The notes beneath the pieces were generated by a model, which saw only the letters and a program-made list of their open reading frames with translations, searched no databases and was not told the DNA's origin. Both the position numbers and the translations under genes were made by a program. From contig JAACTC010000007.1 in the NCBI GenBank assembly GCA_009993635.1, positions 124,001 to 188,000 of the forward strand: DNA of 64,000 bases. The letters run 5' to 3'. This DNA is from Erythrobacter sp. GTDB lineage: Bacteria > Pseudomonadota > Alphaproteobacteria > Sphingomonadales > Sphingomonadaceae. The number at the start of each line of letters is the position of its first letter. Within the stretch, counting starts at the first letter, position 1. Shown in pieces: positions 1 to 64,000 of this stretch.

Positions 1-90
1 GCCGACTGCGGTGAATGCGGCCAGCGGCGCACGAAGCCGTGCGGCTATTCGGCCTGCCCGATTTCCGAGGTGGGTGGTGATCATGGCTAA
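1..90 (+). CDS. 3' end of a cysteine-rich phage protein (partial)
   Basis: The frame beginning at base 1 is open to a TAA at 88-90 and encodes 29 residues containing a CGEC pair and two more cysteines (CGYSAC), which resembles the end of a small zinc-ribbon protein. The start lies outside the window. Its stop overlaps the ATG at 83 of the next gene by 8 bases, the kind of coupling seen throughout this prophage. The family cannot be named from this fragment, and it could be a chance open frame. Confidence 0.45.
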   Translation, partial: ADCGECGQRRTKPCGYSACPISEVGGDHG

Positions 91-658
91 GGCCCGTTTC
101 CCCGACAAATTCGGGCGATATCGACTGGGTGCAGACGGCGTGTTGCGTCAGATGCGCGGCCGGGCATCGAGCCCTACGGTCGCTATCGTGACGCTGCGGC
201 CGCTAGACCATAGCGAGCCAGAACAAACCGCCCGAGCCGTCGAGCCGCGGGCAGTAGAACCTGCGATCGCCGAGAAGCCGCTTCCCTCAGTCTCAGAGGT
301 TTCTCAGCCTTTGCCCAGACCTTCGGTCGGCATGTCCCTGCGGGACATTATCGCCGATATCGACGACGCGCCGACTGAAAGAAGAGCCACTCCGCCACGC
401 CCGCCTGTGCGCCACGCGCCCGCTCAGCGGTCTCCGCAAGCTCCGCTGCCGCGCAGGTCCCAGGAAATCCCCTTTCACCTTCGGCAGCGCAATATCGAAG
501 GGGCGACGGCCCATCTGAAAAGGCACGGCATCCTGGTCGATGTGGTCGATCGGGACGCGCTGGTGCGGCGTTACCGCGTGACCGGGCGAGCCGAGCTTCA
601 GTTGAAGGAAGGCGTCGTCGAGATCGCGTGCGCGCACGGATTCGAGGTGATCCGGTGA
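83..658 (+). CDS. hypothetical prophage early protein
   Basis: An open frame of 191 codons from ATG 83, preceded by a purine-rich GAGGTGGGTGG stretch; an upstream in-frame start at 11 lacks such a site. The protein has a basic N-terminus (MAKARFPDK), a long Pro/Arg-rich low-complexity middle (about residues 65-135) and a compact C-terminal 60 residues of mixed alpha/beta character. No family is recognised. Its stop overlaps the GTG start of the next gene. Position at the head of the early operon, before the transposase, suggests a regulatory or accessory role, which is inference only. Confidence 0.6.
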   Translation: MAKARFPDKFGRYRLGADGVLRQMRGRASSPTVAIVTLRPLDHSEPEQTARAVEPRAVEPAIAEKPLPSVSEVSQPLPRPSVGMSLRDIIADIDDAPTERRATPPRPPVRHAPAQRSPQAPLPRRSQEIPFHLRQRNIEGATAHLKRHGILVDVVDRDALVRRYRVTGRAELQLKEGVVEIACAHGFEVIR

Positions 659-948
659 AGCCAACGCTGGGATATCCGAGCCGCACCGCTGCTGCAGTGG
701 CGCTGACCGGAGAGGGCAAATCGCCGCAAGAAATTGCCGAGCTGCTCGACGTGAGCGTGAATGCCGTGAGCGGCCTGATCTCCGCGCGCAATACCAGGCG
801 CCCCAAAGAACGCGATCTTCTGGCCCTGCCCTCCGACGTTTCGGAGGCCCTGCGCCCCATCGCCACCAAACAATCGATCGAGATCCGGGAACTGGCGGTT
901 GCGCTGCTTCGCAAAACGATCCGCGAGGGGGGATTTCACGATGCCTAA
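655..948 (+). CDS. small helix-turn-helix early protein
   Basis: A 97-residue protein starting at GTG 655, which overlaps the previous TGA (GTGA arrangement). Residues about 12-40 (AVALTGEGKSPQEIAELLDV and following) read as a compact helix-turn-helix of the sigma-4/LuxR type: a spacer, then E-I-A-E-L-L-x-V-S-x-x-A-V recognition helix. The remainder is helical and ends beyond the start of the next gene. A GTG at 628 would add nine residues but lacks the coupling. Likely a DNA-binding early regulator in the position occupied by ner-like genes in Mu relatives; its target is unknown. Confidence 0.65.
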   Translation: MKPTLGYPSRTAAAVALTGEGKSPQEIAELLDVSVNAVSGLISARNTRRPKERDLLALPSDVSEALRPIATKQSIEIRELAVALLRKTIREGGFHDA

Positions 949-1402
949 GGCCAAGCCCCACCCCGACCAGATCGCGTTCGGTTTCGATCCGCCGGTGCTC
1001 GACGAGCGCCCCGCCGTGCTTTCCGGTCTCGAGAAGGAGATCGCCGGAGTCGTCGGCACGATACTGGCCAGCACGCCGATGTCGCGCGAAGAAATCGCCG
1101 CACGCATGAGCGACTTGCTGGGCGAGCCGATCAGCCGCGCGATGCTCGACGCCTATTCGAGCCCTGCCCGGATCGATCACAAGGTACCAATGTCGCGGTT
1201 TTTCGCGCTGGTACTGGCCACCAAGCGCCACGATCTGTTCGACCCCCTGGTACGCAAGATCGGAGCCGGCCTCCTGGTCGGCGACGAGATAAAGACTGCC
1301 CGGCTCGGCCAGCTCGATCGCATTATCTCGAACGCTCGCGAGGAGAAGCGCAAGCTCGCACAGACAGCACCTCTCATCCGAGGGGGAGCTGCCGATGTCT
1401 AG
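941..1402 (+). CDS. conserved Mu-like early protein, probable DNA-binding regulator
   Basis: A 153-residue helical protein from ATG 941, just inside the previous gene's end. The segment MSREEIAARMSDLLGEPISR (about residues 47-66) looks like a helix-turn-helix. It is followed by a second helical block, SRFFALVLATKRHDLFDPLV, resembling phage regulator families that sit directly in front of Mu-type transposases in alphaproteobacteria. Its TAG stop lies 8 bases inside the transposase gene, so the two are translationally coupled. A role in controlling transposition is suggested by position and the motif; no specific family name is assigned. Confidence 0.6.
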   Translation: MPKAKPHPDQIAFGFDPPVLDERPAVLSGLEKEIAGVVGTILASTPMSREEIAARMSDLLGEPISRAMLDAYSSPARIDHKVPMSRFFALVLATKRHDLFDPLVRKIGAGLLVGDEIKTARLGQLDRIISNAREEKRKLAQTAPLIRGGAADV

Positions 1403-3380
1403 TGCCGCAGCTGCCACAGAAAATGTCCAGGCCGATCGCGCGCCCAGCGAGTGGTTTACCGCCGCCGAGCTTGCGCAGCTCGCGTTGCCCGGTCTGCCGA
1501 CCGACAAGCGCGGGATCAATCGCCTCGCCGCCGACGAAGGCTGGGCTTCGCGCGTCGACCTGGAACGCAAGCCGCTGGCGCGGCCGCGCAAGGGCCGGGG
1601 CGGCGGAGTCGAGTTCCACCATCGCCTGCTGCCGGGCGAAACTCAGGTTGCGCTGGGCGCGCGCGGACTCCTGCCGGGCAAGACGAGCCGACCGGCCAGC
1701 GACGGAACCGGCTGGGCATGGTTCGAGCGGCAAGCGGACAAGGTGAAGGAAGAAGCCGAGGCGAGGCTCGCCCTGGTTCAGGAGATCGAGACGCTCGAGC
1801 AGGGAGGAATGACCCGCTCAGCCGCCGTTGCCGAGTCCGCATCGCGCCACGGGAAGGGCGCTTCGACCATCTGGAGCTGGCTCAATCTAATCCGGGGTGT
1901 CGCCGTCGAGAACCGTCTGCCCGCCCTCGCACCGCGTCGGTGTGGCGGTGGCAAGGCGCAGGAGATCGATCCAGAGATCTGGAAGCTGTTTCTCAGCGAT
2001 TATCTGCGGCCGAGCGCGCCGCCGCTGACAAACGCCTACGAACGGACGGCTGCGATCGCGCGGGAACGAGACATCCCGATCCCGTCGGAGCGAACTTTCC
2101 GGCGCAAGCTGGAGAGCGAGGTCGATGCTAAGATCGTGATCCTGAAGCGGGAGGGCGAGGAAGCGCTTCGCCAGTCGCTGCCTGCCCAGCGCCGTACGGT
2201 GGCGCATCTTCACGCGCTGGAGCATGTCAATATCGACGGGCACAAGTTCGACGTGTTCGTGCGCACGGCCGAGGGCACGATCGTGCGACCGATGATGGTC
2301 GCGATCCAGGACCTCTACAGCCGCAAGATCGTGGCGTGGCGGCTGGGCGAGACCGAGAGTTCGGCTCTGGTGCGGCTCGCCTTCGCGGACCTGTTTCAGA
2401 AGTTCGGCATCCCCAAGGCCTGCACGCTCGACAACGGGCGCGGTTTCGCGAGCAAATGGATCACCGGGGGCGCGAAGTCGCGCTTTCGCTTCAAGATCCG
2501 CGAGGAAGAGCCGACAGGCCTGCTGACCGGCCTCGGCATCGCCATCCACTGGACGCTTCCCTATCGCGGGCAGTCGAAGCCGATCGAGCGAGCCTTCCGC
2601 GATCTGGCAGACACGATCTCCAAGCATCCCGCCACCGAGGGCGCCTATGTAGGCAAGAACCCGCTGGCGAAGCCGGAAAACTACGGCAGCAAGGCGGTCG
2701 ACTGGGCTGATTTCGAAGCGTTGGTCGCGGACGGAATCGCCCGTCACAATGCGAAGACCGGCCGCAGGACAGAGACCGCGAGAGGCCGCAGCTTCGACGA
2801 GGTGTTCGAAGAGAGCTACCGCGTCGCGCCGATCGGCAAGGCGACGCCCGAGCACCTGCGTATGGCCTTGCTCGCGGCCGACCAGAAGCTGGTCAATCGC
2901 AAGACCGGCATCGTCGAGCTTTTCGGCAACAGATACTGGTCGGAAGCCTCATCGAACGCTTCGGGCGAGCGGATCACAGTACGCTTCGATCCGGACGAGC
3001 TGCACGGCGACGTGCACCTCTACGCGCAGGACGGTCGATATCTCGGCGCGGCCGAGCTGATCCACGACACAGGCTACGACACTGCCGAAGCCGCCCGCCG
3101 TGTTGAGAAAAAGCGCGCCGCGATCAGGCGCACCACGCGCGAAGCAGCCAAGGCCGAGGGGCTGCTCGATGCGCAGGAACTCGCGCGGCGGCAAGTGCGC
3201 CTGGTCGAGCCGCAAACGCCCGAACCCGGCGTCATCCGCCCGATGCCCCACCGTGGGCAGACCGCGATCGCCGCGAAGGCGCGGCCGGCAGAACAGACCG
3301 AACCCCAAAGCGACGACATTGAGCGTGAGGCGAGCGTCTTTCGCGCGCTCAGCCTGATCGATGGCGGACGCGAGGATTAA
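1395..3380 (+). CDS. muA: Mu-type DDE transposase (A protein)
   Basis: 661 residues, close to the 663 of Mu A. It catalyses strand nicking and transfer during prophage transposition. The N-terminus (residues about 19-50, WFTAAELAQLALPGLPTDKR) matches the Mu-type winged-helix DNA-binding domain; a second helical DNA-binding region follows at about 140-170. The RNase H-like core carries the catalytic triad: D281 in HVNIDGHKF, D346 in CTLDNGRGF and E398 in SKPIERAF. These are spaced almost as in Mu A (D269, D336, E392). A C-terminal beta-barrel region and a basic tail follow. All catalytic residues are present and no frameshift is seen, so the protein is predicted to be active. Confidence 0.95.
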   Translation: MSSAAAATENVQADRAPSEWFTAAELAQLALPGLPTDKRGINRLAADEGWASRVDLERKPLARPRKGRGGGVEFHHRLLPGETQVALGARGLLPGKTSRPASDGTGWAWFERQADKVKEEAEARLALVQEIETLEQGGMTRSAAVAESASRHGKGASTIWSWLNLIRGVAVENRLPALAPRRCGGGKAQEIDPEIWKLFLSDYLRPSAPPLTNAYERTAAIARERDIPIPSERTFRRKLESEVDAKIVILKREGEEALRQSLPAQRRTVAHLHALEHVNIDGHKFDVFVRTAEGTIVRPMMVAIQDLYSRKIVAWRLGETESSALVRLAFADLFQKFGIPKACTLDNGRGFASKWITGGAKSRFRFKIREEEPTGLLTGLGIAIHWTLPYRGQSKPIERAFRDLADTISKHPATEGAYVGKNPLAKPENYGSKAVDWADFEALVADGIARHNAKTGRRTETARGRSFDEVFEESYRVAPIGKATPEHLRMALLAADQKLVNRKTGIVELFGNRYWSEASSNASGERITVRFDPDELHGDVHLYAQDGRYLGAAELIHDTGYDTAEAARRVEKKRAAIRRTTREAAKAEGLLDAQELARRQVRLVEPQTPEPGVIRPMPHRGQTAIAAKARPAEQTEPQSDDIEREASVFRALSLIDGGRED

Positions 3381-3382
3381 GC

Positions 3383-3419
3383 GGCGCGCGGCGGCGAGGT
3401 GAGAGTCCCGCCGCGCGCC
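3383..3419 (+). terminator. GC-rich hairpin between transposase and ATPase genes
   Basis: A perfect 12-base stem (GGCGCGCGGCGG at 3383-3394 pairing with 3408-3419) closes a 13-base loop, 3 bases after the transposase stop. No T-run follows, so it is not a classical intrinsic terminator. It could attenuate transcription or protect the upstream mRNA end, adjusting the amount of ATPase relative to transposase. Confidence 0.5.
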
Positions 3420-3449
3420 ATGTCCACGATATAACAGGAGACGATTACC

Positions 3450-4466
3450 ATGGCGACACAGATTGAACAGACCGAAGCGGGCAACGAGGAATGGAAGGCC
3501 GGCGTAGATGCCAGGGCGGACTTCGACGCCGAAGTCGAGAAGCAGCGCAAGTGGCTGGTCGAGCACAAGGCAGACACGGACCTGCCCTGGTCGGCGCTGG
3601 CCAAGCATCTCGGGCCGGAGATCAATGCCAAGTCGCTGGGCCTCTTCGCCAACGGAAACTACGCAGGCCCCGAAGACCGCTTCGTCGAGGCGATCCGGCG
3701 TTACCGCCTGATGATCGTCAGCCAGGCGGAGATGCAGATCGCGGCACCCGTCGCTCCGACCTTCTACGAGACCGAGACGAGCAGGCAGCTGATGGTGATT
3801 CTGCGGCACGCCCAGCGAGGGCGCATCGTCTACGCCGCGATGGGCGCCGGGTGTGGCAAGACCAAGACCGCAAAACACTTCCGCGATCTGATCCCCAATG
3901 TCTTCCTCGTCACAATAGCGCCTTCGACAGCCGGTCTCGCCAGCATGCAGCGCGAAGTGCTGTTCAAGCTGGGCGAGAAGGTCGTCCACGGCAGTTCGCA
4001 GACGCTCTCGCGGCGGATCAAGGACTTCTTCGAAGTGACGCCGAACGGGCTGCTGATCATCGACGAGGCGCAGCACCTGACCACGCGCGCGATCGAGGAG
4101 ATTCGCAGCTGGCACGATGAGTCCGGCGTGGGCGTCGCCTTGCTAGGCAACGAGCATGTCCAGCAGACGCTCGACGGGGGAGCGCGGGCGGCGACCTTCG
4201 CGCAGATCTTCAGCCGGGTGGGAATGCGGCTTGTCCGGTCAAAGCCGCTGGCCGGCGATATCGAGGCTTTTCTCGACGCCTGGGCGGTCTCAGATACTGC
4301 CGCGCGGAAGGAGCTGGGACGCATCGCGGCCCTGCCCGGCGCGCTGCGCACAGCCACCTTCGTGCTCGAGCTGGCCATCACGCTCGCATCTGCCGAGAAG
4401 AAGCCCCTGGCACTTGCACACGTCCAGAACGCCTGGGCGCAACTCGCCAAGCGGAGCCAGTCGTGA
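3450..4466 (+). CDS. muB: MuB-type AAA+ ATPase, transposition target selector
   Basis: 338 residues. The MuB family binds target DNA as ATP-dependent filaments, delivers it to the transposase and stimulates strand transfer. The N-terminal 90 residues contain a helical DNA-binding region. The ATPase core has Walker A GAGCGKTKT with K137 and Walker B LLIIDEAQH with D205-E206, plus a downstream sensor-like segment GVALLGNEHV. It starts at ATG 3450 behind AACAGGAGACG. The stop overlaps the ATG of the next small gene by one base. AAA_22-type ATPases also fit the motifs, but its position directly after the transposase decides for MuB. Confidence 0.93.
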   Translation: MATQIEQTEAGNEEWKAGVDARADFDAEVEKQRKWLVEHKADTDLPWSALAKHLGPEINAKSLGLFANGNYAGPEDRFVEAIRRYRLMIVSQAEMQIAAPVAPTFYETETSRQLMVILRHAQRGRIVYAAMGAGCGKTKTAKHFRDLIPNVFLVTIAPSTAGLASMQREVLFKLGEKVVHGSSQTLSRRIKDFFEVTPNGLLIIDEAQHLTTRAIEEIRSWHDESGVGVALLGNEHVQQTLDGGARAATFAQIFSRVGMRLVRSKPLAGDIEAFLDAWAVSDTAARKELGRIAALPGALRTATFVLELAITLASAEKKPLALAHVQNAWAQLAKRSQS

Positions 4467-4624
4467 TGGGCCGGCATATCGAAGCTGCACGCGAGACCTG
4501 CGCTGCCTTCGACCGGCAGTTCGGCCGCGGTGCCGCGTTGCGCGAGGCACTAGCTGTCTGGACGAGCGGTGTGTTCTTCGTCGTCGTTCTGCTGGGCATC
4601 GCCCTCATCGTGGGAGGCAACTGA
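4466..4624 (+). CDS. small single-pass membrane protein
   Basis: A 52-codon frame from ATG 4466 (overlapping the ATPase stop as TGATG) to TGA 4622-4624, which in turn overlaps the ATG of gemA. The N-terminal half is amphipathic and charged; the C-terminal half, around GVFFVVVLLGIALIVGG, is a clear transmembrane segment. Exact stop/start coupling on both sides and the coherent hydrophobic segment argue that it is translated. Function unknown; small early membrane proteins of phages often act in exclusion or host takeover, which here is only a possibility. Confidence 0.65.
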   Translation: MGRHIEAARETCAAFDRQFGRGAALREALAVWTSGVFFVVVLLGIALIVGGN

Positions 4625-5304
4625 TGGCGCAGACAGCCGCTTTGGCGAAAACGAGTTCGCACCGTCGATCGATGATCGCGAAGATCCACGTCGCCAGGAA
4701 GCAGATCAACCTGGAAGAGGATGATTATCGGCAGATGCTGTTCGACGTCGCCGGCAAGGACAGCGCGGCCGACTGCACCGAGCCCGAGCTCGAGGCAGTG
4801 ATCGAACGGCTGAAGTCGCGTGGATTCACGCCGTTCCCGGCCCGGGGTGGCAACAAAGCCGCGCGGCACAAGGTCGCCCGTAAGGCACGGGCTCTGTGGA
4901 TCTCGCTCTACCAGCTCGGCGCTGTCAGAAACCCGTCTGAGGAGGCACTGGAGGCCTTCGCCAAACGCCAGCTCGGGTGCGAAAGGCTGAACTGGGCAAA
5001 GCAGTCCGACGGGTATCGGCTGATCGAGGCGCTCAAGCAGATGGCCGAGCGCGAGGGCTGGCACCAGCGGGGGCCAAGAGGTGAAAAGCTCTCGGTTCGC
5101 CAGTTGCAGAAGGGCCTGTGCGAAGCGATCCTGACGAAGTTGCAGGACAAAGGCCTTGCCGGGTCGGGCTGGACGCTGGAGCAGACCGCATTCCGCCTGC
5201 TGGGCGAGGAACTGGACCTGCTGTTGGTGACTTCGCCCGAGGTCTGGGTGAATCTGGCCGCCCAGCTTGGGCGGGTGCTGCGCGAACAGGGTGGCGCATC
5301 GTGA
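4624..5304 (+). CDS. gemA: GemA/Mu gp16 family regulatory protein
   Basis: 226 residues from ATG 4624. The N-terminal part (IAKIHVARKQINLEEDDYRQ, then a GKDSAADCTEPELEAVIERL helix) matches the DUF1018 family typified by Mu gp16/GemA, which modulates host gene expression and DNA topology early after infection. The C-terminal 90 residues are helical and basic. The track frame continues upstream to 4156, but that part overlaps the ATPase gene in another frame and is discarded. The stop overlaps the GTG of the next gene. Confidence 0.85.
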   Translation: MAQTAALAKTSSHRRSMIAKIHVARKQINLEEDDYRQMLFDVAGKDSAADCTEPELEAVIERLKSRGFTPFPARGGNKAARHKVARKARALWISLYQLGAVRNPSEEALEAFAKRQLGCERLNWAKQSDGYRLIEALKQMAEREGWHQRGPRGEKLSVRQLQKGLCEAILTKLQDKGLAGSGWTLEQTAFRLLGEELDLLLVTSPEVWVNLAAQLGRVLREQGGAS

Positions 5305-5639
5305 GCCGCCGACTGCCAAGCGCCGAGGCCATGCGAATAATAGCCGTGAAGGGGCTCGCACCACTCGCACGGGCCTATGCCAGCCAACCGCGGGACCCGC
5401 TCAATTTCCATGCGGGTCAATGGCGGAAGCGGGTCCGGCAGGCTGAGGTCGAGGTCATCGATAATCTTCGCGCAGAAGGCGTCGAAATCGCAATTTCCAA
5501 GGAAGGCACCGTTCGGGTTGCTTTCGAAAATATCCGGACGACCTCGCGGCTCGGCCTGCGCACCGCGCTCAAGAATTGGGAGACCAAGGCTCGCGGTGAC
5601 CGGGTCGACGGCCTTTATCGGAAAGGAAGGAAGCCATGA
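5301..5639 (+). CDS. hypothetical phage protein
   Basis: 112 residues starting at GTG 5301, which overlaps the gemA stop by 4 bases. The protein is basic and mixed alpha/beta. A conserved-looking middle (AGQWRKRVRQAEVEVIDNLR) is followed by a short beta segment. No domain is recognised. Strict coupling with both neighbours and normal codon use support expression as part of the early operon. Confidence 0.6.
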   Translation: MSRRLPSAEAMRIIAVKGLAPLARAYASQPRDPLNFHAGQWRKRVRQAEVEVIDNLRAEGVEIAISKEGTVRVAFENIRTTSRLGLRTALKNWETKARGDRVDGLYRKGRKP

Positions 5640-5899
5640 AGCAAGCACTGGTTGTCGTGGAGAATGATCGCGCGCCCCGGCTGGCCGATCGCCAGCAGCG
5701 CGGTGCGCGCGGCTATGCCGCCACCTACCTTCCGGGAGAGGTCAATCGCTGTCCGAGCTGCGGGTGCTGGACGTGGAACGTCCACCGCGTGACGGCCGAA
5801 TGCATGCGCTGCGATTTGCCGCTTGCCATCGCGACCGACGGGGAGCGGGTCGAGCGGCCTGCCCGCCCGTCGTTCTGGACCCGGCTGAAGAACTTCTGA
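5636..5899 (+). CDS. small zinc-ribbon-like phage protein
   Basis: 87 residues. Two cysteine pairs, CPSC at about residues 38-41 and CMRC at about 55-58, are spaced as in a zinc ribbon, with an aromatic CWTW next to the first pair. The C-terminus is basic. ATG 5636 overlaps the previous stop by 4 bases; its own TGA shares a base with the next ATG. A nucleic-acid-binding role is plausible; no specific family is claimed. Confidence 0.6.
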   Translation: MKQALVVVENDRAPRLADRQQRGARGYAATYLPGEVNRCPSCGCWTWNVHRVTAECMRCDLPLAIATDGERVERPARPSFWTRLKNF

Positions 5900-6165
5900 T
5901 GGGAACGATCCGCGTCTCCGATCATGCGTTGCTTCGCTTCATGGAGCGCTCGGCCGCGCTGCCGGTCGAGCAGCTGCGCGCCAGCCTGGAGGCATCGCTC
6001 GACCGCGCGCATTCGGCGGCGGCCGAAATCGGTGCAAGCGATTACCTCATTCACGCAGCCGATGGGCTCTTCCTCGTCCGGGACGACGTCGTCGTGACCG
6101 TGCTTGAGGATGAAGATGCGCGGTCGACTTTCTTCAACCTCAGGCGAGTGGCGAAGAAGACGTGA
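5899..6165 (+). CDS. hypothetical phage protein
   Basis: 88 residues from ATG 5899, overlapping the previous stop by one base. The sequence SDHALLRFMERSAALPVEQL resembles phage proteins of the type that begin 'I/V-S-x-H-A-L-x-R-F-x-E-R', followed by a short beta hairpin (LFLVRDDVVVTVL). The beta-rich C-terminal half looks compact, somewhat like small RelE/BrnT-fold proteins, but this is not established. It sits immediately upstream of the late activator. Confidence 0.55.
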   Translation: MGTIRVSDHALLRFMERSAALPVEQLRASLEASLDRAHSAAAEIGASDYLIHAADGLFLVRDDVVVTVLEDEDARSTFFNLRRVAKKT

Positions 6166-6542
6166 GGGATGGCCGCGAGCATCTGACCCGCGACCTGATC
6201 GCGCTGCTCGGCATCGACGGGCTGATCGCGCTTGCCGAGGCATTCGGCGGGCAGCGTCTTTACGTTCCGCAGGCGATTCCCGACGATCACGTCATAGCCA
6301 AAGCACTAGGCAAGGATCTCGCGGCGAAGATCAGCGATCGCTATTCGCGCTTCTCCATCCGCGTGCCGATGGTGCGGAAAATCCGGGCCCAGCGTTACCG
6401 CGCGGACGGACTATCAAATGCCCGCATTGCCAAGAAACTCGGCATCACCGAGCCGGGGGTCGACTACATTTTCTCGACACTCGACAATCCACCTGCAAAA
6501 GGTGCAGGGGGCGACAGCGCCCAACTTTCCCTGGAGTTCTGA
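6162..6542 (+). CDS. mor: Mor/C-type middle/late transcription activator
   Basis: 126 residues from GTG 6162. The C-terminal part (VRKIRAQRYRADGLSNARIA, then KKLGITEPGVDYIF) is the helix-turn-helix of the Mor transcription activator family. Mu Mor and C bind dyad sites as dimers and recruit RNA polymerase to middle and late promoters. The N-terminal DLIALLGIDGLIALAEAFGG matches the family dimerisation helices. It is the last gene before a palindromic motif (6548-6563) and the lysis module, where Mu has its activator gene ahead of the late promoter Plys. Only one such gene is seen, so it may combine Mor and C roles. Confidence 0.85.
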   Translation: MRDGREHLTRDLIALLGIDGLIALAEAFGGQRLYVPQAIPDDHVIAKALGKDLAAKISDRYSRFSIRVPMVRKIRAQRYRADGLSNARIAKKLGITEPGVDYIFSTLDNPPAKGAGGDSAQLSLEF

Positions 6543-6547
6543 CGCCC

Positions 6548-6563
6548 GCCCAAGCTCTTGGGC
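6548..6563 (+). promoter_or_regulatory. putative late-promoter operator, copy 1
   Basis: GCCCAAG-CT-CTTGGGC is a palindrome with 7-base arms and a 2-base centre, 37 bases before the endolysin gene. The core CCCAAGnTCTTGGGCATG recurs at 15619-15636, before the protease gene. Mu has C-dependent late promoters at exactly these two places (Plys and PI). The site lies just behind the Mor/C-type activator gene. Binding by that protein is inference. Confidence 0.6.
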
Positions 6564-6600
6564 ATGACCTCGATCGCGGGCAATCCATAGAGCAGTCGGC

Positions 6601-7248
6601 ATGGCCGACGAAGAACTCTCTGGGAACACACCAATCGTCGTGAAGGCGTTCACCGACCGCTTCATGCGCGCTTTCGCGCATTTGATCGGGATCGAAGGTG
6701 GCTACGTAAATGATCCCGTGGATCGTGGCGGGGCGACCAAATACGGGATCTCGCTGCGCTTCCTGGTCGCCGAAGGCAAGGTCGACGACGACGGCGACGG
6801 TTTCGCCGACTTCGATCTCGACATGGATGGCGACATCGATGGCGCGGACATTCGCAAGCTGACCATCCTCGATGCGAAAATACTCTACCGCACCTGCTTC
6901 TGGGACCGGCTCGACTGCGGCAGCTTCGAAGAGCCGATCGGCGAAATGCTGTTCGACCAGGCCGTGAATGGGGGGCTGCGGGCAGCGGCCAAACTGCTGC
7001 AGCGCGCGCTCAACGAGATTGCGCGCGAGGCCCGCTTCCGCTCGACTCCGCTCAAGGTCGACGGCGTGATCGGAGAAAAGACCCGGCAGCGCCTGGACAG
7101 CTACGTTGCCCGGTTCGGCGTGGACAGGATCATCGACGCATATCGCGAGGCAGTGAAGGATCGCTATCACGCGATCGTTCGGGCGAACCCCAGCCAGGCA
7201 CGGTTTCTGCGCGGCTGGCTGAACCGCGCAAACAGGCTCGGCTGGTGA
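6601..7248 (+). CDS. GH108-type endolysin with calcium-binding loop
   Basis: 215 residues. The ZliS-type N-acetylmuramidase fold is marked by IEGGYVNDPVDRGGATKYGI with predicted catalytic Glu32, and a C-terminal peptidoglycan-binding region (LKVDGVIGEKTRQRL, about 150-165). Between them, residues 62-84 form an aspartate-rich insert. D72-x-D74-x-D76-G-x-I-x-x-x-D83 is a textbook EF-hand/dockerin loop, and a weaker one precedes it. It degrades host peptidoglycan at lysis. No signal peptide is visible, so export should depend on the holin. The stop overlaps the GTG of the spanin gene. Confidence 0.9.
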   Translation: MADEELSGNTPIVVKAFTDRFMRAFAHLIGIEGGYVNDPVDRGGATKYGISLRFLVAEGKVDDDGDGFADFDLDMDGDIDGADIRKLTILDAKILYRTCFWDRLDCGSFEEPIGEMLFDQAVNGGLRAAAKLLQRALNEIAREARFRSTPLKVDGVIGEKTRQRLDSYVARFGVDRIIDAYREAVKDRYHAIVRANPSQARFLRGWLNRANRLGW

Positions 7249-7937
7249 CGTCGCTGCGCATCCTGGGCGGTCTCTTTACCGCAGGTGAGTGGCTGCTCAG
7301 CGCCCTCTGGAAGCTAGTCGGCGGCTTCTTCGACTGGCTGCGCGCCGACTTTCGGCACGTCGCGATCAGCACGCTGGTGAGCACGCTCGGCTGGGCGATG
7401 CTGGTGACCGTCCCCACCCTGCGCGCCGATCTGGCGACAGCGACTGCGCGGGCGGATCGCGAAGCCAGGAATGCCGACGACTGGATGGCATCGGCAGGTG
7501 CCTGGGAGGCGGAGTTAAACGCCTTCGTCGAGGACATCGTCGCCAAGCAAGCCGCCGCCGCCGAGGCCGATCGCGCCAATGCCGCGCGGGTCGATGCGGA
7601 ATTCGCCGCACTCAACGAAAGGACCGTCGATGACTACGAAGCCCGCCTCGCTCGCAGCCGCGCTGCTGCTGTGCGCCTGCGCAACGACCTCGCCCGAGCC
7701 GAGACCCGCCCCGCCTCCAAAGGTGGAAGTGTCGGCGGTGGCGCGGACGGTGCCGAAGATTACACCGCCCGATGCGCGGCTTTTGGAGCCGCCGATTGTG
7801 ACGGACTTCTTCGAAGCCTTCCGGGCATCCTCGCCGAAGCCCAGGCCAATACCGACAAGCTCCTCGGCCTCCAGCACTACGTCGCCGGATCGACGCTGAT
7901 CGACTTCCAGGGCGAGCCGGAAGGCGCGGGCGAATGA
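7245..7937 (+). CDS. Rz-like inner-membrane spanin (probable)
   Basis: 230 residues from GTG 7245 in a GTGA overlap. An N-terminal hydrophobic region (about residues 10-60, with a membrane segment around HVAISTLVSTLGWAMLVTVP) is followed by a long Ala/Arg/Glu-rich coiled coil (about 60-155) and a Cys-containing C-terminal part (ARCAAFGAADCDG). A small inner-membrane-anchored coiled-coil protein with a lipoprotein gene nested in another frame is the hallmark of Rz/Rz1 spanins, which disrupt the outer membrane in the last step of lysis. It is longer than lambda Rz (153 residues). Confidence 0.7.
   Translation: MTSLRILGGLFTAGEWLLSALWKLVGGFFDWLRADFRHVAISTLVSTLGWAMLVTVPTLRADLATATARADREARNADDWMASAGAWEAELNAFVEDIVAKQAAAAEADRANAARVDAEFAALNERTVDDYEARLARSRAAAVRLRNDLARAETRPASKGGSVGGGADGAEDYTARCAAFGAADCDGLLRSLPGILAEAQANTDKLLGLQHYVAGSTLIDFQGEPEGAGE
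7630..7899 (+). CDS. Rz1-like outer-membrane lipoprotein spanin, nested gene
   Basis: An 89-codon frame entirely inside the spanin gene in another frame, from ATG 7630 with AAAGGA upstream. The N-terminus MTTKPASLAAALLLCACATT is a short signal peptide with a lipobox ending at Cys (LLLC-A-C), immediately followed by a proline-rich stretch (PEPRPAPPPK). Both are defining features of Rz1. The 5' part of the longer open frame (from 7579) lacks a start signal. Nesting inside Rz is the lambda arrangement; this strongly supports the spanin call for both genes. Confidence 0.75.
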   Translation: MTTKPASLAAALLLCACATTSPEPRPAPPPKVEVSAVARTVPKITPPDARLLEPPIVTDFFEAFRASSPKPRPIPTSSSASSTTSPDRR

Positions 7938-8374
7938 GCGAGCCGATGTCGTTTTCGCACTTCCTCCTGGGCTGGGTCCCGGCGCTTGCCGCCAGCACCG
8001 TGGCGCCCGCCGTCGCGCCCCCTCTGGCCGATACGATGCTGGTCGTGATCGCCGGGGTGCCGATCCCGCTCGTCACATGCCTGCTCGGCTTTCTGGGAGT
8101 CGTGATGGCCCGCCCGCTGGCGCGCAAAAGCGAAAGCGCGCTCAGCTGGCCGCTCTTCCTGCTGGTTACCGCGATCATGCTGATCCTGGTCGAGCTGTGG
8201 ATCGTCGAAAGCCGCCCGCGCTGGCTGTTCGCTTTCGTGGTCGCGATCGGCCTCGGCTTCTCGGGCTATTCGCTGATCGAGCTGCTGGGCGACCAGATGC
8301 GCGATTTTCTCAAAGACCTTGCCGGCAAGGCGCGCGGCGCGATCGGCCTCGACAAAGACGGAACGGACACATGA
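7934..8374 (+). CDS. holin-like multi-pass membrane protein
   Basis: 146 residues with about three to four hydrophobic segments (around 10-30, 35-57, 72-90 and 96-115) and a charged C-terminal tail (GKARGAIGLDKDGTDT). ATG 7934 overlaps the spanin stop. Its location in the lysis cassette and topology fit a holin, which would release the signal-less endolysin. No specific holin family is recognised, and it could be another phage membrane protein. Confidence 0.6.
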   Translation: MSEPMSFSHFLLGWVPALAASTVAPAVAPPLADTMLVVIAGVPIPLVTCLLGFLGVVMARPLARKSESALSWPLFLLVTAIMLILVELWIVESRPRWLFAFVVAIGLGFSGYSLIELLGDQMRDFLKDLAGKARGAIGLDKDGTDT

Positions 8375-8805
8375 TCGGACCCTATCTCGAACTCGTCATC
8401 ATCGGGATCATCCTGGTCGGAATTGGCGTGGTGATCTGGCGCGGCGGTGCGGCCAACCCGGTCGGCACCGGCACACTGCAGCACGATGTCAGCAGCATGC
8501 GGCAGGAGCACGTGGCGCACGGGCGGAGATTGAAGAAGCTGGAAGAGGCGACTGCCTCGGCAAAGGACGTCGAGGAGCTGAGCGAGGCTTTGAAGAAGCA
8601 GCAGGCGCGCATCGATTCGATCGAACGGCAGGTAAGCGGGATCGCCGAGACCGGCACCGCAACCGCAGTACGCGTGCGCCACATCGACGAACGGCAGGAC
8701 AAGATGGCGGAGGATATCGCTTCGACGCGATCCGATGTCGGCGGAGCGGTCAAGCAGATCGACCGCATCTACGATGTCCTCGTGCCGAAGGGGATGCAGC
8801 GATGA
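8371..8805 (+). CDS. DUF2730-like (Mu gp25-type) membrane coiled-coil protein
   Basis: 144 residues from ATG 8371. An N-terminal transmembrane segment (ELVIIGIILVGIGVVIW) is followed by a long coiled coil (KKLEEATASAKDVEELSEAL and onward). This architecture and position, between lysis genes and the gp26/gp27 equivalents, match DUF2730, the Mu gp25 family. Function in the phage is unknown. The track frame starting at 8077 adds out-of-context sequence and is not used. Confidence 0.75.
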   Translation: MIGPYLELVIIGIILVGIGVVIWRGGAANPVGTGTLQHDVSSMRQEHVAHGRRLKKLEEATASAKDVEELSEALKKQQARIDSIERQVSGIAETGTATAVRVRHIDERQDKMAEDIASTRSDVGGAVKQIDRIYDVLVPKGMQR

Positions 8806-9110
8806 GCTTCAAGCAGAACCTTGCCGAGGCAATCGCGGCCGAAGCGCGGCTGATCATCCTGCGCGAGCTGGCGGAGCAGACCGACGGGCGGCTCTCGTCG
8901 CTCTCGATCCGTACTGTGCTCGATGTCCGGGGCATCAGCCGCGATAGCGACTGGATCAAGACGCAGCTGCGCAAGCTGCAAGGGCTCGACGCGGTCGATC
9001 TTACCGAAGCGGGATCGACGCTGATCGCGAAGATCACCAGGACAGGCCGCGACCACGTGGAAGAGCGCGCAGTCCTCTCGGGCGTGGCCCGCCCTGCCGA
9101 GGCCGAGTGA
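8802..9110 (+). CDS. Mu gp26-type phage protein (VpaChn25_0724-like)
   Basis: 102 residues. The N-terminal half (ARLIILRELAEQTDGRLSSL, then SIRTVLDVRGISRDSDWIKT) reads as a winged-helix resembling the VpaChn25_0724 family found in the Mu gp26 position. The segment WIKTQLRKLQGLDAVDL is a probable recognition helix and wing. ATG 8802 overlaps the previous stop. It sits just ahead of terminase genes; a DNA-binding role is likely, its precise task unknown. Confidence 0.7.
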   Translation: MSFKQNLAEAIAAEARLIILRELAEQTDGRLSSLSIRTVLDVRGISRDSDWIKTQLRKLQGLDAVDLTEAGSTLIAKITRTGRDHVEERAVLSGVARPAEAE

Positions 9111-9111
9111 G

Positions 9112-9384
9112 ATGGCCGCCACCGCCCTCGATGCTCTCCAGCGGGTCGTCTGCGCGCTGACCTACGATCATATCGAAAGGTCCGATGGGACCGGCGTGAT
9201 CGCGACCGACGAAGATATTCCGCTGCTCCAGCGGAGCATCGGCCAGGACCTGCGCGAGATCGAGGCGCGGCTCGGCCTCAATGCCAAGGGGAACACGATC
9301 CTGTCTGCCATCGCATCCTCGATCGACGAAGCCCTGCTGGCCGCTGCGGAGGCGCAGCTTGCGCTGAAAGGGCTCGCCCAATGA
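9112..9384 (+). CDS. hypothetical phage protein
   Basis: 90 residues, almost wholly helical, from ATG 9112 one base after the previous stop (TGAGATG). It is acidic in the middle and ends in an Ala/Glu-rich helix. The stop overlaps the next ATG by 4 bases. No family is recognised. Its place between the gp26 and small terminase equivalents suggests a packaging-associated accessory protein. Confidence 0.6.
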   Translation: MAATALDALQRVVCALTYDHIERSDGTGVIATDEDIPLLQRSIGQDLREIEARLGLNAKGNTILSAIASSIDEALLAAAEAQLALKGLAQ

Positions 9385-9959
9385 GCGCGCTCGATCGCCG
9401 CCAGGGGCGCGGCCGCCTTTCCTCGATCGACACGCTGCCCGAAGAGGCAGAGGAAGATGTCGTCTGGGCGCTCGAGCAGTTGCGCGATCGCAAGCTGCCG
9501 CAGAGCATCATCCGCGAGGAGTTCAACGCGCGGCTGATCGCCAAGGATATCGAGCCGATCAGCAAGAGCGCCTTCAACCGCTACGCGGTGCGCAAGGCGA
9601 TCCAGTTCCGCAAGATGGACGAGGTGCGCCGGATCTCGAGCGAACTGGTCGAGACGCTGGGCACCGACGCGCCCGACGATGTCACCGTGCTGGTCGCGGA
9701 GATGATCAAGGTCTCGATGTTCAAGATCCTCGAGGACAAGGAACTCGACCCGAAAGCGATCATGGAACTCAGCCGCGCGCTACAATCGACTGTCAGCGCG
9801 CAGCGCGGTTCCGAGGAGTATCGCAAGCAGCTCGAGAAGCGGGTCGCGCAGCAGCTCGAGGAAGCGGCCGATCGGGCCGAGGTCAAGATGCGCGAAGCAG
9901 GCCTGCCGGCAGACCGCATCGCCCAGCTGCGCCGCGACTTCCTGGGGGTGAAGTCGTGA
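9381..9959 (+). CDS. DUF3486 (Mu gp27) small terminase-like protein
   Basis: 192 residues. The opening RRQGRGRLSSIDTLPEEAEE and a following helix-turn-helix (LPQSIIREEFNARLIAKDIE, then PISKSAFNRYAV) are typical of DUF3486, the Mu gp27 family regarded as the small terminase subunit that recognises the packaging start. A long C-terminal helical region (about 90-185) would support oligomerisation. The gene directly precedes a 53-codon gene and the large terminase. Confidence 0.85.
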   Translation: MSALDRRQGRGRLSSIDTLPEEAEEDVVWALEQLRDRKLPQSIIREEFNARLIAKDIEPISKSAFNRYAVRKAIQFRKMDEVRRISSELVETLGTDAPDDVTVLVAEMIKVSMFKILEDKELDPKAIMELSRALQSTVSAQRGSEEYRKQLEKRVAQQLEEAADRAEVKMREAGLPADRIAQLRRDFLGVKS

Positions 9960-10117
9960 AGGACGGAACCTACAACCTCGGATCGGGAAGGAACAGAACC
10001 GCTGTCTTCGCGAAAGTCGACGGCGACACCCTTCTGCTCGGCCCGGGCAGCTCGGATGGGAAGGTCCGGCTCTATCCTGACCAGCTCGCCGCGCTGAGGC
10101 AGCTGCTCTATGGCTGA
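9956..10117 (+). CDS. small hypothetical phage protein
   Basis: A 53-residue frame from GTG 9956 (GTGA overlap with the previous stop) to TGA 10115-10117, which overlaps the terminase ATG at 10110 by 8 bases. The product begins VKDGTYNLGSG and reads as a short beta-rich protein ending in an amphipathic helix (YPDQLAALRQLLYG). Coupling on both sides supports translation. It is too short for the usual gene-length cut-offs. Function unknown. Confidence 0.6.
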   Translation: MKDGTYNLGSGRNRTAVFAKVDGDTLLLGPGSSDGKVRLYPDQLAALRQLLYG

Positions 10118-11807
10118 CCTCGCCGATCTCCCCACCGCAGACCAGGCACCGCCGCGATCCCCTGTCGACGATCTGATCCCGGGCGCGATGCCGCCGCCCG
10201 ATTTCGATCCGCTGGCCGATGGCATCCTGATGGATCACCAGAAGGCGTGGATCGCCGACCAGTCGCCACTGAAGCTGGCGGAGAAGGGTCGCCGAACCGG
10301 CGTCACCTTCGCCGAGGCGCTGGATTCGACGCTGATCGCGGCTGCGGCGAAGAGCGCGGGCGGCGATACGACCTATTACATCGGCGACACCAAGGAAAAG
10401 GGCCTCGAGTTCGTCTCGGTCTGTGCCAATTTCGCCAAGGTGGTCGCGAAAGAGCTGCTCAGCGTCGACGAGTTCCTGTTCGAGGACGTGCAGGAAGACG
10501 GATCGAGCAAGCAGATCACCGCCTACCGCATCCGCTTCGGCTCCGGCCACCAGATCGTCGCGCTATCGAGCAACCCGGCAAACATTCGCGGCCTGCAAGG
10601 GCGCGTAGTGATCGACGAGGCGGCATTCCACCGCAATGTCGCGGCGGTGATCGATGCCTGCAACGCGCTTCTGATCTGGGGCGGCACGATCCGGATCATC
10701 TCGACCCACAACGGCAACCTCAATCCGTTTAACGAGCTGATCAAGGAAACCGAGGCCGGCCAGTACGACTATTCGATCCACACCATCACCTTCGACGACG
10801 CGGTCGAGAACGGGCTCTACGAACGGGTGTGCCTGATGAAGGGCACCGAGCCCACGCCCGAGGGCAAGGCCGACTGGTACCGCACGATCCGCCGCGCCTA
10901 CGGCAGCCGGGTCGAGGCGATGCGCGAGGAGCTGGACGCGATTCCGCGCGAAGGCGAAGGCGTGCTGCTGCCGCTCGCCTGGATCGAGGCCTGCAGCACG
11001 CCAAAATACCGCGTCGTGCGCTGGCAGCCGCCCAAGGAGAAGTTCGGCGGCCGCGATTTCGTCCACTGGCCCAAGGAAGCGCGCGAAGCCGAAATGGCGG
11101 CGTTCCTGCGGCGCGAAGTTGCCCCGCTGCTGGAGGATCACGCCGAGAAGAGCCGCACCTGGTTCCTGGGCGAAGACTTCGCGATGCGGCAGGACCGCAC
11201 CTGCCTGCCGATGGGCTTCGTCGACCAGCAGCTGAAGCGTCACGTCCCGCTGATCGTCGAGCTGCGCGAGTGCCCATACGACCAGCAGAGACAGGCACTT
11301 TTCTGGCTGGTCGACCTGGTCGCGGAGCTGGGGCGGTTCGGCAGCGGCATCCTCGATGCGAACGGCAATGGCATGGCGCTCGCCCAGGAAGCGGCCCAGC
11401 GCTACGGCCCCGAGCGGATCGTCGAGCTGATGCCGTCTGACCAGTGGCGGCGCGAGACCGGCCCACGCTTCCGCGCAGCCTTCGAGGATGGCACGATCCT
11501 GATCCCGGCCGACAAGGACATTCGCGACGACCTGCGCCAGCTGCAGATGATCGGCGGCGTCGCCAAGATGCCCAAGAGCATCCGGACCGAGGGCACCGAC
11601 GGCGGCAAACGCCACGGCGACGCGGCGGTGGCGCTGTGGAACTTTCATGCGGCCAGCTTCAACGAGACACTGCCGGTCTACGCCTACGAGCCGGTGCGCG
11701 GTGTTGCACGCGGGGCGATGGACGGGCCCGATAACGACGATCCGGACGATCGCGGCTGGTGGCGGCCGCCGGTCGGGGTGCGGATCGGAAGCGGGGGACT
11801 GATATGA
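10110..11807 (+). CDS. terminase large subunit (Mu gp28 type)
   Basis: 565 residues. The ATP-driven DNA packaging motor and headful nuclease. A Walker A variant, EKGRRTGVT (about residues 58-66), and Walker B RVVIDEAAF with D169-E170 mark the ATPase. The C-terminal RNase H-like nuclease has acidic motifs in LGEDFAMRQD, ILDANGNG and KRHGDAAVAL. Length and position fit Mu-type terminases. The stop overlaps a tiny following frame. Confidence 0.92.
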   Translation: MADLADLPTADQAPPRSPVDDLIPGAMPPPDFDPLADGILMDHQKAWIADQSPLKLAEKGRRTGVTFAEALDSTLIAAAAKSAGGDTTYYIGDTKEKGLEFVSVCANFAKVVAKELLSVDEFLFEDVQEDGSSKQITAYRIRFGSGHQIVALSSNPANIRGLQGRVVIDEAAFHRNVAAVIDACNALLIWGGTIRIISTHNGNLNPFNELIKETEAGQYDYSIHTITFDDAVENGLYERVCLMKGTEPTPEGKADWYRTIRRAYGSRVEAMREELDAIPREGEGVLLPLAWIEACSTPKYRVVRWQPPKEKFGGRDFVHWPKEAREAEMAAFLRREVAPLLEDHAEKSRTWFLGEDFAMRQDRTCLPMGFVDQQLKRHVPLIVELRECPYDQQRQALFWLVDLVAELGRFGSGILDANGNGMALAQEAAQRYGPERIVELMPSDQWRRETGPRFRAAFEDGTILIPADKDIRDDLRQLQMIGGVAKMPKSIRTEGTDGGKRHGDAAVALWNFHAASFNETLPVYAYEPVRGVARGAMDGPDNDDPDDRGWWRPPVGVRIGSGGLI

Positions 11808-11929
11808 GGCCCCTAGAATGCTTCTGGCGCGTCCAGCGTCTCCTGACACCGGATTTTCCGGCAACCCACGTCTCAGACCCTCTCAAATCGCCCTCAGGGC
11901 ATCATTCCCCCTCACCGGAGACAGCCTGA
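11804..11929 (+). CDS. possible 41-residue phage protein
   Basis: ATG 11804 overlaps the terminase stop (ATGA) and the frame ends in a TGA sharing one base with the portal ATG at 11929. The product begins MRPLECFWRVQRLL and ends in a Ser/Pro/His-rich tail. Precise coupling to both neighbours is the only argument for translation; codon use is ordinary. The 121-base space may equally be untranslated leader for the portal gene. Confidence 0.4.
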   Translation: MRPLECFWRVQRLLTPDFPATHVSDPLKSPSGHHSPSPETA

Positions 11930-13494
11930 TGGCCGAACTCGTCGATCATCGCGGCCAGCCCTTGCGCAAGGCCGTACTGAAGAAGGAAGTGGGCGGACCG
12001 ACACTGGCGGGCGTGCGGCAACCCATCGCAGGCTATCCCGGAGACGGGCTGACGCCGGTAAAGCTGGCGCAGATCCTGCGCGAGGCCGACCAGGGCGAGC
12101 CGCTGGCCTATTACGAGCTGGCGGAGACGATCGAGGAACGCGATCTGCACTATGTCGGCGTGCTGGGCACCCGCAAGCGTGCGGTCAGCCAGGTGGACGT
12201 GACGGTGGAAGCCGGGGGCGAGGACGGCCTCGACCAGCGCAAGGCCGACATGGTCCGCGAATGGCTGAGCCGCGACGAGCTGACGAAGGAGACCTTCGAC
12301 ATGCTCGACGCGATCGGCAAGGGGAACTCCTGGACCGAGATCGTCTGGGATACCAGCGAAGGGCAATACCGCCCGCAGCAGCTGGTCACGCAGGACCCGC
12401 GCTTCTTCCGCTTCGACCGCGACGGCCGCACATCGATGCTGCGCGGCGGCGTGACCGGCAAGGATCCCGACGAGCCGCTGCCCGCGTTCAAGTTCATCGA
12501 GCTGCACATGCAGGCGAAGTCGGGCCTGCCGGTGCGATCGGGCCTCGCCCGCCTCGCCATGTGGAGCTGGATGTTCAAAGCCTACACCCAGCGCGACTGG
12601 GCGATCTTCACGCAGACCTATGGCCAGCCGATCCGGGTCGGCAAGTATCACCCGAGCGCGACCGACGAAGATCGCGCCACGCTTTACCGCGCGGTCGCCA
12701 ACGTCGCGGGCGACTGTGCCGCGATCATTCCCGCAGGGATGGAGATCGACTTCGTCGAGGCGGACAACCTGGGCGCAGGAGCCGCGCTGTATGAGAAGCG
12801 GGCCGACTGGCTCGACCGGCAAGTCTCCAAGGCGGTGCTCGGCCAGACCAACACGACCGACGCGCAGGCGGGCGGGCTCGGCTCCGGTCAGGCCAATGTC
12901 CACAACGACGTGCGCGAGGATATCGAAACCGCCGATTGCAAGGCGCTGGCCGCGGCGCTCAACCGCGACCTGGTGCGGCCGTGGTGCGATCTCGAGTTCG
13001 GTCCGGCGAAGACCTATCCGCGCCTGGTCATCGCGCGGCCGCCGCAGGAAGACCTGAAGATGTTCTCCGAAGCGATCGCACCCTTCATCGATCGCGGGCT
13101 GCGCGTTAGCCAGAGCACGGTCCTCGACAAGTTCGGCCTCGAGAAGGCGGGCGATCGGGACGATGTTCTGCGACCCTCCGGCCCGCAAGCCGCGCCGATC
13201 GCCGTTTCGCCAGAGACCCGGCAGGCGCTCCAGGCGCAGGAGAGCAAGCCTGCTGAACACCCCGCCTCGCTGATCGCACGGCAGATGGCCGAGAAGGCAG
13301 ATCCCGCGATCCGGGCGATGGCCGAAACGATCGAGGCGATGATGGAACGTGCCGGCAGCCTCGAGGAGCTGCGCGAGATGATCCTCAGCGGCTTCCCGGA
13401 CGTGGATGAGAGCGATCTGAGAGACGTGCTCGAGCAGGGCTTCGTCGCCGCCCACGCCGCCGGCCGGAGCGATGCCGAAGACGAGAGTGCGTGA
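11929..13494 (+). CDS. portal protein (DUF935, Mu gp29 type)
   Basis: 521 residues from ATG 11929, preceded by CCGGAG; the frame is open back to 11818 but that extension has no start signal. The sequence (PLAYYELAETIEERDLHYVG, then GTRKRAVSQVDVTVE) matches the DUF935 portal family. Further support is RDWAIFTQTYGQPIRVGKYH and a late QTNTTDAQAGGLGSG segment that recurs in these portals. The dodecameric portal forms the DNA entry vertex. The last 100 residues are acidic and helical. The stop shares a base with the next small gene's ATG. Confidence 0.9.
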   Translation: MAELVDHRGQPLRKAVLKKEVGGPTLAGVRQPIAGYPGDGLTPVKLAQILREADQGEPLAYYELAETIEERDLHYVGVLGTRKRAVSQVDVTVEAGGEDGLDQRKADMVREWLSRDELTKETFDMLDAIGKGNSWTEIVWDTSEGQYRPQQLVTQDPRFFRFDRDGRTSMLRGGVTGKDPDEPLPAFKFIELHMQAKSGLPVRSGLARLAMWSWMFKAYTQRDWAIFTQTYGQPIRVGKYHPSATDEDRATLYRAVANVAGDCAAIIPAGMEIDFVEADNLGAGAALYEKRADWLDRQVSKAVLGQTNTTDAQAGGLGSGQANVHNDVREDIETADCKALAAALNRDLVRPWCDLEFGPAKTYPRLVIARPPQEDLKMFSEAIAPFIDRGLRVSQSTVLDKFGLEKAGDRDDVLRPSGPQAAPIAVSPETRQALQAQESKPAEHPASLIARQMAEKADPAIRAMAETIEAMMERAGSLEELREMILSGFPDVDESDLRDVLEQGFVAAHAAGRSDAEDESA

Positions 13495-13652
13495 TGGCCC
13501 GGCAGGCACTCATTCACTACACGGCGGGGTGCCATGATTGCGGCGCAAGCTGCGCGAGCAGGAACGCTCTTGCTTGGGCTCACAATCACTCTAACCGCCA
13601 CGGGCACTGCGTTGAGCTGTCGCTCGGCTACCTCGTACGCCCCGAAAGATGA
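13494..13652 (+). CDS. tiny Cys/His-rich (zinc-binding-like) phage protein
   Basis: 52 codons from ATG 13494 (overlapping the portal stop) to TGA 13650-13652, overlapping the head-protein ATG 13649 by 4 bases. The sequence holds H-Y-T-A-G-C-H-D-C-G-A-S-C followed by A-W-A-H-N-H-S-N-R-H-G-H-C, an arrangement of cysteines and histidines able to bind zinc. Coupling and residue pattern make a real gene likely despite its size. Confidence 0.65.
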   Translation: MARQALIHYTAGCHDCGASCASRNALAWAHNHSNRHGHCVELSLGYLVRPER

Positions 13653-14908
13653 GCGACGAGCACCCCTCCTCGACCTCGGGCGTCTTCCGTCGCCCCTTTA
13701 CCGAGCAGGTCGCCTTCTTCCGGCGCAAGCTGCGCAATCTCGTGCCGACCGAACGGTGGGACGACCTGGTGCGCGCCGAGCACGACGACGCCTTCATGGT
13801 CGCGGGTGCGGTCAAGGCCGACCTGCTGACCGATCTCGCCGCAGCGGTCGACAAGGCGATCGCCGAAGGGCGCGGGCTCGAGGAGTTCCGGCGAGACTTT
13901 CGCGATATCGTGAAGCGCAACGGGTGGACCGGGTGGGCGGGCGAAGGCAGCGTCAAGGGCGAGGCGTGGCGCGCGGGCGTGATCTATCGCACCAATTCCT
14001 ACACCAGCTATGCCGCCGGTCGCTTCGCCCAGCTGCAGGCGGGCGATTTCAAGTACTGGGTCTATCGCCACGGCGGTAGCCTGGAGCCCCGGCCGGTCCA
14101 CCTCGACTGGGACGGGCTTGCCTTGCCACCGGATCATCCCTTCTGGACGACGCACTACCCGCCCAGCGACTGGGGCTGCAGCTGCTATGCCGTCGGCGCG
14201 CGAACAAAGGCGGGCATTCGCCGGGTGGGCGGGGATTCGAACAAGACGCTGCCGGAGAACTGGCGCGAGCTCGATCCGAAGACCGGCGCGCCGATCGGCA
14301 TCGGCAAAAACTGGGATTATGCCCCCGGCGCGAGCGCGGCCGAGGATGTCAATGCAATGGCCGACAAAATCGGCAACTGGGATCACCGGGTCGCCAAGGC
14401 ATTCATGGACGCGTTGTCGCTGGAGCGCGCGGAGGCGCTTTCCCGCGCCTACCGCCGGCTGCCCAGCACGCGCGACGATGCGCGGCGGATTGCCCAGCGG
14501 GTCTGGGACGGGCGCGACGATGGCGAACCCTCCCGTACGCTCGGGATGCTGACGCGGGGGCAGGTCGCCGCGATCCGCACCGGTGAAAACCCGCTCGACG
14601 CGGAGCACTTCGATTTCTCGCTCACTCACAACGAAGTCCGCCACGTGCGATCGAGCCATGGCGACCTGGCCGAAACGCGGCGTGGCCAGCGGGCGGTCGG
14701 CCCCGCAGACTTCGCCCTCCTGCCGCAGCTGATCGACCAGGGCAGTGCGCCTCGCTTCGTCGGGATGTCCGATCGACACAAGAGCCCGGTCTACGAGATC
14801 ATTGCCAGGATCGATGGCGAGGAGTGGGTGACGCGCTGGGTCTACCGCCGCAGGCGTCGCACCTTGACGCTGCAGAGCTTCTTCGTGCGGACGGGAAAGA
14901 GAAGCTGA
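13649..14908 (+). CDS. Mu gpF-type head morphogenesis protein with C-terminal PBECR-like nuclease domain
   Basis: 419 residues. The N-terminal two thirds are the SPP1 gp7/Mu F minor head family. They carry the conserved run FKYWVYRHGG, RPVHLDWDGLALP, HPFWTTHYPPSDWGCSCYAV, a His/Trp/Cys signature. Residues about 304-419 form a separate beta-rich module. Its motifs (SLTHNEVRHVRSSHGD, the GPADFALLP segment and a final TLTLQSFFV strand) resemble the phage Barnase-EndoU-ColicinE5/D-RelE-like nuclease (PBECR) group that is often fused to phage structural proteins. Head assembly is the primary role; the C-terminal domain may be an injected RNase. Confidence 0.87.
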   Translation: MSDEHPSSTSGVFRRPFTEQVAFFRRKLRNLVPTERWDDLVRAEHDDAFMVAGAVKADLLTDLAAAVDKAIAEGRGLEEFRRDFRDIVKRNGWTGWAGEGSVKGEAWRAGVIYRTNSYTSYAAGRFAQLQAGDFKYWVYRHGGSLEPRPVHLDWDGLALPPDHPFWTTHYPPSDWGCSCYAVGARTKAGIRRVGGDSNKTLPENWRELDPKTGAPIGIGKNWDYAPGASAAEDVNAMADKIGNWDHRVAKAFMDALSLERAEALSRAYRRLPSTRDDARRIAQRVWDGRDDGEPSRTLGMLTRGQVAAIRTGENPLDAEHFDFSLTHNEVRHVRSSHGDLAETRRGQRAVGPADFALLPQLIDQGSAPRFVGMSDRHKSPVYEIIARIDGEEWVTRWVYRRRRRTLTLQSFFVRTGKRS

Positions 14909-14981
14909 TCGCCTTCGCCTTACGTCCGGGACGAACCGGTTATTGGCCGGCAGGCTCATGCGATCGGGAAGGAACTTAACC

Positions 14982-15473
14982 ATGTTCGATGTCGAGTTCA
15001 ACGCAGAGGCATCACGTAATGCACTGGCGCGTGCGATGCGCGAGCTGGAGAACATGACGCCGGTCTACCAGGATATTGCCGATTACCTGGTCGATGCGCA
15101 CCGCCAGCGCTTCATCGAGGGCCGCGATCCCGACGGCAAGCCCTGGGCGCCCAAGAAGCAGTCTACGCTCGATCGCTATCGCCGCCTCGGTTACGGCAAC
15201 CTGCGCCGCCCGCTGATCGGCCCTGGCAGGGCGCTGTCCCGCCAGATCGCCAGCTTCGTCAGCGCCAACGGCGTCGTGATCGGATCCGCGCTGATCTATT
15301 CGCGCGTGATGCAGGAAGGCGCAGCCAAGGGCGCCTTCGGTAGCGACAGCAGGGGCAATCCGATCCCTTGGGGAACCATCCCCGCCCGCCGTTGGCTGGG
15401 CCTTTCCCAGCAGAACGAGGCCGCGATCGTCGAGATCGTCGACGAGCACCTGGGCGACGCGATCGACGAATAG
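14982..15473 (+). CDS. gpG-type phage virion morphogenesis protein
   Basis: 163 residues from ATG 14982 behind GGAAGGAAC; the in-frame start at 14943 has no such signal. The pattern RFIEGRDPDGKPWAPKKQST, then PLIGPGRALSRQI and IPARRWLGLSQQ, is the signature of the Mu G / P2 S family (phage virion morphogenesis). In Mu, G acts in head or head-tail completion. A 73-base gap precedes it and a 197-base gap follows. Confidence 0.88.
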   Translation: MFDVEFNAEASRNALARAMRELENMTPVYQDIADYLVDAHRQRFIEGRDPDGKPWAPKKQSTLDRYRRLGYGNLRRPLIGPGRALSRQIASFVSANGVVIGSALIYSRVMQEGAAKGAFGSDSRGNPIPWGTIPARRWLGLSQQNEAAIVEIVDEHLGDAIDE

Positions 15474-15670
15474 CCAGACAGGGACGAACCGGCGCGATGC
15501 GCGGCCTCTTCAGCTTCGCATTGCGCTTTGGCGCGCGTCTGTGGCAGTCAGCAGGCGTGGCGAGCGCGAATCGCGTGCCACCGCATCCCCGGCGTTTTCC
15601 CCGATGATCGACAGCCTTCCCAAGTTCTTGGGCATGCCTTCGGCGCACCTGCGCTGCCAATCATCATCGG
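15474..15670 (+). other. intergenic region before the protease gene
   Basis: A space of 197 bases, the largest inside the prophage. It starts with GGGACGAACCGG (15481-15492), also found at 14928-14939 before the preceding gene. It contains a 36-codon frame at 15497-15607 without convincing support and, nearest the protease, the CCCAAGnTCTTGGGCATG motif. It most likely carries a late promoter comparable to Mu PI. Confidence 0.55.
15619..15636 (+). promoter_or_regulatory. putative late-promoter operator, copy 2
   Basis: CCCAAG-TT-CTTGGG followed by CATG repeats the palindrome found at 6549-6566 with one mismatch in 18 bases. It lies 35 bases before the GTG of the protease/scaffold gene, the location of the C-dependent promoter PI in Mu. 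Regulation by the Mor/C-type protein is inferred. Confidence 0.6.
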
Positions 15671-16762
15671 GTGACGACAGCAACCTCCCCCCTTGCCCTT
15701 TGCGCGGCCCAGGCCCTTCCCGCCGAACCGGCTGATGACGGCACCGAATGGCTGCACCTGCTACCCGGTGGCGGCAGGGTGGAGACGCAGGACGGGCGCG
15801 GGCCCTACACGGTGCCCAGCTACGACGCGATCGTAACCGCCTTCCAGGCGGCGGGCCACCAGCCGCTGGTAGTCGACGAATGCCACGCGACCGATCTTGC
15901 CGCACCGAATGGCGGCGCAGCTCCGGCGCGCGGATGGATCGTGGCGCTTGAAGCGCGCGAAGACGGCATCTGGGGCAAGGTCGAATGGAACTCCGCCGGC
16001 CGCCAGCTGCGGCAGGACAAGGCCTATCGCGGCATTTCGCCCGCCATCCTTCACGACAAGGCGAAGCGCGTCCTCGGGATCGCGCGCGCCAGCCTGATCA
16101 ACCTACCGAACCTGAAGGGGCTGACCGCCCTGCACCAAGAGGAAGTGTCAATGGACTGGAAAAAGATGCTGATCGAGGCCCTCGGCCTCGAGGCAGATGC
16201 TGACGACGAGGCCATCAAGGCCGCTGTCGAGAAGAAGCTCGGCATGGGCGAGGAGGCGAAGCCGACCGAAGAGGCACTTCAGTCTGCGCTTCAGGCGCAG
16301 GCCAAGCCGATCGCTGCCGCGCTCGGCCTGAAGTCCAACGCTTCGAGCGAGGCGATCGTTACCGCGATCGGCCAGCTGAAGTCGGGCGATGACGACGTGG
16401 TTGCCGCGCTGCAGTCCGAGCTGACCAGTGTCAGCACGCAACTCACCGCGCTGCAGTCCGAACGTGCGGGCGAAAAGTCGGCTGCAGTGATCGACCAGGC
16501 AATCCGCGAGGGCCGCGTGGGCGTGAAGGCCAAGCGCGAAGAGTACCTGGCGATGCACCAGGAGAACCCGACGCGCACCGAAGCGATCATTTCCGCCTTG
16601 CCAGCAGTCGCTTCGCTGGCGCTGCAGCATCGCGAGCAGCCGCAACGCTCGGCCGACGAGCTGAGCGAAGGCGACACCAGCGTGATCGCGCTGATGGGCA
16701 TCGACGCCGACAAGTTCAAGGAAACCCGCGCCGCAGAGCTCGGCGCAAAGGAGGCTAGCTGA
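15671..16762 (+). CDS. Mu I-type capsid maturation protease/scaffold
   Basis: 363 residues from GTG 15671. The N-terminal half matches Mu-like prophage I protein: a beta-rich protease region with GTEWLHLLPGGGRVETQDGR, a VVDECHATDLAAPNGGAAPA segment and GISPAILHD. This region ends near residue 155. The second half is a helical, Gln/Glu/Ala-rich scaffold. The protease processes the scaffold during prohead maturation. As in Mu, where Z is an internal in-frame product of I, an internal start is visible at 16151. Confidence 0.88.
   Translation: MTTATSPLALCAAQALPAEPADDGTEWLHLLPGGGRVETQDGRGPYTVPSYDAIVTAFQAAGHQPLVVDECHATDLAAPNGGAAPARGWIVALEAREDGIWGKVEWNSAGRQLRQDKAYRGISPAILHDKAKRVLGIARASLINLPNLKGLTALHQEEVSMDWKKMLIEALGLEADADDEAIKAAVEKKLGMGEEAKPTEEALQSALQAQAKPIAAALGLKSNASSEAIVTAIGQLKSGDDDVVAALQSELTSVSTQLTALQSERAGEKSAAVIDQAIREGRVGVKAKREEYLAMHQENPTRTEAIISALPAVASLALQHREQPQRSADELSEGDTSVIALMGIDADKFKETRAAELGAKEAS
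16151..16762 (+). CDS. internal in-frame scaffold protein (Z-like) start
   Basis: ATG 16151 lies in frame within the protease gene and follows a strong GAGGAAG site 6 bases upstream. It would produce a 203-residue helical protein beginning MDWKKMLIEALGLEADADDE, equal to the scaffold half alone. Mu makes its scaffold Z this way from gene I. The ribosome-binding site and the domain boundary coincide, which supports real use of the start. Confidence 0.7.
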   Translation: MDWKKMLIEALGLEADADDEAIKAAVEKKLGMGEEAKPTEEALQSALQAQAKPIAAALGLKSNASSEAIVTAIGQLKSGDDDVVAALQSELTSVSTQLTALQSERAGEKSAAVIDQAIREGRVGVKAKREEYLAMHQENPTRTEAIISALPAVASLALQHREQPQRSADELSEGDTSVIALMGIDADKFKETRAAELGAKEAS

Positions 16763-16763
16763 C

Positions 16764-17216
16764 ATGGCCCTTTCTGCAGATCGCAACACCCCGCGCGCCG
16801 AAGGCGCCATTCTCCGCAGCCCCGCAGCCGCCAGCCTGATCTACGCCGGCGCGCTCGTGATGCGTAACGCCGCCGGCTACATCACCAAGGGCGCGGCCGC
16901 GACCGGCAGCGTCGGGGTTGGCGTCGCCCAAGAGCGGGTCGACAACTCGGGCGGTTCGGCCGGCGACCTTTCGGTCAACGTCCGCCCTGGCGTCTTCCGC
17001 TTCAAGAACTCCGCTTCCTCCGACGCGATCACGATCGCCGAGATCGGAGACGTCTGCTTCATCGTCGACGACGAGACGGTCGCCAAGACCGATGGAAGCG
17101 GTGCCCGCTCCCCCGCCGGCTTCGTCGCCGACATCGACGACCAGGGCGTCTGGGTGCGCTTCGATGAGGCGCTGACCCGCGTCTACGTCGAAGGCATCGC
17201 CGAGCCCGCGGCCTGA
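16764..17216 (+). CDS. capsid decoration-like protein
   Basis: 150 residues, Gly/Ala-rich and beta-rich, with few charged helices. The segment GALVMRNAAGYITKGAAATG and a final VWVRFDEALTRVYVEG resemble DUF2190/decoration-type proteins commonly encoded just before a major capsid gene. ATG 16764 directly follows the protease stop. A structural role on the capsid is probable, judged from position and composition. Confidence 0.7.
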   Translation: MALSADRNTPRAEGAILRSPAAASLIYAGALVMRNAAGYITKGAAATGSVGVGVAQERVDNSGGSAGDLSVNVRPGVFRFKNSASSDAITIAEIGDVCFIVDDETVAKTDGSGARSPAGFVADIDDQGVWVRFDEALTRVYVEGIAEPAA

Positions 17217-17244
17217 TCCCGCCTGACCAAGGAAACCCACGCAC

Positions 17245-18150
17245 ATGATCATCAACAGCGCAAACCTCGCCTCGGTTCGCACCGGCTTCAGCACGGCCTT
17301 CAAGAAGGGCCTCGGCCAGACCAGCTCGCTCTACACGAAGATCGCAACGATCGTCCCATCGACGACCAAGGATCAAAAGTACGGCTGGCTGGGCAAGATC
17401 CCCAACGTCCGCGAGTGGATCGGCCCGCGCGCCGTCCAGAACCTCTCCGAGCACAGCTACGAGATCTCCGAGAAGAAGTGGGAGCTGACGATCGGTGTCG
17501 ACCGCGACGACATCGAGACCGACAATATCGGCGTCTATGCTCCGCTTTTCGAAGAGATGGGCATGTCGACCGGCGCGAAGTGGGACGAACTGGTCTGGAG
17601 CCTTCTGGCCGCTGGCTTCGCCACCGAATGCTACGACGGCCAGTACTACTTCGACACCGACCACCCTGTGCTCGACGAGGATGGCCAGCCCACCTCGGTA
17701 GCCAACACCGATGGCGGTTCGGGGACTCCGTGGTTCCTGGTCGACGCAAGTCGCGCGTTGAAGCCGCTGATCCTGCAGAAGCGCAAGGACTTCCAGTTCG
17801 TCGCCAAGGACAACCCGACCGACGACAATGTCTTCGACAACAACGAGTTCAAGTACGGCGCCGATGCACGCGCGAACGTGGGCTTCGGCTTCTGGCAGTT
17901 CGCCTGGGGATCGAAGCAGACGCTGGACGCTGCGCATTACAGCACCGCCCGCGCGGGGCTGATGGGCATGAAGGGCGATTATGGTCGCCCGCTCGGCCTG
18001 CTTGCCGGTGCGCAGAAGCCGCTGCTGATCGTGCCGCCTGCGCTCGAAAGCGCCGGTCGCAAGCTGCTCAACAGCGAATACGCCAGCGGTGGCGAGACCA
18101 ACGAGTGGAAGGACACGGCCGAGCTGCTGGTCGTTCCCTGGCTCGCGTAA
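17245..18150 (+). CDS. major capsid protein (Mu gpT type)
   Basis: 301 residues, close to Mu T (305). The start MIINSANLASVRTGFSTAFK and the motifs VREWIGPRAVQNL, EKKWELTIGVDRDDIETDNI and FFDTDHPV-like YYFDTDHPVL are characteristic of Mu-like prophage major head subunit gpT. It assembles the icosahedral shell. No presequence is seen. The following 40 bases lead into a small membrane-protein gene. Confidence 0.95.
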   Translation: MIINSANLASVRTGFSTAFKKGLGQTSSLYTKIATIVPSTTKDQKYGWLGKIPNVREWIGPRAVQNLSEHSYEISEKKWELTIGVDRDDIETDNIGVYAPLFEEMGMSTGAKWDELVWSLLAAGFATECYDGQYYFDTDHPVLDEDGQPTSVANTDGGSGTPWFLVDASRALKPLILQKRKDFQFVAKDNPTDDNVFDNNEFKYGADARANVGFGFWQFAWGSKQTLDAAHYSTARAGLMGMKGDYGRPLGLLAGAQKPLLIVPPALESAGRKLLNSEYASGGETNEWKDTAELLVVPWLA

Positions 18151-18190
18151 CGCGCCCCATCCGATTTCAAGCAAGAGAAGGACGAAGACA

Positions 18191-18409
18191 ATGAAAAGCA
18201 TTTTGGTGGGTCTGGGTGCAATCGCCCTCGTAACCGTCGCTGCGATCGCTGCGGCACCCCTCGTTTCCGAACTGGCGTCGGCTCCTTTCCTGGTCGGTGC
18301 GGCTGTTGCCATCGGTGCGGCGTTCGCGCTGTTCGCTCCCGAACCCTTCATCCTGAACAACCGCCACCCGCGCTCGATCTTCGAGACGCGCCGGGCCGGT
18401 CTCGCCTGA
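18191..18409 (+). CDS. small two-segment hydrophobic protein
   Basis: 72 residues from ATG 18191, behind GAGAAGGACGAAG. Two hydrophobic stretches (about 3-27 and 31-51) are followed by a basic tail containing NNRHPRSIFETRR. No domain is recognised. Its presence between major capsid and the HI1506-like gene is unusual for a membrane protein; it might be a late-acting lysis or superinfection factor, but nothing decides this. Confidence 0.6.
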   Translation: MKSILVGLGAIALVTVAAIAAAPLVSELASAPFLVGAAVAIGAAFALFAPEPFILNNRHPRSIFETRRAGLA

Positions 18410-18431
18410 GGCACAGCATCTCGCGATGAAA

Positions 18432-18466
18432 CGAAAGCCCGCCGTCCAAGTGGCGGCGGGCTTTCG
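18432..18466 (+). terminator. 13-bp stem-loop after capsid module
   Basis: CGAAAGCCCGCCG (18432-18444) pairs perfectly with 18454-18466 around a 9-base loop. The stem is strong, but no T-tract follows on either side beyond the TTT inside the stem. It may terminate or slow transcription between the highly expressed capsid genes and later ones, or stabilise the capsid mRNA 3' end. Confidence 0.6.
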
Positions 18467-18515
18467 CAAGGGCCGGTCCGCTGGCCTTTCCGAAAGACCC
18501 GAAAGGAGCCCCAGC

Positions 18516-19232
18516 ATGACCGAGAAGACACTGACCGACGTCGACGGGATCGGCGCGAAGACCGCCAAGGCACTGAAGGCCGCAGGCATTGCCGATATCG
18601 CCGCGCTCGCGGCTGTGGACACCGCCAACCCGCCCGAGCTGAAAGGCTTCAACGGCACTCCCGCGTGGTGGGACTGGGCGGCCGCCGCGAAGACGCTGCT
18701 TCCATCCGAGGCCGAGGCGGCGACCGGGCCGTCCGCGACTAGCGAAGACACGCCTGCGCCGGACCTTCCGCAGGAGGCCGCACCACTTACGCCGGAAGCG
18801 GCGTCGGTGATCGCCAGCGCCGAGGCAACGCCCGAGGAGCAGAAGGAAGGCGCAGGCCAGCCGCACCCGGCGGGCTCCGCGCCGAACAGCGAGGATCCCT
18901 ACGACGGCCCGGTTTTGGTCGTGACCGGGCCCAAGGGCGGCTTCCGCCGTGCTGGCTTCAGCTTCGATGCCACGCCGCGCGAGCTGACGCCCGCCGACTT
19001 CGGTCCGGCCGACCCCGGCGAAGAGATCGAAGCTGCTCGCCGCTTCCTCGCGATCTACCGCGAGCCACGGCTCGACGTGACGCTGCGCCACCCCGACGGG
19101 TCGCTGATCGAGATCGATCCGGCAGCGGTTGAGGCGGTCGAAGCAGCGCTGAGCACTGCAAACTCCGAGGAAGAGATCAGGCAAGCCGTTGCCAGCCTGA
19201 GCGTGGCGATGGCGGGCGAGCGGACCGCCTGA
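18516..19232 (+). CDS. HI1506-like phage protein with helix-hairpin-helix and FluMu-type domain
   Basis: 238 residues from ATG 18516, behind GAAAGGAG; the frame upstream to 18426 includes the hairpin and is excluded. Residues about 5-32 (LTDVDGIGAKTAKALKAAG) are a helix-hairpin-helix motif. An acidic linker follows. Then VLVVTGPKGGFRRAGFSFDA, about residues 136-155, matches the small FluMu N-terminal domain of Mu-like prophage protein HI1506. The C-terminal part ends with an acidic helix. It lies between major capsid and DUF1320, the usual place for this family. Confidence 0.75.
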   Translation: MTEKTLTDVDGIGAKTAKALKAAGIADIAALAAVDTANPPELKGFNGTPAWWDWAAAAKTLLPSEAEAATGPSATSEDTPAPDLPQEAAPLTPEAASVIASAEATPEEQKEGAGQPHPAGSAPNSEDPYDGPVLVVTGPKGGFRRAGFSFDATPRELTPADFGPADPGEEIEAARRFLAIYREPRLDVTLRHPDGSLIEIDPAAVEAVEAALSTANSEEEIRQAVASLSVAMAGERTA

Positions 19233-19235
19233 TCC

Positions 19236-19664
19236 ATGTCCTACGTCGATCTCGACCAGCTGACCGATCGGTACGGGGAGGCCCTGCTGGTCGACCTGAC
19301 CGATCGTGCAACCCCGGCGACGGGCGAGATCGATGCGGACGTCGTCGCGCGCGCGATCGCCGATACCAAGGCGGTGATCGATGGCCACCTGGCAGGTCGT
19401 TACAAGCTGCCACTGGCAGAGACGCCGCAGCTGGTCGTCGATCTCGCGCTGCAGATCGCGATCTACAAGCTCCACCGCTTCACCCCGAACGACAAGATCA
19501 AGGACGATTACAAGGCCGCGATGGGGCTTCTGGCCAAGATCGCAAGCGGCACCGTGCGGCTCGATGTCGAAGGGGTCGAACCGGCCTCGAGCGGATCGAG
19601 CGGCGTCCAGACCAACGACCGGGAGCGGCCATTCACCAATGACAACCTGAAGGGCTTCATATGA
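19236..19664 (+). CDS. DUF1320 (Mu gp36) head-tail connector-like protein
   Basis: 142 residues. The N-terminal SYVDLDQLTDRYGEALLVDL and the helix VVARAIADTKAVIDGHLAGR, then YKLPLAETPQLVVDLALQIA, match DUF1320, the Mu gp36 family considered a head completion or connector protein. The Ser/Gly-rich C-terminus is flexible. ATG 19236 follows the previous stop by 3 bases; the stop overlaps the next ATG. Confidence 0.88.
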   Translation: MSYVDLDQLTDRYGEALLVDLTDRATPATGEIDADVVARAIADTKAVIDGHLAGRYKLPLAETPQLVVDLALQIAIYKLHRFTPNDKIKDDYKAAMGLLAKIASGTVRLDVEGVEPASSGSSGVQTNDRERPFTNDNLKGFI

Positions 19665-20122
19665 TCCACACCGAAGCCGTCAGAACCCGGATCGAAGAGG
19701 CTATTCCAGATCTCGCCGGCCGCATGAAGTTCGCCGCCGAGTGGGCCAAGGTGATCGAGAGCGGGCAGCTGCCGCAAGCGGACCTGGCTGGCTTCGTCCT
19801 GCCGGGTTTCCTGCGGGGCGGAGTGGCGCGTGCGATGACCGGAGCCTTCATCCAGGAGCTCGAATCCATGGTAAGCGTGGTGCTGTGCAAGCGCGTGTCG
19901 GGCGATCCGACCGGCAGCAAGGCCATCGACGAAATGAAGACCTTCGCGGAGCACGCGATCAAGGCGATCGCGGGCTGGGAGCCACCGGTGGCCGAGGGCG
20001 AAGCCGAGCCGATCGGCGTGTTCGAGTTCGCCCAGGGCGAGCTGGTCGGGGCGGTCGACAGCACGCTCGTCTTCCAGCTCGATTTCCGTCTCAACGACCA
20101 GCTGAGGATTTTCCCCACATGA
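19661..20122 (+). CDS. tail terminator-like protein (gp37 type)
   Basis: 153 residues. The alpha/beta profile (IRTRIEEAIPDLAGRM-like opening, then a long loop, a central helix and final beta strands QLDFRLNDQL) fits the gp37/phage tail terminator group located between DUF1320 and tail tube genes. It would cap the tail tube and join it to the head. The assignment rests on profile and position rather than on an invariant motif. Confidence 0.65.
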   Translation: MIHTEAVRTRIEEAIPDLAGRMKFAAEWAKVIESGQLPQADLAGFVLPGFLRGGVARAMTGAFIQELESMVSVVLCKRVSGDPTGSKAIDEMKTFAEHAIKAIAGWEPPVAEGEAEPIGVFEFAQGELVGAVDSTLVFQLDFRLNDQLRIFPT

Positions 20123-20355
20123 GCAAGCCCAAGAAGAGCGACGCCGCGCCCCCGCCCCCTCCCGCACCGACGGCGAGCCAGTCCGCCCCGGTCGAGCGCC
20201 CACGCAAGGGCGGCAGCTACGTGATCGGCAAGGAGGGCGGCACGCCCAAGCGCGTCGCGCACACCAGGCCTGCCGGCGAGGAGGAGAGCCCCGTTCAGGC
20301 GGAGACCCAGACCGCTGGCGATGGCGCCACCACCGACCAGGACCAGGAGGGCTAG
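20119..20355 (+). CDS. small proline-rich phage protein
   Basis: 78 residues from ATG 20119, overlapping the previous stop by 4 bases. The first 30 residues are a Pro/Ala-rich stretch (DAAPPPPPAPTA). The middle, KGGSYVIGKEGGTPKRVAHT, looks like a short folded or binding segment, and the C-terminus is acidic. It occupies the place of Mu gp38 (DUF2635), but similarity to that family is not evident. Confidence 0.6.
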   Translation: MSKPKKSDAAPPPPPAPTASQSAPVERPRKGGSYVIGKEGGTPKRVAHTRPAGEEESPVQAETQTAGDGATTDQDQEG

Positions 20356-21294
20356 ATGGCCGACCCTATCAAGTGGAAGTCCAAGATCGTCCTCGCGAAG
20401 ATCGAGAGCACTTACGGCACCGATCCCACGCCGACCGGCGAGGCCAATGCGATGCTGATGACCGATGTCGAGCTGCGGCCGATGGAAGGCCAGGACGTTT
20501 CGCGCAACCTCGAGCATCCGTGGCTGGGCGCGCAGGAATCGATCCCCGCGGGCCTCTATTGCACGCTGACCGGCTCTATCGAGCTGCAGGGATCGGGCAC
20601 GGCGGGCGTTGCCCCGGCCTACGGCCCGCTGCTGCGCGCCTGCGGCGCGGCCGAGACCATCGTCGCCGACACCAGCGTCACCTACAACCCGGTGAGCGAC
20701 GATCACGAAAGCGTGGCGCTTTACTTCCAGATCGGGCCTACGCTGCACAAGCTGCTCGGCTGCCGGGGCACGGCAACCCAGACACTCAACGCGCAAGGCA
20801 TCCCGGTGCTGCGCTACACCCTGATGGGCCTGTTCACGACGCCTGCCGACGGCACGCGGCCGACGCCGGACTATTCCGCTTTTCAGATCCCGAAGATCGC
20901 CACCAAGGCCAACACGCCCACCTTCACTTTGGGCGGGCAGGCGCTGGTGCTCAGCCAGTTCAGCTTCAACCTGGGCAACGACGTGCAGCAGCGGCTGCTG
21001 GTCGGCCGCGAGGAGATGCTGATCGTCGACAAGGCGGAGAGCATCGAGGCGCGGGTCGAGGCGGTGCCGCTGGCGACCTACAACCCATTCGCGATCTCGC
21101 AGGCGCGTACGCGGCAGGCGCTGGTGCTGGTCCACGGCACGCAGGCCGGCAACACGGTCACGCTGAATGCGCCGACCTGCGTGCTCGGCCGCCTGCCCAG
21201 CTACCAGCAGTCGCAGAACATCCTCGAATGGCCGCTGCCGATCACGCCGCTGCCCGACGAGGGCGACGACCAGTGGTCGCTCATCTTCACCTGA
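20356..21294 (+). CDS. siphovirus-type tail tube protein
   Basis: 312 residues, predominantly beta. The opening WKSKIVLAKIESTYGTDPTP is typical of phage tail tube proteins, in which 'K-x-E-x-T-Y-G-T-x-x-x-P' recurs, and YNPVSDDHESVALYFQIG marks a second conserved part. It forms the non-contractile tube through which DNA passes. There is no sheath gene before or after it, which sets this tail apart from Mu. Confidence 0.82.
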   Translation: MADPIKWKSKIVLAKIESTYGTDPTPTGEANAMLMTDVELRPMEGQDVSRNLEHPWLGAQESIPAGLYCTLTGSIELQGSGTAGVAPAYGPLLRACGAAETIVADTSVTYNPVSDDHESVALYFQIGPTLHKLLGCRGTATQTLNAQGIPVLRYTLMGLFTTPADGTRPTPDYSAFQIPKIATKANTPTFTLGGQALVLSQFSFNLGNDVQQRLLVGREEMLIVDKAESIEARVEAVPLATYNPFAISQARTRQALVLVHGTQAGNTVTLNAPTCVLGRLPSYQQSQNILEWPLPITPLPDEGDDQWSLIFT

Positions 21295-21304
21295 TAACCG
21301 AAGT

Positions 21305-21341
21305 CTCGGGGGCAGCTGAGGGGCTCCCGAGGCACCCCTCA
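21305..21341 (+). promoter_or_regulatory. two mutually exclusive hairpins before the tail chaperone
   Basis: CTCGGG (21305-21310) can pair with CCCGAG (21326-21331), and TGAGGGG (21317-21323) with CCCCTCA (21335-21341). The two stems compete for bases 21326-21331 and their loop. This could act as an attenuator or mRNA processing site between the abundant tube protein and the low-copy chaperones. No T-run follows. Confidence 0.4.
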
Positions 21342-21357
21342 GAAAGGCCCCTCCCCC

Positions 21358-21687
21358 ATGTTCAAGATTATCGAAGACGTCACCTTTACCCGCCCGATCA
21401 CCGCTTATCGCCCCCAAGGCGAAGGGCAGGTGGAAGAGAAATTCACGGCGACCTTCCGAGTGATCCCGCCCGACGAGGCCGACGATTTCAACCTGCTGAG
21501 CACCGAAGGCGCGACCGAGTTCCTTAAGCGGGTGATCGTGCGACTGGACGATATCGGCGACGCGGAAGGCAAGCCGGTCGAATACACCGAAGGGGTTCGC
21601 GACCAGGTGTTCCGCCTGCCGTGGGCGCGCGGGCCGCTGGCGCGCACCTATTTCGAGGAAGTCCGGGGCGCGAAGGCGGGAAACTAG
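21358..21687 (+). CDS. tail assembly chaperone, short form (lambda G-like)
   Basis: 109 residues from ATG 21358. The beta-rich N-terminus (TFTRPITAYRPQGEGQ, then FTATFRVIPPDEADDF) and helical C-terminus resemble siphophage tail chaperones that bind the tape measure. The final codons before TAG read GCG GGA AAC, placing the heptamer G-GGA-AAC at 21678-21684. A -1 slip there extends translation into the overlapping downstream frame, giving a 233-residue G-T fusion as in lambda. Confidence 0.82.
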   Translation: MFKIIEDVTFTRPITAYRPQGEGQVEEKFTATFRVIPPDEADDFNLLSTEGATEFLKRVIVRLDDIGDAEGKPVEYTEGVRDQVFRLPWARGPLARTYFEEVRGAKAGN

Positions 21688-22058
21688 AGGCCGCAGCGCG
21701 CGCGATCGTCGGTGCTTCTCCGGGGTACGACGAGGCAGCGGAGGACGCCCGCGCGCTGGGCTTGCCGGACGAGCTGGTCGCCGAGATCGAAGGCGCGGCC
21801 GAGTTGAGGCAGGAAGACGGGACGCTGGGAATATGGCCAGAGAACTGGGACATCGTGATGGCCTTCTGCGCCATCTCCAGCCAATGGCGGACCGAGGCGC
21901 TGGGGCGCGGCCGCGTGCTCTACGTCGGGCTCGACTACGCGGGTGTGCAGGTGGGCTTGTCGATGGCTGGCCTCTCGCTCGGTCCTGCGCAGTGGCAGGG
22001 CGTGCAGGTGATGGAAGCCGCCGCGATCGCCGCGCTCAACGAGTCGCGAGGGAGCTGA
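21621..22058 (+). CDS. tail assembly chaperone extension (lambda T-like, DUF1799-like)
   Basis: This frame is -1 relative to the short chaperone and is open from 21621 to 22058. It is probably made only as the C-terminal part (124 residues after the slip) of the fusion protein, because no ribosome-binding site is seen at its nominal start. The segment LGIWPENWDIVMAFCAISSQ, followed by a short helical end, resembles the DUF1799 family found before tape measure genes. Its stop lies just ahead of the tape measure ATG. Confidence 0.78.
   Translation: MGARAAGAHLFRGSPGREGGKLEAAARAIVGASPGYDEAAEDARALGLPDELVAEIEGAAELRQEDGTLGIWPENWDIVMAFCAISSQWRTEALGRGRVLYVGLDYAGVQVGLSMAGLSLGPAQWQGVQVMEAAAIAALNESRGS
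21678..21684 (+). promoter_or_regulatory. programmed -1 ribosomal frameshift site
   Basis: GGGAAAC is a canonical X-XXY-YYZ slippery heptamer with the zero frame GCG GGA AAC TAG. After slippage the codons are GGG AAA. Lambda uses GGGAAAG in the same gene pair. The stop codon immediately downstream and the following GC-rich segment may promote slipping. Confidence 0.82.
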
Positions 22059-22062
22059 CCCG

Positions 22063-24127
22063 ATGACCCTGCGCACCGCCCTAATCGTCAGCGGAGACAC
22101 CGAAAGCGCACAGCGGGCTGTCGGAGAGCTCAATGCCTCGATGGCGAAGGCCGAAGCGCAAGCCGAGGAAACGGGGCGCGAATGGACCAAGGCGTCGGTC
22201 GGTCTCGAACGGCTCGAGCGTGCACAAGAGCAGGCTGCGCGAGAAGGCATCTCGCTTAGCCAGGCACAGCAGCAGGCGGCCATGCAAGGGCGCGACTGGC
22301 GCGCCAGCATAGACCAGACGAGTGAGGCGTTGGTTCGCCAGCGCGCTCGGGGGCGAGAGAACGTCGTCTCACTCGGCGCTCAAAGGGCTGGGATGCAGCA
22401 GTTGGCATTCCAACTGGGTGATGTGGCGACAATGTTCTCAATGGGCGCGCGCCCTATGCAGATCTTCGCCAGCCAGGGCGGCCAGGTCGTCCAGGCAATC
22501 GGTCTCATGCGAGGCGGTGCAGGTGGCCTGATCGGCTTCCTCGGCGGGCCGTGGGGCATCGGGATCATGGCGGCGGTCACCGCGCTCACCCCTTTCATTT
22601 CAAAGCTGTTCGAAAGCGAAGATGCGATCGATGCGGTGGGCGAAAGCTTGCGCGGGATGGAGACCGACGCCGATCGCGCGGTGGCAGCTCTCCAGCGGCT
22701 CGACAGCCAGCGCCAGACCTCGCTCCAATCCGACATCGTGCTTGCCGAGTATGAGCTCACGAAACGGCGGGACAAGCTCAGCGAGCTGCAAGGTCGCCCC
22801 GAATTGCCGGAGGGCGGCGGGTTCGGCGACGAACGCTCGCGAGCACGTCGTGCTGCCATTGTGCGGCAACGCACTGAAGAAGAGCGGCAGCTCCAGTGGG
22901 ACATTGTCGAACTGCAGGGTCGCATAAATATCGGACGAAATGCGGTACGCCGCATGGAAGCCGCCGAAGCTGGAACTGATACCAATCGAACTTCGTCTTC
23001 CCGCGCTCCATCATCAGGTACATCTGGAGGACGTTCGGGCGGCGTCCGTTCATCTGCTCCTCGCCTGTCGGAAGAAGCGCGCGCTCGTAAAGCAGCGAAC
23101 GACAACACGCTCGAGTACATCGCCGGACTGCGCGAGGAGATTGAGGCGATCGGGCTCGACGAGAAGGCGCTGCGCCAGCTGGAGATCCAGCGCGCCAAGG
23201 AAAGTGCGGTCACCAGCGAGCAGGTCGCCACAATCGATGAGCTCAACCAGAAGCGCGAAAGGGCGATCGATCTGGAGGAGAGCCGCCAGCGCGCGAACAC
23301 GCTGCGCGACGAGACCGAGGATATCAACGGTTCGATCGCCGCGCTGGAACGGGAAGCCCAGGCAATCGGCCTGGTGGGCTGGGAACGCGAGCGGCTGCTG
23401 ATGGTGCTGGCCAACCAGGCACAGATGGATGCGCTGCTGGCCGATCTGGCGCGGGCAAAGGCCAGCGGTACGCAAGAGGAGGTCGCAGCGATCCGCGCGC
23501 AGATCGACGCGCTGCAGACGCGGAACTCCCTCGAAGTGCAGATGGGCGATGCAAGCGAGGTTCACCGCGCACAGAGCGAAGCCGCAGAGCGGACAGCCGG
23601 AAAGCTATCGCCATCTCGAACGATCGGCCGCCGGCGCGCTGGCCGAGATCACGCTTTATGGCGAAGATGCTTCGGATGTAATGAAGCGCCTCGCGCTGTC
23701 GATCGCGGATTCGGTGCTCCAGGCCAGCCTGCTGGGCGAAGGGCCGCTGGCAGGATTGTTCGGCGGTGGTGGCGCAGGCGGGCTTATCGGGGGATTGGTC
23801 AAATCGATCTTCGGCGGCGGCCGCGCGAGCGGTGGGCCGGTCTCGCCGGGCCAGTTCTACGCGGTCAACGAGCGGAGCACCGCGCCGGGGTTCTTCTTCC
23901 CCGTCGGCCCCGGCCGCATCGAGGCCCCTTCGAATGACAATCCAGCACGATCCGCAGGCAGCGCCAGCGCGTCCCCGATGTTCTTCGACATGCGCGGCGC
24001 GGTCATAACAGAGGATCTGCTGAAGCAGGTCAACGCGATCGCACAGAACACTGCCGGTGCGGCGGTGGCGCGATACGACCAGGCGCTGCCAGAACGGATC
24101 GAATCGCAGGTGGCGCGCTACCGATGA
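22063..24127 (+). CDS. tail tape measure protein, interrupted by an apparent frameshift
   Basis: ATG 22063 opens a frame matching phage tail length tape measure proteins: coiled coil, then GAQRAGMQQLAFQLGDVATM and a hydrophobic GGLIGFLGGPWGIGIMAAVT. It runs properly to about residue 510. Beyond 23,580-23,600 the continuation in that frame becomes Arg-rich nonsense to 23937. The frame shifted by +1 carries the expected C-terminus instead (LERSAAGALAEITLYGEDAS, then SIADSVLQASLLGEGPLAGL and a Gly-rich tail) to the TGA at 24127. One extra base near the CCGGAAAG at 23597-23604 would explain it. It is either an assembly error or a real inactivating mutation. Joined length would be about 688 residues. 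Confidence 0.8.
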
Positions 24128-24792
24128 TCTTCCAATGGCCTGCCAACCTCGTGCCTCAGGAGCTCGCGATCCTGCCACCAAGCAAGACCTCCGGGCTTTC
24201 CACGAGCCTGTCGGGCTTCACGCAGAGCGTCCCGGCGATCCGGCCGCCGTTCCGTATCAGGATGGAGTTCGGCAATCTCTTCGGCGCCGAGGTGCTTGCG
24301 TGGCGTTCGGCGATGGGCCTGTTCGAAGGGCGGACCAACATTGCGCGCATCCCGCTGTTCGACCTGTGGTTCCGCGCAAATGATCCGACGATTGGAGCGG
24401 GAGCGGTCACCCACTCGGATGGGTCGGCCTTTTCGGACGGTTCGCTCTACCTGCTCGACGATCTCGACGGGGTGACGGTGTCGGCCGTGCAGGGCCAGCG
24501 CAATATCACTGCCGACTTCGGCGACTATGGCGAGATCTTCCAGGCGGGGCTTTATCTGGGTCTCGGCGATCACACTTACCTCGCCACCGGGGTCTGGTGG
24601 GAAGGATCGGTCGCGACGATCCGCACCACGCCCACGATGCGCAAGACCTATGTCGACCAGCCGCTGAAGCTGCGCCCGTCGATGCGCGTGGGCCTGGTCG
24701 ATGACAATGCAGGCGAGCTGACGCTGAAAACGGGGCGCTACGGCGGGCCGAGCCTCGAGCTGGTGGAGAGGTTCGATGAGCCTCTTTCCTGA
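24124..24792 (+). CDS. minor tail protein (distal tail-like)
   Basis: 222 residues from ATG 24124, overlapping the tape measure stop. It is beta-rich, beginning MIFQWPANLVPQELAILPPS, with later NITADFGDYGEIFQAGLYLG. Proteins of this kind lie directly after the tape measure in siphovirus-tailed transposable phages and probably form the distal tail ring. No catalytic motif is seen. The frame runs 17 bases into the next gene. Confidence 0.65.
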   Translation: MIFQWPANLVPQELAILPPSKTSGLSTSLSGFTQSVPAIRPPFRIRMEFGNLFGAEVLAWRSAMGLFEGRTNIARIPLFDLWFRANDPTIGAGAVTHSDGSAFSDGSLYLLDDLDGVTVSAVQGQRNITADFGDYGEIFQAGLYLGLGDHTYLATGVWWEGSVATIRTTPTMRKTYVDQPLKLRPSMRVGLVDDNAGELTLKTGRYGGPSLELVERFDEPLS

Positions 24793-25384
24793 GACGATCC
24801 GGCACTACCTTGCTGGCGGCAAGGTCGAAGCGGCCACACTGGTCTCGATGCACTTCGCCAGCGAGACGTGGCGGTTGTGGGGCGGGTTCGATGAGCTGGA
24901 GACGCTGGACGAGGCGAAGTGGAAGGCGCTTGGCGAATTCGGATCGATCTCGGGCATCGAGCAGGCAACCAACGGCAGTGCACCCGAGGCCACGATGACG
25001 CTGTCGGGCGTTTCGCCGGAGGTCATCAAGCTCGCCCGCGACGATTTTGCGACCGAGGCCCGCGGGCGCCTGGTCAGGGTGTGGATCCAGTTCTTCGGCG
25101 TCGACGATGAAGCGGACCCTGACAACCAGCGGTGCCTCGACAACCCTTACCCGATCTGGGCGGGGCGCATGCTGCGACCCGGCTTCACCTTCGATCGCGG
25201 CGAAGACGAGGCTCCGGACGAGGCGACTGTAAGCGTGACGCTGGAGAGCCTGTTCGTCGCGCGCAGCCGGCCCAATTTCGCGCTCTACACCGATAGCGAC
25301 CAGCAGGCCCGCTTCCCGGGGGACAAGGGCTTCCAGTTCGTGCCCAGCTTGCGAAACAAGGTGCTGACATGGCCGGACTACTGA
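24776..25384 (+). CDS. tail-tip/hub-associated protein
   Basis: 202 residues from ATG 24776, inside the previous gene's end. The protein starts MSLFPETIRHYLAGGKVEAA and contains VRVWIQFFGVDDEADPDNQR and FDRGEDEAPDEATVSVTLES. The profile and position recall the BR0599/DUF2163-like tail-tip proteins of gene-transfer-agent and siphovirus tails, which bridge distal tail and hub. The family match is tentative. Confidence 0.6.
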   Translation: MSLFPETIRHYLAGGKVEAATLVSMHFASETWRLWGGFDELETLDEAKWKALGEFGSISGIEQATNGSAPEATMTLSGVSPEVIKLARDDFATEARGRLVRVWIQFFGVDDEADPDNQRCLDNPYPIWAGRMLRPGFTFDRGEDEAPDEATVSVTLESLFVARSRPNFALYTDSDQQARFPGDKGFQFVPSLRNKVLTWPDY

Positions 25385-25809
25385 TCGAGCCGATCCCGGT
25401 CGAGCGGACGCTCTCAGCCACGCTTCAGCGGTGGGCGGGCGAGCCTTTTCGGCTGCGGCATGCAAACTGCGCGTTCTCGGTGCTGGATTACGTCGAGGCG
25501 GTGGGCGGATGCCGTGCCGAACCCGATCCTCGCGCCCAATTCAATCCTGCGGCCGTCGTGCGGGCGAAGGGAACGCTCGAAGCGGCCTGCCGCGACGTGA
25601 TGCGCGGCCTTGCCTGGTCGATCGTCGACGACGAGGCGCGCGGCGATGTCGGCCTGGTCGAGCTGCCCGATGGGCTGACAGCCTGCATCTGCGTGGCATC
25701 TCAGGTCGGCGACTCGCTGCCCACCTGGGTGGCGCGCGCGCCGCGCGGGTTCGTGCAACACCCTGCGAAGGCCGCACTCGCCTGGAGGTCGCCATGCCGC
25801 CGGCACTGA
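25369..25809 (+). CDS. DUF6950-like tail assembly protein
   Basis: 146 residues from ATG 25369. The opening TLQRWAGEPFRLRHANCAFS, then VLDYVEAVGGCR, resembles the DUF6950 family, whose 'W-x-x-x-P-F-x-W-G-x-x-D-C' motif is related to NlpC/P60 tail peptidases. Here the usual Asp before Cys is Asn (ANCAF), so peptidase activity is doubtful. It lies between tail-tip and hub genes, where such proteins help assembly of the tip. Confidence 0.65.
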   Translation: MAGLLIEPIPVERTLSATLQRWAGEPFRLRHANCAFSVLDYVEAVGGCRAEPDPRAQFNPAAVVRAKGTLEAACRDVMRGLAWSIVDDEARGDVGLVELPDGLTACICVASQVGDSLPTWVARAPRGFVQHPAKAALAWRSPCRRH

Positions 25810-27911
25810 CCCTTGCAACATCAATCCTCGCCGCCGTCGGCGCGAGCGCCACCGCCGGCGTGGTGGGGGCCTATGTGTTGGCGGCTGCGATCACTGTCGG
25901 TTTTTCGCTGGGGACCAACGCGCTGATTAATGCCGTGTTCGGCCCCTCGCATCCCGCGCCCAGCGATGGCCAGATCGTGACGAAGGAGAGCGTCGGTTCG
26001 CGCTTTCGCCACTACGGCATCATCCACACCAGCGGGCAGGAGACGTTCAAGGAGAGCCGAGATGGCATCCTTGCGCAGGTGCTGACGCTGGGCACCGGGC
26101 AAGAGCACGACGTGATCCAGCACCGGATCGACGACAAGCCGGTGACGCTGGACGCTGGCGGCTTCGTTACCCAGACCAGCTTCCACGGCGCGGTGAGCGT
26201 CCACACCCGATCGGGTTCGGACGACCAACTGGCGATCGGCGAGCTCACCACGGTGTTTCCGGAGTGGACCGCGGACCACCGGCAACGCGGCTGCGCGCAC
26301 GTCGCGATCATTTCCCGCCCCGTCGATGCAGAGGACTTCAGCGAGGTCTATAACGGCCGCGAGCCAGCCTACACGCAGGTTCGCAAGGCGGTCGGCGTCT
26401 ACGATCCGCGCAAGGACGACACGGCCCTGATCGGAACCGATGAAGCGGGCGATCCGGTTTATGGCGCGGGCGCAGTGCGTCTCGACAATCCGTCGACGTG
26501 GCCGTGGAGCGACAACTGGGCGCTGGTGACCGCCGACTACTTCGCCCACCCGGACGGCTTTGGTGGCGGCTTCGACCAGGTGAACTGGGCCAACATCGCG
26601 CAAGAAGCCGACGTGTGCGACCAGACGCTCACCACCGCCTCGGCCGAGACGATCGCGCGCTGGCGCCTTTGGGTTCGCTACAGCCTGGCACGGGAGAAGC
26701 GGGCGGACATCCTCGCCGCGATGCTCAAATGCGGCGACGGCTTTGCGTGGCAGGATGCCGAGGGCAAGTTCAACCTGATGTGCGGCCGCTGGATCGAGCC
26801 CGACCTCGTCATCACCGACGACCACATCATCTCCCTGTCCGCAGCCCAGGGGCCCGAGGCCTTTCAGGCGACGCGCGCGGTCAAGGTGCTCTACACCGAA
26901 GCCGCAGCCGGATACCGCGAGCAGGAGAGCTCGACGATCGGCTCGCTCGAGGCGGATGACGATGGCGAGCCGCAACAGGTCGAAGCCTTCTACGCCCCAC
27001 ACCACAACCAGGCGACGCGGATCGGCAAGCTCGTGCTGGCGGAACTCGACCCGGATCGGTGGCGGGTTAAGGCAGTGCTCAACCTGCTTGGCCTCGACAC
27101 GCTGGGCCGCCGGTTCGCACGTTTCGAGAGCAAAAAGCTGGGCCTCGCCTTCTGGGTCAAGCTGGGCGCGCCGCGACTGGACCTCGTCAACCTGCTGGTC
27201 GAGGTCGGGATGACGCAGGTCGAACCGGGTGACTGGGATTTCGATGCGGAGACCGAGGAAGGTACGCCTCCGATCGCCGATGGCGGCGCGGGCAGAACCC
27301 CGTCGATCGAGGATATCGAGAATTTGGTGCTTACAGCCGTGTCGATCGGCCTAGGTGAAACGACCGGCGTGGCCATCACCGCAGCGTGGGATGCGACGGT
27401 GCGCGTCGGTCTGCTGTTCGATGCTGAGTACCGGGCAACAGGGAGCGAGACCTGGCTCCCGATGACGACCGATCGCGCGGGTGGCTTCGCGTATGCACAA
27501 AGCGGCCCCGTCACCAGCGGAATTGAGTACGAAGTGAGGGTTCGTGCAGTTTCGATTGCGGGCCGACCGGGTGCGTGGAGCGAGATCGAGACGATCACGC
27601 CAGTCGCAGAAGCGACGCTGGACGCCCCGACCTCGCTCTCGGCACTCGGGGGTGCGGGCTCGGCCGATATTTCCTTCTCGATGCCGAGCAGCTCGGCGGT
27701 CGATCACGTCAAGCTGTTCGGCAATGACAGCGACGACTTCGGCACCGCGACGCAGGTCGGTTCGGACATCGAGGCGGCACCAGGCGCGACCGTGACCCGC
27801 GAGGAGAGCGGGCTCTCGGCCGGGACGCGATTTTACTGGGCAAGAGCCTTCGACAACGAGGGGAACGGGGCGGCGTCGATCGCCGGGCCGGTCTCCGCAA
27901 CGATCACTTAG
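25794..27911 (+). CDS. tail-tip hub/host-specificity protein with FN3-like domains
   Basis: 705 residues from ATG 25794, behind CTGGAGGTC; the open frame extending upstream to 25431 belongs to other genes. The N-terminus has a hydrophobic Ala/Val-rich segment (about residues 5-45). A large central region includes the CDQTLTTASAETIARWRLWV block typical of central tail hub proteins. The last 200 residues hold two fibronectin type III-like repeats (EYRATGSETWLPMTTD, then YEVRVRAVSIAG; second repeat FYWARAFDNEGN). It probably makes first contact with the host together with the following fibre. Confidence 0.8.
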   Translation: MPPALTLATSILAAVGASATAGVVGAYVLAAAITVGFSLGTNALINAVFGPSHPAPSDGQIVTKESVGSRFRHYGIIHTSGQETFKESRDGILAQVLTLGTGQEHDVIQHRIDDKPVTLDAGGFVTQTSFHGAVSVHTRSGSDDQLAIGELTTVFPEWTADHRQRGCAHVAIISRPVDAEDFSEVYNGREPAYTQVRKAVGVYDPRKDDTALIGTDEAGDPVYGAGAVRLDNPSTWPWSDNWALVTADYFAHPDGFGGGFDQVNWANIAQEADVCDQTLTTASAETIARWRLWVRYSLAREKRADILAAMLKCGDGFAWQDAEGKFNLMCGRWIEPDLVITDDHIISLSAAQGPEAFQATRAVKVLYTEAAAGYREQESSTIGSLEADDDGEPQQVEAFYAPHHNQATRIGKLVLAELDPDRWRVKAVLNLLGLDTLGRRFARFESKKLGLAFWVKLGAPRLDLVNLLVEVGMTQVEPGDWDFDAETEEGTPPIADGGAGRTPSIEDIENLVLTAVSIGLGETTGVAITAAWDATVRVGLLFDAEYRATGSETWLPMTTDRAGGFAYAQSGPVTSGIEYEVRVRAVSIAGRPGAWSEIETITPVAEATLDAPTSLSALGGAGSADISFSMPSSSAVDHVKLFGNDSDDFGTATQVGSDIEAAPGATVTREESGLSAGTRFYWARAFDNEGNGAASIAGPVSATIT

Positions 27912-27921
27912 GAGCAAGACG

Positions 27922-29790
27922 ATGGGCGCGATCGCCGACAAGTTCAACGAGGTCTACCGGTCCCACAACACCGAGGGGGTGGCATCGAGCGGCCCCTACT
28001 CGCCGACCAAGCCGGAGATCCGAGCGATCGGTCCGATCATCGAGAGCGCGATCGCCAATGCGGGCCTCGGCGCGCTGGTCGAGGTGATCTACGCGACCAA
28101 GTCTGAGCTCGACGGCGATCTGGCGCACGATGCCGACACGGTTGCCCTGGTCTATGACGACAGCACCGCTGCGAACAACGACCTGTACGTGAAGGTCGGC
28201 TCGAGCGGGGCTGGCAGCTGGACCAACACCGGGGCGTTCGGATCGGCCATCGACGTGCGCGCCGGTCCCTACGCCGATGCGGCCGCTGTGAGTGAAGCCA
28301 GCGCCGGAGTTTTTGCCACGACCGCGCTCGATGCCGAGGCGGGCGCCCGCGCCGCATTCAACCCCTTCCCGGACACAGCTACTGGTTTGGCAGCGACCTC
28401 TCCGGGCGACTATTTCAATGTGTTCGGCGAAGATGACGTGCTGGTCGAAATCTACCGCAATGTGACGGGCAGCGCTGTCTTGCAGAAGCGCGTGTTTCAG
28501 GAAATGGATATTCGCCTGTTCGGCGCAGCCCCCGGCGCGCTCGACAACTCGGCGGCGATCAACGCAGCCATGGCGGCTGCGCTGCGGGTGATCATCCCAG
28601 CAGGCGCTTTTGGCTGCGCAGCCGACGTGCTCAAGGCCCAGATCGAAGGGCAAATCATCGACGGCCCTGGCATCATCGGGATGAACAGCGGCGAGACGGG
28701 TGTGCTCTTCGACAGTAACGACAAGACCGTACACATCGGCGCGGTCGGCTTCACGGCTAACGATACCGGGGCGAAGAACGACGTCGCTTCGCCCACTGCG
28801 GATCGTAGCGCCTTGCTGCTCGACATGGACAAGGCGAGCACGCTCCGCGGTACGATGATCATGAATTTCGCGAACCGCGCGATCCTGCCGAGAAACGAGA
28901 CGCCGAGCCGCCTCACCACCTTGAGCGCGAGCGATGTGATCGTCTTCAACTGTTGGAAAGGCTACGATCTCGGGGTCCAGGCGGCCGAATACACGACCTG
29001 GGACAACTGCCGAGCTCGCGGCTGCCGCGAAGGGGTGGATATTGCCTCAGGCAACATCACTTGGACCGGAGGCTCGGTCAACGACAATTACGACTGCCTT
29101 CTGATCACCGGAACCGACGTGCCGAACAATGGTCACAGCACCGTCACCGGTGTGCTGGTCAACCATGCGGACAATGCGCTGGTCGCCGTGCGCGACGTCG
29201 ACCTGGGCGTATTGATCACAAACTGTCAGATGTTCGACGGCAAGATTGTGGTTCAGCGGTCGAAGGGCGTGGCCATCCGATCCAACATCATCGATGCGAC
29301 GGCCTGGATATTCGCAGGCATCTCGGCCGAGGAGCCCGGCACCAATTTCGTCGAAGATAACACGATCATCGATGCTTACGCCAACACCGTATCGACCAAC
29401 GATGGCGGCGTGTTGAGCGACACAAGGTTCAGGCGAAACTACCGGCCCGATGGAATGCTGTTCTTCCAGAACGATGTGCCGGAGATCGCGCAGACCGTTT
29501 ATGTCGAGGGGGATACCCCCCTTGTCCGGTGGTGGGAAAATGGCGCCTACGGGACAGCCGGGTTCGATTGGACCACAAACGGCGCGGCCGGCAACCTGCG
29601 GCTGTTCGGCGTCAACAGCGGAGCGCGCGAAACGACGTCGATCATTACTGTCAACCGCCTCACCAACAAGGTCAGCCAGATGCAGGCCGAATTTCCCAGC
29701 TACGCCGATGATGCCGCTGCGGCGGCGGGAGGCATTCCGGTGGGCGGGATCTACTCGGCCAGCGGCGCGCTAAGGCAGCGCGTCTCGTGA
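27922..29790 (+). CDS. beta-helix tail fibre/tailspike
   Basis: 622 residues. The first 60 residues would attach to the hub. The middle (about 195-480) shows repeated short strands with Asn/Asp turns (RNETPSRLTTLSASDVIVFN, ITWTGGSVNDNYDCLLITG, AIRSNIIDATAWIFAG) of a pectate-lyase-like right-handed beta-helix. The end AGGIPVGGIYSASGALRQRV is a short motif recurring at the C-termini of phage fibres. The likely ligand is a surface polysaccharide. It is the last phage gene; no DNA modification or cargo gene follows. Confidence 0.8.
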   Translation: MGAIADKFNEVYRSHNTEGVASSGPYSPTKPEIRAIGPIIESAIANAGLGALVEVIYATKSELDGDLAHDADTVALVYDDSTAANNDLYVKVGSSGAGSWTNTGAFGSAIDVRAGPYADAAAVSEASAGVFATTALDAEAGARAAFNPFPDTATGLAATSPGDYFNVFGEDDVLVEIYRNVTGSAVLQKRVFQEMDIRLFGAAPGALDNSAAINAAMAAALRVIIPAGAFGCAADVLKAQIEGQIIDGPGIIGMNSGETGVLFDSNDKTVHIGAVGFTANDTGAKNDVASPTADRSALLLDMDKASTLRGTMIMNFANRAILPRNETPSRLTTLSASDVIVFNCWKGYDLGVQAAEYTTWDNCRARGCREGVDIASGNITWTGGSVNDNYDCLLITGTDVPNNGHSTVTGVLVNHADNALVAVRDVDLGVLITNCQMFDGKIVVQRSKGVAIRSNIIDATAWIFAGISAEEPGTNFVEDNTIIDAYANTVSTNDGGVLSDTRFRRNYRPDGMLFFQNDVPEIAQTVYVEGDTPLVRWWENGAYGTAGFDWTTNGAAGNLRLFGVNSGARETTSIITVNRLTNKVSQMQAEFPSYADDAAAAAGGIPVGGIYSASGALRQRVS

Positions 29791-30122
29791 CCTGACACCC
29801 GACACTGCTCGCCCTGATCGTGTGCGACGCACGAAATGATCAGCGGGAGGGCCATCAGAAGGTCCTTTCGCGACCGAGCGCGGCGTTCGCGAAGAAGTTT
29901 GAGGGGTAGTTGAGGATCCATCGGGCCGACGAATTCTTCATCGACACAGGCGCCGACGCGGAGAAGATGAAGCGGGACGCCAGCCCTTCTGAGCGGCATC
30001 TCAAGACCGGTTAAACGGCTACTCACAGGCGGTTAAATTGATCTCGCAAAGGGAGCAAAGTGCTCTAGGTGATCTTGTCATAGACTCCAGAAGCTTTTGT
30101 CCGGCTACATCGGAAATGGGAA
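29791..30122. other. intergenic region with prophage right end
   Basis: 332 bases without a convincing gene. A 35-codon TTG frame (29909-30016, ending ERHLKTG) follows GAGGGG but is too weak to call. The right part contains two CGGTTAAA repeats and probably the phage-host junction. Bases after about 30050 would be host DNA leading to tRNA-Lys. Confidence 0.5.
30008..30037 (-). repeat. CGGTTAAA direct repeat pair, candidate transposase end sites
   Basis: CGGTTAAA occurs at 30008-30015 and 30030-30037, exactly 22 bases apart, two helical turns and the unit length of Mu A end sites. Read inward from the right they give TTTAACCG preceded by TGCGAGATCAA, where TG would be the phage terminus at 30048-30047. 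The 5-base duplication cannot be checked because the left end is not in the window. Confidence 0.45.
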
Positions 30123-30698
<576 letters not shown>

Positions 30699-30699
30699 A

Positions 30700-31551
30700 T
30701 CAGACGTCCTCAGCGAGCCTGGCGTACAGCTCTGGCCGACGGTCGCGGAAGAAGCCCATCCCGGCGCGGTGCCTGGCCGCGGTATCGAGGTCCAACGTCG
30801 CGACCAGCACGCCGTCTTCCTCGCGCCCGAATTCGACCAGCTTGTCGCCCCACTCGTTGGTAATGAAGCTGTGGCCGTAGAAGGTCTGGCCGTCCTCCGT
30901 CCCGATCCGGTTCGAAGCGATCACCGGCATGCAGTTCGACACCGAATGCCCCTGCATCGCGCGCTGCCACATGCGGCTGGTATCGAAGCTGGCGTCATAG
31001 GGCTCGGAGCCGATCGCGGTGGGGTAGAACAGCAGTTCCGCCCCCATCAGCGCCATCGCCCGCGCGGTTTCGGGATACCACTGGTCCCAGCACACGCCCA
31101 CGCCGATCCGCGTGCCGAAAACGTCCCACACCTTGAACCCGGTATTGCCGGGACGGAAATAGTACTTCTCTTCGTAGCCCGGCCCGTCGGGAATGTGGCT
31201 CTTGCGATAGACGCCCATGATCTCCCCATCTGCATCGATCATCGCGAGCGAATTGTAGTGGTGCGGCCCGTCCTTCTCGAAGAAACTCGTCGGGATCGCC
31301 ACGCCCAGCTTCTTCGCCAGCTTGGCCATCGCGCGCACGTTGGGATGCTCGGCGGTGGGCGCGGCGCGGGCGAACAGCGCCTCGTCCTCGTGCTTGCAGA
31401 AATACGGCCCGTCGAACAGCTCGGGCGGCAGGATCACCTGCGCGCCGCGTGAGGCCGCCTCCTCTACCAGCGAGGATACAGCCTCGATATTCTCTGCCTC
31501 GTCCTTGGCTCCCAGCTCGAGCTGGAGCGCGGCTACGGTAATCTCACGCAT
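30700..31551 (-). CDS. aguB: N-carbamoylputrescine amidase (nitrilase superfamily)
   Basis: 283 residues, usual for AguB, which hydrolyses N-carbamoylputrescine to putrescine, CO2 and ammonia in the agmatine route. The Glu-Lys-Cys triad is visible in LPPELFDGPYF, YRKSHIPDGPGY and GVCWDQWYPE. The GPYF and SHIPDGPGYEEKYYF segments are typical of the AguB branch of carbon-nitrogen hydrolases. It follows the SIMPL gene by 9 bases and precedes folK by 1 base, suggesting one transcript. No agmatine deiminase gene is in the window. Confidence 0.88.
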   Translation of the reverse strand: MREITVAALQLELGAKDEAENIEAVSSLVEEAASRGAQVILPPELFDGPYFCKHEDEALFARAAPTAEHPNVRAMAKLAKKLGVAIPTSFFEKDGPHHYNSLAMIDADGEIMGVYRKSHIPDGPGYEEKYYFRPGNTGFKVWDVFGTRIGVGVCWDQWYPETARAMALMGAELLFYPTAIGSEPYDASFDTSRMWQRAMQGHSVSNCMPVIASNRIGTEDGQTFYGHSFITNEWGDKLVEFGREEDGVLVATLDLDTAARHRAGMGFFRDRRPELYARLAEDV

Positions 31552-31560
31552 GGGCGGCGG

Positions 31561-32304
31561 TTACTTTGGCACCAGCGCGAAGTCCACCTGCACGGAGACC
31601 CGGCTGGTCGTCTGGCCGGGCTGGATCACCCCGCCACCTGCCTCTTCCACCATCGCCGCATCGCGTGACGTCTGCATCACGACCGGCGGAGGCGGAGGCG
31701 GTGCGCCGGGAACGTAGCGATTGCCCTGAGAGCCGCCGCCATCGCGGATGGTCAGCACGCGCGATATCTTCATGTCGGCGGCATCGGCATAGGCCTGCGC
31801 GCGGGCCTTGGCGGCCTTGAACGCCTCGCCATAGGCAGTGTTCGCGGCCTTCTCGCTATCGGAGATGCGCAGGTCCGGGCCAGAGAACACGTTCGCGCCC
31901 GCCTCGGTCGCAGCGGTCACAGCATCGCCCGCGCGCTCGATATCGCGCACGGTCACCGCGACGATGTTGTTCGCCTGGTACTGGCCCTTGCGATCGCCGT
32001 ACTGGATGCGCTGGATGCCGACGGTCCGCGTCTGGATATCTTTCGCAGGAACGCCCGCCGCCTTCAGCGCGGCGACCACTTCGGCGATGTCCTGCGCATT
32101 GGCATCGCTCGCCGCCTTGCCGGTTTGCCCGAAATTCTCGACCCCGACCTGGAAGAAGGCCTCGTCGGGCCGGACTTCGGATTCGCCCGTCGCGCTGACC
32201 GACAGCAGCGTTTCGTCATGGTCGACCCCGCGCGGATCATAGGCCTCGTTGCATGCGGCCAGCGCCAGCGGCGCGGCGATCAGGGGCAGGTATTTCACAT
32301 CCAT
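31561..32304 (-). CDS. SIMPL-domain (DUF541) lipoprotein
   Basis: 247 residues from ATG 32304 behind GAGGATG. The signal peptide ends in a lipobox (PLALAAC) with Cys at residue 18. The mature part carries the SIMPL/BP26-like domain: LLSVSATGESEVRPDEAFFQ, then VPAKDIQTRTVGIQRI and ISDSEKAANTAYGEAFKAAK. A proline run (PPPPPPVV) sits near the C-terminus. Family members are periplasmic proteins linked to envelope or oxidative stress. Gene neighbours give no further clue. Confidence 0.85.
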   Translation of the reverse strand: MDVKYLPLIAAPLALAACNEAYDPRGVDHDETLLSVSATGESEVRPDEAFFQVGVENFGQTGKAASDANAQDIAEVVAALKAAGVPAKDIQTRTVGIQRIQYGDRKGQYQANNIVAVTVRDIERAGDAVTAATEAGANVFSGPDLRISDSEKAANTAYGEAFKAAKARAQAYADAADMKISRVLTIRDGGGSQGNRYVPGAPPPPPPVVMQTSRDAAMVEEAGGGVIQPGQTTSRVSVQVDFALVPK

Positions 32305-32371
32305 GGCACATCCTCGATGAGACTATGTCTCGGCACCTGCCGCCCGCCACCTGAACCGCTTGTGACAGCCC

Positions 32372-33205
32372 TCAGCGTTTCCTGAACAGCAGCGTCATCC
32401 GGTCGCTCTCGCCGGTCGCCGCCGCTTCGGGTACATCGCCGCTGTTGCTGGGCGGCAGCGTCCAGACGCCGCCTTCCCAGCTGGCCGGATCGGCGGGGTT
32501 GGCGTTGATATCGCTCATCCCCACCAGTTCGAAGCCATGCGCCTCGACCAGCGCGATCACATCTTCCTCGCGCAGATAGCCGTTGGTGCCCAGCGTGTAG
32601 TCGCCCGGCGCGTCGTCCTTCGCGCGGTGCTGCACGATACCCAGCATCCCGTCGTCCTTCAGCATAGAACGGATGCGGGTGAGCTCGGTATAGAGCACGC
32701 CCGAACGCAGCAGGTTGTGCATTTCGCGGAAGATCAGCGCGCGGTCGACGCTGCCCTGCATCGCTTCGGGCACGTCCTGCGAACCGTAGATGCTCGTCGG
32801 TGCGCCCGTCAGGTTCCAGCCGGGGCTTGCCTCTTCGAACTTGCCGGGCAGCCCGCCGAAATAGGTCGCGAACCGCTCCCCATCGGCGGCGGCCGGATCG
32901 GGTGTGAGGCCGATATAGCGCCCTTCGCTGCCAAGGTAAGGCACGAGGATGCGCGTGTACCAGCCGCCGGCGGGCATGTAGTCGACCACGGTCATCCCCG
33001 GCTTCACCTGGAAGAAGTCGAGCGTTTCGAACGGGTGACGCCACGCATCGCGTGCCGAATCCTCGCCACGCGCATCGGATGCGACAGCGGCTTTCAGCGC
33101 GCCGTGGTGATCGTGCCTCTCGGCGGTCACGCCCCGATGGTCGTCGGCCAGTGCGGGCGTCGCCAGTGCGAGGGTGGCGGCGGCGGCAAGAAGGGCAAGG
33201 CGCAT
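32372..33205 (-). CDS. exported class I methyltransferase-like protein
   Basis: 277 residues from ATG 33205 behind GGGAG; the longer frame to 33337 has no start signal. A clear Sec signal peptide ends ATPALA-DD. The mature protein has methyltransferase features: VKPGMTVVDYMPAGGWYTRI in the position of motif I, SEGRYIGLTPDP, and a later GMLGIVQHRAKDD. The usual GxGxG is degenerate (YMPAGGWY). Related exported 'methyltransferases' are known in alphaproteobacteria, but the activity in the periplasm, where SAM is not expected, is unclear. Confidence 0.8.
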   Translation of the reverse strand: MRLALLAAAATLALATPALADDHRGVTAERHDHHGALKAAVASDARGEDSARDAWRHPFETLDFFQVKPGMTVVDYMPAGGWYTRILVPYLGSEGRYIGLTPDPAAADGERFATYFGGLPGKFEEASPGWNLTGAPTSIYGSQDVPEAMQGSVDRALIFREMHNLLRSGVLYTELTRIRSMLKDDGMLGIVQHRAKDDAPGDYTLGTNGYLREEDVIALVEAHGFELVGMSDINANPADPASWEGGVWTLPPSNSGDVPEAAATGESDRMTLLFRKR

Positions 33206-33321
33206 CGTCAAATCTCCCGGTTTTCGTCGTGCGCGCACCCTAGCTGCGGGGGCCCCGATGACAAGAGCCATGGACTTACCCCTCATGCTTCCTACCTCCG
33301 GACCCAAAGGAGAATGACGAT

Positions 33322-33876
33322 ATGAGCGAGACCGCAATTTTCGGAGGCGGATGCTTCTGGTGCACCGAGGCGGTGATGAAGGACGTGATCGGCGTAGAGA
33401 GCGTCGAAAGCGGCTATATCGGCGGCGAGGTAGAGAACCCGACCTACAAGCAGGTATGCACCGGCAAGACCGGCCATGCCGAAGCGGTAAAGGTGACCTA
33501 CGACGCCGACACGATCAGCTATGCCGAACTGCTCGACATGTTCCTCGGCACGCACGACCCGACCCAGCTCAACCGGCAGGGCAACGATGTGGGCACGCAG
33601 TACCGCAGCGCGATCTTCCCGATGGACAAGGCGCAGGCCGACGAGGCCGAGGCCGCGATCGGTCGCTGGAACGCCGCCAACGGCGCGATGGCTGTGACCA
33701 CGATCGAAGGCTTCGACGGCGAGAGCCAGACGGCCACGTGGTATTCGGCGGAAGGCTATCACCAGGATTACTGGGACGGTGAAGGCCAGCGCAATCCCTA
33801 TTGCCAGGCGACGATCCCGCCCAAGCTGATGAAGCTGCGCAAGAGCTTCCAGAAATACGTGAAAGACGACGCCTGA
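33322..33876 (+). CDS. msrA: peptide methionine (S)-S-oxide reductase
   Basis: 184 residues. The catalytic motif GGGCFWCTEAV near residue 10, GYIGGEVENPTYKQV and the WYSAEGYHQDYW block identify MsrA, which reduces the S-epimer of oxidised methionine. ATG 33322 follows AAAGGAGAATG. The gene is monocistronic: the adjacent minus-strand gene diverges and a strong terminator follows. The partner MsrB is encoded separately at 49574-49990. Confidence 0.96.
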   Translation: MSETAIFGGGCFWCTEAVMKDVIGVESVESGYIGGEVENPTYKQVCTGKTGHAEAVKVTYDADTISYAELLDMFLGTHDPTQLNRQGNDVGTQYRSAIFPMDKAQADEAEAAIGRWNAANGAMAVTTIEGFDGESQTATWYSAEGYHQDYWDGEGQRNPYCQATIPPKLMKLRKSFQKYVKDDA

Positions 33877-33938
33877 CGCCTCCATCCCTCGCCCACCCCT
33901 GACACACCTGACACAGTGTCCAGGGGCCAAAAAACCAC

Positions 33939-33981
33939 CGCCGGTTCGGACGTCTGAAAAGACGGTCCGGACCGGCGTTTT
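33939..33981 (+). terminator. intrinsic terminator after msrA
   Basis: CGCCGGTTCGGACGTCT (33939-33955) pairs with 33960-33977 across a GAAA loop, with one bulge, and TTTT follows. The stem is long and GC-rich. It lies 60 bases after the msrA stop. Confidence 0.85.
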
Positions 33982-34162
33982 CGTATCGGGGCGCATAGTG
34001 CAGGCATGGCACGCCCGCGTGGCTGTAGGACAGCGCGAATACCGGCCGATTCCACCTTCGGGGTTGCGCCTCGCGCGGATGGCCCCACGTTGGGGGCACC
34101 GAATTTCTCCGTGGCCGCGCATGCGTGCGGCCCTCACCCTCAGTCAGAGAGGAAACTACCCA

Positions 34163-34600
34163 ATGCCTACAGCCAAGAACGGCGACACCGTCGCCATCGA
34201 TTTCGTCGTGAAGACCGATGCCGGTCAGGTCGTCGGCAACACCGAAGAAAGCGGCCCGCAGGTCGTCACCCTCGGCAAGCAGGAAATCTTCCCGGCGATC
34301 GAAGCCGCACTCGACGGCATGGAAGTCGGCTCGGTCCAGCAGGTCAAGATCGAGAGCGAAAACGCCTTCGGCCCGCGCCGCGAGGAACTCGTGATCGACG
34401 TGCCGCGCGAAAATCTGCCCGCAGAGCCCGCCCCGCAGCCGGGCATGCAGCTTTCGGCACAGGGCCAGGACGGCCAGCCGATCCAGCTCGTCATCACCGA
34501 AGTGCAGGAAAACTCGGTCAAGGCCGACGGCAACCACCCGCTGGCAGGCGAAGACCTGACCTTCGGCGTGACGCTGGTCGAGATCAAGGAAGCCGCGTAA
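34163..34600 (+). CDS. SlyD-like FKBP-type peptidyl-prolyl isomerase
   Basis: 145 residues from ATG 34163 behind AGAGGAAAC. The FKBP half (NGDTVAIDFVVKTDAGQVVG, then GKQEIFPAIEAALDGMEVGS) and the inserted-flap region beginning VIDVPRENLPAEPAPQPGMQ correspond to the SlyD type. It catalyses proline isomerisation and acts as a chaperone in the cytoplasm. The His-rich metal-binding tail of E. coli SlyD is absent. A terminator follows. Confidence 0.9.
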   Translation: MPTAKNGDTVAIDFVVKTDAGQVVGNTEESGPQVVTLGKQEIFPAIEAALDGMEVGSVQQVKIESENAFGPRREELVIDVPRENLPAEPAPQPGMQLSAQGQDGQPIQLVITEVQENSVKADGNHPLAGEDLTFGVTLVEIKEAA

Positions 34601-34691
34601 GCCACGCGAGCCTTGCGACGGGCCGCGCTCCGATGCGGCCTGAGGACTAAAGAACTCCGTCCAATCCGGGCGGAATGTCGAACACGAAAAG

Positions 34692-34727
34692 CGGCCTCGG
34701 GGGAATGCCCGGAGGCCGTTTCTCTTT
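34692..34727 (+). terminator. intrinsic terminator after FKBP gene
   Basis: CGGCCTC-GGG pairs with CCC-G-GAGGCCG (34692-34718) around a short loop, followed by TTTCTCTTT. It lies 90 bases after the FKBP stop and separates it from the AT-richer gene downstream. Confidence 0.8.
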
Positions 34728-34857
34728 GGGGATCGCTTGGGAAATAGAGATGGGGCATACGCGCGACACTCAGGCAAGGATACTTGTAGCCGCAGCTTCC
34801 GACCTCATTGCGGACATCAATGAACGGCTGTAGCGTAATAGCTATGGAAGGGCCTCT

Positions 34858-35259
34858 GTGACACGGCGCCAGAAGCTGATCTGGTTTGCGATAGGAGCGT
34901 TCACAGCTTCAGCGTTTTCCGTTGCAGCGACACGACTGCTTCAGCCAGGCCCCAATATTGATCACTCGACGACCGATTACCTTGTTCTCAAGGAACCGTT
35001 CTCTAAAGCGACAGCGGAGGAGGATTTTGATCGGGCATCTATCGCCTATCAGACAGGCGAGTTACTTCGCGATTGCGGGGCGGCGTATTTCGAGACTACG
35101 TTCTTGTATAATGATCATGCACCGACCGCTGAACTTCCATTGGTGACCGAAAATCTGAACTCCATTCAGTGCGTGGTGTTGCGAGCCGAGGACGAGGGTA
35201 TCGAGACCAGGATCGAGACACGAAGGTCAGGCAAGCCAATTCCCTTATGGCTGCCATAG
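34858..35259 (+). CDS. hypothetical membrane-anchored protein
   Basis: 133 residues from GTG 34858. An N-terminal hydrophobic anchor (LIWFAIGAFTASAFSVAA, residues 7-24) is followed by a soluble domain with two cysteines (LLRDCGAAYF and LNSIQCVVL). No family is recognised. The gene and its flanks (about 34,750-35,330) are visibly richer in A and T and use different codons from neighbours, suggesting acquired DNA. No good ribosome-binding site is seen; GGGCC just upstream is weak. Confidence 0.55.
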   Translation: MTRRQKLIWFAIGAFTASAFSVAATRLLQPGPNIDHSTTDYLVLKEPFSKATAEEDFDRASIAYQTGELLRDCGAAYFETTFLYNDHAPTAELPLVTENLNSIQCVVLRAEDEGIETRIETRRSGKPIPLWLP

Positions 35260-35356
35260 TCTCGCTACTACGCCACCTTCTACCAACGTCGGTAACCTAC
35301 TCAGTAGCAGTTACGTCACGTCCGCCCGCCAGCGCGCTGAGAGCGCCACGCCTTTC

Positions 35357-35448
35357 TCCTCCCCCTTAAGGGGGAGGCTGGGTGGGGGTGTGCCGAGGCC
35401 GTTGGCGTAGAGCCCCCACCCCCGCCCCCTCCCCCAAGGGAGGGGAGG
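35357..35448. repeat. palindromic extragenic repeat, copy 1
   Basis: The sequence contains CTCCCCCTTAAGGGGGAG followed by GGGTGGGGGTG, then after about 25 bases the complementary CCCCCACCC and CTCCCCCAAGGGAGGGGAG. The ends pair into a long imperfect hairpin. The same structure recurs at 35974-36082. It resembles REP/MITE-type elements. Confidence 0.75.
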
Positions 35449-35477
35449 CATTTAGCTGCGACGCCTCGATGAGGAAT

Positions 35478-35499
35478 GCGAGGAACGTAGCGTCCTCGC
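35478..35499 (+). other. short hairpin upstream of PNPOx-family gene
   Basis: GCGAGGA (35478-35484) pairs with TCCTCGC (35493-35499) around an 8-base loop, 40 bases before the start codon at 35539. No T-run follows. It could be a leader structure or a remnant of the neighbouring repeat; nothing more can be said. Confidence 0.35.
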
Positions 35500-35538
35500 C
35501 GCAAGTTAAGTCCGTCAGTTACATAAGGAATCTGCCGG

Positions 35539-35958
35539 ATGCCCAAGCCTGACAAATCGATGATCGCCAAGACCATGCGCAGCATGGATCTGTGCATGAT
35601 GACGACGCATGGCGAGGGTGGTTCGCTCATCAGCCGCCCGATGAGCAACAATGCGCAGGTCGATTACGACGGCGACAGCTACTTCTTCACCGCACCCGAC
35701 ACCCGCAAGCTGCGCGATATCGAGCGCGACAGCCACGTGGCGCTCGATTTCCAGAACGAGGGCGTGTGGCTGACGATCCGCGGCACCGCGAGCGTCCACG
35801 ACGATCCCGAGCTCATCAAGGAGCACTGGACACCCGATATCGAGAAATGGTTCGGCCACGGGCCTGACGAGGATGACGGGGTGCGGATCATCAAGGTGAC
35901 CGCCATCGAAGCCGAACTTTACGGCGAGAACGAGGGCGTCGTCGATATGGGCGGCTAG
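35539..35958 (+). CDS. pyridoxamine 5'-phosphate oxidase-family (general stress protein 26-like)
   Basis: 139 residues. The split-barrel flavin-binding fold is indicated by LCMMTTHGEGGSLISRPMSN, a Y-D-G-D-S-Y-F-F-T-A segment, and KLRDIERDSHVALDFQN. The ending EKWFGHGPDEDDGVRIIKVT is typical of the general stress protein 26 group. It probably binds FMN or F420-like cofactor; the substrate is unknown. The gene stands alone, with a copy of the palindromic repeat on each side. Confidence 0.88.
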   Translation: MPKPDKSMIAKTMRSMDLCMMTTHGEGGSLISRPMSNNAQVDYDGDSYFFTAPDTRKLRDIERDSHVALDFQNEGVWLTIRGTASVHDDPELIKEHWTPDIEKWFGHGPDEDDGVRIIKVTAIEAELYGENEGVVDMGG

Positions 35959-35973
35959 CTTCGCGATGATATT

Positions 35974-36082
35974 CCTCCCCCTCAAGGGGGAGGTTGGGTG
36001 GGGGTGTACGGCGAGAGTGGCTTGGGCGCGCCTTGCCATAGGCGCAGTACTCCCCCCCAACCCCTCCCCCAAGGGAGGGGAG
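35974..36082. repeat. palindromic extragenic repeat, copy 2
   Basis: CTCCCCCTCAAGGGGGAG, then GGGTGGGGGTG, a central spacer of about 45 bases and complementary CCCCCCAACCCCTCCCCC with AAGGGAGGGGAG at the end. Both outer arms match copy 1 almost exactly whereas the centres differ. It overlaps the space between two convergent genes and may terminate both. Confidence 0.75.
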
Positions 36083-36090
36083 TTGCTAGG

Positions 36091-37353
36091 CTAACTCTTC
36101 CGCCAGCGCGCGACGAAGAATCCGTCGAGGCCTCCGTGTTCGGGCAGCATTCCGGGGTCGGTGCGCAGGTGGCCTTCGGGCGTCGGCGAGAGGCCTGCGG
36201 GCAATTCCTCCGCGCGGATCGGATTGGGCGGCAGCGAAACCTTCTTGGCCTGCGCCTCCCCCTCCTCGCTCTCCAGCGAGCACACCGCGTAAACCAGCAT
36301 GCCGCCGGGCATGAGCCAGCCGCTCGCGCGCTCGATCAGGCGGGCCTGTACCTCTGCCATCTGTTCGATCTGGCGCGGGCCGATGCGGTGGAGCACATCG
36401 GGGTGGCGGCGCGCAGTGCCGGTCGCGGTGCACGGCGCGTCGATCAGGATCGCGTCGAACGGCGCCTCAGGCTCCCACTTGAAGGCATCGGCGGCGATCA
36501 CCTCGGCTACCAGCCCGGTGCGCTTGAGGTTCTCCTCGAGCAGCTTCAATCGCTTGGCCGAAATGTCGAGCGCGGTAACCTGCCAGCCCTGCGCCGCCAG
36601 TTGCAGCGTCTTGCCGCCCGGCGCGGCGCACAGGTCGAGTGCGCGGCGGCCATTCCCCTGCCCCAGCAGTCGCGCAGGCAGCGAGGCGGCGAGATCCTGC
36701 ACCCACCATCCGCCAGCCTCGTAACCCAGCAGTTCGTGTACCGCCTGTCCGCGCGACAGGCGCAGGTGGCCGGGCATCAGGCTGTCTGCCGCCATCGCGA
36801 CCTCCAGCCGTTCGGTATCGTCACGAGTCTCCCGGTCGCGATACTTCAGCGTCAGGTCGAGCGGGGGCGGTTCGGCGAGGCCTGCGGCGATGGCTCCAGC
36901 GCGTTCGCCCCACCTATCAGCAACGGCCTCGGGCAGCGTGGGGGCGGCAGGCAGCTCTGCCCCCCGCTTGGTCAGCGCGCCGAAAACGCCATGCGCCAGC
37001 CGCTTGGGCCCGCCCGAGAGCAGCGGCAGCGCGGTCGCAACCACCGCGTGCGGCGGGGTGTCGAGCCGCAGCCATTGCGCCAGCATCAGCCGCAGGACCA
37101 TGCGCGGCTTGGCATCGTCGGGCAGGTTTTCGCGCGTCGCGCTGTCGATCAGCGCATCGAAGTCGACCAGCCAGCGCAATGTTTCGGCAGCAATCGCGCG
37201 CGCCAGCCCTGCATCCGACGCAGGCAGACCGCGCAGCGCCGCAGCCTCGTTCTGCTCCAGCGTTTCGCCCCGGCGCAAAACGCCGTCGAGCATCCGCAAT
37301 GCGGCGCGCCTCGCGGGCAGGCCGGGCACGTCGCCTTCCCCGGATTTAGCCAT
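36091..37353 (-). CDS. RsmB/NOP-family rRNA (cytosine-5) methyltransferase
   Basis: 420 residues. The N-terminal 130 residues are NusB-like helices (ARRAALRMLDGVLRRGETLE). The SAM-binding fold has ALDLCAAPGGKTLQLAAQGW (motif I), ILIDAPCTATGTARRHPDVL (motif IV with Cys) and LVYAVCSLESEEGE (motif VI with the catalytic Cys). This matches RsmB-type enzymes that methylate C967 of 16S rRNA in E. coli. The gene diverges from the SDHAF4-like gene with only 40 bases between. Confidence 0.93.
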   Translation of the reverse strand: MAKSGEGDVPGLPARRAALRMLDGVLRRGETLEQNEAAALRGLPASDAGLARAIAAETLRWLVDFDALIDSATRENLPDDAKPRMVLRLMLAQWLRLDTPPHAVVATALPLLSGGPKRLAHGVFGALTKRGAELPAAPTLPEAVADRWGERAGAIAAGLAEPPPLDLTLKYRDRETRDDTERLEVAMAADSLMPGHLRLSRGQAVHELLGYEAGGWWVQDLAASLPARLLGQGNGRRALDLCAAPGGKTLQLAAQGWQVTALDISAKRLKLLEENLKRTGLVAEVIAADAFKWEPEAPFDAILIDAPCTATGTARRHPDVLHRIGPRQIEQMAEVQARLIERASGWLMPGGMLVYAVCSLESEEGEAQAKKVSLPPNPIRAEELPAGLSPTPEGHLRTDPGMLPEHGGLDGFFVARWRKS

Positions 37354-37393
37354 GCTGCTTGAAACCGGACGCGGACAGGATCATTTCTCTCAT

Positions 37394-37561
37394 ATGAAAC
37401 GCGCTACCGAACGCCCCGAAGGATTCAAGAAGCCTGCGTACTGGAACGACGATCCGCCGCCCCGGCCGCAGCCGATCGACGCCAGCGTGGACGACCCCAA
37501 GGGTCTCAGCCCGACGCGCTACGGCGACTGGGTGAAAGACGGGATCGCGATCGATTTCTGA
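37394..37561 (+). CDS. DUF1674/SDHAF4-like protein
   Basis: 55 residues from ATG 37394, too short for most gene finders. The C-terminus LSPTRYGDWVKDGIAIDF is the conserved DUF1674 motif (PTRYGDWExxGxxxDF), shared with mitochondrial succinate dehydrogenase assembly factor 4. That factor binds the flavinylated SdhA and shields it during assembly. The upstream frame (from 36890) is antisense to the methyltransferase and is not part of it. Confidence 0.85.
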   Translation: MKRATERPEGFKKPAYWNDDPPPRPQPIDASVDDPKGLSPTRYGDWVKDGIAIDF

Positions 37562-37603
37562 GGCGGCACCTGAGCTCCTGCTTTCGCAGGGGCTCACGAA
37601 TTC

Positions 37604-38992
37604 TCAAATCTTGCGCAAGGCGATCTGCAACCCGTCCTTGGGCTGCGGGATCGGCCAGGCCTGCCATTCGGGCGCGTAGCCGTCCGCCACCTCGATCCGG
37701 TAGGTGGTCAGCATGTGCGCCATCAGGATCTTGATCTGCATGTAGGCGAAGTGGAGCCCCAGGCACATGTGCGCCCCGCCGCCGAACGGCACCCACGCAT
37801 ATTTGTGGCGCGCCTTCTCCGCCTCGCGCGTGAAGCGCAGCGGATCGAATTTTTCCGGCTCGTCCCAGATTTCCGGATCGTGGTGCACGAAGTGCGGGTT
37901 GACGCCCACCGGCGTGCCCGCAGGAATGCGATACCCGCCGAATTCGAACGCCTCCAGCGCGCGGCGCGGGATGGAGGGTACGGGCGGCATCATCCGCAAG
38001 GCTTCCTTGAACGCCATCTCGGTCAGTTCGGCCTGGCCCAGCTCTTCGTAATTGAGCGCGCGCCCTTCACCGCCGGTGATCGCGCGCAGTTCTTCGCGCA
38101 GCTTTTCCTGCCATTCGGGGTTTTTAGCGAGGTAGTAGACCAGCGTGGTGGCAGACGAGGTGATGGTGTCGTGCGCCGCCATCATCAGGAAGTTCATGTG
38201 GTCGACCACTTCGTCCACCGGCAGCAGACTGCCATCGTCGCGCGTCGCGGTGGCGAACTGGCTGAACATGTCCTGCCCGCCGCCTTCGGCGCGGCGACGC
38301 TCGGTCTCCTTGGTGAAATACTCCACCAAATAGGCGCGCCCGTCGGTGCCGCGCTTCATCTTGGTGAAGGGCAGCGGCTTGCGGATCGGCGCGACCGAGG
38401 CCTGGACCATGTCGACGAAGGCCTGGTTTACCTTCTGCGATTCCTCACCGAAGGGGATGCCGATGAAGCTGTCCGCCGCAAGGTCGAGCGTCAGCTGCTT
38501 GATCGCCGGATAGAACTGTATGGGGCCCGCACCCCATTCGCCCATCCGCTGCGCTATGCCGTGATTAAGGCTGCCAACGTAATGCCGCATCGGTTCGGGC
38601 TTGAAGGCGATGGACAGCGCCTTGCGATCAGCCCGATGATGGTCGAAATCCATCAGCATCAGGCCGCGCGGGAACAGCTGGTCGAGGATCGGGCCCCAGC
38701 CCTGTTCGCTTGAGAAGATCTTCTTGCGGTCGAACAGCACCAGCTCGTTCGCATCCGCACCGACCAGCGCCACCACCGTGCCGCCGAACGCATTGTTGCG
38801 GTACACGCGGCCGTATTTCTCCACCATCGCGCGGGTGAAGGCCGGCGGATCGGCCAGCATCTTGAACGTGTTGCCGATAACGGGAAGGCCCTGTTCGCCC
38901 GGAATATGCGAAAGGTCGCCTTTGGTCGGGTTATCTTCCTTCCAGTGCGTGGGGCGGGCGCTGGTGGGTTGGTGGGCGGCAAGCGTAGCCAT
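37604..38992 (-). CDS. cytochrome P450
   Basis: 462 residues from ATG 38992 behind GGAGAGGAC. The heme-binding loop FGGGAHMCLGLHFA places the ligand at Cys410. The K-helix ExxR is in FKEALRMMPP. The I-helix reads MAAHDTITSS, with Ala-His in place of the usual Gly before the acid/Thr pair. The N-terminal PGEQGLPVIGNTFKML is the proline-rich hinge found in soluble bacterial P450s. It lacks a membrane anchor. Its substrate and redox partner are not evident; the next gene on the same strand is ferrochelatase. Confidence 0.95.
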   Translation of the reverse strand: MATLAAHQPTSARPTHWKEDNPTKGDLSHIPGEQGLPVIGNTFKMLADPPAFTRAMVEKYGRVYRNNAFGGTVVALVGADANELVLFDRKKIFSSEQGWGPILDQLFPRGLMLMDFDHHRADRKALSIAFKPEPMRHYVGSLNHGIAQRMGEWGAGPIQFYPAIKQLTLDLAADSFIGIPFGEESQKVNQAFVDMVQASVAPIRKPLPFTKMKRGTDGRAYLVEYFTKETERRRAEGGGQDMFSQFATATRDDGSLLPVDEVVDHMNFLMMAAHDTITSSATTLVYYLAKNPEWQEKLREELRAITGGEGRALNYEELGQAELTEMAFKEALRMMPPVPSIPRRALEAFEFGGYRIPAGTPVGVNPHFVHHDPEIWDEPEKFDPLRFTREAEKARHKYAWVPFGGGAHMCLGLHFAYMQIKILMAHMLTTYRIEVADGYAPEWQAWPIPQPKDGLQIALRKI

Positions 38993-39037
38993 CGGGTGTC
39001 CTCTCCTTATTGACCCCAATGTAAATTAGCTTGGCGA

Positions 39038-40060
39038 TCAAATCCACCCGGCAAGTTCACGCCGAAGCAGTCCTTGAAGCATGGCGAGGCCCGCGTCCGA
39101 CGTGTTGAGGCACGAGAGCGCGGCGAACTGCTCGCCGCCCGCTTCCTCGAACTGCTCGTGCCCCTGGATCGCGAGCTCTTCGAGCGTTTCCAGACAATCG
39201 GCGGAAAATCCCGGCGCGACCACCGCAAGGCGCTTCGTGCCCGCGCGGCCTTCTTCCATCAGCACCGTGTCGGTCGCCGGTTCGAGCCATTTGGCCCGCC
39301 CGAAGCGCGACTGGAAGCTGGTCCGCATGCGCAGGCCGGGCCGCGCCATGCGGGCCTCCAGCAACCGTGCGGTCTTCTGGCAGTGGCAGTGATAGGGATC
39401 GCCCAGTTCCAGCGTGCGCGCGGGCATTCCATGGAAGCTGAGCAGCAGGACCTCGGGCACGAAATCGAGCGCATCCAACTGGCGGTCGATGTCGGCTGCC
39501 AGTGCATCGATATAGATCGGATCGTCGTGATAGGGCGGCAGGGTGCGCAAGGTCGGTTGCCAGCGTTGCTCCGCCAGCCACTCGCCCGCCTTGTCGACCA
39601 CCGTCGCGGTCGTCGCCGCGCAATATTGCGGATACATCGGCGCCAGCAGGATCCGTTCGCACCCCGCATCTTTCAGCGCGGCCAGCTTGTCCGGGATCGA
39701 GGGCGCGCCATAGCGCATCGCCCAGTCGACGATCACCGCATCGCCGAACACGCGCTGCATCGCCTCGGCCTGTGCCTTTGTGATCGCGGCGAGCGGCGAG
39801 CCGTCTTCGCTCCACACCTTGCGATAGGCCTCTGCCGATTTTGCGGGCCGGGTATTGAGGATGATGCCGCGCAGGATCGGCTGCCACGCGATCGGCGGGA
39901 TCTCGATCACCCGCCGGTCGGACAGGAATTCGGCCAGATAGCGCCGCACGTCGGCCACCTCGGGCGCTGCTGGCGTGCCCAGATTGACGACCAGCACGCC
40001 GATCCGGCCCGCACGCACGGAGGGATGGTCTGGCGGAAGCTGCTGGTCTGGCCACGTCAT
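39038..40060 (-). CDS. hemH: ferrochelatase
   Basis: 340 residues from ATG 40060 with GGCGGGTGGA just before it; a TTG at 40078 is less likely. HemH inserts Fe(II) into protoporphyrin IX, the branch point against bacteriochlorophyll synthesis in this phototroph. Motifs seen: RIGVLVVNLGTPAAPEVADV near the N-terminus, LLLSFHGMPARTLELGDPYH with the catalytic His, and VVAPGFSADCLETLEELAIQ with the catalytic Glu. Fe-S-binding cysteines found in some ferrochelatases are not obvious. Confidence 0.96.
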   Translation of the reverse strand: MTWPDQQLPPDHPSVRAGRIGVLVVNLGTPAAPEVADVRRYLAEFLSDRRVIEIPPIAWQPILRGIILNTRPAKSAEAYRKVWSEDGSPLAAITKAQAEAMQRVFGDAVIVDWAMRYGAPSIPDKLAALKDAGCERILLAPMYPQYCAATTATVVDKAGEWLAEQRWQPTLRTLPPYHDDPIYIDALAADIDRQLDALDFVPEVLLLSFHGMPARTLELGDPYHCHCQKTARLLEARMARPGLRMRTSFQSRFGRAKWLEPATDTVLMEEGRAGTKRLAVVAPGFSADCLETLEELAIQGHEQFEEAGGEQFAALSCLNTSDAGLAMLQGLLRRELAGWI

Positions 40061-40105
40061 TCCACCCGCCAAGGGCAAGCGGGTGCGTTCGTCAAGATGG
40101 CAATG

Positions 40106-42382
40106 CTAGGACGGCTGTGCCGAGGCAAGGTCCAGAGGCAGCGAGCGGGAGCGTTGGCCGGTGGCAGAAGCCAGCGCGTTGGCGATGGCCGGTGGCGCGA
40201 TCACCGTGCCCAGTTCACCTGGATCGAAGGGGGGATCGTCGCTGGTAACGAAGTCGATCGCGATCTCCGGCGCGTCGCCCAGCGATGGCAGGTTCAGGGC
40301 TGCCAGTCGGCCAGTGGTCGGCAAACCGCCCTCGAACCCGATGGCCGACCCCAGAGCCAGCGACAGGCCATAGATCAGCCCGCCCTCGATCTGCTGGCGG
40401 GCCAGATCGCGGTTGACGATCCGCCCGATATCCACTGCCGCGCTTAGGCGGGACACCCGCACGCCGCCTTCGCCCGGCCGTGCCTGCGCAACGCAGGCGA
40501 TCCGCCCGGTGCGATTGCCCAGCTGCATCCGGTGGCACGCCAGCCCCTCGCCGCTCGCCACCGCGCCGCCGCTCCACTCGGCCAGCCGGGCGGCACGCTG
40601 CAACACCTCGACCATTTTCAGATCCTGCCCCAGCATGGCGACGCGGTAAGACAGTCTTTCGCGCCCCAGTTCCTGCGCCAGCTCGTCTATGAAGCATTCG
40701 GTGAAAAAGGCCGTCAGCGCGTCGCCGCCGCCGCGCATCCGCGCAACCGGCAGGCCAATTTCGACCGGCACATGGTCCACCGCGAGATTGGGGATGGCAT
40801 AGGCGGGCACCGCGCCCGATACGGCCAGCGGATCGGCGCGGTCTGCCGAATTCTCTATCGCCGCCCAGCTCGTGCGGTTGTCGAACATGCGTTCGCCCTG
40901 TTCGCGCATGAACGGCGGCACGGCGATTTTCGCGCTCAGCGAAACGATGCTGCCATCGCGCCCCAGCCGGGCGCCGATCTGCGCCGCGGCGGGTGCGCGC
41001 GGCGGGCTCTCGATCATCTCCTGCCAGCGCGACCAGACCAGCTGCACCGGCCGATCCAGCTCGCGCGCGATCACCGCCGCTTCGATGGCATGCGTATGGT
41101 CGAGCCGGGCATCGAAGCTGCCCCCCGCCGCCATCGGCACCAGCACCACGTCCTGCACCCCGATGCCGATCGCGCGCGCCGCCGCCACCCTGGCGCGCTC
41201 GGGCACCTGGCTGGCGATCCACAGGGTCAGCTTGCCATCCCTGAGCCATGCGGTGGCCGACGCGGTTTCGATGGGCGCATGAACCGCCGGCGCAATGTCG
41301 TAGCGCCGCGTGATTGTCGGCTTGCCATCGATCACCTCGGCCGATCCGATCTGGACGATGCGTTTGCCCGCGCCCTTGTTGACGCCGTTTTCCAGCGCCC
41401 TGGCAATTCCATTGCTGTCGACCGGATGGCCGGTCCCGAATACCGGCTTCATCGCGGCCAGCGCCTGCTCGGCGGCCCACCAGGTCTGGCCCGCGGCGGC
41501 AAGCCAGCGGTTGCCCTCCACGATGCCCAGCAACCCGCGCACCTTCGCCCCTGCTTCCTTGTCGTAGCTTTTGAGCCGCGATCGATCGATCGGCCCGTGG
41601 CGGATCGCGACGAAGGCCATGCCCGGCAGGCGGATATCGCCCGCGAACAGGAAGCTGCCATCGACCTTGGCCGGCAGGTCGAGCCGGGGGTATTCGGTTT
41701 CGGCGGTGGAGCCTGCACCCGTCGGCGGCTCGGCAGGCGGTTCGCTGCGCAGGGGCGGCACCTCGGGTGGATCGCGCCGCGCTGCGCCTTCCGCCAGCTC
41801 GGCGAAGCGCAACTGCCGCTGGCCTGCGACCACGAAGCCGTCCTGCGCGCGGCATTCCTCCGGCGCGACGTTCCAGCGCGCAGCCGCCTCCGCAAACAGC
41901 ATGGCCCGGGCAGTCGCCGCGGCCGCACGCGCAGGCTCTTCGTATGCGGCGAGGGAGGTGCCGGCGGCGGTCGCGTTGAACCGCGTGCGCTCGGCAAAGC
42001 GGCGGGCCAGCAGCGAATTCTCATCGGTCGCAATGTCCGCGCCGCCCGCCAGCCACAACCGGGCCCAATGGCTCGCCAGCACGACGTTGGGATAGGCCCC
42101 GCTGGGCGGCGCCGGTTCGACCGCGATCTGTCGCCAGTCCGCGCCCAGTTCCATCGCGACGATCTGCGGGATCAGCGTGGTGATCCCCTGCCCCATCTCG
42201 CATTGCGGGACGGCGACGGTGATGACCCCGTCGGTTGCGATCTTGAGCCAGGCGTTGAAGCCGACCTCCCCCTCCGTCGGCTCTATCGGCGCGCCGAACC
42301 GCTGCGGCATCAGGACGAAGGCAACCGCGAGGCCGCCACCCGCCAATGCCCCGGCCAATACGCCCCGGCGCGACACCTTCAT
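40106..42382 (-). CDS. isoquinoline 1-oxidoreductase beta-like Moco subunit
   Basis: 758 residues. A twin-arginine signal (MKVSRRGVLAGALAGG) indicates export with cofactor already bound. The mature part follows the large subunit of xanthine-oxidase-family isoquinoline 1-oxidoreductase/aldehyde dehydrogenases: FNAWLKIATDGVITVAVPQC, then EMGQGITTLIPQIVAMELGA and later the GSFDARLDHTHAIEAAVIAR block. No 2Fe-2S alpha subunit gene lies next to it. It overlaps the ApbC gene by 4 bases, an ATGA coupling that hints at Fe-S or Moco maturation. Confidence 0.88.
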   Translation of the reverse strand: MKVSRRGVLAGALAGGGLAVAFVLMPQRFGAPIEPTEGEVGFNAWLKIATDGVITVAVPQCEMGQGITTLIPQIVAMELGADWRQIAVEPAPPSGAYPNVVLASHWARLWLAGGADIATDENSLLARRFAERTRFNATAAGTSLAAYEEPARAAAATARAMLFAEAAARWNVAPEECRAQDGFVVAGQRQLRFAELAEGAARRDPPEVPPLRSEPPAEPPTGAGSTAETEYPRLDLPAKVDGSFLFAGDIRLPGMAFVAIRHGPIDRSRLKSYDKEAGAKVRGLLGIVEGNRWLAAAGQTWWAAEQALAAMKPVFGTGHPVDSNGIARALENGVNKGAGKRIVQIGSAEVIDGKPTITRRYDIAPAVHAPIETASATAWLRDGKLTLWIASQVPERARVAAARAIGIGVQDVVLVPMAAGGSFDARLDHTHAIEAAVIARELDRPVQLVWSRWQEMIESPPRAPAAAQIGARLGRDGSIVSLSAKIAVPPFMREQGERMFDNRTSWAAIENSADRADPLAVSGAVPAYAIPNLAVDHVPVEIGLPVARMRGGGDALTAFFTECFIDELAQELGRERLSYRVAMLGQDLKMVEVLQRAARLAEWSGGAVASGEGLACHRMQLGNRTGRIACVAQARPGEGGVRVSRLSAAVDIGRIVNRDLARQQIEGGLIYGLSLALGSAIGFEGGLPTTGRLAALNLPSLGDAPEIAIDFVTSDDPPFDPGELGTVIAPPAIANALASATGQRSRSLPLDLASAQPS

Positions 42383-43350
42383 TCGGCGGAGACCCCCAGA
42401 CCGGCGGCGAGCCTGTCTGCAATCGCGCGAAACGCATTGCCTTCCGGCGTCTCGCCCATCGCGGGCGGCGTGCCCCGGTCACTTGCCTCACGCACGGCGT
42501 GGCTGAGTGGTATTCGCCCGAGGAAAGGCAGCTCCAGGCGCTCTGCCGCGCGCTCTACCCCGCCGCTGCCGAAAGGATCGCTCGCCTCGCCGCAGTGCGG
42601 GCAGACATAGCCTGCCATGTTCTCGATCAACCCCAGGATCGGCACCTCGGCCTGATCGAACAGCGATCCCGCACGCGCCGCATCGGCCAGCGCCAGATCC
42701 TGCGGAGTGGAGACGATCACCGCGCCGTCGGGGCGGAATTTCTGCAGCATGGTGATCTGCACATCGCCCGTGCCCGGCGGCAGATCGACCAGCAGCAGTT
42801 CGGCATCGCCCCAGTTCGCTTCGAACAGCTGCGCCAGTGCACGCCCGGCCATCGGCCCGCGCCATGCAAGCGCGCGGCCCTTGGCGACAAGGTGTCCCAT
42901 AGACAGCATGGGAATCTCCGCCACGCCGATCACCGGCTGCAGGGTTTCCCCTTCGGCCTCCGGCTTCGCATCCTCGCTGTGCAGCAGGATCGGCTGCGAT
43001 GGGCCGTATATGTCGGCATCGATCACGCCCACGCGCACGCCAGCGCGTTTCAGCGCGACCGCGAGATTGGCGGTCACGGTCGACTTGCCGACGCCCCCCT
43101 TGCCCGATCCGATCGCCACGATCTTCCGCCGCACGCGTTCGCCCATGAAGGCGACCAACAGCTGCCCGCCGTCGAGCTGCCCGGCCAGCGCCTGCGCCAG
43201 CTCAGCCTCCAAGCCGGCGCGGTCCTTTTCCGACAGGCCCGTGCCATCGACCACCAGCGACAGCCCGCCGTCGCGAGACCGCGCAGCCGCCACACGTTCT
43301 GCCAGTTCGGCACCCAGGGCCGACTTCACACCATCCAGTTCATTCTTCAC
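42379..43350 (-). CDS. apbC: Mrp/ApbC-type Fe-S cluster carrier ATPase
   Basis: 323 residues. The deviant Walker A GSGKGGVGKST and the downstream CPHC motif (MAGYVCPHCGEASDPFGSGG) are diagnostic for Mrp/NBP35 proteins that bind and deliver Fe-S clusters in the cytosol. The N-terminal MIP18-like domain is short and degenerate. Translational overlap with the Moco subunit gene suggests joint expression. It diverges from hflK. Confidence 0.93.
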   Translation of the reverse strand: MKNELDGVKSALGAELAERVAAARSRDGGLSLVVDGTGLSEKDRAGLEAELAQALAGQLDGGQLLVAFMGERVRRKIVAIGSGKGGVGKSTVTANLAVALKRAGVRVGVIDADIYGPSQPILLHSEDAKPEAEGETLQPVIGVAEIPMLSMGHLVAKGRALAWRGPMAGRALAQLFEANWGDAELLLVDLPPGTGDVQITMLQKFRPDGAVIVSTPQDLALADAARAGSLFDQAEVPILGLIENMAGYVCPHCGEASDPFGSGGVERAAERLELPFLGRIPLSHAVREASDRGTPPAMGETPEGNAFRAIADRLAAGLGVSAE

Positions 43351-43466
43351 GCGCCCGTCAATAACAGCAAAAATGCGCGGGCAACCCCTGTTTTTCGAGA
43401 GAAGTGGTCCCTATAACCAGTTGCATGACAATCTTGGACGGGTTCACCTCTAGAATCGCGCTGGCA

Positions 43467-44609
43467 ATGGCCGGAAAAAATCCCTGGGGCAGTTCTTCCG
43501 ACGGCGATCGTTCCGATCCGCCGAAGGGGAATGGTGGCAGCGGCAACGGCAAGGGCGACAAGCCTGGCGGCGACAAGCCCAAAGGGCCGCGCAATCCATG
43601 GCTTCCGCCGGGCAGCGGCGATGGCGAGCGGCGCTCCGCCTCGATCGAGGACATCTTCAAGAACCGCGGCCCCGAAGGCCCGCGCCGTGGGCCGGGCGGC
43701 CCCGGCGGGCCCAATTTCCGCCTGCCCCCGCGCCCCGGCGGCAAGAGCTGGGTGCCGCTGATCATCATCGCCGTGCTGGTCATCTGGATCGGCATCACCA
43801 GCACGCATCTGATCGGCCCGCAGCAAAGGGCCGTGGTCAAGACGCTGGGCAATTATACCCGCACGCTCGATTCCGGCCTCCAGTTCACCGCGCCCTTCCC
43901 CATCGAAACGGTCGATGTGGAAGATGTCGAAGGCGTGCGCTCGGTCCGCATTCCGGGCAATGACAACCGGGCCAAACTGATCCTGACGGGCGACCAGAAC
44001 CTGGTCGATCTCAGCTATATCGTGCGCTGGAACATCAAGGATCTGGAAGGCTTCAAGTTCAACGTCGTCGACCCGATCGAAACGGTGAACGAAGCGGCAG
44101 AGGCTGCCATGCGTGCCTCCGTCGCCGAGACCGAGCTGGACGAGACGTTCTCCGGCCAGGGCCGCGCCGCGATCGAGCTGGACGTGCGCGAACGGATGCA
44201 GGCGACGCTGGATCGCTATGGCGCCGGCGTGCGCGTGCTGGGTGTCGAGATCGAAAAGGCCGATCCGCCCGCAGAGGTGGTCGATGCCTTCCGCGACGTG
44301 CAGGTGGCCGAACAGAACGCCGACGCCGCGCGCAACCAGGCGCAGGGCTATGCGCAGCAGGTTCTCGCCAATGCAGAAGGCGAGGCGGAGGCCTTCGACA
44401 AGGTGTACGAGGAATATCGCCTCGCCCCCGAAGTGACCCGGCGCAGGCTGTATTACGAAACCATGGAGCGCGTGCTCGGCAAGACCGACAAGACCATCGT
44501 CGAGACCGACAACGTCACGCCCTATCTCCCGCTGCCCGAAGTCAACCGGCGCCGGAACAGCACCGTGACGACGCCGCCCGCCACCACCGCCCCCGAAGGG
44601 AGCCAGTGA
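43467..44609 (+). CDS. hflK: HflK, membrane stomatin/prohibitin regulator of FtsH
   Basis: 380 residues from ATG 43467, matching the family opening MAGKNPWG; the frame extends to 43404 but with less fitting starts. A Gly/Lys/Pro-rich N-terminus (to about residue 90) is followed by a transmembrane helix (VPLIIIAVLVIWIGIT) and the SPFH domain (QRAVVKTLGNYTRTLDSGLQ, later RMQATLDRYGAGVRVLGVEI and a helical AEQNADAARNQAQGYAQQV). With HflC it forms large periplasmic cages around FtsH and controls proteolysis. The stop overlaps the start of hflC. Confidence 0.93.
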   Translation: MAGKNPWGSSSDGDRSDPPKGNGGSGNGKGDKPGGDKPKGPRNPWLPPGSGDGERRSASIEDIFKNRGPEGPRRGPGGPGGPNFRLPPRPGGKSWVPLIIIAVLVIWIGITSTHLIGPQQRAVVKTLGNYTRTLDSGLQFTAPFPIETVDVEDVEGVRSVRIPGNDNRAKLILTGDQNLVDLSYIVRWNIKDLEGFKFNVVDPIETVNEAAEAAMRASVAETELDETFSGQGRAAIELDVRERMQATLDRYGAGVRVLGVEIEKADPPAEVVDAFRDVQVAEQNADAARNQAQGYAQQVLANAEGEAEAFDKVYEEYRLAPEVTRRRLYYETMERVLGKTDKTIVETDNVTPYLPLPEVNRRRNSTVTTPPATTAPEGSQ

Positions 44610-44611
44610 TC

Positions 44612-45457
44612 ATGCAAAGGTTGTGGGAAGAATATCGCACGATCGTCATCGTCCTCGGCATCGCGCTCGTCGCACTGATGCTGAGTATCTACATCGTGCC
44701 CGAGGAAGAACAGGCGGTGGTCGTGCGTACCGGGGAACCGGTGGCCACGGTAAACACAGTCGGTGGCGACGCAAAGGCGGGCCTGTACCTGCGGATCCCG
44801 TTCATCGATTCGGTGCGCCGGGTCGAAAAGCGGCTGCTCGACCTGGAAATGAACGACGAGGAAGTGCTGTCGGCCGACCAGCAGAGGCTGCTGGTCAACG
44901 CCTATGCGCGCTTCCGGATCGTGGACCCCGTTCGCATGGTCGAACGTGCCGGTTCGACCGATGGCGTGCGCAACGCGCTGGAGCCGATTCTGAACTCGGT
45001 CCTGCGCCAGGAGCTTGGCCGCCGGACGTTCCAGGCGATGCTGACCGCCGAACGCGGCAACGCGCTCGCCAATGTCCGCGCCAATCTGGATCGACAGGCC
45101 CGGCAGTATGGTGCCGAAGTGGTCGATGTGAAGATCATGCGTACCGACCTGCCCGAAGCGCCGCTGCAGTCGGCTTTCCGCCGGATGGAATCGGATCGTG
45201 AACGTGAAGCGCGCACCATTCGCGCGGGCGGCGATCGCGACGCGCGCATCATTCGCGCCGAAGCCGATGCCTCCGCCGCGCGCATTTACGCCGAAAGCTT
45301 TGGCCAGGACGCGGATTTCTACGATTTCTACCGCGCGATGCAGAGCTACGACGAAACCTTCCGCCCCGCGCGGCAGGGCGAAGAGGCAAAGGGCGAAAGC
45401 AACATCATCCTTTCGCCGGACAACGAATATCTGCGGCAGTTCCGCGGCCAGCGTTGA
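44612..45457 (+). CDS. hflC: HflC, partner of HflK
   Basis: 281 residues from ATG 44612, 9 bases behind GAAGGGAG; a GTG at 44606 is an alternative overlapping the hflK stop. A transmembrane segment (TIVIVLGIALVALMLSIYIV) is followed by the SPFH core (EEQAVVVRTGEPVATVNTVG, then AMLTAERGNALANVRANLDR) and a helical C-terminus with repeated R-A-E-A-D-A. It forms the HflKC complex that regulates FtsH. The degP-type gene lies 168 bases downstream. Confidence 0.94.
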   Translation: MQRLWEEYRTIVIVLGIALVALMLSIYIVPEEEQAVVVRTGEPVATVNTVGGDAKAGLYLRIPFIDSVRRVEKRLLDLEMNDEEVLSADQQRLLVNAYARFRIVDPVRMVERAGSTDGVRNALEPILNSVLRQELGRRTFQAMLTAERGNALANVRANLDRQARQYGAEVVDVKIMRTDLPEAPLQSAFRRMESDREREARTIRAGGDRDARIIRAEADASAARIYAESFGQDADFYDFYRAMQSYDETFRPARQGEEAKGESNIILSPDNEYLRQFRGQR

Positions 45458-45625
45458 CCCTTCGTCGAACGTCATCGGCGCTTGGTAGACAGGCGCCGGT
45501 CCGTTCAAACCCGATTAAGCCCCCCCGGACTTCAACGGTCCGCGAGGGACAAGACCGAGGCCAGACGCGTTCAGCGCGCAGCCGAGGTCGAGAGTAGGAA
45601 AAGGAACCAGAAGGACGTGAGACCC

Positions 45626-47158
45626 GTGCGATATGCTTATGGCCTGACTTCGGCGCTGCTGCTTGGCGGCGCGACCATCTCCCTCATCACCGGACAGCCC
45701 GCAGGCGCGCAGGTGGCCCAGAACGACGATGCACAGATCAGCAACGTCGTGCCCCGTGCAGGGGCGCCCGCCAGCTTTGCCGACCTGACCGAACAGCTGG
45801 CCCCGGCGGTGGTGAACATCTCCACCCGGCAGCGGGTCGAGGTTCAGAGCTCCAATCCCTTCGCAGGCACCCCGTTCGAAGGCATGTTCGGCGATCGCGG
45901 CGGCGGCGGCGGCGAGCCGACCACGCGCGAAGGCCAGTCGCTGGGTTCGGGCTTCCTCGTTTCTTCCGACGGCTACGTGGTGACCAATAATCACGTCGTC
46001 ACGCCGCAGGGCAGAGGCACGGTCGAAGAGATCACCGTGACCATGCCCGACGGGCAGGAATACGAGGCGGAGCTGGTCGGCAAGGACACCGAGTCCGATC
46101 TCGCCGTGCTCAAGATCGACCGGTCGGAGCCCTTCCCCTTCGTCAAGTTCGGCGATTCAGCGGCGGCGCGCGCGGGCGACTGGGTGGTCGCCATCGGCAA
46201 CCCCTTCGGCCTGGGCGGCACCGTGACCAGCGGGATCATCTCTTCGGTCCTGCGCACTGCCGGTGGCGGCGCGTACGACCGCTACATCCAGACCGACGCG
46301 GCGATCAACCGGGGCAACTCGGGCGGCCCGCTGTTCGACATGCAGGGCAACGTGATCGGCATCAACAACGCCATCATCTCGCCCTCGGGCGGCAGCGTGG
46401 GCGTCGGTTTCGCCATCCCGGCAGACACCGCCGCCCCGATCGTGGAGCGGCTGCGCAGGGGCGAGAGCATCGAACGCGGCTACCTGGGTGTCAGCATCCA
46501 GCCGGTGACGGACGATTTCGCCGCCGCACTGGGCCTGCCGCGCAATCGCGGCGAAGTGGTGCAGTCGGTGGTCGATGGCGAGGCTGCGGCCCGCGCGGGG
46601 ATCGAAGCTGGCGATGTCGTGATTGCGGTCAATGGCCGCGAAGTGACCAGCGACCAGACGCTGTCGTTCCTGGTGGCCAATGTGAAGCCGGGCGAGACCA
46701 TCCCGGTCACCCTGATCCGCGATGGATCGCGCCGCACCGTGAACGTGACCGTGGGCACGCGCCCGAGCGCGGAGGAGCTCGCGCAGGCGCAGATGTTCGG
46801 CGGTGACGACGAGGATGAAGACGCCATGAGCGCAGAGCTCGACGGCGGCGAATTCCTGGCCGAGAAACTCGGCATCGGCGTCGTGCCGATCAGTCCGCAG
46901 ATCGCCCGCCAGCTGGGCGTAGCCCCGGACACCACGGGGCTGGCAATCGCGGGCGTGGATCGCAACTCGGATGCGGCACGCAAGGGCCTGCAGCGCCGCG
47001 ACATCATCCTTTCGGCCAATTACCGGCCCGTTTCCAGCACGCAGCAGCTGGAAGGCATTGTCCGCGAGGCGGTGGCGGAAGGCCGCTCGGCAGTGGTCCT
47101 GCGCATTCAGCGTGCGCGCGGCCAGGCAGGGTACTTCGCGGTCCGCATTCAGGAATAG
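45626..47158 (+). CDS. DegP/DegQ-type periplasmic serine protease
   Basis: 510 residues from GTG 45626, 10 bases behind AAGGA; GTG 45617 is an alternative. The signal peptide ends near QPAGAQVAQ. The trypsin-like domain holds the triad His in VVTNNHVV, Asp in TESDLAVLKI and Ser in NRGNSGGPLF. Two PDZ domains follow (GYLGVSIQPVTDDFAAALGL and GVAPDTTGLAIAGVDRNSDA). It degrades or refolds damaged periplasmic proteins. The combination with hflK-hflC forms a membrane quality-control cluster. A terminator follows. Confidence 0.93.
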   Translation: MRYAYGLTSALLLGGATISLITGQPAGAQVAQNDDAQISNVVPRAGAPASFADLTEQLAPAVVNISTRQRVEVQSSNPFAGTPFEGMFGDRGGGGGEPTTREGQSLGSGFLVSSDGYVVTNNHVVTPQGRGTVEEITVTMPDGQEYEAELVGKDTESDLAVLKIDRSEPFPFVKFGDSAAARAGDWVVAIGNPFGLGGTVTSGIISSVLRTAGGGAYDRYIQTDAAINRGNSGGPLFDMQGNVIGINNAIISPSGGSVGVGFAIPADTAAPIVERLRRGESIERGYLGVSIQPVTDDFAAALGLPRNRGEVVQSVVDGEAAARAGIEAGDVVIAVNGREVTSDQTLSFLVANVKPGETIPVTLIRDGSRRTVNVTVGTRPSAEELAQAQMFGGDDEDEDAMSAELDGGEFLAEKLGIGVVPISPQIARQLGVAPDTTGLAIAGVDRNSDAARKGLQRRDIILSANYRPVSSTQQLEGIVREAVAEGRSAVVLRIQRARGQAGYFAVRIQE

Positions 47159-47185
47159 GCCCGAACCGCCCTTGCGGGCAGAAAG

Positions 47186-47222
47186 AAAAGCCCCGCCGGA
47201 TAATGCTCCGGCGGGGCTTTTT
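47186..47222. terminator. bidirectional terminator between protease and PBP1A genes
   Basis: AAAAGCCCCGCCGGA (47186-47200) pairs with TCCGGCGGGGCTTTT (47207-47221) across a 6-base loop. A T-run follows on the plus strand and, by the A-run, also on the minus strand, so it serves both convergent genes. Confidence 0.93.
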
Positions 47223-47242
47223 CGTTGGGTCGTGGCTGTCGG

Positions 47243-49459
47243 CTAGTATATTTGCTGCCGCTGCTGCGGCGGGCCTTCGTTGCGAGGCGGCTGGGCCGCC
47301 TCGGGCTGTTGCCTGGGCTGCGGGGATGGCTGCTGCTGCGGCGGCTGCGGCCTTGCGCCCTGCGCCCCCTGATTGCCGCCACCGCTCTGTCCGCCGCCGA
47401 TCGCCCGGTCGAGGAAATCGTCGTCCACCGCCTGCGGCTCGCCATCGGCGCCTTGGCCGGGCTGCGGACGCGGGCGTTCGGTCGCACCCTCGCTCGCCGG
47501 GCCGGGCTCGCCCGCACCGCGGCCGGGTTCGATCAGGTTGCCCTGCTCGTCGATGAAATAGTAATCGTCCGGATCGCCGTAATAGAACTCCTCGTCCGGC
47601 TCGACCTGCCAGTCGGGCAACTCGGTGCTGGTATCGAAGGGTTCGACCGGGCGATCCTTCACCGCAAAGCGCATGAAGGCGGCGAAGGCCTGCGCAGGCG
47701 CACGGCCACCCGACAGGCCGCTCACCGCCTTGTTGTCGTCGCGCCCCATCCATACCCCGGTGGTGATTCCGGAGGAAAAGCCGACGAAATAGCCATCCTT
47801 GTTCGAGCTGGTGGTCCCCGTCTTGCCCGCGACCGGGCGGCCGATCTGCGCCGCGCGCCCGGTGCCGGTCTGCACCGCGGCCTGCAGCAGGTCGGTCATC
47901 TGGGTGGCGACGTAATCGGGCACCAGCCGCACTTCGCGCGCATTTTCATGCTGATACAGCGTTTCGCCCGACGTGGTGGTCACTTTCACGATGCCATAGG
48001 GTTCCACCGCCATGCCGCCTGCCGCGACCGACGCGAAGGCGCGCGTCATGTCGAGCAGGCGCACCTCCGAACTGCCCAGCACCATCGAGGGATAGGTCGA
48101 GATGTCGGAAGAAATGCCGAACCGCCGCGCCATTGATGCGACCGAGCCGAAGCCGACCTCGTTGCCCAGCTGTGCGGCGACCGTGTTGATCGAATAGGCA
48201 AACGCCTGCCGCACGCTCATCTCGCCTGCGAACCGCCCGTTATAGTTCTTCGGACTCCACCCATCGATAGTGATCGGTGCATCGACCACCGAATCGTCTG
48301 CCCGGTACCCCGATTCGAGTGCGGCGAGATAGACGAACAGCTTCCATGCAGACCCAGGCTGGCGCTGCGCGACCGTGGCGCGGTTGAAATTGCTGGTGAC
48401 GTAGTCCGTCCCGCCAACCAGCGCGCGCACCGCGCCGTCACGGTCGAGCGCGACCAACGCGCCCTGTGCGCCCTTGGGCGCATTGCTCTTGATCGCGGCG
48501 GTCGCAGCGCGCTGCATCCCGGTGTCGATCGTGGTCCATACCTCGATCGGTTCAAGCGTGTTGGGCAGCAGGATGTCGAGCTGGGGCAGCGCCCAGTCGG
48601 TGAAATAGCGGACCGAGTTCTGCCCGGCCTCCTGCTTCAGCTTCACGGCGGAGGGATCGACCGATGCCTGTTCGGCGGTGATCCGGCCCTGTTCGCGCAT
48701 CAGCCGCAGCACGACCTGCGCGCGGCTGACCGCGGCATCGACATCGGCGGTGGGGGAATAGCGGCTGGGCGCTTTCACGAGCCCGGCGATAATCGCTGCC
48801 TCGGCAGTCGAAAGCTCGGTCGCGGGATGGCTGAAGAATTTGCGGCTGGCGCTGTCCACACCATAGGCGCCGCCGCCGAAATACACCTTGTTGAGGTACA
48901 GTTCGAGAATCTGTTCCTTGTCGAACTTCGCCTCCAGCGCCAGCGCCAGCACGCCCTCGCGCAGCTTGCGGTCGATCGTGCGGTTGGAATTGAGGAAAAC
49001 GTTGCGCGCAAGCTGCTGGGTGAGCGTGGACGTGCCCGCCACACGCGCGCGCGACCCGAGGATGGGTTCGAGGAACGCGCCGCCGGTGCGCACGACATCG
49101 ATGCCGAAGTGCGAATAGAAGCGGCGATCCTCCACCGCGATCATCGCCTGCTTCATCACATCGGGGATCTCCTGGCTGTCGAGCCATTCGCCATAGCTCG
49201 GCCCCAGTTCCAGGATTTCGGTGCCATCGGCAGCACGAACCACGATGGTCTGCGCGGTCTGCGCCGCCTTCAGTTCGTCGTACGAGGGAAGCGAGCGCAC
49301 CGCGAAAGCCACGGCCAGCAGCAGGAAGATGACGCCGAGCGCGGCAAGCCCGCCGAGCCACATGATCGTGAGTCGAAGCCAGCGCGGCGACTTTTCCCAG
49401 ATGTCCGCACCGGGAAAGCGTCGCTGACCCTGGCCGCGGGTGGTCGTGTACCTCGCCAT
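47243..49459 (-). CDS. mrcA: penicillin-binding protein 1A (bifunctional)
   Basis: 738 residues. An N-terminal membrane helix (residues about 30-55) is followed by the GT51 transglycosylase (VEDRRFYSHFGIDVVRTGGA, STLTQQLARNVFLN, LELYLNKVYFGGGAYGVDSA). The transpeptidase has SxxK in PGSAWKLFVYL, SxN in FAYSINTVAAQ and KTG in VAGKTGTTSS. The last 130 residues are Pro/Gln/Gly-rich, an unusually long disordered tail. It polymerises and cross-links peptidoglycan in the periplasm. Confidence 0.95.
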   Translation of the reverse strand: MARYTTTRGQGQRRFPGADIWEKSPRWLRLTIMWLGGLAALGVIFLLLAVAFAVRSLPSYDELKAAQTAQTIVVRAADGTEILELGPSYGEWLDSQEIPDVMKQAMIAVEDRRFYSHFGIDVVRTGGAFLEPILGSRARVAGTSTLTQQLARNVFLNSNRTIDRKLREGVLALALEAKFDKEQILELYLNKVYFGGGAYGVDSASRKFFSHPATELSTAEAAIIAGLVKAPSRYSPTADVDAAVSRAQVVLRLMREQGRITAEQASVDPSAVKLKQEAGQNSVRYFTDWALPQLDILLPNTLEPIEVWTTIDTGMQRAATAAIKSNAPKGAQGALVALDRDGAVRALVGGTDYVTSNFNRATVAQRQPGSAWKLFVYLAALESGYRADDSVVDAPITIDGWSPKNYNGRFAGEMSVRQAFAYSINTVAAQLGNEVGFGSVASMARRFGISSDISTYPSMVLGSSEVRLLDMTRAFASVAAGGMAVEPYGIVKVTTTSGETLYQHENAREVRLVPDYVATQMTDLLQAAVQTGTGRAAQIGRPVAGKTGTTSSNKDGYFVGFSSGITTGVWMGRDDNKAVSGLSGGRAPAQAFAAFMRFAVKDRPVEPFDTSTELPDWQVEPDEEFYYGDPDDYYFIDEQGNLIEPGRGAGEPGPASEGATERPRPQPGQGADGEPQAVDDDFLDRAIGGGQSGGGNQGAQGARPQPPQQQPSPQPRQQPEAAQPPRNEGPPQQRQQIY

Positions 49460-49533
49460 CTAACCGTTTCGTCCCAAACTGCGATGCGCAGGTGCGCACC
49501 TTCGAATGCAGACGCTATGCATAGGCAAAGCTC

Positions 49534-49559
49534 AATGTCGAATGAACGACATTTTTTTG
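49534..49559 (+). terminator. AT-rich hairpin with T-tract between mrcA and msrB
   Basis: AATGTCG (49534-49540) pairs with CGACATT (49547-49553) and TTTTT follows on the plus strand. Both neighbours are on the minus strand. It may instead end an antisense transcript, or act with its A-run reversed after msrB. Confidence 0.45.
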
Positions 49560-49573
49560 CCGCATTTCGCCGA

Positions 49574-49990
49574 TCAGCTTCCGACCGGGGGATCGCCCGC
49601 CGATTCAAATTCCAGCGCGACTGAATTGATGCAGTAGCGCAGGCCCGTGGGCTTGGGGCCATCGGGGAACAGATGGCCAAGATGGCTTTCGCAGTTCGCG
49701 CACAGCACTTCGGTGCGGGTCATCCCGTGCGAGGTATCCTGCCGGGTGTCCACTGCGTCGTCGTCCGCCGGCGCGAAGAAGCTGGGCCAGCCGGAACCGC
49801 TGTCGTATTTCTCGGCGCTGCGGAACACCAGGTTGCCGCAACCGGCGCAGTGGTATTCGCCTTCGTCCTTCAGCTTGTCGTAGGCGCCGGTGAAGGCGCG
49901 TTCGGTGCCGGCCTCGCGCAGTACGTGAAACTGCTCGCGCGTCAGGCGTTCGCGCCACTGGTCTTCGGTCAGGTCGAGTTTGTCAGGCAT
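49574..49990 (-). CDS. msrB: peptide methionine (R)-S-oxide reductase
   Basis: 138 residues. Zinc-binding pairs CAGC ([10 protein letters not shown]) and CANC ([14 protein letters not shown]), plus the catalytic Cys in [12 protein letters not shown], identify MsrB. It reduces the R-epimer of methionine sulfoxide, complementing MsrA. The conserved GSGWPSFF substrate motif is present. ATG 49990 has AAAGGAGTTTACCC upstream. The glutathione transferase gene follows upstream on the same strand. Confidence 0.96.
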
Positions 49991-50044
49991 TGGGTAAACT
50001 CCTTTCGCCGCTTCTATGGGCCGGGAACGGGTTGCGTTCCCGCA

Positions 50045-50716
50045 TCAATCGTCAAGCTGGCCGTAATGCGCGGGCGGCTGGATCATATCCATCCGCTCGG
50101 TCAGCAAGGGGCCGAAACTGGGCCTGCTCTTGAAGGCGGCGAACCAGTCGCGCGTCGGCTCGTGGTCCTTCCAGTCGATCCCGCCGAGATAATCGGCCAC
50201 GGACAGCTGCGCCGCTGCGGTAATGTCCGCCAGGCTGAGCTGCGGCCCAGCAAGCCATGCGCGGTGATCGAGCAGCCAGTCGAGATAGTCGAGATGGGCG
50301 TGCGCCAGCTTCATCGCCTCGCGGATGATGCGCGAGTCGGGCGGTTCGCGCAGCACGATGCGTTTTTTCATCCGCTCGTGCAGCAGCGGCATGGTGACGT
50401 CGCCGAACAGGTTTTCGTCGAACAGCGCGACCAGCCGGCGGATTTCCGCGCGAGCCAGTGCCGATCCGTTGATCATCGGTGCCTTGTCGACCGTCTCTTC
50501 GAAATATTCGCAGATCGCGGCCGAATCGCTCAGCACGATACCCTTCTCGGTCTCTTCGACCACGGGCACGCGGCCCGCATGGTTCATGTCGAAAAAGCTG
50601 TCATCCGCCTTCCACGGGTCGATCCGCTGCAGGGCGAAGGGCACGCCCTTTTCGCGTAGCAGGATGCGTACCTTGCGGCTGAACGGGCAGAGGGGGAATT
50701 GGTGGATGGTCCACAT
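50045..50716 (-). CDS. glutathione S-transferase family protein
   Basis: 223 residues from ATG 50716 (a GTG at 50725 is possible). The thioredoxin-fold N-terminus reads WTIHQFPLCPFSRKVRILLR, with Cys-Pro-Phe-Ser as active-site turn, and GRVPVVEETEKGIVLSDSAA as the glutathione-binding cis-Pro and SxA motif. The helical C-terminal domain ends with PAHYGQLDD. Class and substrate cannot be set. The neighbouring msrB suggests a redox context. Confidence 0.9.
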   Translation of the reverse strand: MWTIHQFPLCPFSRKVRILLREKGVPFALQRIDPWKADDSFFDMNHAGRVPVVEETEKGIVLSDSAAICEYFEETVDKAPMINGSALARAEIRRLVALFDENLFGDVTMPLLHERMKKRIVLREPPDSRIIREAMKLAHAHLDYLDWLLDHRAWLAGPQLSLADITAAAQLSVADYLGGIDWKDHEPTRDWFAAFKSRPSFGPLLTERMDMIQPPAHYGQLDD

Positions 50717-50796
50717 AGGCCACACAGATGGTGCATACCCGTGCGCAAATCCAGATGCCTGGACGCGCTTATTCGCTCTGGCGTTTCAGGCGCGGG

Positions 50797-51162
50797 CTAG
50801 AGGCCCGAGGCTTCGAGCAGCATGAGACACGGTGGCATCAGCTGGTCGAGCGTTCCTTCCTGCAGGATTGCCCTGGCTTCGGCGCGCATCCGCGCCTCGA
50901 TCGTGGTGCGGGTCAGCCCGGCATCGTCCATCAGGCGCGCACCAGACTGCACGAAGAACTCGCGCCCGCGCTCGGCCAGCGGCGGATACTCCAGCGCGTC
51001 GGCATCCCCCTGCTTCTGGCGTTCGGCAATCAGCGCGAAAGCGGCCGAACAGCGGATCGCGCCCTGCTGATCGGCAGGCAGCGGGCCAAGCCCGTCGGTG
51101 GCCGGCGCGACCTGCACCGCCTGGGCGGCGAGAAAAACTAGCGGCAAGAGGTTGGCGATCAT
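50797..51162 (-). CDS. hypothetical secreted protein
   Basis: 121 residues. A short signal-like N-terminus (MIANLLPLVFLAAQAVQVAP) is followed by a helical domain with two cysteines (GAIRCSAAFALIAERQKQGD and LMPPCLMLLEASGL) that may form a disulfide. Similar short exported proteins occur in sphingomonads without known function. It diverges from the aldehyde dehydrogenase gene. Confidence 0.65.
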   Translation of the reverse strand: MIANLLPLVFLAAQAVQVAPATDGLGPLPADQQGAIRCSAAFALIAERQKQGDADALEYPPLAERGREFFVQSGARLMDDAGLTRTTIEARMRAEARAILQEGTLDQLMPPCLMLLEASGL

Positions 51163-51258
51163 GGGGCGGGGCTATACCTGAAGCGCACGCCCGGTGCTGC
51201 CCCTTTCTGGGTGGTGGTACGAAAACACGACGAACCGATTGCCAAAGGAGCCTGCCAC

Positions 51259-52689
51259 GTGACCGATCATTCCTCCCTCCACCTCCTCATCGGCGGCGAA
51301 AAACTTTCCGGCGGCGGTCGCCAGACGCAGGACGTCATCGATCCGGCGACGGCGGACGTACTGGGCACCCTGCCCCACGCGACCAGCGACGATCTGGACG
51401 CCGCACTCGCCAATGCGGACAAAGGCTTTCACGCCTGGCGCAGGGAAAGCGCGGACAAGCGCGCGGCCGCGCTCAACAAGGCGGCATCGCTGATCCGCGA
51501 ACGTGCGAAAGACATCGGCACGCTGCTGACGAAGGAACAGGGCAAGCCCGTGCGCGAAGCGGTGGGTGAAGTGATCTACTGCGCGATGCTGTTCGAATTC
51601 TATGCCGCCGAATGCAAGCGCACCTACGGCCGCACGCTGGTGCGCCCCGAAGGCCAGTCTGCCCGGGTGGTTTATGTTCCTGTCGGCCCGGTGGCAGGCT
51701 TTGCCGCGTGGAACTTCCCCGCGATCAACGTCGCCCGCAAGGTCGGCGGCGCGATTGCGGCGGGCTGCTCGGTCATCGTCAAGCCGTCGGAGGAAACGCC
51801 TGCCGCCGGTCTGGCGCTGGTCCAGTGTCTGCTGGACGGCGGTGTGCCGGGCGATGTGTGCCAGGTCGTATTCGGCGTGCCCGACGATGTCAGCCGCCAC
51901 CTGCTTGGCTCCCCCATCATCCGCAAGGTCACCTTCACCGGGTCGAGCGCGGTGGGCAAGCATCTGGTCAAGCTTGCGGCGGACGACCTCAAGGTGACCA
52001 CGATGGAACTGGGCGGTCACGGGCCGGTGATGGTCTTCAAGGATAGCGATGTGGACCAGGTGCTCGATACGATGGTCGCGGCCAAGTTCCGCAATGCGGG
52101 TCAGGTCTGCGTCAGCCCCACGCGCTTCCTGATCGAGGAAGACATCTTCCCCGCATTCCGCGACGGTTTCGTGGAGCGGGCGAAGGCGATCACCGTGGGC
52201 AACGGCTTCGACGACGACACGAAGATGGGGCCGATGGCCAACGAACGCGGTCCGGCCGGGCTCGCCAAGAAAATCGCCGACGCGAAGGAAAAGGGCGCGA
52301 AGGTCGAAACCGGGGGCGAGCGGATCGGCAATCAGGGTTTCTTCTTCGAACCGACCGTGCTCAGCGAAGTGCCTACCAATGCCGAGATCATGAATGAAGA
52401 ACCGTTCGGCCCGGTGGCGCTGATCAACCCGATGGCCGGGGCCGACGCCATGATCGAGGAAGCCAACCGTCTGCCATACGGCCTCGCCGCCTACGCCTGG
52501 ACCAATGACCCCAAGCTGCGCAGCCGCCTGGCCGCCGATGTGGAAGCCGGCATGCTGGCGATCAACGGTGCCAATGTCAGCGCGCCGGATGCACCCTTCG
52601 GCGGCGTAAAATGGTCGGGCTTCGGGCGCGAGGATGGCGAAGAGGGCGTGATGCACTGCATGGTGCCCAAGACCATCCACGAAGGCTAA
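51259..52689 (+). CDS. NAD(P)-dependent aldehyde dehydrogenase (succinate-semialdehyde type)
   Basis: 476 residues from GTG 51259 behind AAAGGAG; the longer frame from 51211 has no site. Catalytic Cys284 lies in NAGQVCVSPTRF, the general-base Glu in TTMELGGHGPVM, and the NAD-binding GSSAVGKHL in VTFTGSSAVGKHLVKLAADD. The profile fits the GabD/succinate-semialdehyde and related semialdehyde dehydrogenases; the exact substrate is not fixed by sequence alone. It ends convergently with a lipoprotein gene. Confidence 0.9.
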   Translation: MTDHSSLHLLIGGEKLSGGGRQTQDVIDPATADVLGTLPHATSDDLDAALANADKGFHAWRRESADKRAAALNKAASLIRERAKDIGTLLTKEQGKPVREAVGEVIYCAMLFEFYAAECKRTYGRTLVRPEGQSARVVYVPVGPVAGFAAWNFPAINVARKVGGAIAAGCSVIVKPSEETPAAGLALVQCLLDGGVPGDVCQVVFGVPDDVSRHLLGSPIIRKVTFTGSSAVGKHLVKLAADDLKVTTMELGGHGPVMVFKDSDVDQVLDTMVAAKFRNAGQVCVSPTRFLIEEDIFPAFRDGFVERAKAITVGNGFDDDTKMGPMANERGPAGLAKKIADAKEKGAKVETGGERIGNQGFFFEPTVLSEVPTNAEIMNEEPFGPVALINPMAGADAMIEEANRLPYGLAAYAWTNDPKLRSRLAADVEAGMLAINGANVSAPDAPFGGVKWSGFGREDGEEGVMHCMVPKTIHEG

Positions 52690-52721
52690 TCGCCCGCAGA
52701 CCGGGATTTACTACAGCGGGA

Positions 52722-52750
52722 GTGAGCGGCGTCTGATGGACGCCCTCACA
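52722..52750. terminator. hairpin between convergent genes
   Basis: GTGAG-C-GGCGTC pairs with GACGCC-CTCAC around a TGATG loop, between the aldehyde dehydrogenase and the lipoprotein. There is no T-run, so terminator strength is uncertain. Confidence 0.45.
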
Positions 52751-52761
52751 CCCGCATCGGC

Positions 52762-53445
52762 TCAGCGCGCCACGCGGGCAGGTTCGATCCACTTGCGCTG
52801 CACGATCCTGTTCGCCGGCAGGTCGATCACCAGCAGCTCGTCATGGTCGGGATAGCCCAGCAGGATCGACAACCGCGTTGCGTCGAGCATTTCCGCATGG
52901 TGGATCGCGCTGTAGCCGCGCGCGACCAGCGAGGATGCAAAATCGTCTAGCGATCCGATCAGCAACCGACGCGAGCCCGGCCGATCCTTTCCGCGCGCGT
53001 CGCGCAGCTCCGCGTCGAGCATGAAGTGCGTCGGGGCGGGGAGTTCAGCAGCATCCGCGCCCTCCCCGGCCGACGGATTGCCGTCGACCACGCCGGCGAT
53101 CGGCCAGACCATCCAGTGGTCCTTCACCAGATTGCGCTCGTTCGGCAGCAGGGCGACGCTGCCCCCCGTAGCCTTGTCGATGAGGACGATGTTGGCGACC
53201 GGCACCCGATCGTAGCTGATGCTCGAACCCAACACGCCGTCGCGCTCGCGCGGCCAGCCGACCCGGGCCAGCAGCCAGTCGGTACCCGCGACCGGCGCGG
53301 TGTCGATCACCCGCGCGGCAGGGGCAGCCTGCATCGGGTCCACTTCGCCGAAATTGCGATCATCGCCCCGCCCCTCCGCGAACGGGCCAATCGGGTCGCA
53401 TGCTGCGAGCAACAGCGTGGCGAGCAGTAACGAACCGTGTTTCAT
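52762..53445 (-). CDS. hypothetical lipoprotein
   Basis: 227 residues from ATG 53445 behind GGGGAGATATCG; the longer frame to 53919 is not used. The signal peptide has a lipobox LLLAACD with Cys at residue 16, and Asp next to Cys might favour inner-membrane retention by the classical rule. The mature part is beta-rich, with VLIDKATGGSVALLPNERNL and SILLGYPDHDELLVIDLPAN. No family is recognised. It diverges from the DUF3422 gene. Confidence 0.65.
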   Translation of the reverse strand: MKHGSLLLATLLLAACDPIGPFAEGRGDDRNFGEVDPMQAAPAARVIDTAPVAGTDWLLARVGWPRERDGVLGSSISYDRVPVANIVLIDKATGGSVALLPNERNLVKDHWMVWPIAGVVDGNPSAGEGADAAELPAPTHFMLDAELRDARGKDRPGSRRLLIGSLDDFASSLVARGYSAIHHAEMLDATRLSILLGYPDHDELLVIDLPANRIVQRKWIEPARVAR

Positions 53446-53566
53446 CGATATCTCCCCTGACCTCATCATGCCACGACATGGTGGTACTTCCCACCGGCAA
53501 ATAGTGGCACACCATAGATCGGGTCCTCGCGCTTTCCGATTTGCAGTTTTTGGTGTATTGCGCGTC

Positions 53567-54877
53567 ATGGCATTCACCGAGCATCCATTGCGGCGTGAAC
53601 TTGTGCATGAAATGCACCTGCGGCGCTTCGCGCCGGTCCCCGCGCCCGCCCGGATCACGCAGATGGTATGCCTGATCGGTGAAGACGAACGCGAGGGCGA
53701 AGAACGCCATCTCGCCCGGCCCCCGCTGGAACCCGAGTCGCGCGAGCGCGAAAATCGCCATGCGCTGATGCGCTTCGCCGACGGGGTCACCTTCCTGTGG
53801 GAACGCCATACCGAGGCGACAACGATCACGCTGATTGCGGCGGGCCGCGACGAGACCAGACTGGCTCCGCTGATCGACTGGCTGGCCAGCTGGCCGGGAT
53901 CGGTGCTGCGCGCCACCAAGGTTTATGTCGAGCCGAGCGAGGCGGCAGCCGAAGACCTGCTGCCCCAGATGGGCTTCGAGCAGGGCGACCTCGTTTCCTG
54001 CCGCGTCTGCTCGGGTGTGCGCGTGTGGTCCGACTTCCGCATCCGGGACGATGGTCACGGGCGCTTGCTGATGGCCGCCCCGGACCGCGAGGCCGACGAT
54101 CTGGGGCGGATCGTCCAGCGGCTGCAGGAACTGGGAAATTACCGCAATCTCGCGCTCGTCGGCCTGCCGCGCGTCCAGCGGCTGATGCCGGACCTGAACG
54201 CGCTGGAAGCCCGCCTTGCGGCCTATGCCCAGACGCTGGCCGATCGGGGCGAGACCGACGACGAGGGCCTGCTGGTCGATCTGTCGACCGTCTCGGCGGA
54301 ACTTGCCCGGCTGAGGGCGGAGAACAGCTATCGGATGAGCGCCAGCCAGGCCTACGCGCAGATCGCGGCGGATCGGCTGGTTTCGCTCGATGTGCAGCCG
54401 ATTAGCGGTTTCCAGAGCCTGACCGACTTCACCGAACGCAGACTGGTGCCCGCGACGCGGACGATAGAGACGTTCGTAAACCGCCTGCGCCGACTTTCGG
54501 AACGCAGCGGAGATGCCATCGCCCTGCTCAACACGCGGATCGACACGCGGATAAAGGCGCAGAATCTCGAACTGCTGCGTTCGATGGAAAGCAGTTTCAA
54601 CCTTCAATTGCGGCTGCAGAACCTGGTCGAACTGCTTTCCGTGATCGCCGCCAGCTATTACGCCGTCGCGCTGATCGCCTACATGATCAAGGGCGTGAAA
54701 GCGGTCGGCAAGGGCGAGGTGGCGGATATGGCCATCGGGCTGGCGACTCCGCTCGTCATCATCACTATCTTCCTGCTCGTCTCAAGAATCCGCCATCGCT
54801 ACGTGCGGGAAACCGAAGACGCCGCCAGTCGTTCAACCAAAACCCGCGCTAGGAATGATACAAAAAAGGGTCTATAG
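53567..54877 (+). CDS. DUF3422 family membrane protein
   Basis: 436 residues from ATG 53567; no strong ribosome-binding site is seen, and the frame is open far upstream. The opening FTEHPLRRELVHEMHLRRFA is the DUF3422 signature (HPLR ... E-x-H-x-R). A long coiled coil (about 220-370) leads to two C-terminal transmembrane helices (LLSVIAASYYAVALIAYMIK and MAIGLATPLVIITIFLLVSR). Function of the family is unknown. It is 40 bases upstream of the cytochrome gene and probably cotranscribed with it. Confidence 0.85.
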   Translation: MAFTEHPLRRELVHEMHLRRFAPVPAPARITQMVCLIGEDEREGEERHLARPPLEPESRERENRHALMRFADGVTFLWERHTEATTITLIAAGRDETRLAPLIDWLASWPGSVLRATKVYVEPSEAAAEDLLPQMGFEQGDLVSCRVCSGVRVWSDFRIRDDGHGRLLMAAPDREADDLGRIVQRLQELGNYRNLALVGLPRVQRLMPDLNALEARLAAYAQTLADRGETDDEGLLVDLSTVSAELARLRAENSYRMSASQAYAQIAADRLVSLDVQPISGFQSLTDFTERRLVPATRTIETFVNRLRRLSERSGDAIALLNTRIDTRIKAQNLELLRSMESSFNLQLRLQNLVELLSVIAASYYAVALIAYMIKGVKAVGKGEVADMAIGLATPLVIITIFLLVSRIRHRYVRETEDAASRSTKTRARNDTKKGL

Positions 54878-54917
54878 ATGCGCGGTCCTGAAACAGGTGA
54901 GGGTGAGGAGAGAACAA

Positions 54918-55412
54918 ATGAACAAATCTCATGGTTTGGTCGGCGGAATGGCGATTGCCTGTCTGCTTGTGACGGCGGGCTGTAACAGCCGGGCCGATGA
55001 AGAGGCAGCCGCTCCTGCGACCACCGAAACCGCCGCGACTAGCGACGCTGCTGCGACCACGGGCGATGCAGCCGCTCCTGCAGCCGATGTCGAATTTGCC
55101 AGCCTCACCGGCGATCCTGCGGCGGGCGAGAAGGTTTTCGCCAATTGCGTGAGCTGCCACAGCGTCGAAGCCGGCGTGAACAAGGTCGGCCCGACGCTCC
55201 ACGGCGTTGTTGGCCGCCACTCGGGCGAGATTGCCGATTTCAACTATTCGGACGCGAACAAGAACAGCGGCATCACCTGGACGCCGGATGAACTGTTCGT
55301 CTATCTCGCCGATCCGCAGGCGAAGATCCCGGGCACCAAGATGATCTTCCCCGGCATCAAGGACCCGCAGCAGCGTGCGGACCTGATCGCCTATCTCCAG
55401 ACCCAGTCCTGA
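54918..55412 (+). CDS. cycA: c-type cytochrome lipoprotein (cytochrome c2-like)
   Basis: 164 residues from ATG 54918 behind GAGGAGAG. A lipobox (VTAGC, Cys22) implies membrane anchoring. A 35-residue Ala/Thr-rich acidic linker follows. The cytochrome domain has C77-V-S-C80-H81 and a likely axial Met142 in TKMIFPGIKD, matching class I cytochrome c2 / c-550 types. In Sphingomonadales photosynthesis clusters a cycA gene lies beside hemA, so it may reduce the photosynthetic reaction centre. A strong terminator follows. Confidence 0.88.
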   Translation: MNKSHGLVGGMAIACLLVTAGCNSRADEEAAAPATTETAATSDAAATTGDAAAPAADVEFASLTGDPAAGEKVFANCVSCHSVEAGVNKVGPTLHGVVGRHSGEIADFNYSDANKNSGITWTPDELFVYLADPQAKIPGTKMIFPGIKDPQQRADLIAYLQTQS

Positions 55413-55430
55413 TAGACGGGTTCTGCGAAG

Positions 55431-55469
55431 AAAAAGGGCGTCGTCGCGGTTGCGACGGCGCCTTTTTTG
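55431..55469 (+). terminator. intrinsic terminator after cytochrome gene
   Basis: AAAAAGGGCGTCGTCGC (55431-55447) pairs with GCGACGGCGCCTTTTTT around a GGTT loop, ending in a T-run. It lies 18 bases after the cytochrome stop. Confidence 0.9.
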
Positions 55470-55533
55470 TTTGCAGACCGTTTTTGGTTCCTGGCCGCGG
55501 GTCGTGTTTGGCTGCAAGATCCGGTGGCAGCGC

Positions 55534-55755
55534 CTAGTCGACCTTGGGGCGGCCATCCTCGCGCCGCTTCGCCTCCGCCTGCTGGCGGCGCATCTCCTCC
55601 GCCTTTTTACCGGCGGGCGTATCCATCGGATGGCGGTTCTGGCGCTTGCGCATGAAATAGCCGAAGGCCAGCGTCGCGAGAAGAAGTACCACCACGAGGG
55701 TGATCACATTCAGCGGCGCAACGACGGCGATGACGGGGAAGGATGTTGATGGCAT
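55534..55755 (-). CDS. small single-pass membrane protein
   Basis: 73 residues. A hydrophobic segment (VITLVVVLLLATLAFGYFMR, residues 18-37) is followed by a highly charged helical tail (GKKAEEMRRQQAEAKRREDG). It sits downstream of hemA on the same strand with an 81-base gap, so it may be the last gene of the photosynthesis transcript or independent. Nothing in the sequence gives a function. Confidence 0.65.
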   Translation of the reverse strand: MPSTSFPVIAVVAPLNVITLVVVLLLATLAFGYFMRKRQNRHPMDTPAGKKAEEMRRQQAEAKRREDGRPKVD

Positions 55756-55836
55756 GACGAATGCCTCTCTTTCTCCCTTCCCAACTTTACCAATCTGATA
55801 CTCTGACTTTCGTTCCCTTTTACTCCAGCGCGTCGA

Positions 55837-57057
55837 TCAGGCGACCGCATCGAGCCGGGCGAGTTCGCATTGTGACCAGATCTCGCTCAGCGCGTCGATA
55901 AGCCGGCCGATGTCGCCGTCGTCGTGCACCGGCGAGGGGGTGATCCGCAGCCGCTCCGTCCCCACGGGCACGGTCGGATAATTGATCGGCTGCACGTAGA
56001 TCCCGTGATTATCCATCAGCCAGTCGCTGATCCGTTTGCACTTGTGCGCATCGCCCACCATCACGGGGATGATGTGGCTGGGGTTGTGCAGGTGCGGGAT
56101 GCCGATCGCGTCGAGCCGGGCGCGCACATGCGCCACCCGCTCTTTCTGCAATTCGCGTTCCGCACTGCTGGACTTGAGATGGCGGATGCTCGCCGCGGCA
56201 CCGGCCGCCACCGCAGGCGGGAGAGCGGTCGAAAAGATGAAGCCGCTGGCGAAGGTGCGCACGAAATCGATCAGGTCCGCCGACGCCGCGATATAGCCGC
56301 CCATCACGCCGAACGCCTTGCCCAGCGTCCCCTCGATCACGGTGATCCGGTCCATCAGCCCTTCGCGTTCTGCCACCCCGCCGCCGCGCGGACCGTAGAG
56401 CCCGACGCCGTGGACTTCGTCGATATAGCTCATCGCGCCGTGGCGTTCGCATACATCGAGGATCTCTGCGATCGGCGCGATGTCGCCATCCATCGAATAC
56501 ACGCTTTCGAACGCGACCAGCTTGGGCACGTCTGGCCCGAAGTCCGAAAGCTTGCGGTCCAGATCCTCAGGGTCGTTGTGCTTCCAGATCTTGTACGGCG
56601 CCCGGCTGTGACGAATGCCCTCGATCATGCTGGCGTGGTTGAGTGCGTCGGAGAACACGACGCAGCCCGGAATCTTTGCCGCCAGCGTGCCCAGCCCCGC
56701 CCAGTTTGAAACATAGCCGCTGGTGAACAGCAGCGCCGCTTCCTTGCCATGCAGATCGGCCAGTTCCTGTTCGAGCAGGACGTGGTGATGGTTGGTGCCG
56801 GAGATATTGCGCGTGCCGCCAGCGCCCGCGCCGCATTCGTCCAGCGCAGCGTGCATGGCATCCACCACCACCGGATGCTGCCCCATGCCGAGGTAATCGT
56901 TGGAACACCACACAGTGACGGGCTGCGTTTCCTCGCCCACGAAGCGGGTCGCCTGCGGGAAATTGCCACGATGGCGCTTGATATCGGTGAAGACGCGATA
57001 GCGCCCCTCTTCGCGAACCACGGCGAGCTGGCCTGCAAAAAAGGCATCGTAGTCCAT
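55837..57057 (-). CDS. hemA: 5-aminolevulinate synthase
   Basis: 406 residues from ATG 57057, with GGAG 9 bases upstream, matching the MDY.. start of alphaproteobacterial HemA; ATG 57081, overlapping the puhE stop, is an alternative. It condenses glycine and succinyl-CoA to 5-aminolevulinate using PLP, feeding heme and bacteriochlorophyll. Motifs: [37 protein letters not shown] and [20 protein letters not shown] with the PLP lysine. The last photosynthesis gene before the small membrane protein. Confidence 0.96.
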
Positions 57058-57080
57058 CGGGGAAATCTCCGTTTCGTGCA

Positions 57081-57884
57081 TTATAGCCCCCTCATCGCAT
57101 TCGTGTGTGCCCGCCTGTCGCGCGCGGTGATCGCCCAGCCCCACAGCGCGCCATCGCGCAGCGGCAAAGCGAAGAAGAAGTGTTCCAGCGCACCCAGCGC
57201 GGCGAGCGCGAACAGCAGGCTGCCCGCCGTTGCCGCCCCGCCCGTGGCGGGTGCCTGCGCCGCGATCACGCCCAGCCATCCGGCAAGGACGACTGTCGCG
57301 ATCAGGCTCGCTGCGAGCAGCGGGGTGAAGCGATTGGGCCCGAAATAGCTGGTCAGATAGGAAAGGTGCGGCGGGAGAATATCCGTGCTGGCATTGGGTA
57401 CGCCCGCAAACAGGTTGAACTTGGAAAGAAGCCGCAGGGCGAACAGCAGCGCGAACACCTGCGCGCCGATCGGGTTGGGCTGGCCCCACGAAACGGCGAT
57501 CAGGATCGCCGCGGTCGCCGCAAGCGCGATCTCGTGATGGATGACTGTGGCGCTGGCCATCAAGAAGCGCGCCCCGCCCCGTGCCTCCGGGCCGCAGGCG
57601 TGCCGCCTCGGGCCGGTGATCCCGCCGGTCAGGAAAGCAAGCTCGTGCCACGCCCAGATCGCCAGCGCGCCCGCGAAGCCGAGGTAGACGCCGCCTGCAC
57701 CCGTCAGGCGCACCGACGCCAGCACCGCAAGCAGTCCGCCGATCCCTGCCAGCCCGGCAAAGAAAAGCCTGACCGCAAAGCTCTCACGCCGCCCATTGGC
57801 CGCCCACGCGACCAGGCCGGTGGCGAAGAACCACACCCCGATCACCGCCAGCACCGGCAGGATATGGCTCGACCAGCTCACCAT
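57081..57884 (-). CDS. puhE: PuhE, photosynthetic complex assembly membrane protein
   Basis: 267 residues with about seven hydrophobic segments, fitting the DUF3623/PuhE family. Characteristic parts: [40 protein letters not shown] and [20 protein letters not shown]. In Rhodobacter it affects reaction centre and bacteriochlorophyll production. ATG 57884 overlaps the acsF stop by 7 bases; its TAA shares a base with the alternative hemA ATG. Confidence 0.93.
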
Positions 57885-58939
57885 GCGGGTTGCAGCCGCA
57901 CGGTCTGCGGCAGCTCGTTGGTGCGTGCGCGGTGGAAATACATGCCCGCGAAGGCGAGCCCTGCCCCCGCCATCCCGCCGACGCGCTTCAGCAGTCCGCC
58001 GAGCCCGCCTTGCGCCTTGCCCGCATCGATCCGGTCGGCCGCATGCCGCAGCCGCGCCATCTTGGCACGAAATGCGGGATCGTCGGTCGCCAGCTCCACC
58101 GGGAAGACCTGACGGGCGATCTGGTTGCAGACCGAGAACACTTCGTAATCATATTCGGTCGGGTCGACTCCAAGCGCCTCGTGGAACACCGGTCGGTTGT
58201 GATCGCGCACGAACATGGTGGCGTAGACCGACAGCAGGAAGAACCGGATCCACAGCTTGTTCTTGCCGCGCAGCAGCTTTGGGTCGGACCGCAGCAGCAT
58301 GGCAAAGGCCTCGCCATGGCGGAACTCGTCGTTGCACCATTCCTCGAACCAGTCGAAGATCGGGTGGAACTTGTGCTGCGGGTTTGCGGCCAGATGGCGG
58401 TAGATCGTGATGTAGCGCGCGTAGCCGATCTTTTCCGACAGGTAGACCGCGTAGAAAATGAACTTCGGTTTGAAGAAGGTGTATTTCTTCGTCCGCGTCA
58501 GGAAACCCAGATCCACGCCGATGCCGGCATCTTTCAGGCTTTCGTTAATAAAGCCTGCGTGGCGGCTTTCATCGCGCGCGAGCAGCTTGAACAGCTGCTT
58601 CACATCCGGGTTCTTGGTCCGCTTCGCGATCTCGGCATAGAGGACGCAGCCGGAAAATTCCGAGGTCATCGAGCTGACGAGGAAATCGGTGAACTCCTTG
58701 CGCAGCGCAGGCGGCAGGTTCTCGATGACGCCGGTGAAGCTCTCGTTGTGCTTGAAGTGCGTCTTGTTGGGATCGCCGATCATCTCTTCGATCAGCGCAT
58801 CCCATTCCGCGCGAACCGGCGTGACGTCGATCGCATCCAGCGCGTCGAAATCGGTGGTGTAGAACCGCGGGGTCAGGATGGTGTCTTCGGTGGCGAGCGC
58901 CATCGCCTCTTCGCTGGTCATCGGCTTGTAGGCGTTCAT
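57878..58939 (-). CDS. acsF: AcsF, oxygen-dependent Mg-protoporphyrin monomethyl ester cyclase
   Basis: 353 residues. The diiron ligands lie in the ExxH-type motifs [11 protein letters not shown] and [12 protein letters not shown], with the further Glu in [14 protein letters not shown]. It forms ring E of bacteriochlorophyll using O2, marking an aerobic pathway. It follows the small orf by an ATGA overlap and precedes puhE. The C-terminal 60 residues include a hydrophobic Gly-rich segment, possibly membrane-associated. Confidence 0.96.
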
Positions 58940-59223
58940 TTGATCCTCCCGGCGTTGAAGCTGACCTCATAGAGTTCGGCCAGGTCGAAATAGGCGGCGA
59001 TACGGGTGAGGCCGCGCATCAGCGGGCCTGCGCGCGTGACCGTGGCGGTGCGTTCGAACACTTCGCGGCTGCCGAAGGGGATAGAGATCGGATCGCCCTG
59101 CACGCGCACCCTGTCGCCAGCTTCCATCGCGACCGTATCGGGCAGTTCGACATGCGCGTGGAAGTGCTCGGAGCTCTGCTCGACCAGAATGCGGCAGGGG
59201 ATATCGAAGGTCTGGCGCGCCAT
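58936..59223 (-). CDS. conserved hypothetical protein in the puh operon
   Basis: 95 residues. A beta-rich N-terminal region ([20 protein letters not shown], then [20 protein letters not shown]) is followed by a short helical segment ([18 protein letters not shown]). No family is recognised. A gene of this size between puhC and acsF recurs in photosynthesis clusters of alphaproteobacteria. Start and stop overlap both neighbours by 1 to 4 bases, so it is surely cotranslated with them; a role in complex assembly is likely but unproved. Confidence 0.8.
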
Positions 59224-59696
59224 CAGTCGCCCTTTCGGTTCAGAAGCACGGCAAAGGCCGCGCGGTTATCTTGCCCGAAGCCCGTCAATTCGCGGGTTTC
59301 TCCGGTGGTCGGGTCGCCGATTGCGAGCGCCCCGTTGTCATAGGCGGTCAGCGTGAACGGCGTCGCTGCGCCGATTCCCTCGCGGCGGCGCACCTGCACC
59401 AGGCCGCGCACGGTCGAGCGGATGAAGCCTCCGGTTCCCGGTTCGACGCGCGCCACCCGTTCGCCCGTCTCCGCATCGTCGATCAGCACCGCACCATCCG
59501 CGCCGTCGCGGAAGAACAGGCTGCGCGTATCGCTGGCCTGCGTCCCCGCCGCGGCGCGCGAAGCCTCGGGCACGGCATCCCGCGCGACGAGGCCGAGGCT
59601 GGTCGAAGCAGCCAGTGCCAGCGCCAGCAGCACGACCCCGCCGATCATCAGCAGCGGCACCCTGGGAATGGGCTCGGCGTGGTCGTGATGGCTCAT
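59223..59696 (-). CDS. puhC: PuhC, photosynthetic complex assembly protein
   Basis: 157 residues from ATG 59696, overlapping the puhB stop by 4 bases; the longer frame to 59876 is not used. A single transmembrane helix (PLLMIGGVVLLALALAASTS) follows a His-rich cytoplasmic start. The periplasmic domain (RSLFFRDGADGAVLIDDAET, then GFIRSTVRGLVQVRRREG) matches PuhC, which supports LH1-reaction centre assembly. Confidence 0.92.
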   Translation of the reverse strand: MSHHDHAEPIPRVPLLMIGGVVLLALALAASTSLGLVARDAVPEASRAAAGTQASDTRSLFFRDGADGAVLIDDAETGERVARVEPGTGGFIRSTVRGLVQVRRREGIGAATPFTLTAYDNGALAIGDPTTGETRELTGFGQDNRAAFAVLLNRKGD

Positions 59697-60331
59697 GCCG
59701 GCGCGCCCGCCATCGCCGGTCGCGCGATCGGTGCGCCGTGCGGCCTGTCGCCCCGCGCAATCGCCTTGTGCGCTACGACCGCCAGCGCCAGCTGCTCGGC
59801 CACGTTTGCCGCATCGGGTAACGCACGCAGCATCGGCTGCGGACGCGTCAGGTGCCAGGGGCGTGCGTGAGGCCAAAGCAACAGATAGCCGACCGAGTGC
59901 CGGCCCTGCAGCTCCAGCGCGATCTCGCCGTAACTGCCGCCACTATGGCTGAGATGGGCCGCGCCGATCTGGCGCAGCGGCAGGTTGACCGTTTTTTCGA
60001 TCGCCATGCCGATGCGCAGGATCAAGCGCCGATCGGTAAGGATGTAGGTCGTGCTGCGCGCCGCTGCGTAAGCCAGTCCATGCAGCGTTGCCAGCGCCAG
60101 CACCCCGCCCGCGATCGTCGCCAGCGCGCCCGTGAACCCGCCCCCGATCAGCGGCGCGGAAGCGGCGAGAACCAGGAAATAGACCGCCACGATACGCGCA
60201 TGAAACGCGGTGCGCGCCAGCACCAGCGCATCGGGTCTGCCCCGCCAAAGGACGGTCTCGTCCCCCTGCGGCCGCCACAGGGTGTCGATCTGTGCCGGGC
60301 TCAAGCCTGTGGATCTGCGCGCCTCGGTCAC
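59693..60331 (-). CDS. puhB: PuhB, reaction centre assembly protein
   Basis: 212 residues from GTG 60331, overlapping the puhA stop (GTGA). The opening GLSPAQIDTLWRPQGDETVL, then WRGRPD, two transmembrane segments and the PH-like STTYILTDRRLILRIGMAIE with VNLPLRQIGAAHL identify PuhB. It assists early reaction centre assembly. The track frame reaches 61123 but that part is antisense-like read-through of puhA and is not coding. Confidence 0.93.
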   Translation of the reverse strand: MTEARRSTGLSPAQIDTLWRPQGDETVLWRGRPDALVLARTAFHARIVAVYFLVLAASAPLIGGGFTGALATIAGGVLALATLHGLAYAAARSTTYILTDRRLILRIGMAIEKTVNLPLRQIGAAHLSHSGGSYGEIALELQGRHSVGYLLLWPHARPWHLTRPQPMLRALPDAANVAEQLALAVVAHKAIARGDRPHGAPIARPAMAGAPA

Positions 60332-61101
60332 AGGATCGGCTCCTGCCGCTCGGGCGTCGCGTAGAGGTAACCCCCGCCGAAATAGGCGACGATCCGCTCT
60401 TCCTCGTACAGCGTGATCGTATCGGGCGCGGCGGGCGACGGCGCGCCTGCGAATTGCGCGGCGAGCAGGGCGTCGATCACGATCACGCCCGATTTCCTCT
60501 TCACCACCGCCATCGCCATCGGGGCGAGCACCTTCACCCCGCCCGGGGTCGTGATCGCCAGATAGCGGATGACGTGTTCGGCCCGGTCGATCCAGACTTC
60601 GCTCACCGTACCTGCGATCTCGCCATCTGCGCCAAGCACGTTCATCCCGACAGGGTTGGGATCGCGCGCGGCGATCGCGATATCGGCTTCGAGGCTGAGC
60701 GGAACGATCCGCGGCAGGCCGTGGGCGGTGACGTCGGGCACATTCTTGCGGTTGGCCCAAGAGGCCGGTCCGATCCCGTCGAGCAGCGGATCGCCCGTCG
60801 GCACGTAGGCGGCACCATTCGATCCGAAAGCGCGTTTCGCCGGGATATCGAACCTGTCGCGCGCGCCCGCCTCCGGCGTAGCAATGCCGTGGCCGTGAGG
60901 CAGATTGAAGGTCTTGGGGCTTGCCCGGCTCAGTGCCCCGCCACGGCTTTCGACCCGGCCGGTCGCTTCGTCTTCCAGCGGGTAGCCTTCGCGCCGGTCT
61001 TCGCGCCGCAGGTAGAAAACCAGGCCGATGAAAAACAGCACGAAGGCCAGGAACACCAGCTCCGTAATGTCGATCGTACCCACGATATAGGGATCGGTCA
61101 T
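60328..61101 (-). CDS. puhA: photosynthetic reaction centre H subunit
   Basis: 257 residues from ATG 61101 behind GAGGAGAG. One N-terminal membrane helix (ITELVFLAFVLFFIGLVFYL) is followed by the signature RREDRREGYPLEDEATGRVE and the cytoplasmic PRC-barrel domain (GEIAGTVSEVWIDRAEHVIR). It caps the L and M subunits and shapes proton entry to QB. L and M genes are outside the window. It lies 22 bases after lhaA. Confidence 0.96.
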   Translation of the reverse strand: MTDPYIVGTIDITELVFLAFVLFFIGLVFYLRREDRREGYPLEDEATGRVESRGGALSRASPKTFNLPHGHGIATPEAGARDRFDIPAKRAFGSNGAAYVPTGDPLLDGIGPASWANRKNVPDVTAHGLPRIVPLSLEADIAIAARDPNPVGMNVLGADGEIAGTVSEVWIDRAEHVIRYLAITTPGGVKVLAPMAMAVVKRKSGVIVIDALLAAQFAGAPSPAAPDTITLYEEERIVAYFGGGYLYATPERQEPIL

Positions 61102-61123
61102 CGTCGCTCTCCTCTGGTGGCAA

Positions 61124-62563
61124 TCATGTCGGGAACTCGCGCAGTCCGAACGGGCGTCCGGAGGGCTGTGTACCGCCGATCCGGCGGCGTGCGACAAGCG
61201 GGCCGAGCGCCACGAGCGCGGCCAGCAAGAGGATGATTTCGATAACGTAGACGCTGGCATAGCCGGCGGTCGGCGTGTTGAGCGCGCCCGACAGGCCGCC
61301 GGCAGAGGCCGTGTGGGAAATAAGGTCGCGCAGCGTGCCGCCAAGCGCAATCGCGAAGCCGGCACAACTTGCCTGCACCGCGCCCCACGCCCCCAGCGCC
61401 AGCCCCGCAGAGCTTCCGTTCTCGGCGCCTCGGGCGCGGCTCATCGTTTCGGTCAGCGTACCGACCGAAAACAGGCCCAGGCCCAGCCCGATGGCCAGTG
61501 CGCCTGCGAACAGCAGCAGCGTCGACTGGAAAGGCGCGGCGAACAGCACAAGCAGGAAGGCGGTGATCCCGGCGACAAGCCCGGTCCCTGCCAGCCGCAG
61601 CGGATCGCCACCGTGAGACAGGCTGCGGCCCGCAAGGCAGAAGCCCGTAAGCGCCCCGGCAGCCCATGCGCCGGTCAAGGTGGTGGTGGTGCCGACCGAA
61701 AGGTTCAGGATCTCGCCACCATAGGGTTCCAGCAGCGCATCCTGCATGGCGAAGGCCGCCGCGCCGATCCCGATCGCGGTGAGCAGGCGCGCTGTGCGCT
61801 CTTCGGCGATGAAACCGCGCCACAGGACGGCAAAGCTCGGCCCGGGCGGATCGGACGGCGCGAGGGACGATCCGCGCGGCTCCTGTTTCCACAAGGCGGC
61901 AATATTGAGCACCAGCGTCACCGCGGCGGCACCCTGGATTACCTGGACCAGCCGCGTGGGCGTGAACTCGGCCAGCAAAGTTCCGATGATCAGCGCAGAC
62001 AGCATCGTGCCCGCCAGCAGCATGACGTATAACAGCGCCACCGCACGCGGGCGTTTGTCTTCCGGCGCAAGATCGGTCGCCAGCGCGAGCCCCGCCGTCT
62101 GGGTCGTGTGCAACCCCGCCCCCGTTAGCAGAAAGGCGAGCGCGCTGGCCGCGACGCCCATGCTCGTGTGCGCGGGATCGGACAGCAGCAGCAGGGCAAA
62201 GGGCATGATCGACAGGCCGCCGAACTGCAGCATCGTGCCCAGCCAGATATAGGGCACCCGCCGCCAGCCGAGCAGCGAGCGATGCTGATCCGACTTGTGG
62301 CCGATCAGCGCGCGCAGGGGTGCCACCAGCAACGGGATGGCGATGATCGTCGCGACCAGCCCGGCGGGGATCGAAAGCTCAACGATCATCACCCGGTTCA
62401 GCGTGCCGGTCAGCAGCACCGTGGCCATGCCTACGCTGACCTGGAACAGCGCCAGCCGCAGCAGGCGCGACAGCGGCAGGTCCGCACTCGCCGCATCGGC
62501 AAAGGGCAGCCACGCCGTGGCCACCTGCATCCACCGGTGGGAAAGAGGCGGGCGTGGGTTCAC
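61124..62563 (-). CDS. lhaA: LhaA, PucC-family light-harvesting assembly protein
   Basis: 479 residues with about 12 hydrophobic segments, starting at GTG 62563 in a GTGA overlap with bchM. Family landmarks: LTGTLNRVMIVELSIPAGLV, LRALIGHKSDQHRSLLGWRR, VPYIWLGTMLQFGGLSIMPF, and MQDALLEPYGGEILNLSVGT. LhaA, in the MFS-like BCD transporter family, is needed for LH1 formation and may deliver bacteriochlorophyll. Its place before puhA distinguishes it from PucC. Confidence 0.94.
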   Translation of the reverse strand: MNPRPPLSHRWMQVATAWLPFADAASADLPLSRLLRLALFQVSVGMATVLLTGTLNRVMIVELSIPAGLVATIIAIPLLVAPLRALIGHKSDQHRSLLGWRRVPYIWLGTMLQFGGLSIMPFALLLLSDPAHTSMGVAASALAFLLTGAGLHTTQTAGLALATDLAPEDKRPRAVALLYVMLLAGTMLSALIIGTLLAEFTPTRLVQVIQGAAAVTLVLNIAALWKQEPRGSSLAPSDPPGPSFAVLWRGFIAEERTARLLTAIGIGAAAFAMQDALLEPYGGEILNLSVGTTTTLTGAWAAGALTGFCLAGRSLSHGGDPLRLAGTGLVAGITAFLLVLFAAPFQSTLLLFAGALAIGLGLGLFSVGTLTETMSRARGAENGSSAGLALGAWGAVQASCAGFAIALGGTLRDLISHTASAGGLSGALNTPTAGYASVYVIEIILLLAALVALGPLVARRRIGGTQPSGRPFGLREFPT

Positions 62564-63281
62564 CCGCAGCGCACCAGTTCAAGCGCGTGCGAGGTGTAGA
62601 ACCCGCTCGAAATCCGCTTGCTGCGCGCGATGCACCAGCCGGGCAGATCGCCCGCGATGCGCGATATCAGGCGGGCTTCGGCAATCGGTACCAGGCTTGG
62701 CGAGCGATCCGAACGCGGGAACAGCTTGCCCGTCTGGTACATCGCGAAAAGCAGCGGCGTGCGCGGCACGAAGGTGAACAGCATGGAATGCGAGGTCCGC
62801 TCGCCCAGCTTCGCCAACGCCGCGATCAGGTCTGCCTCGCGATAATGGATCAGCGAATCCATCGCGACCACATGCGAAAAACTGCCGAATGCAGGGTCGA
62901 GCATGTCGCCCGCGTGCCAGCGGATCTTGCCGTGACCGATGAACGAGGGTTCCCGCCTGCGCGCGACATCGACCAGCCCGCCAGCCACGTCGACCCCGGT
63001 CACTTCGGCGCCGCGGCAGGCGGCCTCGACGCTGAACGCGCCCGTGCCGCATCCGGCATCGAGCACGCGGGTGCGGCGCAGATCGTCCGGCAGCCAGCTC
63101 AGCAGCGTGTTGCGCATCGCCTCGCGCCCGGCGCGCACCGTGGCGCGCACGCCGCTGACCGGCGCGTCGGACGTCAGGTCGATCCACGCCTTCTGCGCGG
63201 TGCTGTCGAAATAGGTCGCCAGCCGGTCGCGGTTGAGGTCGTAGGGCGTCGCCCCACTGTGGTGGATTGCGCTGCTGGCCA

Positions 63282-63282
<1 letters not shown>
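62560..63282 (-). CDS. bchM: Mg-protoporphyrin IX O-methyltransferase
   Basis: 240 residues from ATG 63282, one base overlapping the bchL stop. The SAM-binding motif LDAGCGTGAFSVEAACRGAE, followed by GVDVAGGLVDVARRR, and FSHVVAMDSLIHYREADLIA fit BchM. It methylates Mg-protoporphyrin IX to give the substrate of AcsF. The longer frame to 63837 is antisense shadow. Confidence 0.95.

Positions 63283-64000
<718 letters not shown>

Follow-up and report, generated by a model that had tools for sequence, protein, structure and literature searches.

The window analysed here, a stretch of 64,000 nucleotides from a contig of Erythrobacter sp., carries a Mu-like phage in which the gene of a late activator is followed by an endolysin gene and, further downstream, by the gene of an I-type protease/scaffold protein (Table 1). 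An earlier note on this DNA had named these three neighbours, and the matches to phrog_836, GH108 and PF10123 bear it out; the gene order is also that of Mu, where lys follows C and I comes after G. Before each of the two late genes stands a copy of one palindrome, CCCAAGCTCTTGGGCATG at 6549-6566 and CCCAAGTTCTTGGGCATG at 15619-15636, which differ in 1 of 18 bases, as the note had said. Both copies have perfect 6-bp arms flanking 2 bases, and from the end of each there are 34 bases to the start codon (ATG 6601, GTG 15671), close to the 35-37 that had been claimed; the first copy does lie directly behind the Mor/C-type gene. The repeat is more aptly described as a 16-bp dyad, and distances written below as +n are taken from that dyad.

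A pair of this kind is not expected by chance. A scan of the window for CCCAAGnTCTTGGGCATG with up to three mismatches returned four rows, which are two places each read also on the opposite strand, compared with a mean of 0.13 and a maximum of 1 in 100 shuffles. The 14-base palindrome CCCAAGNNCTTGGG has exact matches in the 2.9-Mb genome only at the two window sites, and no further exact copy of CCCAAGnnCTTGGG was found anywhere in that genome; with one mismatch allowed, CCCAAGNNCTTGGG occurs at 4 genome places in total, as against 5 for a reversed control pattern. No third site is outstanding in the window, where CCCAANNNNTTGGG with up to two mismatches gives 18 matches for 21.3 expected, and no equivalent of the Mu P or mom site stands out there. 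No sigma-70 type promoter with a -35 element was called at either window site.

Table 1. Genes and candidate promoter elements at the two sites (positions in the window).
Feature	Position	Strand	Remarks
Mor/C-type late activator, 126 aa	6162..6542	+	phrog_836, E 1.8e-17
Site 1, 16-bp dyad GCCCAAGCTCTTGGGC	6548..6563	+	Begins 5 nt past the activator stop codon; predicted operator of Plys; paired dyads in relatives
Predicted -10 of Plys, TAGAGC	6588..6593	+	Putative; A at +26 from dyad
Endolysin gene, GH108 + PG_binding_3	6601..7248	+	ATG at +38 from dyad; mRNA predicted leaderless or nearly so
Site 2, 16-bp dyad TCCCAAGTTCTTGGGC	15618..15633	+	Predicted operator of PI; paired dyads in relatives
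Predicted -10 of PI, CAATCA	15658..15663	+	Putative; A at +26 from dyad
Mu-like I protease/scaffold gene	15671..16762	+	PF10123, E 7e-47; GTG at +38 from dyad; mRNA predicted leaderless or nearly so

The activator belongs by sequence to the Mor/C family, its match being to the 'late transcriptional activator' family phrog_836, to which this genome has a single match at an E cut-off of 0.001. Mu C and Mor also match phrog_836 (2.1e-11 and 1.2e-10), the best family of both being phrog_532. Against the Pfam Mor family the window activator scores E 0.017, under the cut-off, while 20 of the 28 activator-family members scanned match at 0.1 or better, the best at 7.9e-7; a sequence comparison of the Mor structure 1rr7 with the activator profile gave a weak match (E 0.063). 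The AF2 model of the activator (mean pLDDT 89.4) has a C-terminal helix-turn-helix (HTH) made of helices 86-93 and 97-105, and residue 101, an Asp, lies inside the second of these; in the Mor/C family such an HTH follows a dimerisation domain at the N-terminus. No Foldseek match reached E 0.001, and VIA-align found common HTH domains alone, at Z below 6; the matches listed by the two are mostly HTH parts of other families and Mor is not among them, which tells nothing against membership of the Mor/C family.

Loci with an activator and a protease were collected from IMG/VR and GTDB: 253 loci with an activator reduced to 192 distinct ones, 98 of which also carry the I protease, and a scan of genome contigs returned 3 loci, two of them seemingly already in the collection as L061 and L062. 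The earlier note had proposed that related prophages be searched for the motif and its position, and in this comparison position and pairing are kept but the letters vary with the activator. CCCAAG is found with no other activator type, so that 'not conserved' is literally true of the letters; the exact-word search, having found CCCAAG absent from the sites of relatives, was replaced by a test for dyads of any letters at the same places. By this test 68 of the 98 loci have a paired 16-bp dyad, one copy immediately behind the activator gene and the other shortly before I, compared with 2 of 294 controls in which the site-2 region was plainly base-shuffled; the score threshold for this later locus set was fixed at 25 or more, and the other 30 loci have no pair at that threshold. 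One pair (L261), with neither a -10 nor a start codon, was judged false and dropped, which leaves 67. Certain results below refer to the first 33 loci, which were partly hand-picked among 46 distinct pairs scoring at least 24: 13 of the 46 were omitted, L153, L088 and L070 were removed as spurious, and L163 and L165 were added despite a lower score.

The three nearest relatives with both sites repeat a palindrome at the same two places in another spelling. In L060 it reads CATGCCCGCC, then TT or AT, then GGCGGGCATG; L061 has a 26-base identical pair around GGCCGCCATGGCGGTC; and the palindrome of L062 is GCCCGCTTCGGCGGGC. Dyad classes across the set include GCCCGC, GGCCGC, CCGCAA, CCGCAC, CCCCAA, GGTGAC and CCGGAC. 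Among 24 representatives of the first 33 loci, 11.7 of 12 arm bases agree within a phage, a value reached in none of 20,000 re-pairings, and 6.7 of 12 agree across phages; for the ten most divergent representatives the figures are 11.7 and 5.6. Such arms, alike within a phage and unlike from one phage to another, are to be expected of sites read by a trans-acting regulator. A second prophage locus in a genome of the same genus (L074) points the same way, as a natural module swap: its lysin is 82% identical to that of the window, its activator is different, and the dyad before its lysin, GGAACGCGTTCC, is unlike that of the window and is repeated 8.8 kb downstream.

The search for dyads covered the region between 170 bases upstream and 30 bases downstream of the estimated start of I, and the distance itself played no part in it. 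An in-frame I start codon lies at +36 to +40 from the dyad in all 67 pairs, and likewise in all 49 representatives; over the 67 pairs, 2, 29, 32, 3 and 1 starts fall at +36, +37, +38, +39 and +40. Additional in-frame I starts are present elsewhere in some loci. Downstream of the dyad, A is most frequent at +26, at site 1 in 59 of 67 pairs (41 of 49 representatives) and at site 2 in 61 of 67 (43 of 49), and site 2 of the first 33 loci has C at +25 in 28 and G at +23 in 31. From this pattern we infer that the A at +26, with the C at +25 and the G at +23, marks a -10 element whose second base is -11, a placement by which the dyad would be centred at about -44. The Mor site of Mu, as PMC4390567 describes it, is a 16-bp element of 5-bp repeats and a G/C-rich 6-bp spacer, centred at -43.5, which replaces the -35. 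The layout of a Mor/C-dependent promoter, a 16-bp dyad and a -10 with no -35, is thus found here if transcription starts, as we would predict, 7 bases past the -10.

A -10 at +25 to +30 would place the first transcribed base near +37, on the I start codon or no more than about 3 bases from it, and the I mRNAs, together with the lys mRNA of the window phage, whose endolysin and I genes both start at +38, may therefore be leaderless or nearly so. Shine-Dalgarno (SD)-like pairing before I does not exceed background, averaging -4.1 kcal/mol where the background is -4.3, and it reaches -6 or below in 3 of 33 cases. It is stronger upstream of T, a capsid gene (mean -6.4, 14 of 29 at -6 or below; paired p 0.0002), and of F (mean -6.1, 11 of 21; p 0.014), and it is weak upstream of the terminase gene too (9 cases), so that a missing SD alone is no proof of a leaderless mRNA and is taken as supporting only. 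At site 1 an open frame of at least 50 codons starts at +36 to +40 in 19 of 67 pairs, compared with 1-9 of 67 for nine other 5-base windows; the window lysin fits the geometry predicted for a leaderless mRNA and some site-1 genes in relatives do not. At the second site of L074 the next ATG lies, by manual count, about 60 bases on, behind GGAG, and hence not every such transcript would be leaderless.

Isolated phages can also be placed in this scheme. In Rhodobacter phage RC1 the dyad is CCACAAACCGTTGTGG, the I start falls at +38, and the partner dyad behind the activator is weaker (pair score 23). Rhizobium phage RR1-B carries two identical dyads, one at each place, and the -10-like CAATGT and CATGGT lie at the same centre distance by manual count. 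Both are Mu-like and differ from the window phage in their dyad letters and recognition helices; RR1-B differs further in having a T run and an annotated I start further down, at +54. No dyad pair was found in Alteromonadaceae phage B23.

Residue 101 of the activator was first spotted by eye, before all columns were scanned. Over 61 rows, Asp at this residue goes with C at dyad base 2 in 30 cases and with G in 1, Glu with C in 14, Gly with C in 4, Asn with G in 9 and with C in 1, and Ser and Thr with C in 1 each. The preferences of Asp/Glu for C and of Asn for G are chemically sensible. A scan of all well-filled columns against dyad bases 1-8, made on 46 of the 61 rows, ranked residue 101 and base 2 highest (z 7.8, mutual information 0.44); residue 70 and base 6 tie with them in z, with a mutual information of 0.20. 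In a tree for which two helix residues had been masked, the Asn status of residue 101 changes 7 times and base 2 changes between C and G 7 times, 6 of the changes falling on the same branches, a number as high as which arose in none of 200,000 branch-length-weighted draws. For this test 61 of 68 rows were kept, the seven dropped being rows of the Tyr class or rows that lack a standard dyad; the dyad of L061 was taken from its pair and not from the automatic pick, and L162 (Thr) was read as C at base 2, its pair being also readable as G. A sign test on the well-supported independent pairs alone gave 4 for and 1 against (p 0.375). The exceptions are L119, which has Asn at 101 and the dyad GCTGCC, without a GGCC dyad, and its sister L116, in which no standard dyad was found, the automatic one being doubtful. 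The window phage itself combines Asp101 with outer GCCC, site 2 beginning TCCC.

Palindromes downstream of genes may also be intrinsic terminators, in this case of the activator and G-gene transcripts, their likeness being that of two similar hairpins. RNA hairpins are possible at both window sites (-9.4 and -5.9 kcal/mol; means of -13.0 and -12.1 over the 67 pairs), a run of at least four T follows within the next 12 bases at site 1 of 14 pairs and at site 2 of 18 pairs out of the 67, and RR1-B, L062 and L161 resemble textbook terminators. Judged by a G+C-rich hairpin followed by a T run, some relatives thus qualify and the window sites do not, for the T run is absent at both and no terminator was called there. 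Nor does a T run single out a terminator, since the Mu lys and mom promoters have a T6 run in their spacer according to PMC4461284. Two terminators need not match, as two sites read by one protein would; termination likewise gives no need for the spacing of 36-40 bases to a start codon or the change in step with the activator helix, and a -10 element is not expected of it. We therefore regard this explanation as unlikely, although the dyad may act as both operator and terminator in some relatives.

Dyads of 14-16 bp are typical of many repressors, and the two sites could accordingly be operators of a phage repressor or a host regulator and not of the late activator. Such a regulator would have to account for dyad letters that change with the activator recognition helix on six branches, for dyads that differ before similar lysins whose activators differ, and for a genome without a further exact copy of the dyad; we judge it a little less likely still than termination. 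That only two copies exist, 9 kb apart, would suit a coincidence or the recent duplication of a single 18-mer, to which we give practically no credence: the 0.13 expected and the recurrence of the same pairing in other letters in 68 of 98 loci mean that the comparison already contradicts it.

The reading that we prefer, with a probability of roughly 0.87, is that the palindromes are operators of two late promoters, Plys and PI, and that the Mor/C-type activator, whose gene lies immediately before Plys, turns both on. The activator would bind the 16-bp dyad as a dimer; the dyad would stand in for the -35 with its centre near -44, and the helix residues would read it such that Asp or Glu at 101 goes with C at base 2 and Asn with G. 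The bound activator would then bring RNA polymerase to the weak -10, 24 bases downstream, and the transcript would begin at the start codon or within about 3 bases of it, giving I and lys mRNAs that are leaderless or nearly so. The more general proposition has our support with clearly less assurance: that a large set of Mu-like phages uses a two-site late control in which activator and operator letters change together (Asp/Glu with C, Asn with G, at least six switches), with a rigid spacing by which transcription begins on the start codon, a leaderless capsid-protease mRNA and often a leaderless lysis mRNA too. The literature covered on late-promoter palindromes or operators in Mu-like phages and on leaderless late mRNAs, with the older Mu late-promoter papers outside its scope, reports no such pairing in the parts available (including PMC4287176, PMC5488378 and PMC4378225).

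The regulon of two sites that the earlier note had suggested agrees with the comparison. In 17 of 18 phage records of the GCCCG type, some of which are fragments and from which the 12-kb record G791 was left out, GCCCGN6CGGGCATG occurs at two places within the phage; the remaining record, G788, has one such place, its other site being a variant, and the reversed control pattern was found in none of the 18. One record (G100) has an extra match elsewhere in the chromosome. The likeness to Mu that the note had drawn holds for the positions at lys and I and not for the number of sites, because Mu has four C-dependent promoters, those of lys, I, P and mom (PMC4461284), and the window has two sites. 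As in the C regulon, the activator gene lies directly before lys and the promoters before lys and I; unlike Mu, which has a separate Mor, the window has one phrog_836 gene. A purine-rich, SD-like stretch immediately precedes the start codons of Mu lys and I, and none is evident in the window. A pair scan of Mu returned as its top row the 10-bp TCCCGCACCT and no strong palindrome pair, and the likeness between Mu lys and I is a 10-bp match, presumably the same one, rather than a strong palindrome. With Mor and its promoter Pm the window shares the 16-bp dyad in place of the -35, centred at -43.5 in Mu (PMC4390567) and at about -44 by our placement, and it differs in its letters, in serving late and not middle genes and in having two target promoters. 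Compared with Mu, which has both Mor and C and four late promoters, the window system is reduced, a variant of the Mor/C late regulon with two sites, phage-specific G+C-rich dyads and probably leaderless late mRNAs.

With two sites, the tail genes would need read-through from PI or other promoters, and leaderless late mRNAs are predicted where Mu apparently has none. Work on the Mor and C proteins of Mu has dealt with each as a single case; with 67 natural activator-operator pairs now aligned, exchanging one residue, and one base pair in each half-site, becomes a direct test of DNA specificity in this family. If the proposal is true, there are many natural orthogonal activator-promoter pairs with a readable specificity code, the late promoter use of a phage would be predictable from sequence alone, and the pairs could possibly serve as orthogonal switches in laboratory strains. 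In the window phage the residue after 101 is Tyr, where most of its clade has Lys or Arg, and bases 5-6 of its dyad are AA in place of GC, a single case which suggests that this Tyr is linked to the inner bases.

Dyads of the CCGCAA..TTGCGG type predominate, both downstream of the activator stop codon (site 1) and before the I protease gene (site 2), in a second clade of the Mor/C-type late activators, which is seen at the compared loci L203, L204, L191 and L287-L363 and has the helix K-x-W and VR-x-Y/W-L. Tyrosine at the code position, residue 101 in the second helix of the C-terminal HTH, is found at L278 and L280 and at L281, L282 and L093, with differing dyads downstream of the stop codon (site 1 only): GCCTCC..GGAGG[CT] with the helix GVYK, and CCTGAA..TTCAGG with the helices WVYK and YVYQ. 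The sister activators L116 and L119 both lack the standard dyad; the former has a compact GCCCGCGCGGGC downstream of its stop codon and the latter pairs GCTGCC..GGCAGC with an Asn helix.

The same-genus genome G100 holds two more prophage loci, L074 and L075, each of which carries a Mor-like gene. The gene downstream of the Mor-like gene resembles those found at site 1 in phages of the window's type (it is the lysin in L074, and in L075 its product begins like the L135 counterpart), and yet the activator and the dyad are unlike those of that type.

Long T runs after the dyads of L062, L161 and L365 give these the look of textbook terminators, though the promoter geometry is nonetheless retained, and they are possibly dual elements. 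Mor is reported in PMC5488378 to be absent from two Roseobacter Mu-like phages, in which an activator of the phrog_836 type could have escaped notice if it was divergent.

Elsewhere in the window, both copies of an inverted-repeat element contain CTCCCCCTTAAGGGGGAGG or CTCCCCCTCAAGGGGGAGG, together with CCCTCCCCCAAGGGAGGGGAG.

Copies of the G/C-rich inverted-repeat element, separated by about 600 bases
Feature	Window position
Inverted-repeat element, one copy	35355-35450
Inverted-repeat element, other copy	35970-36085
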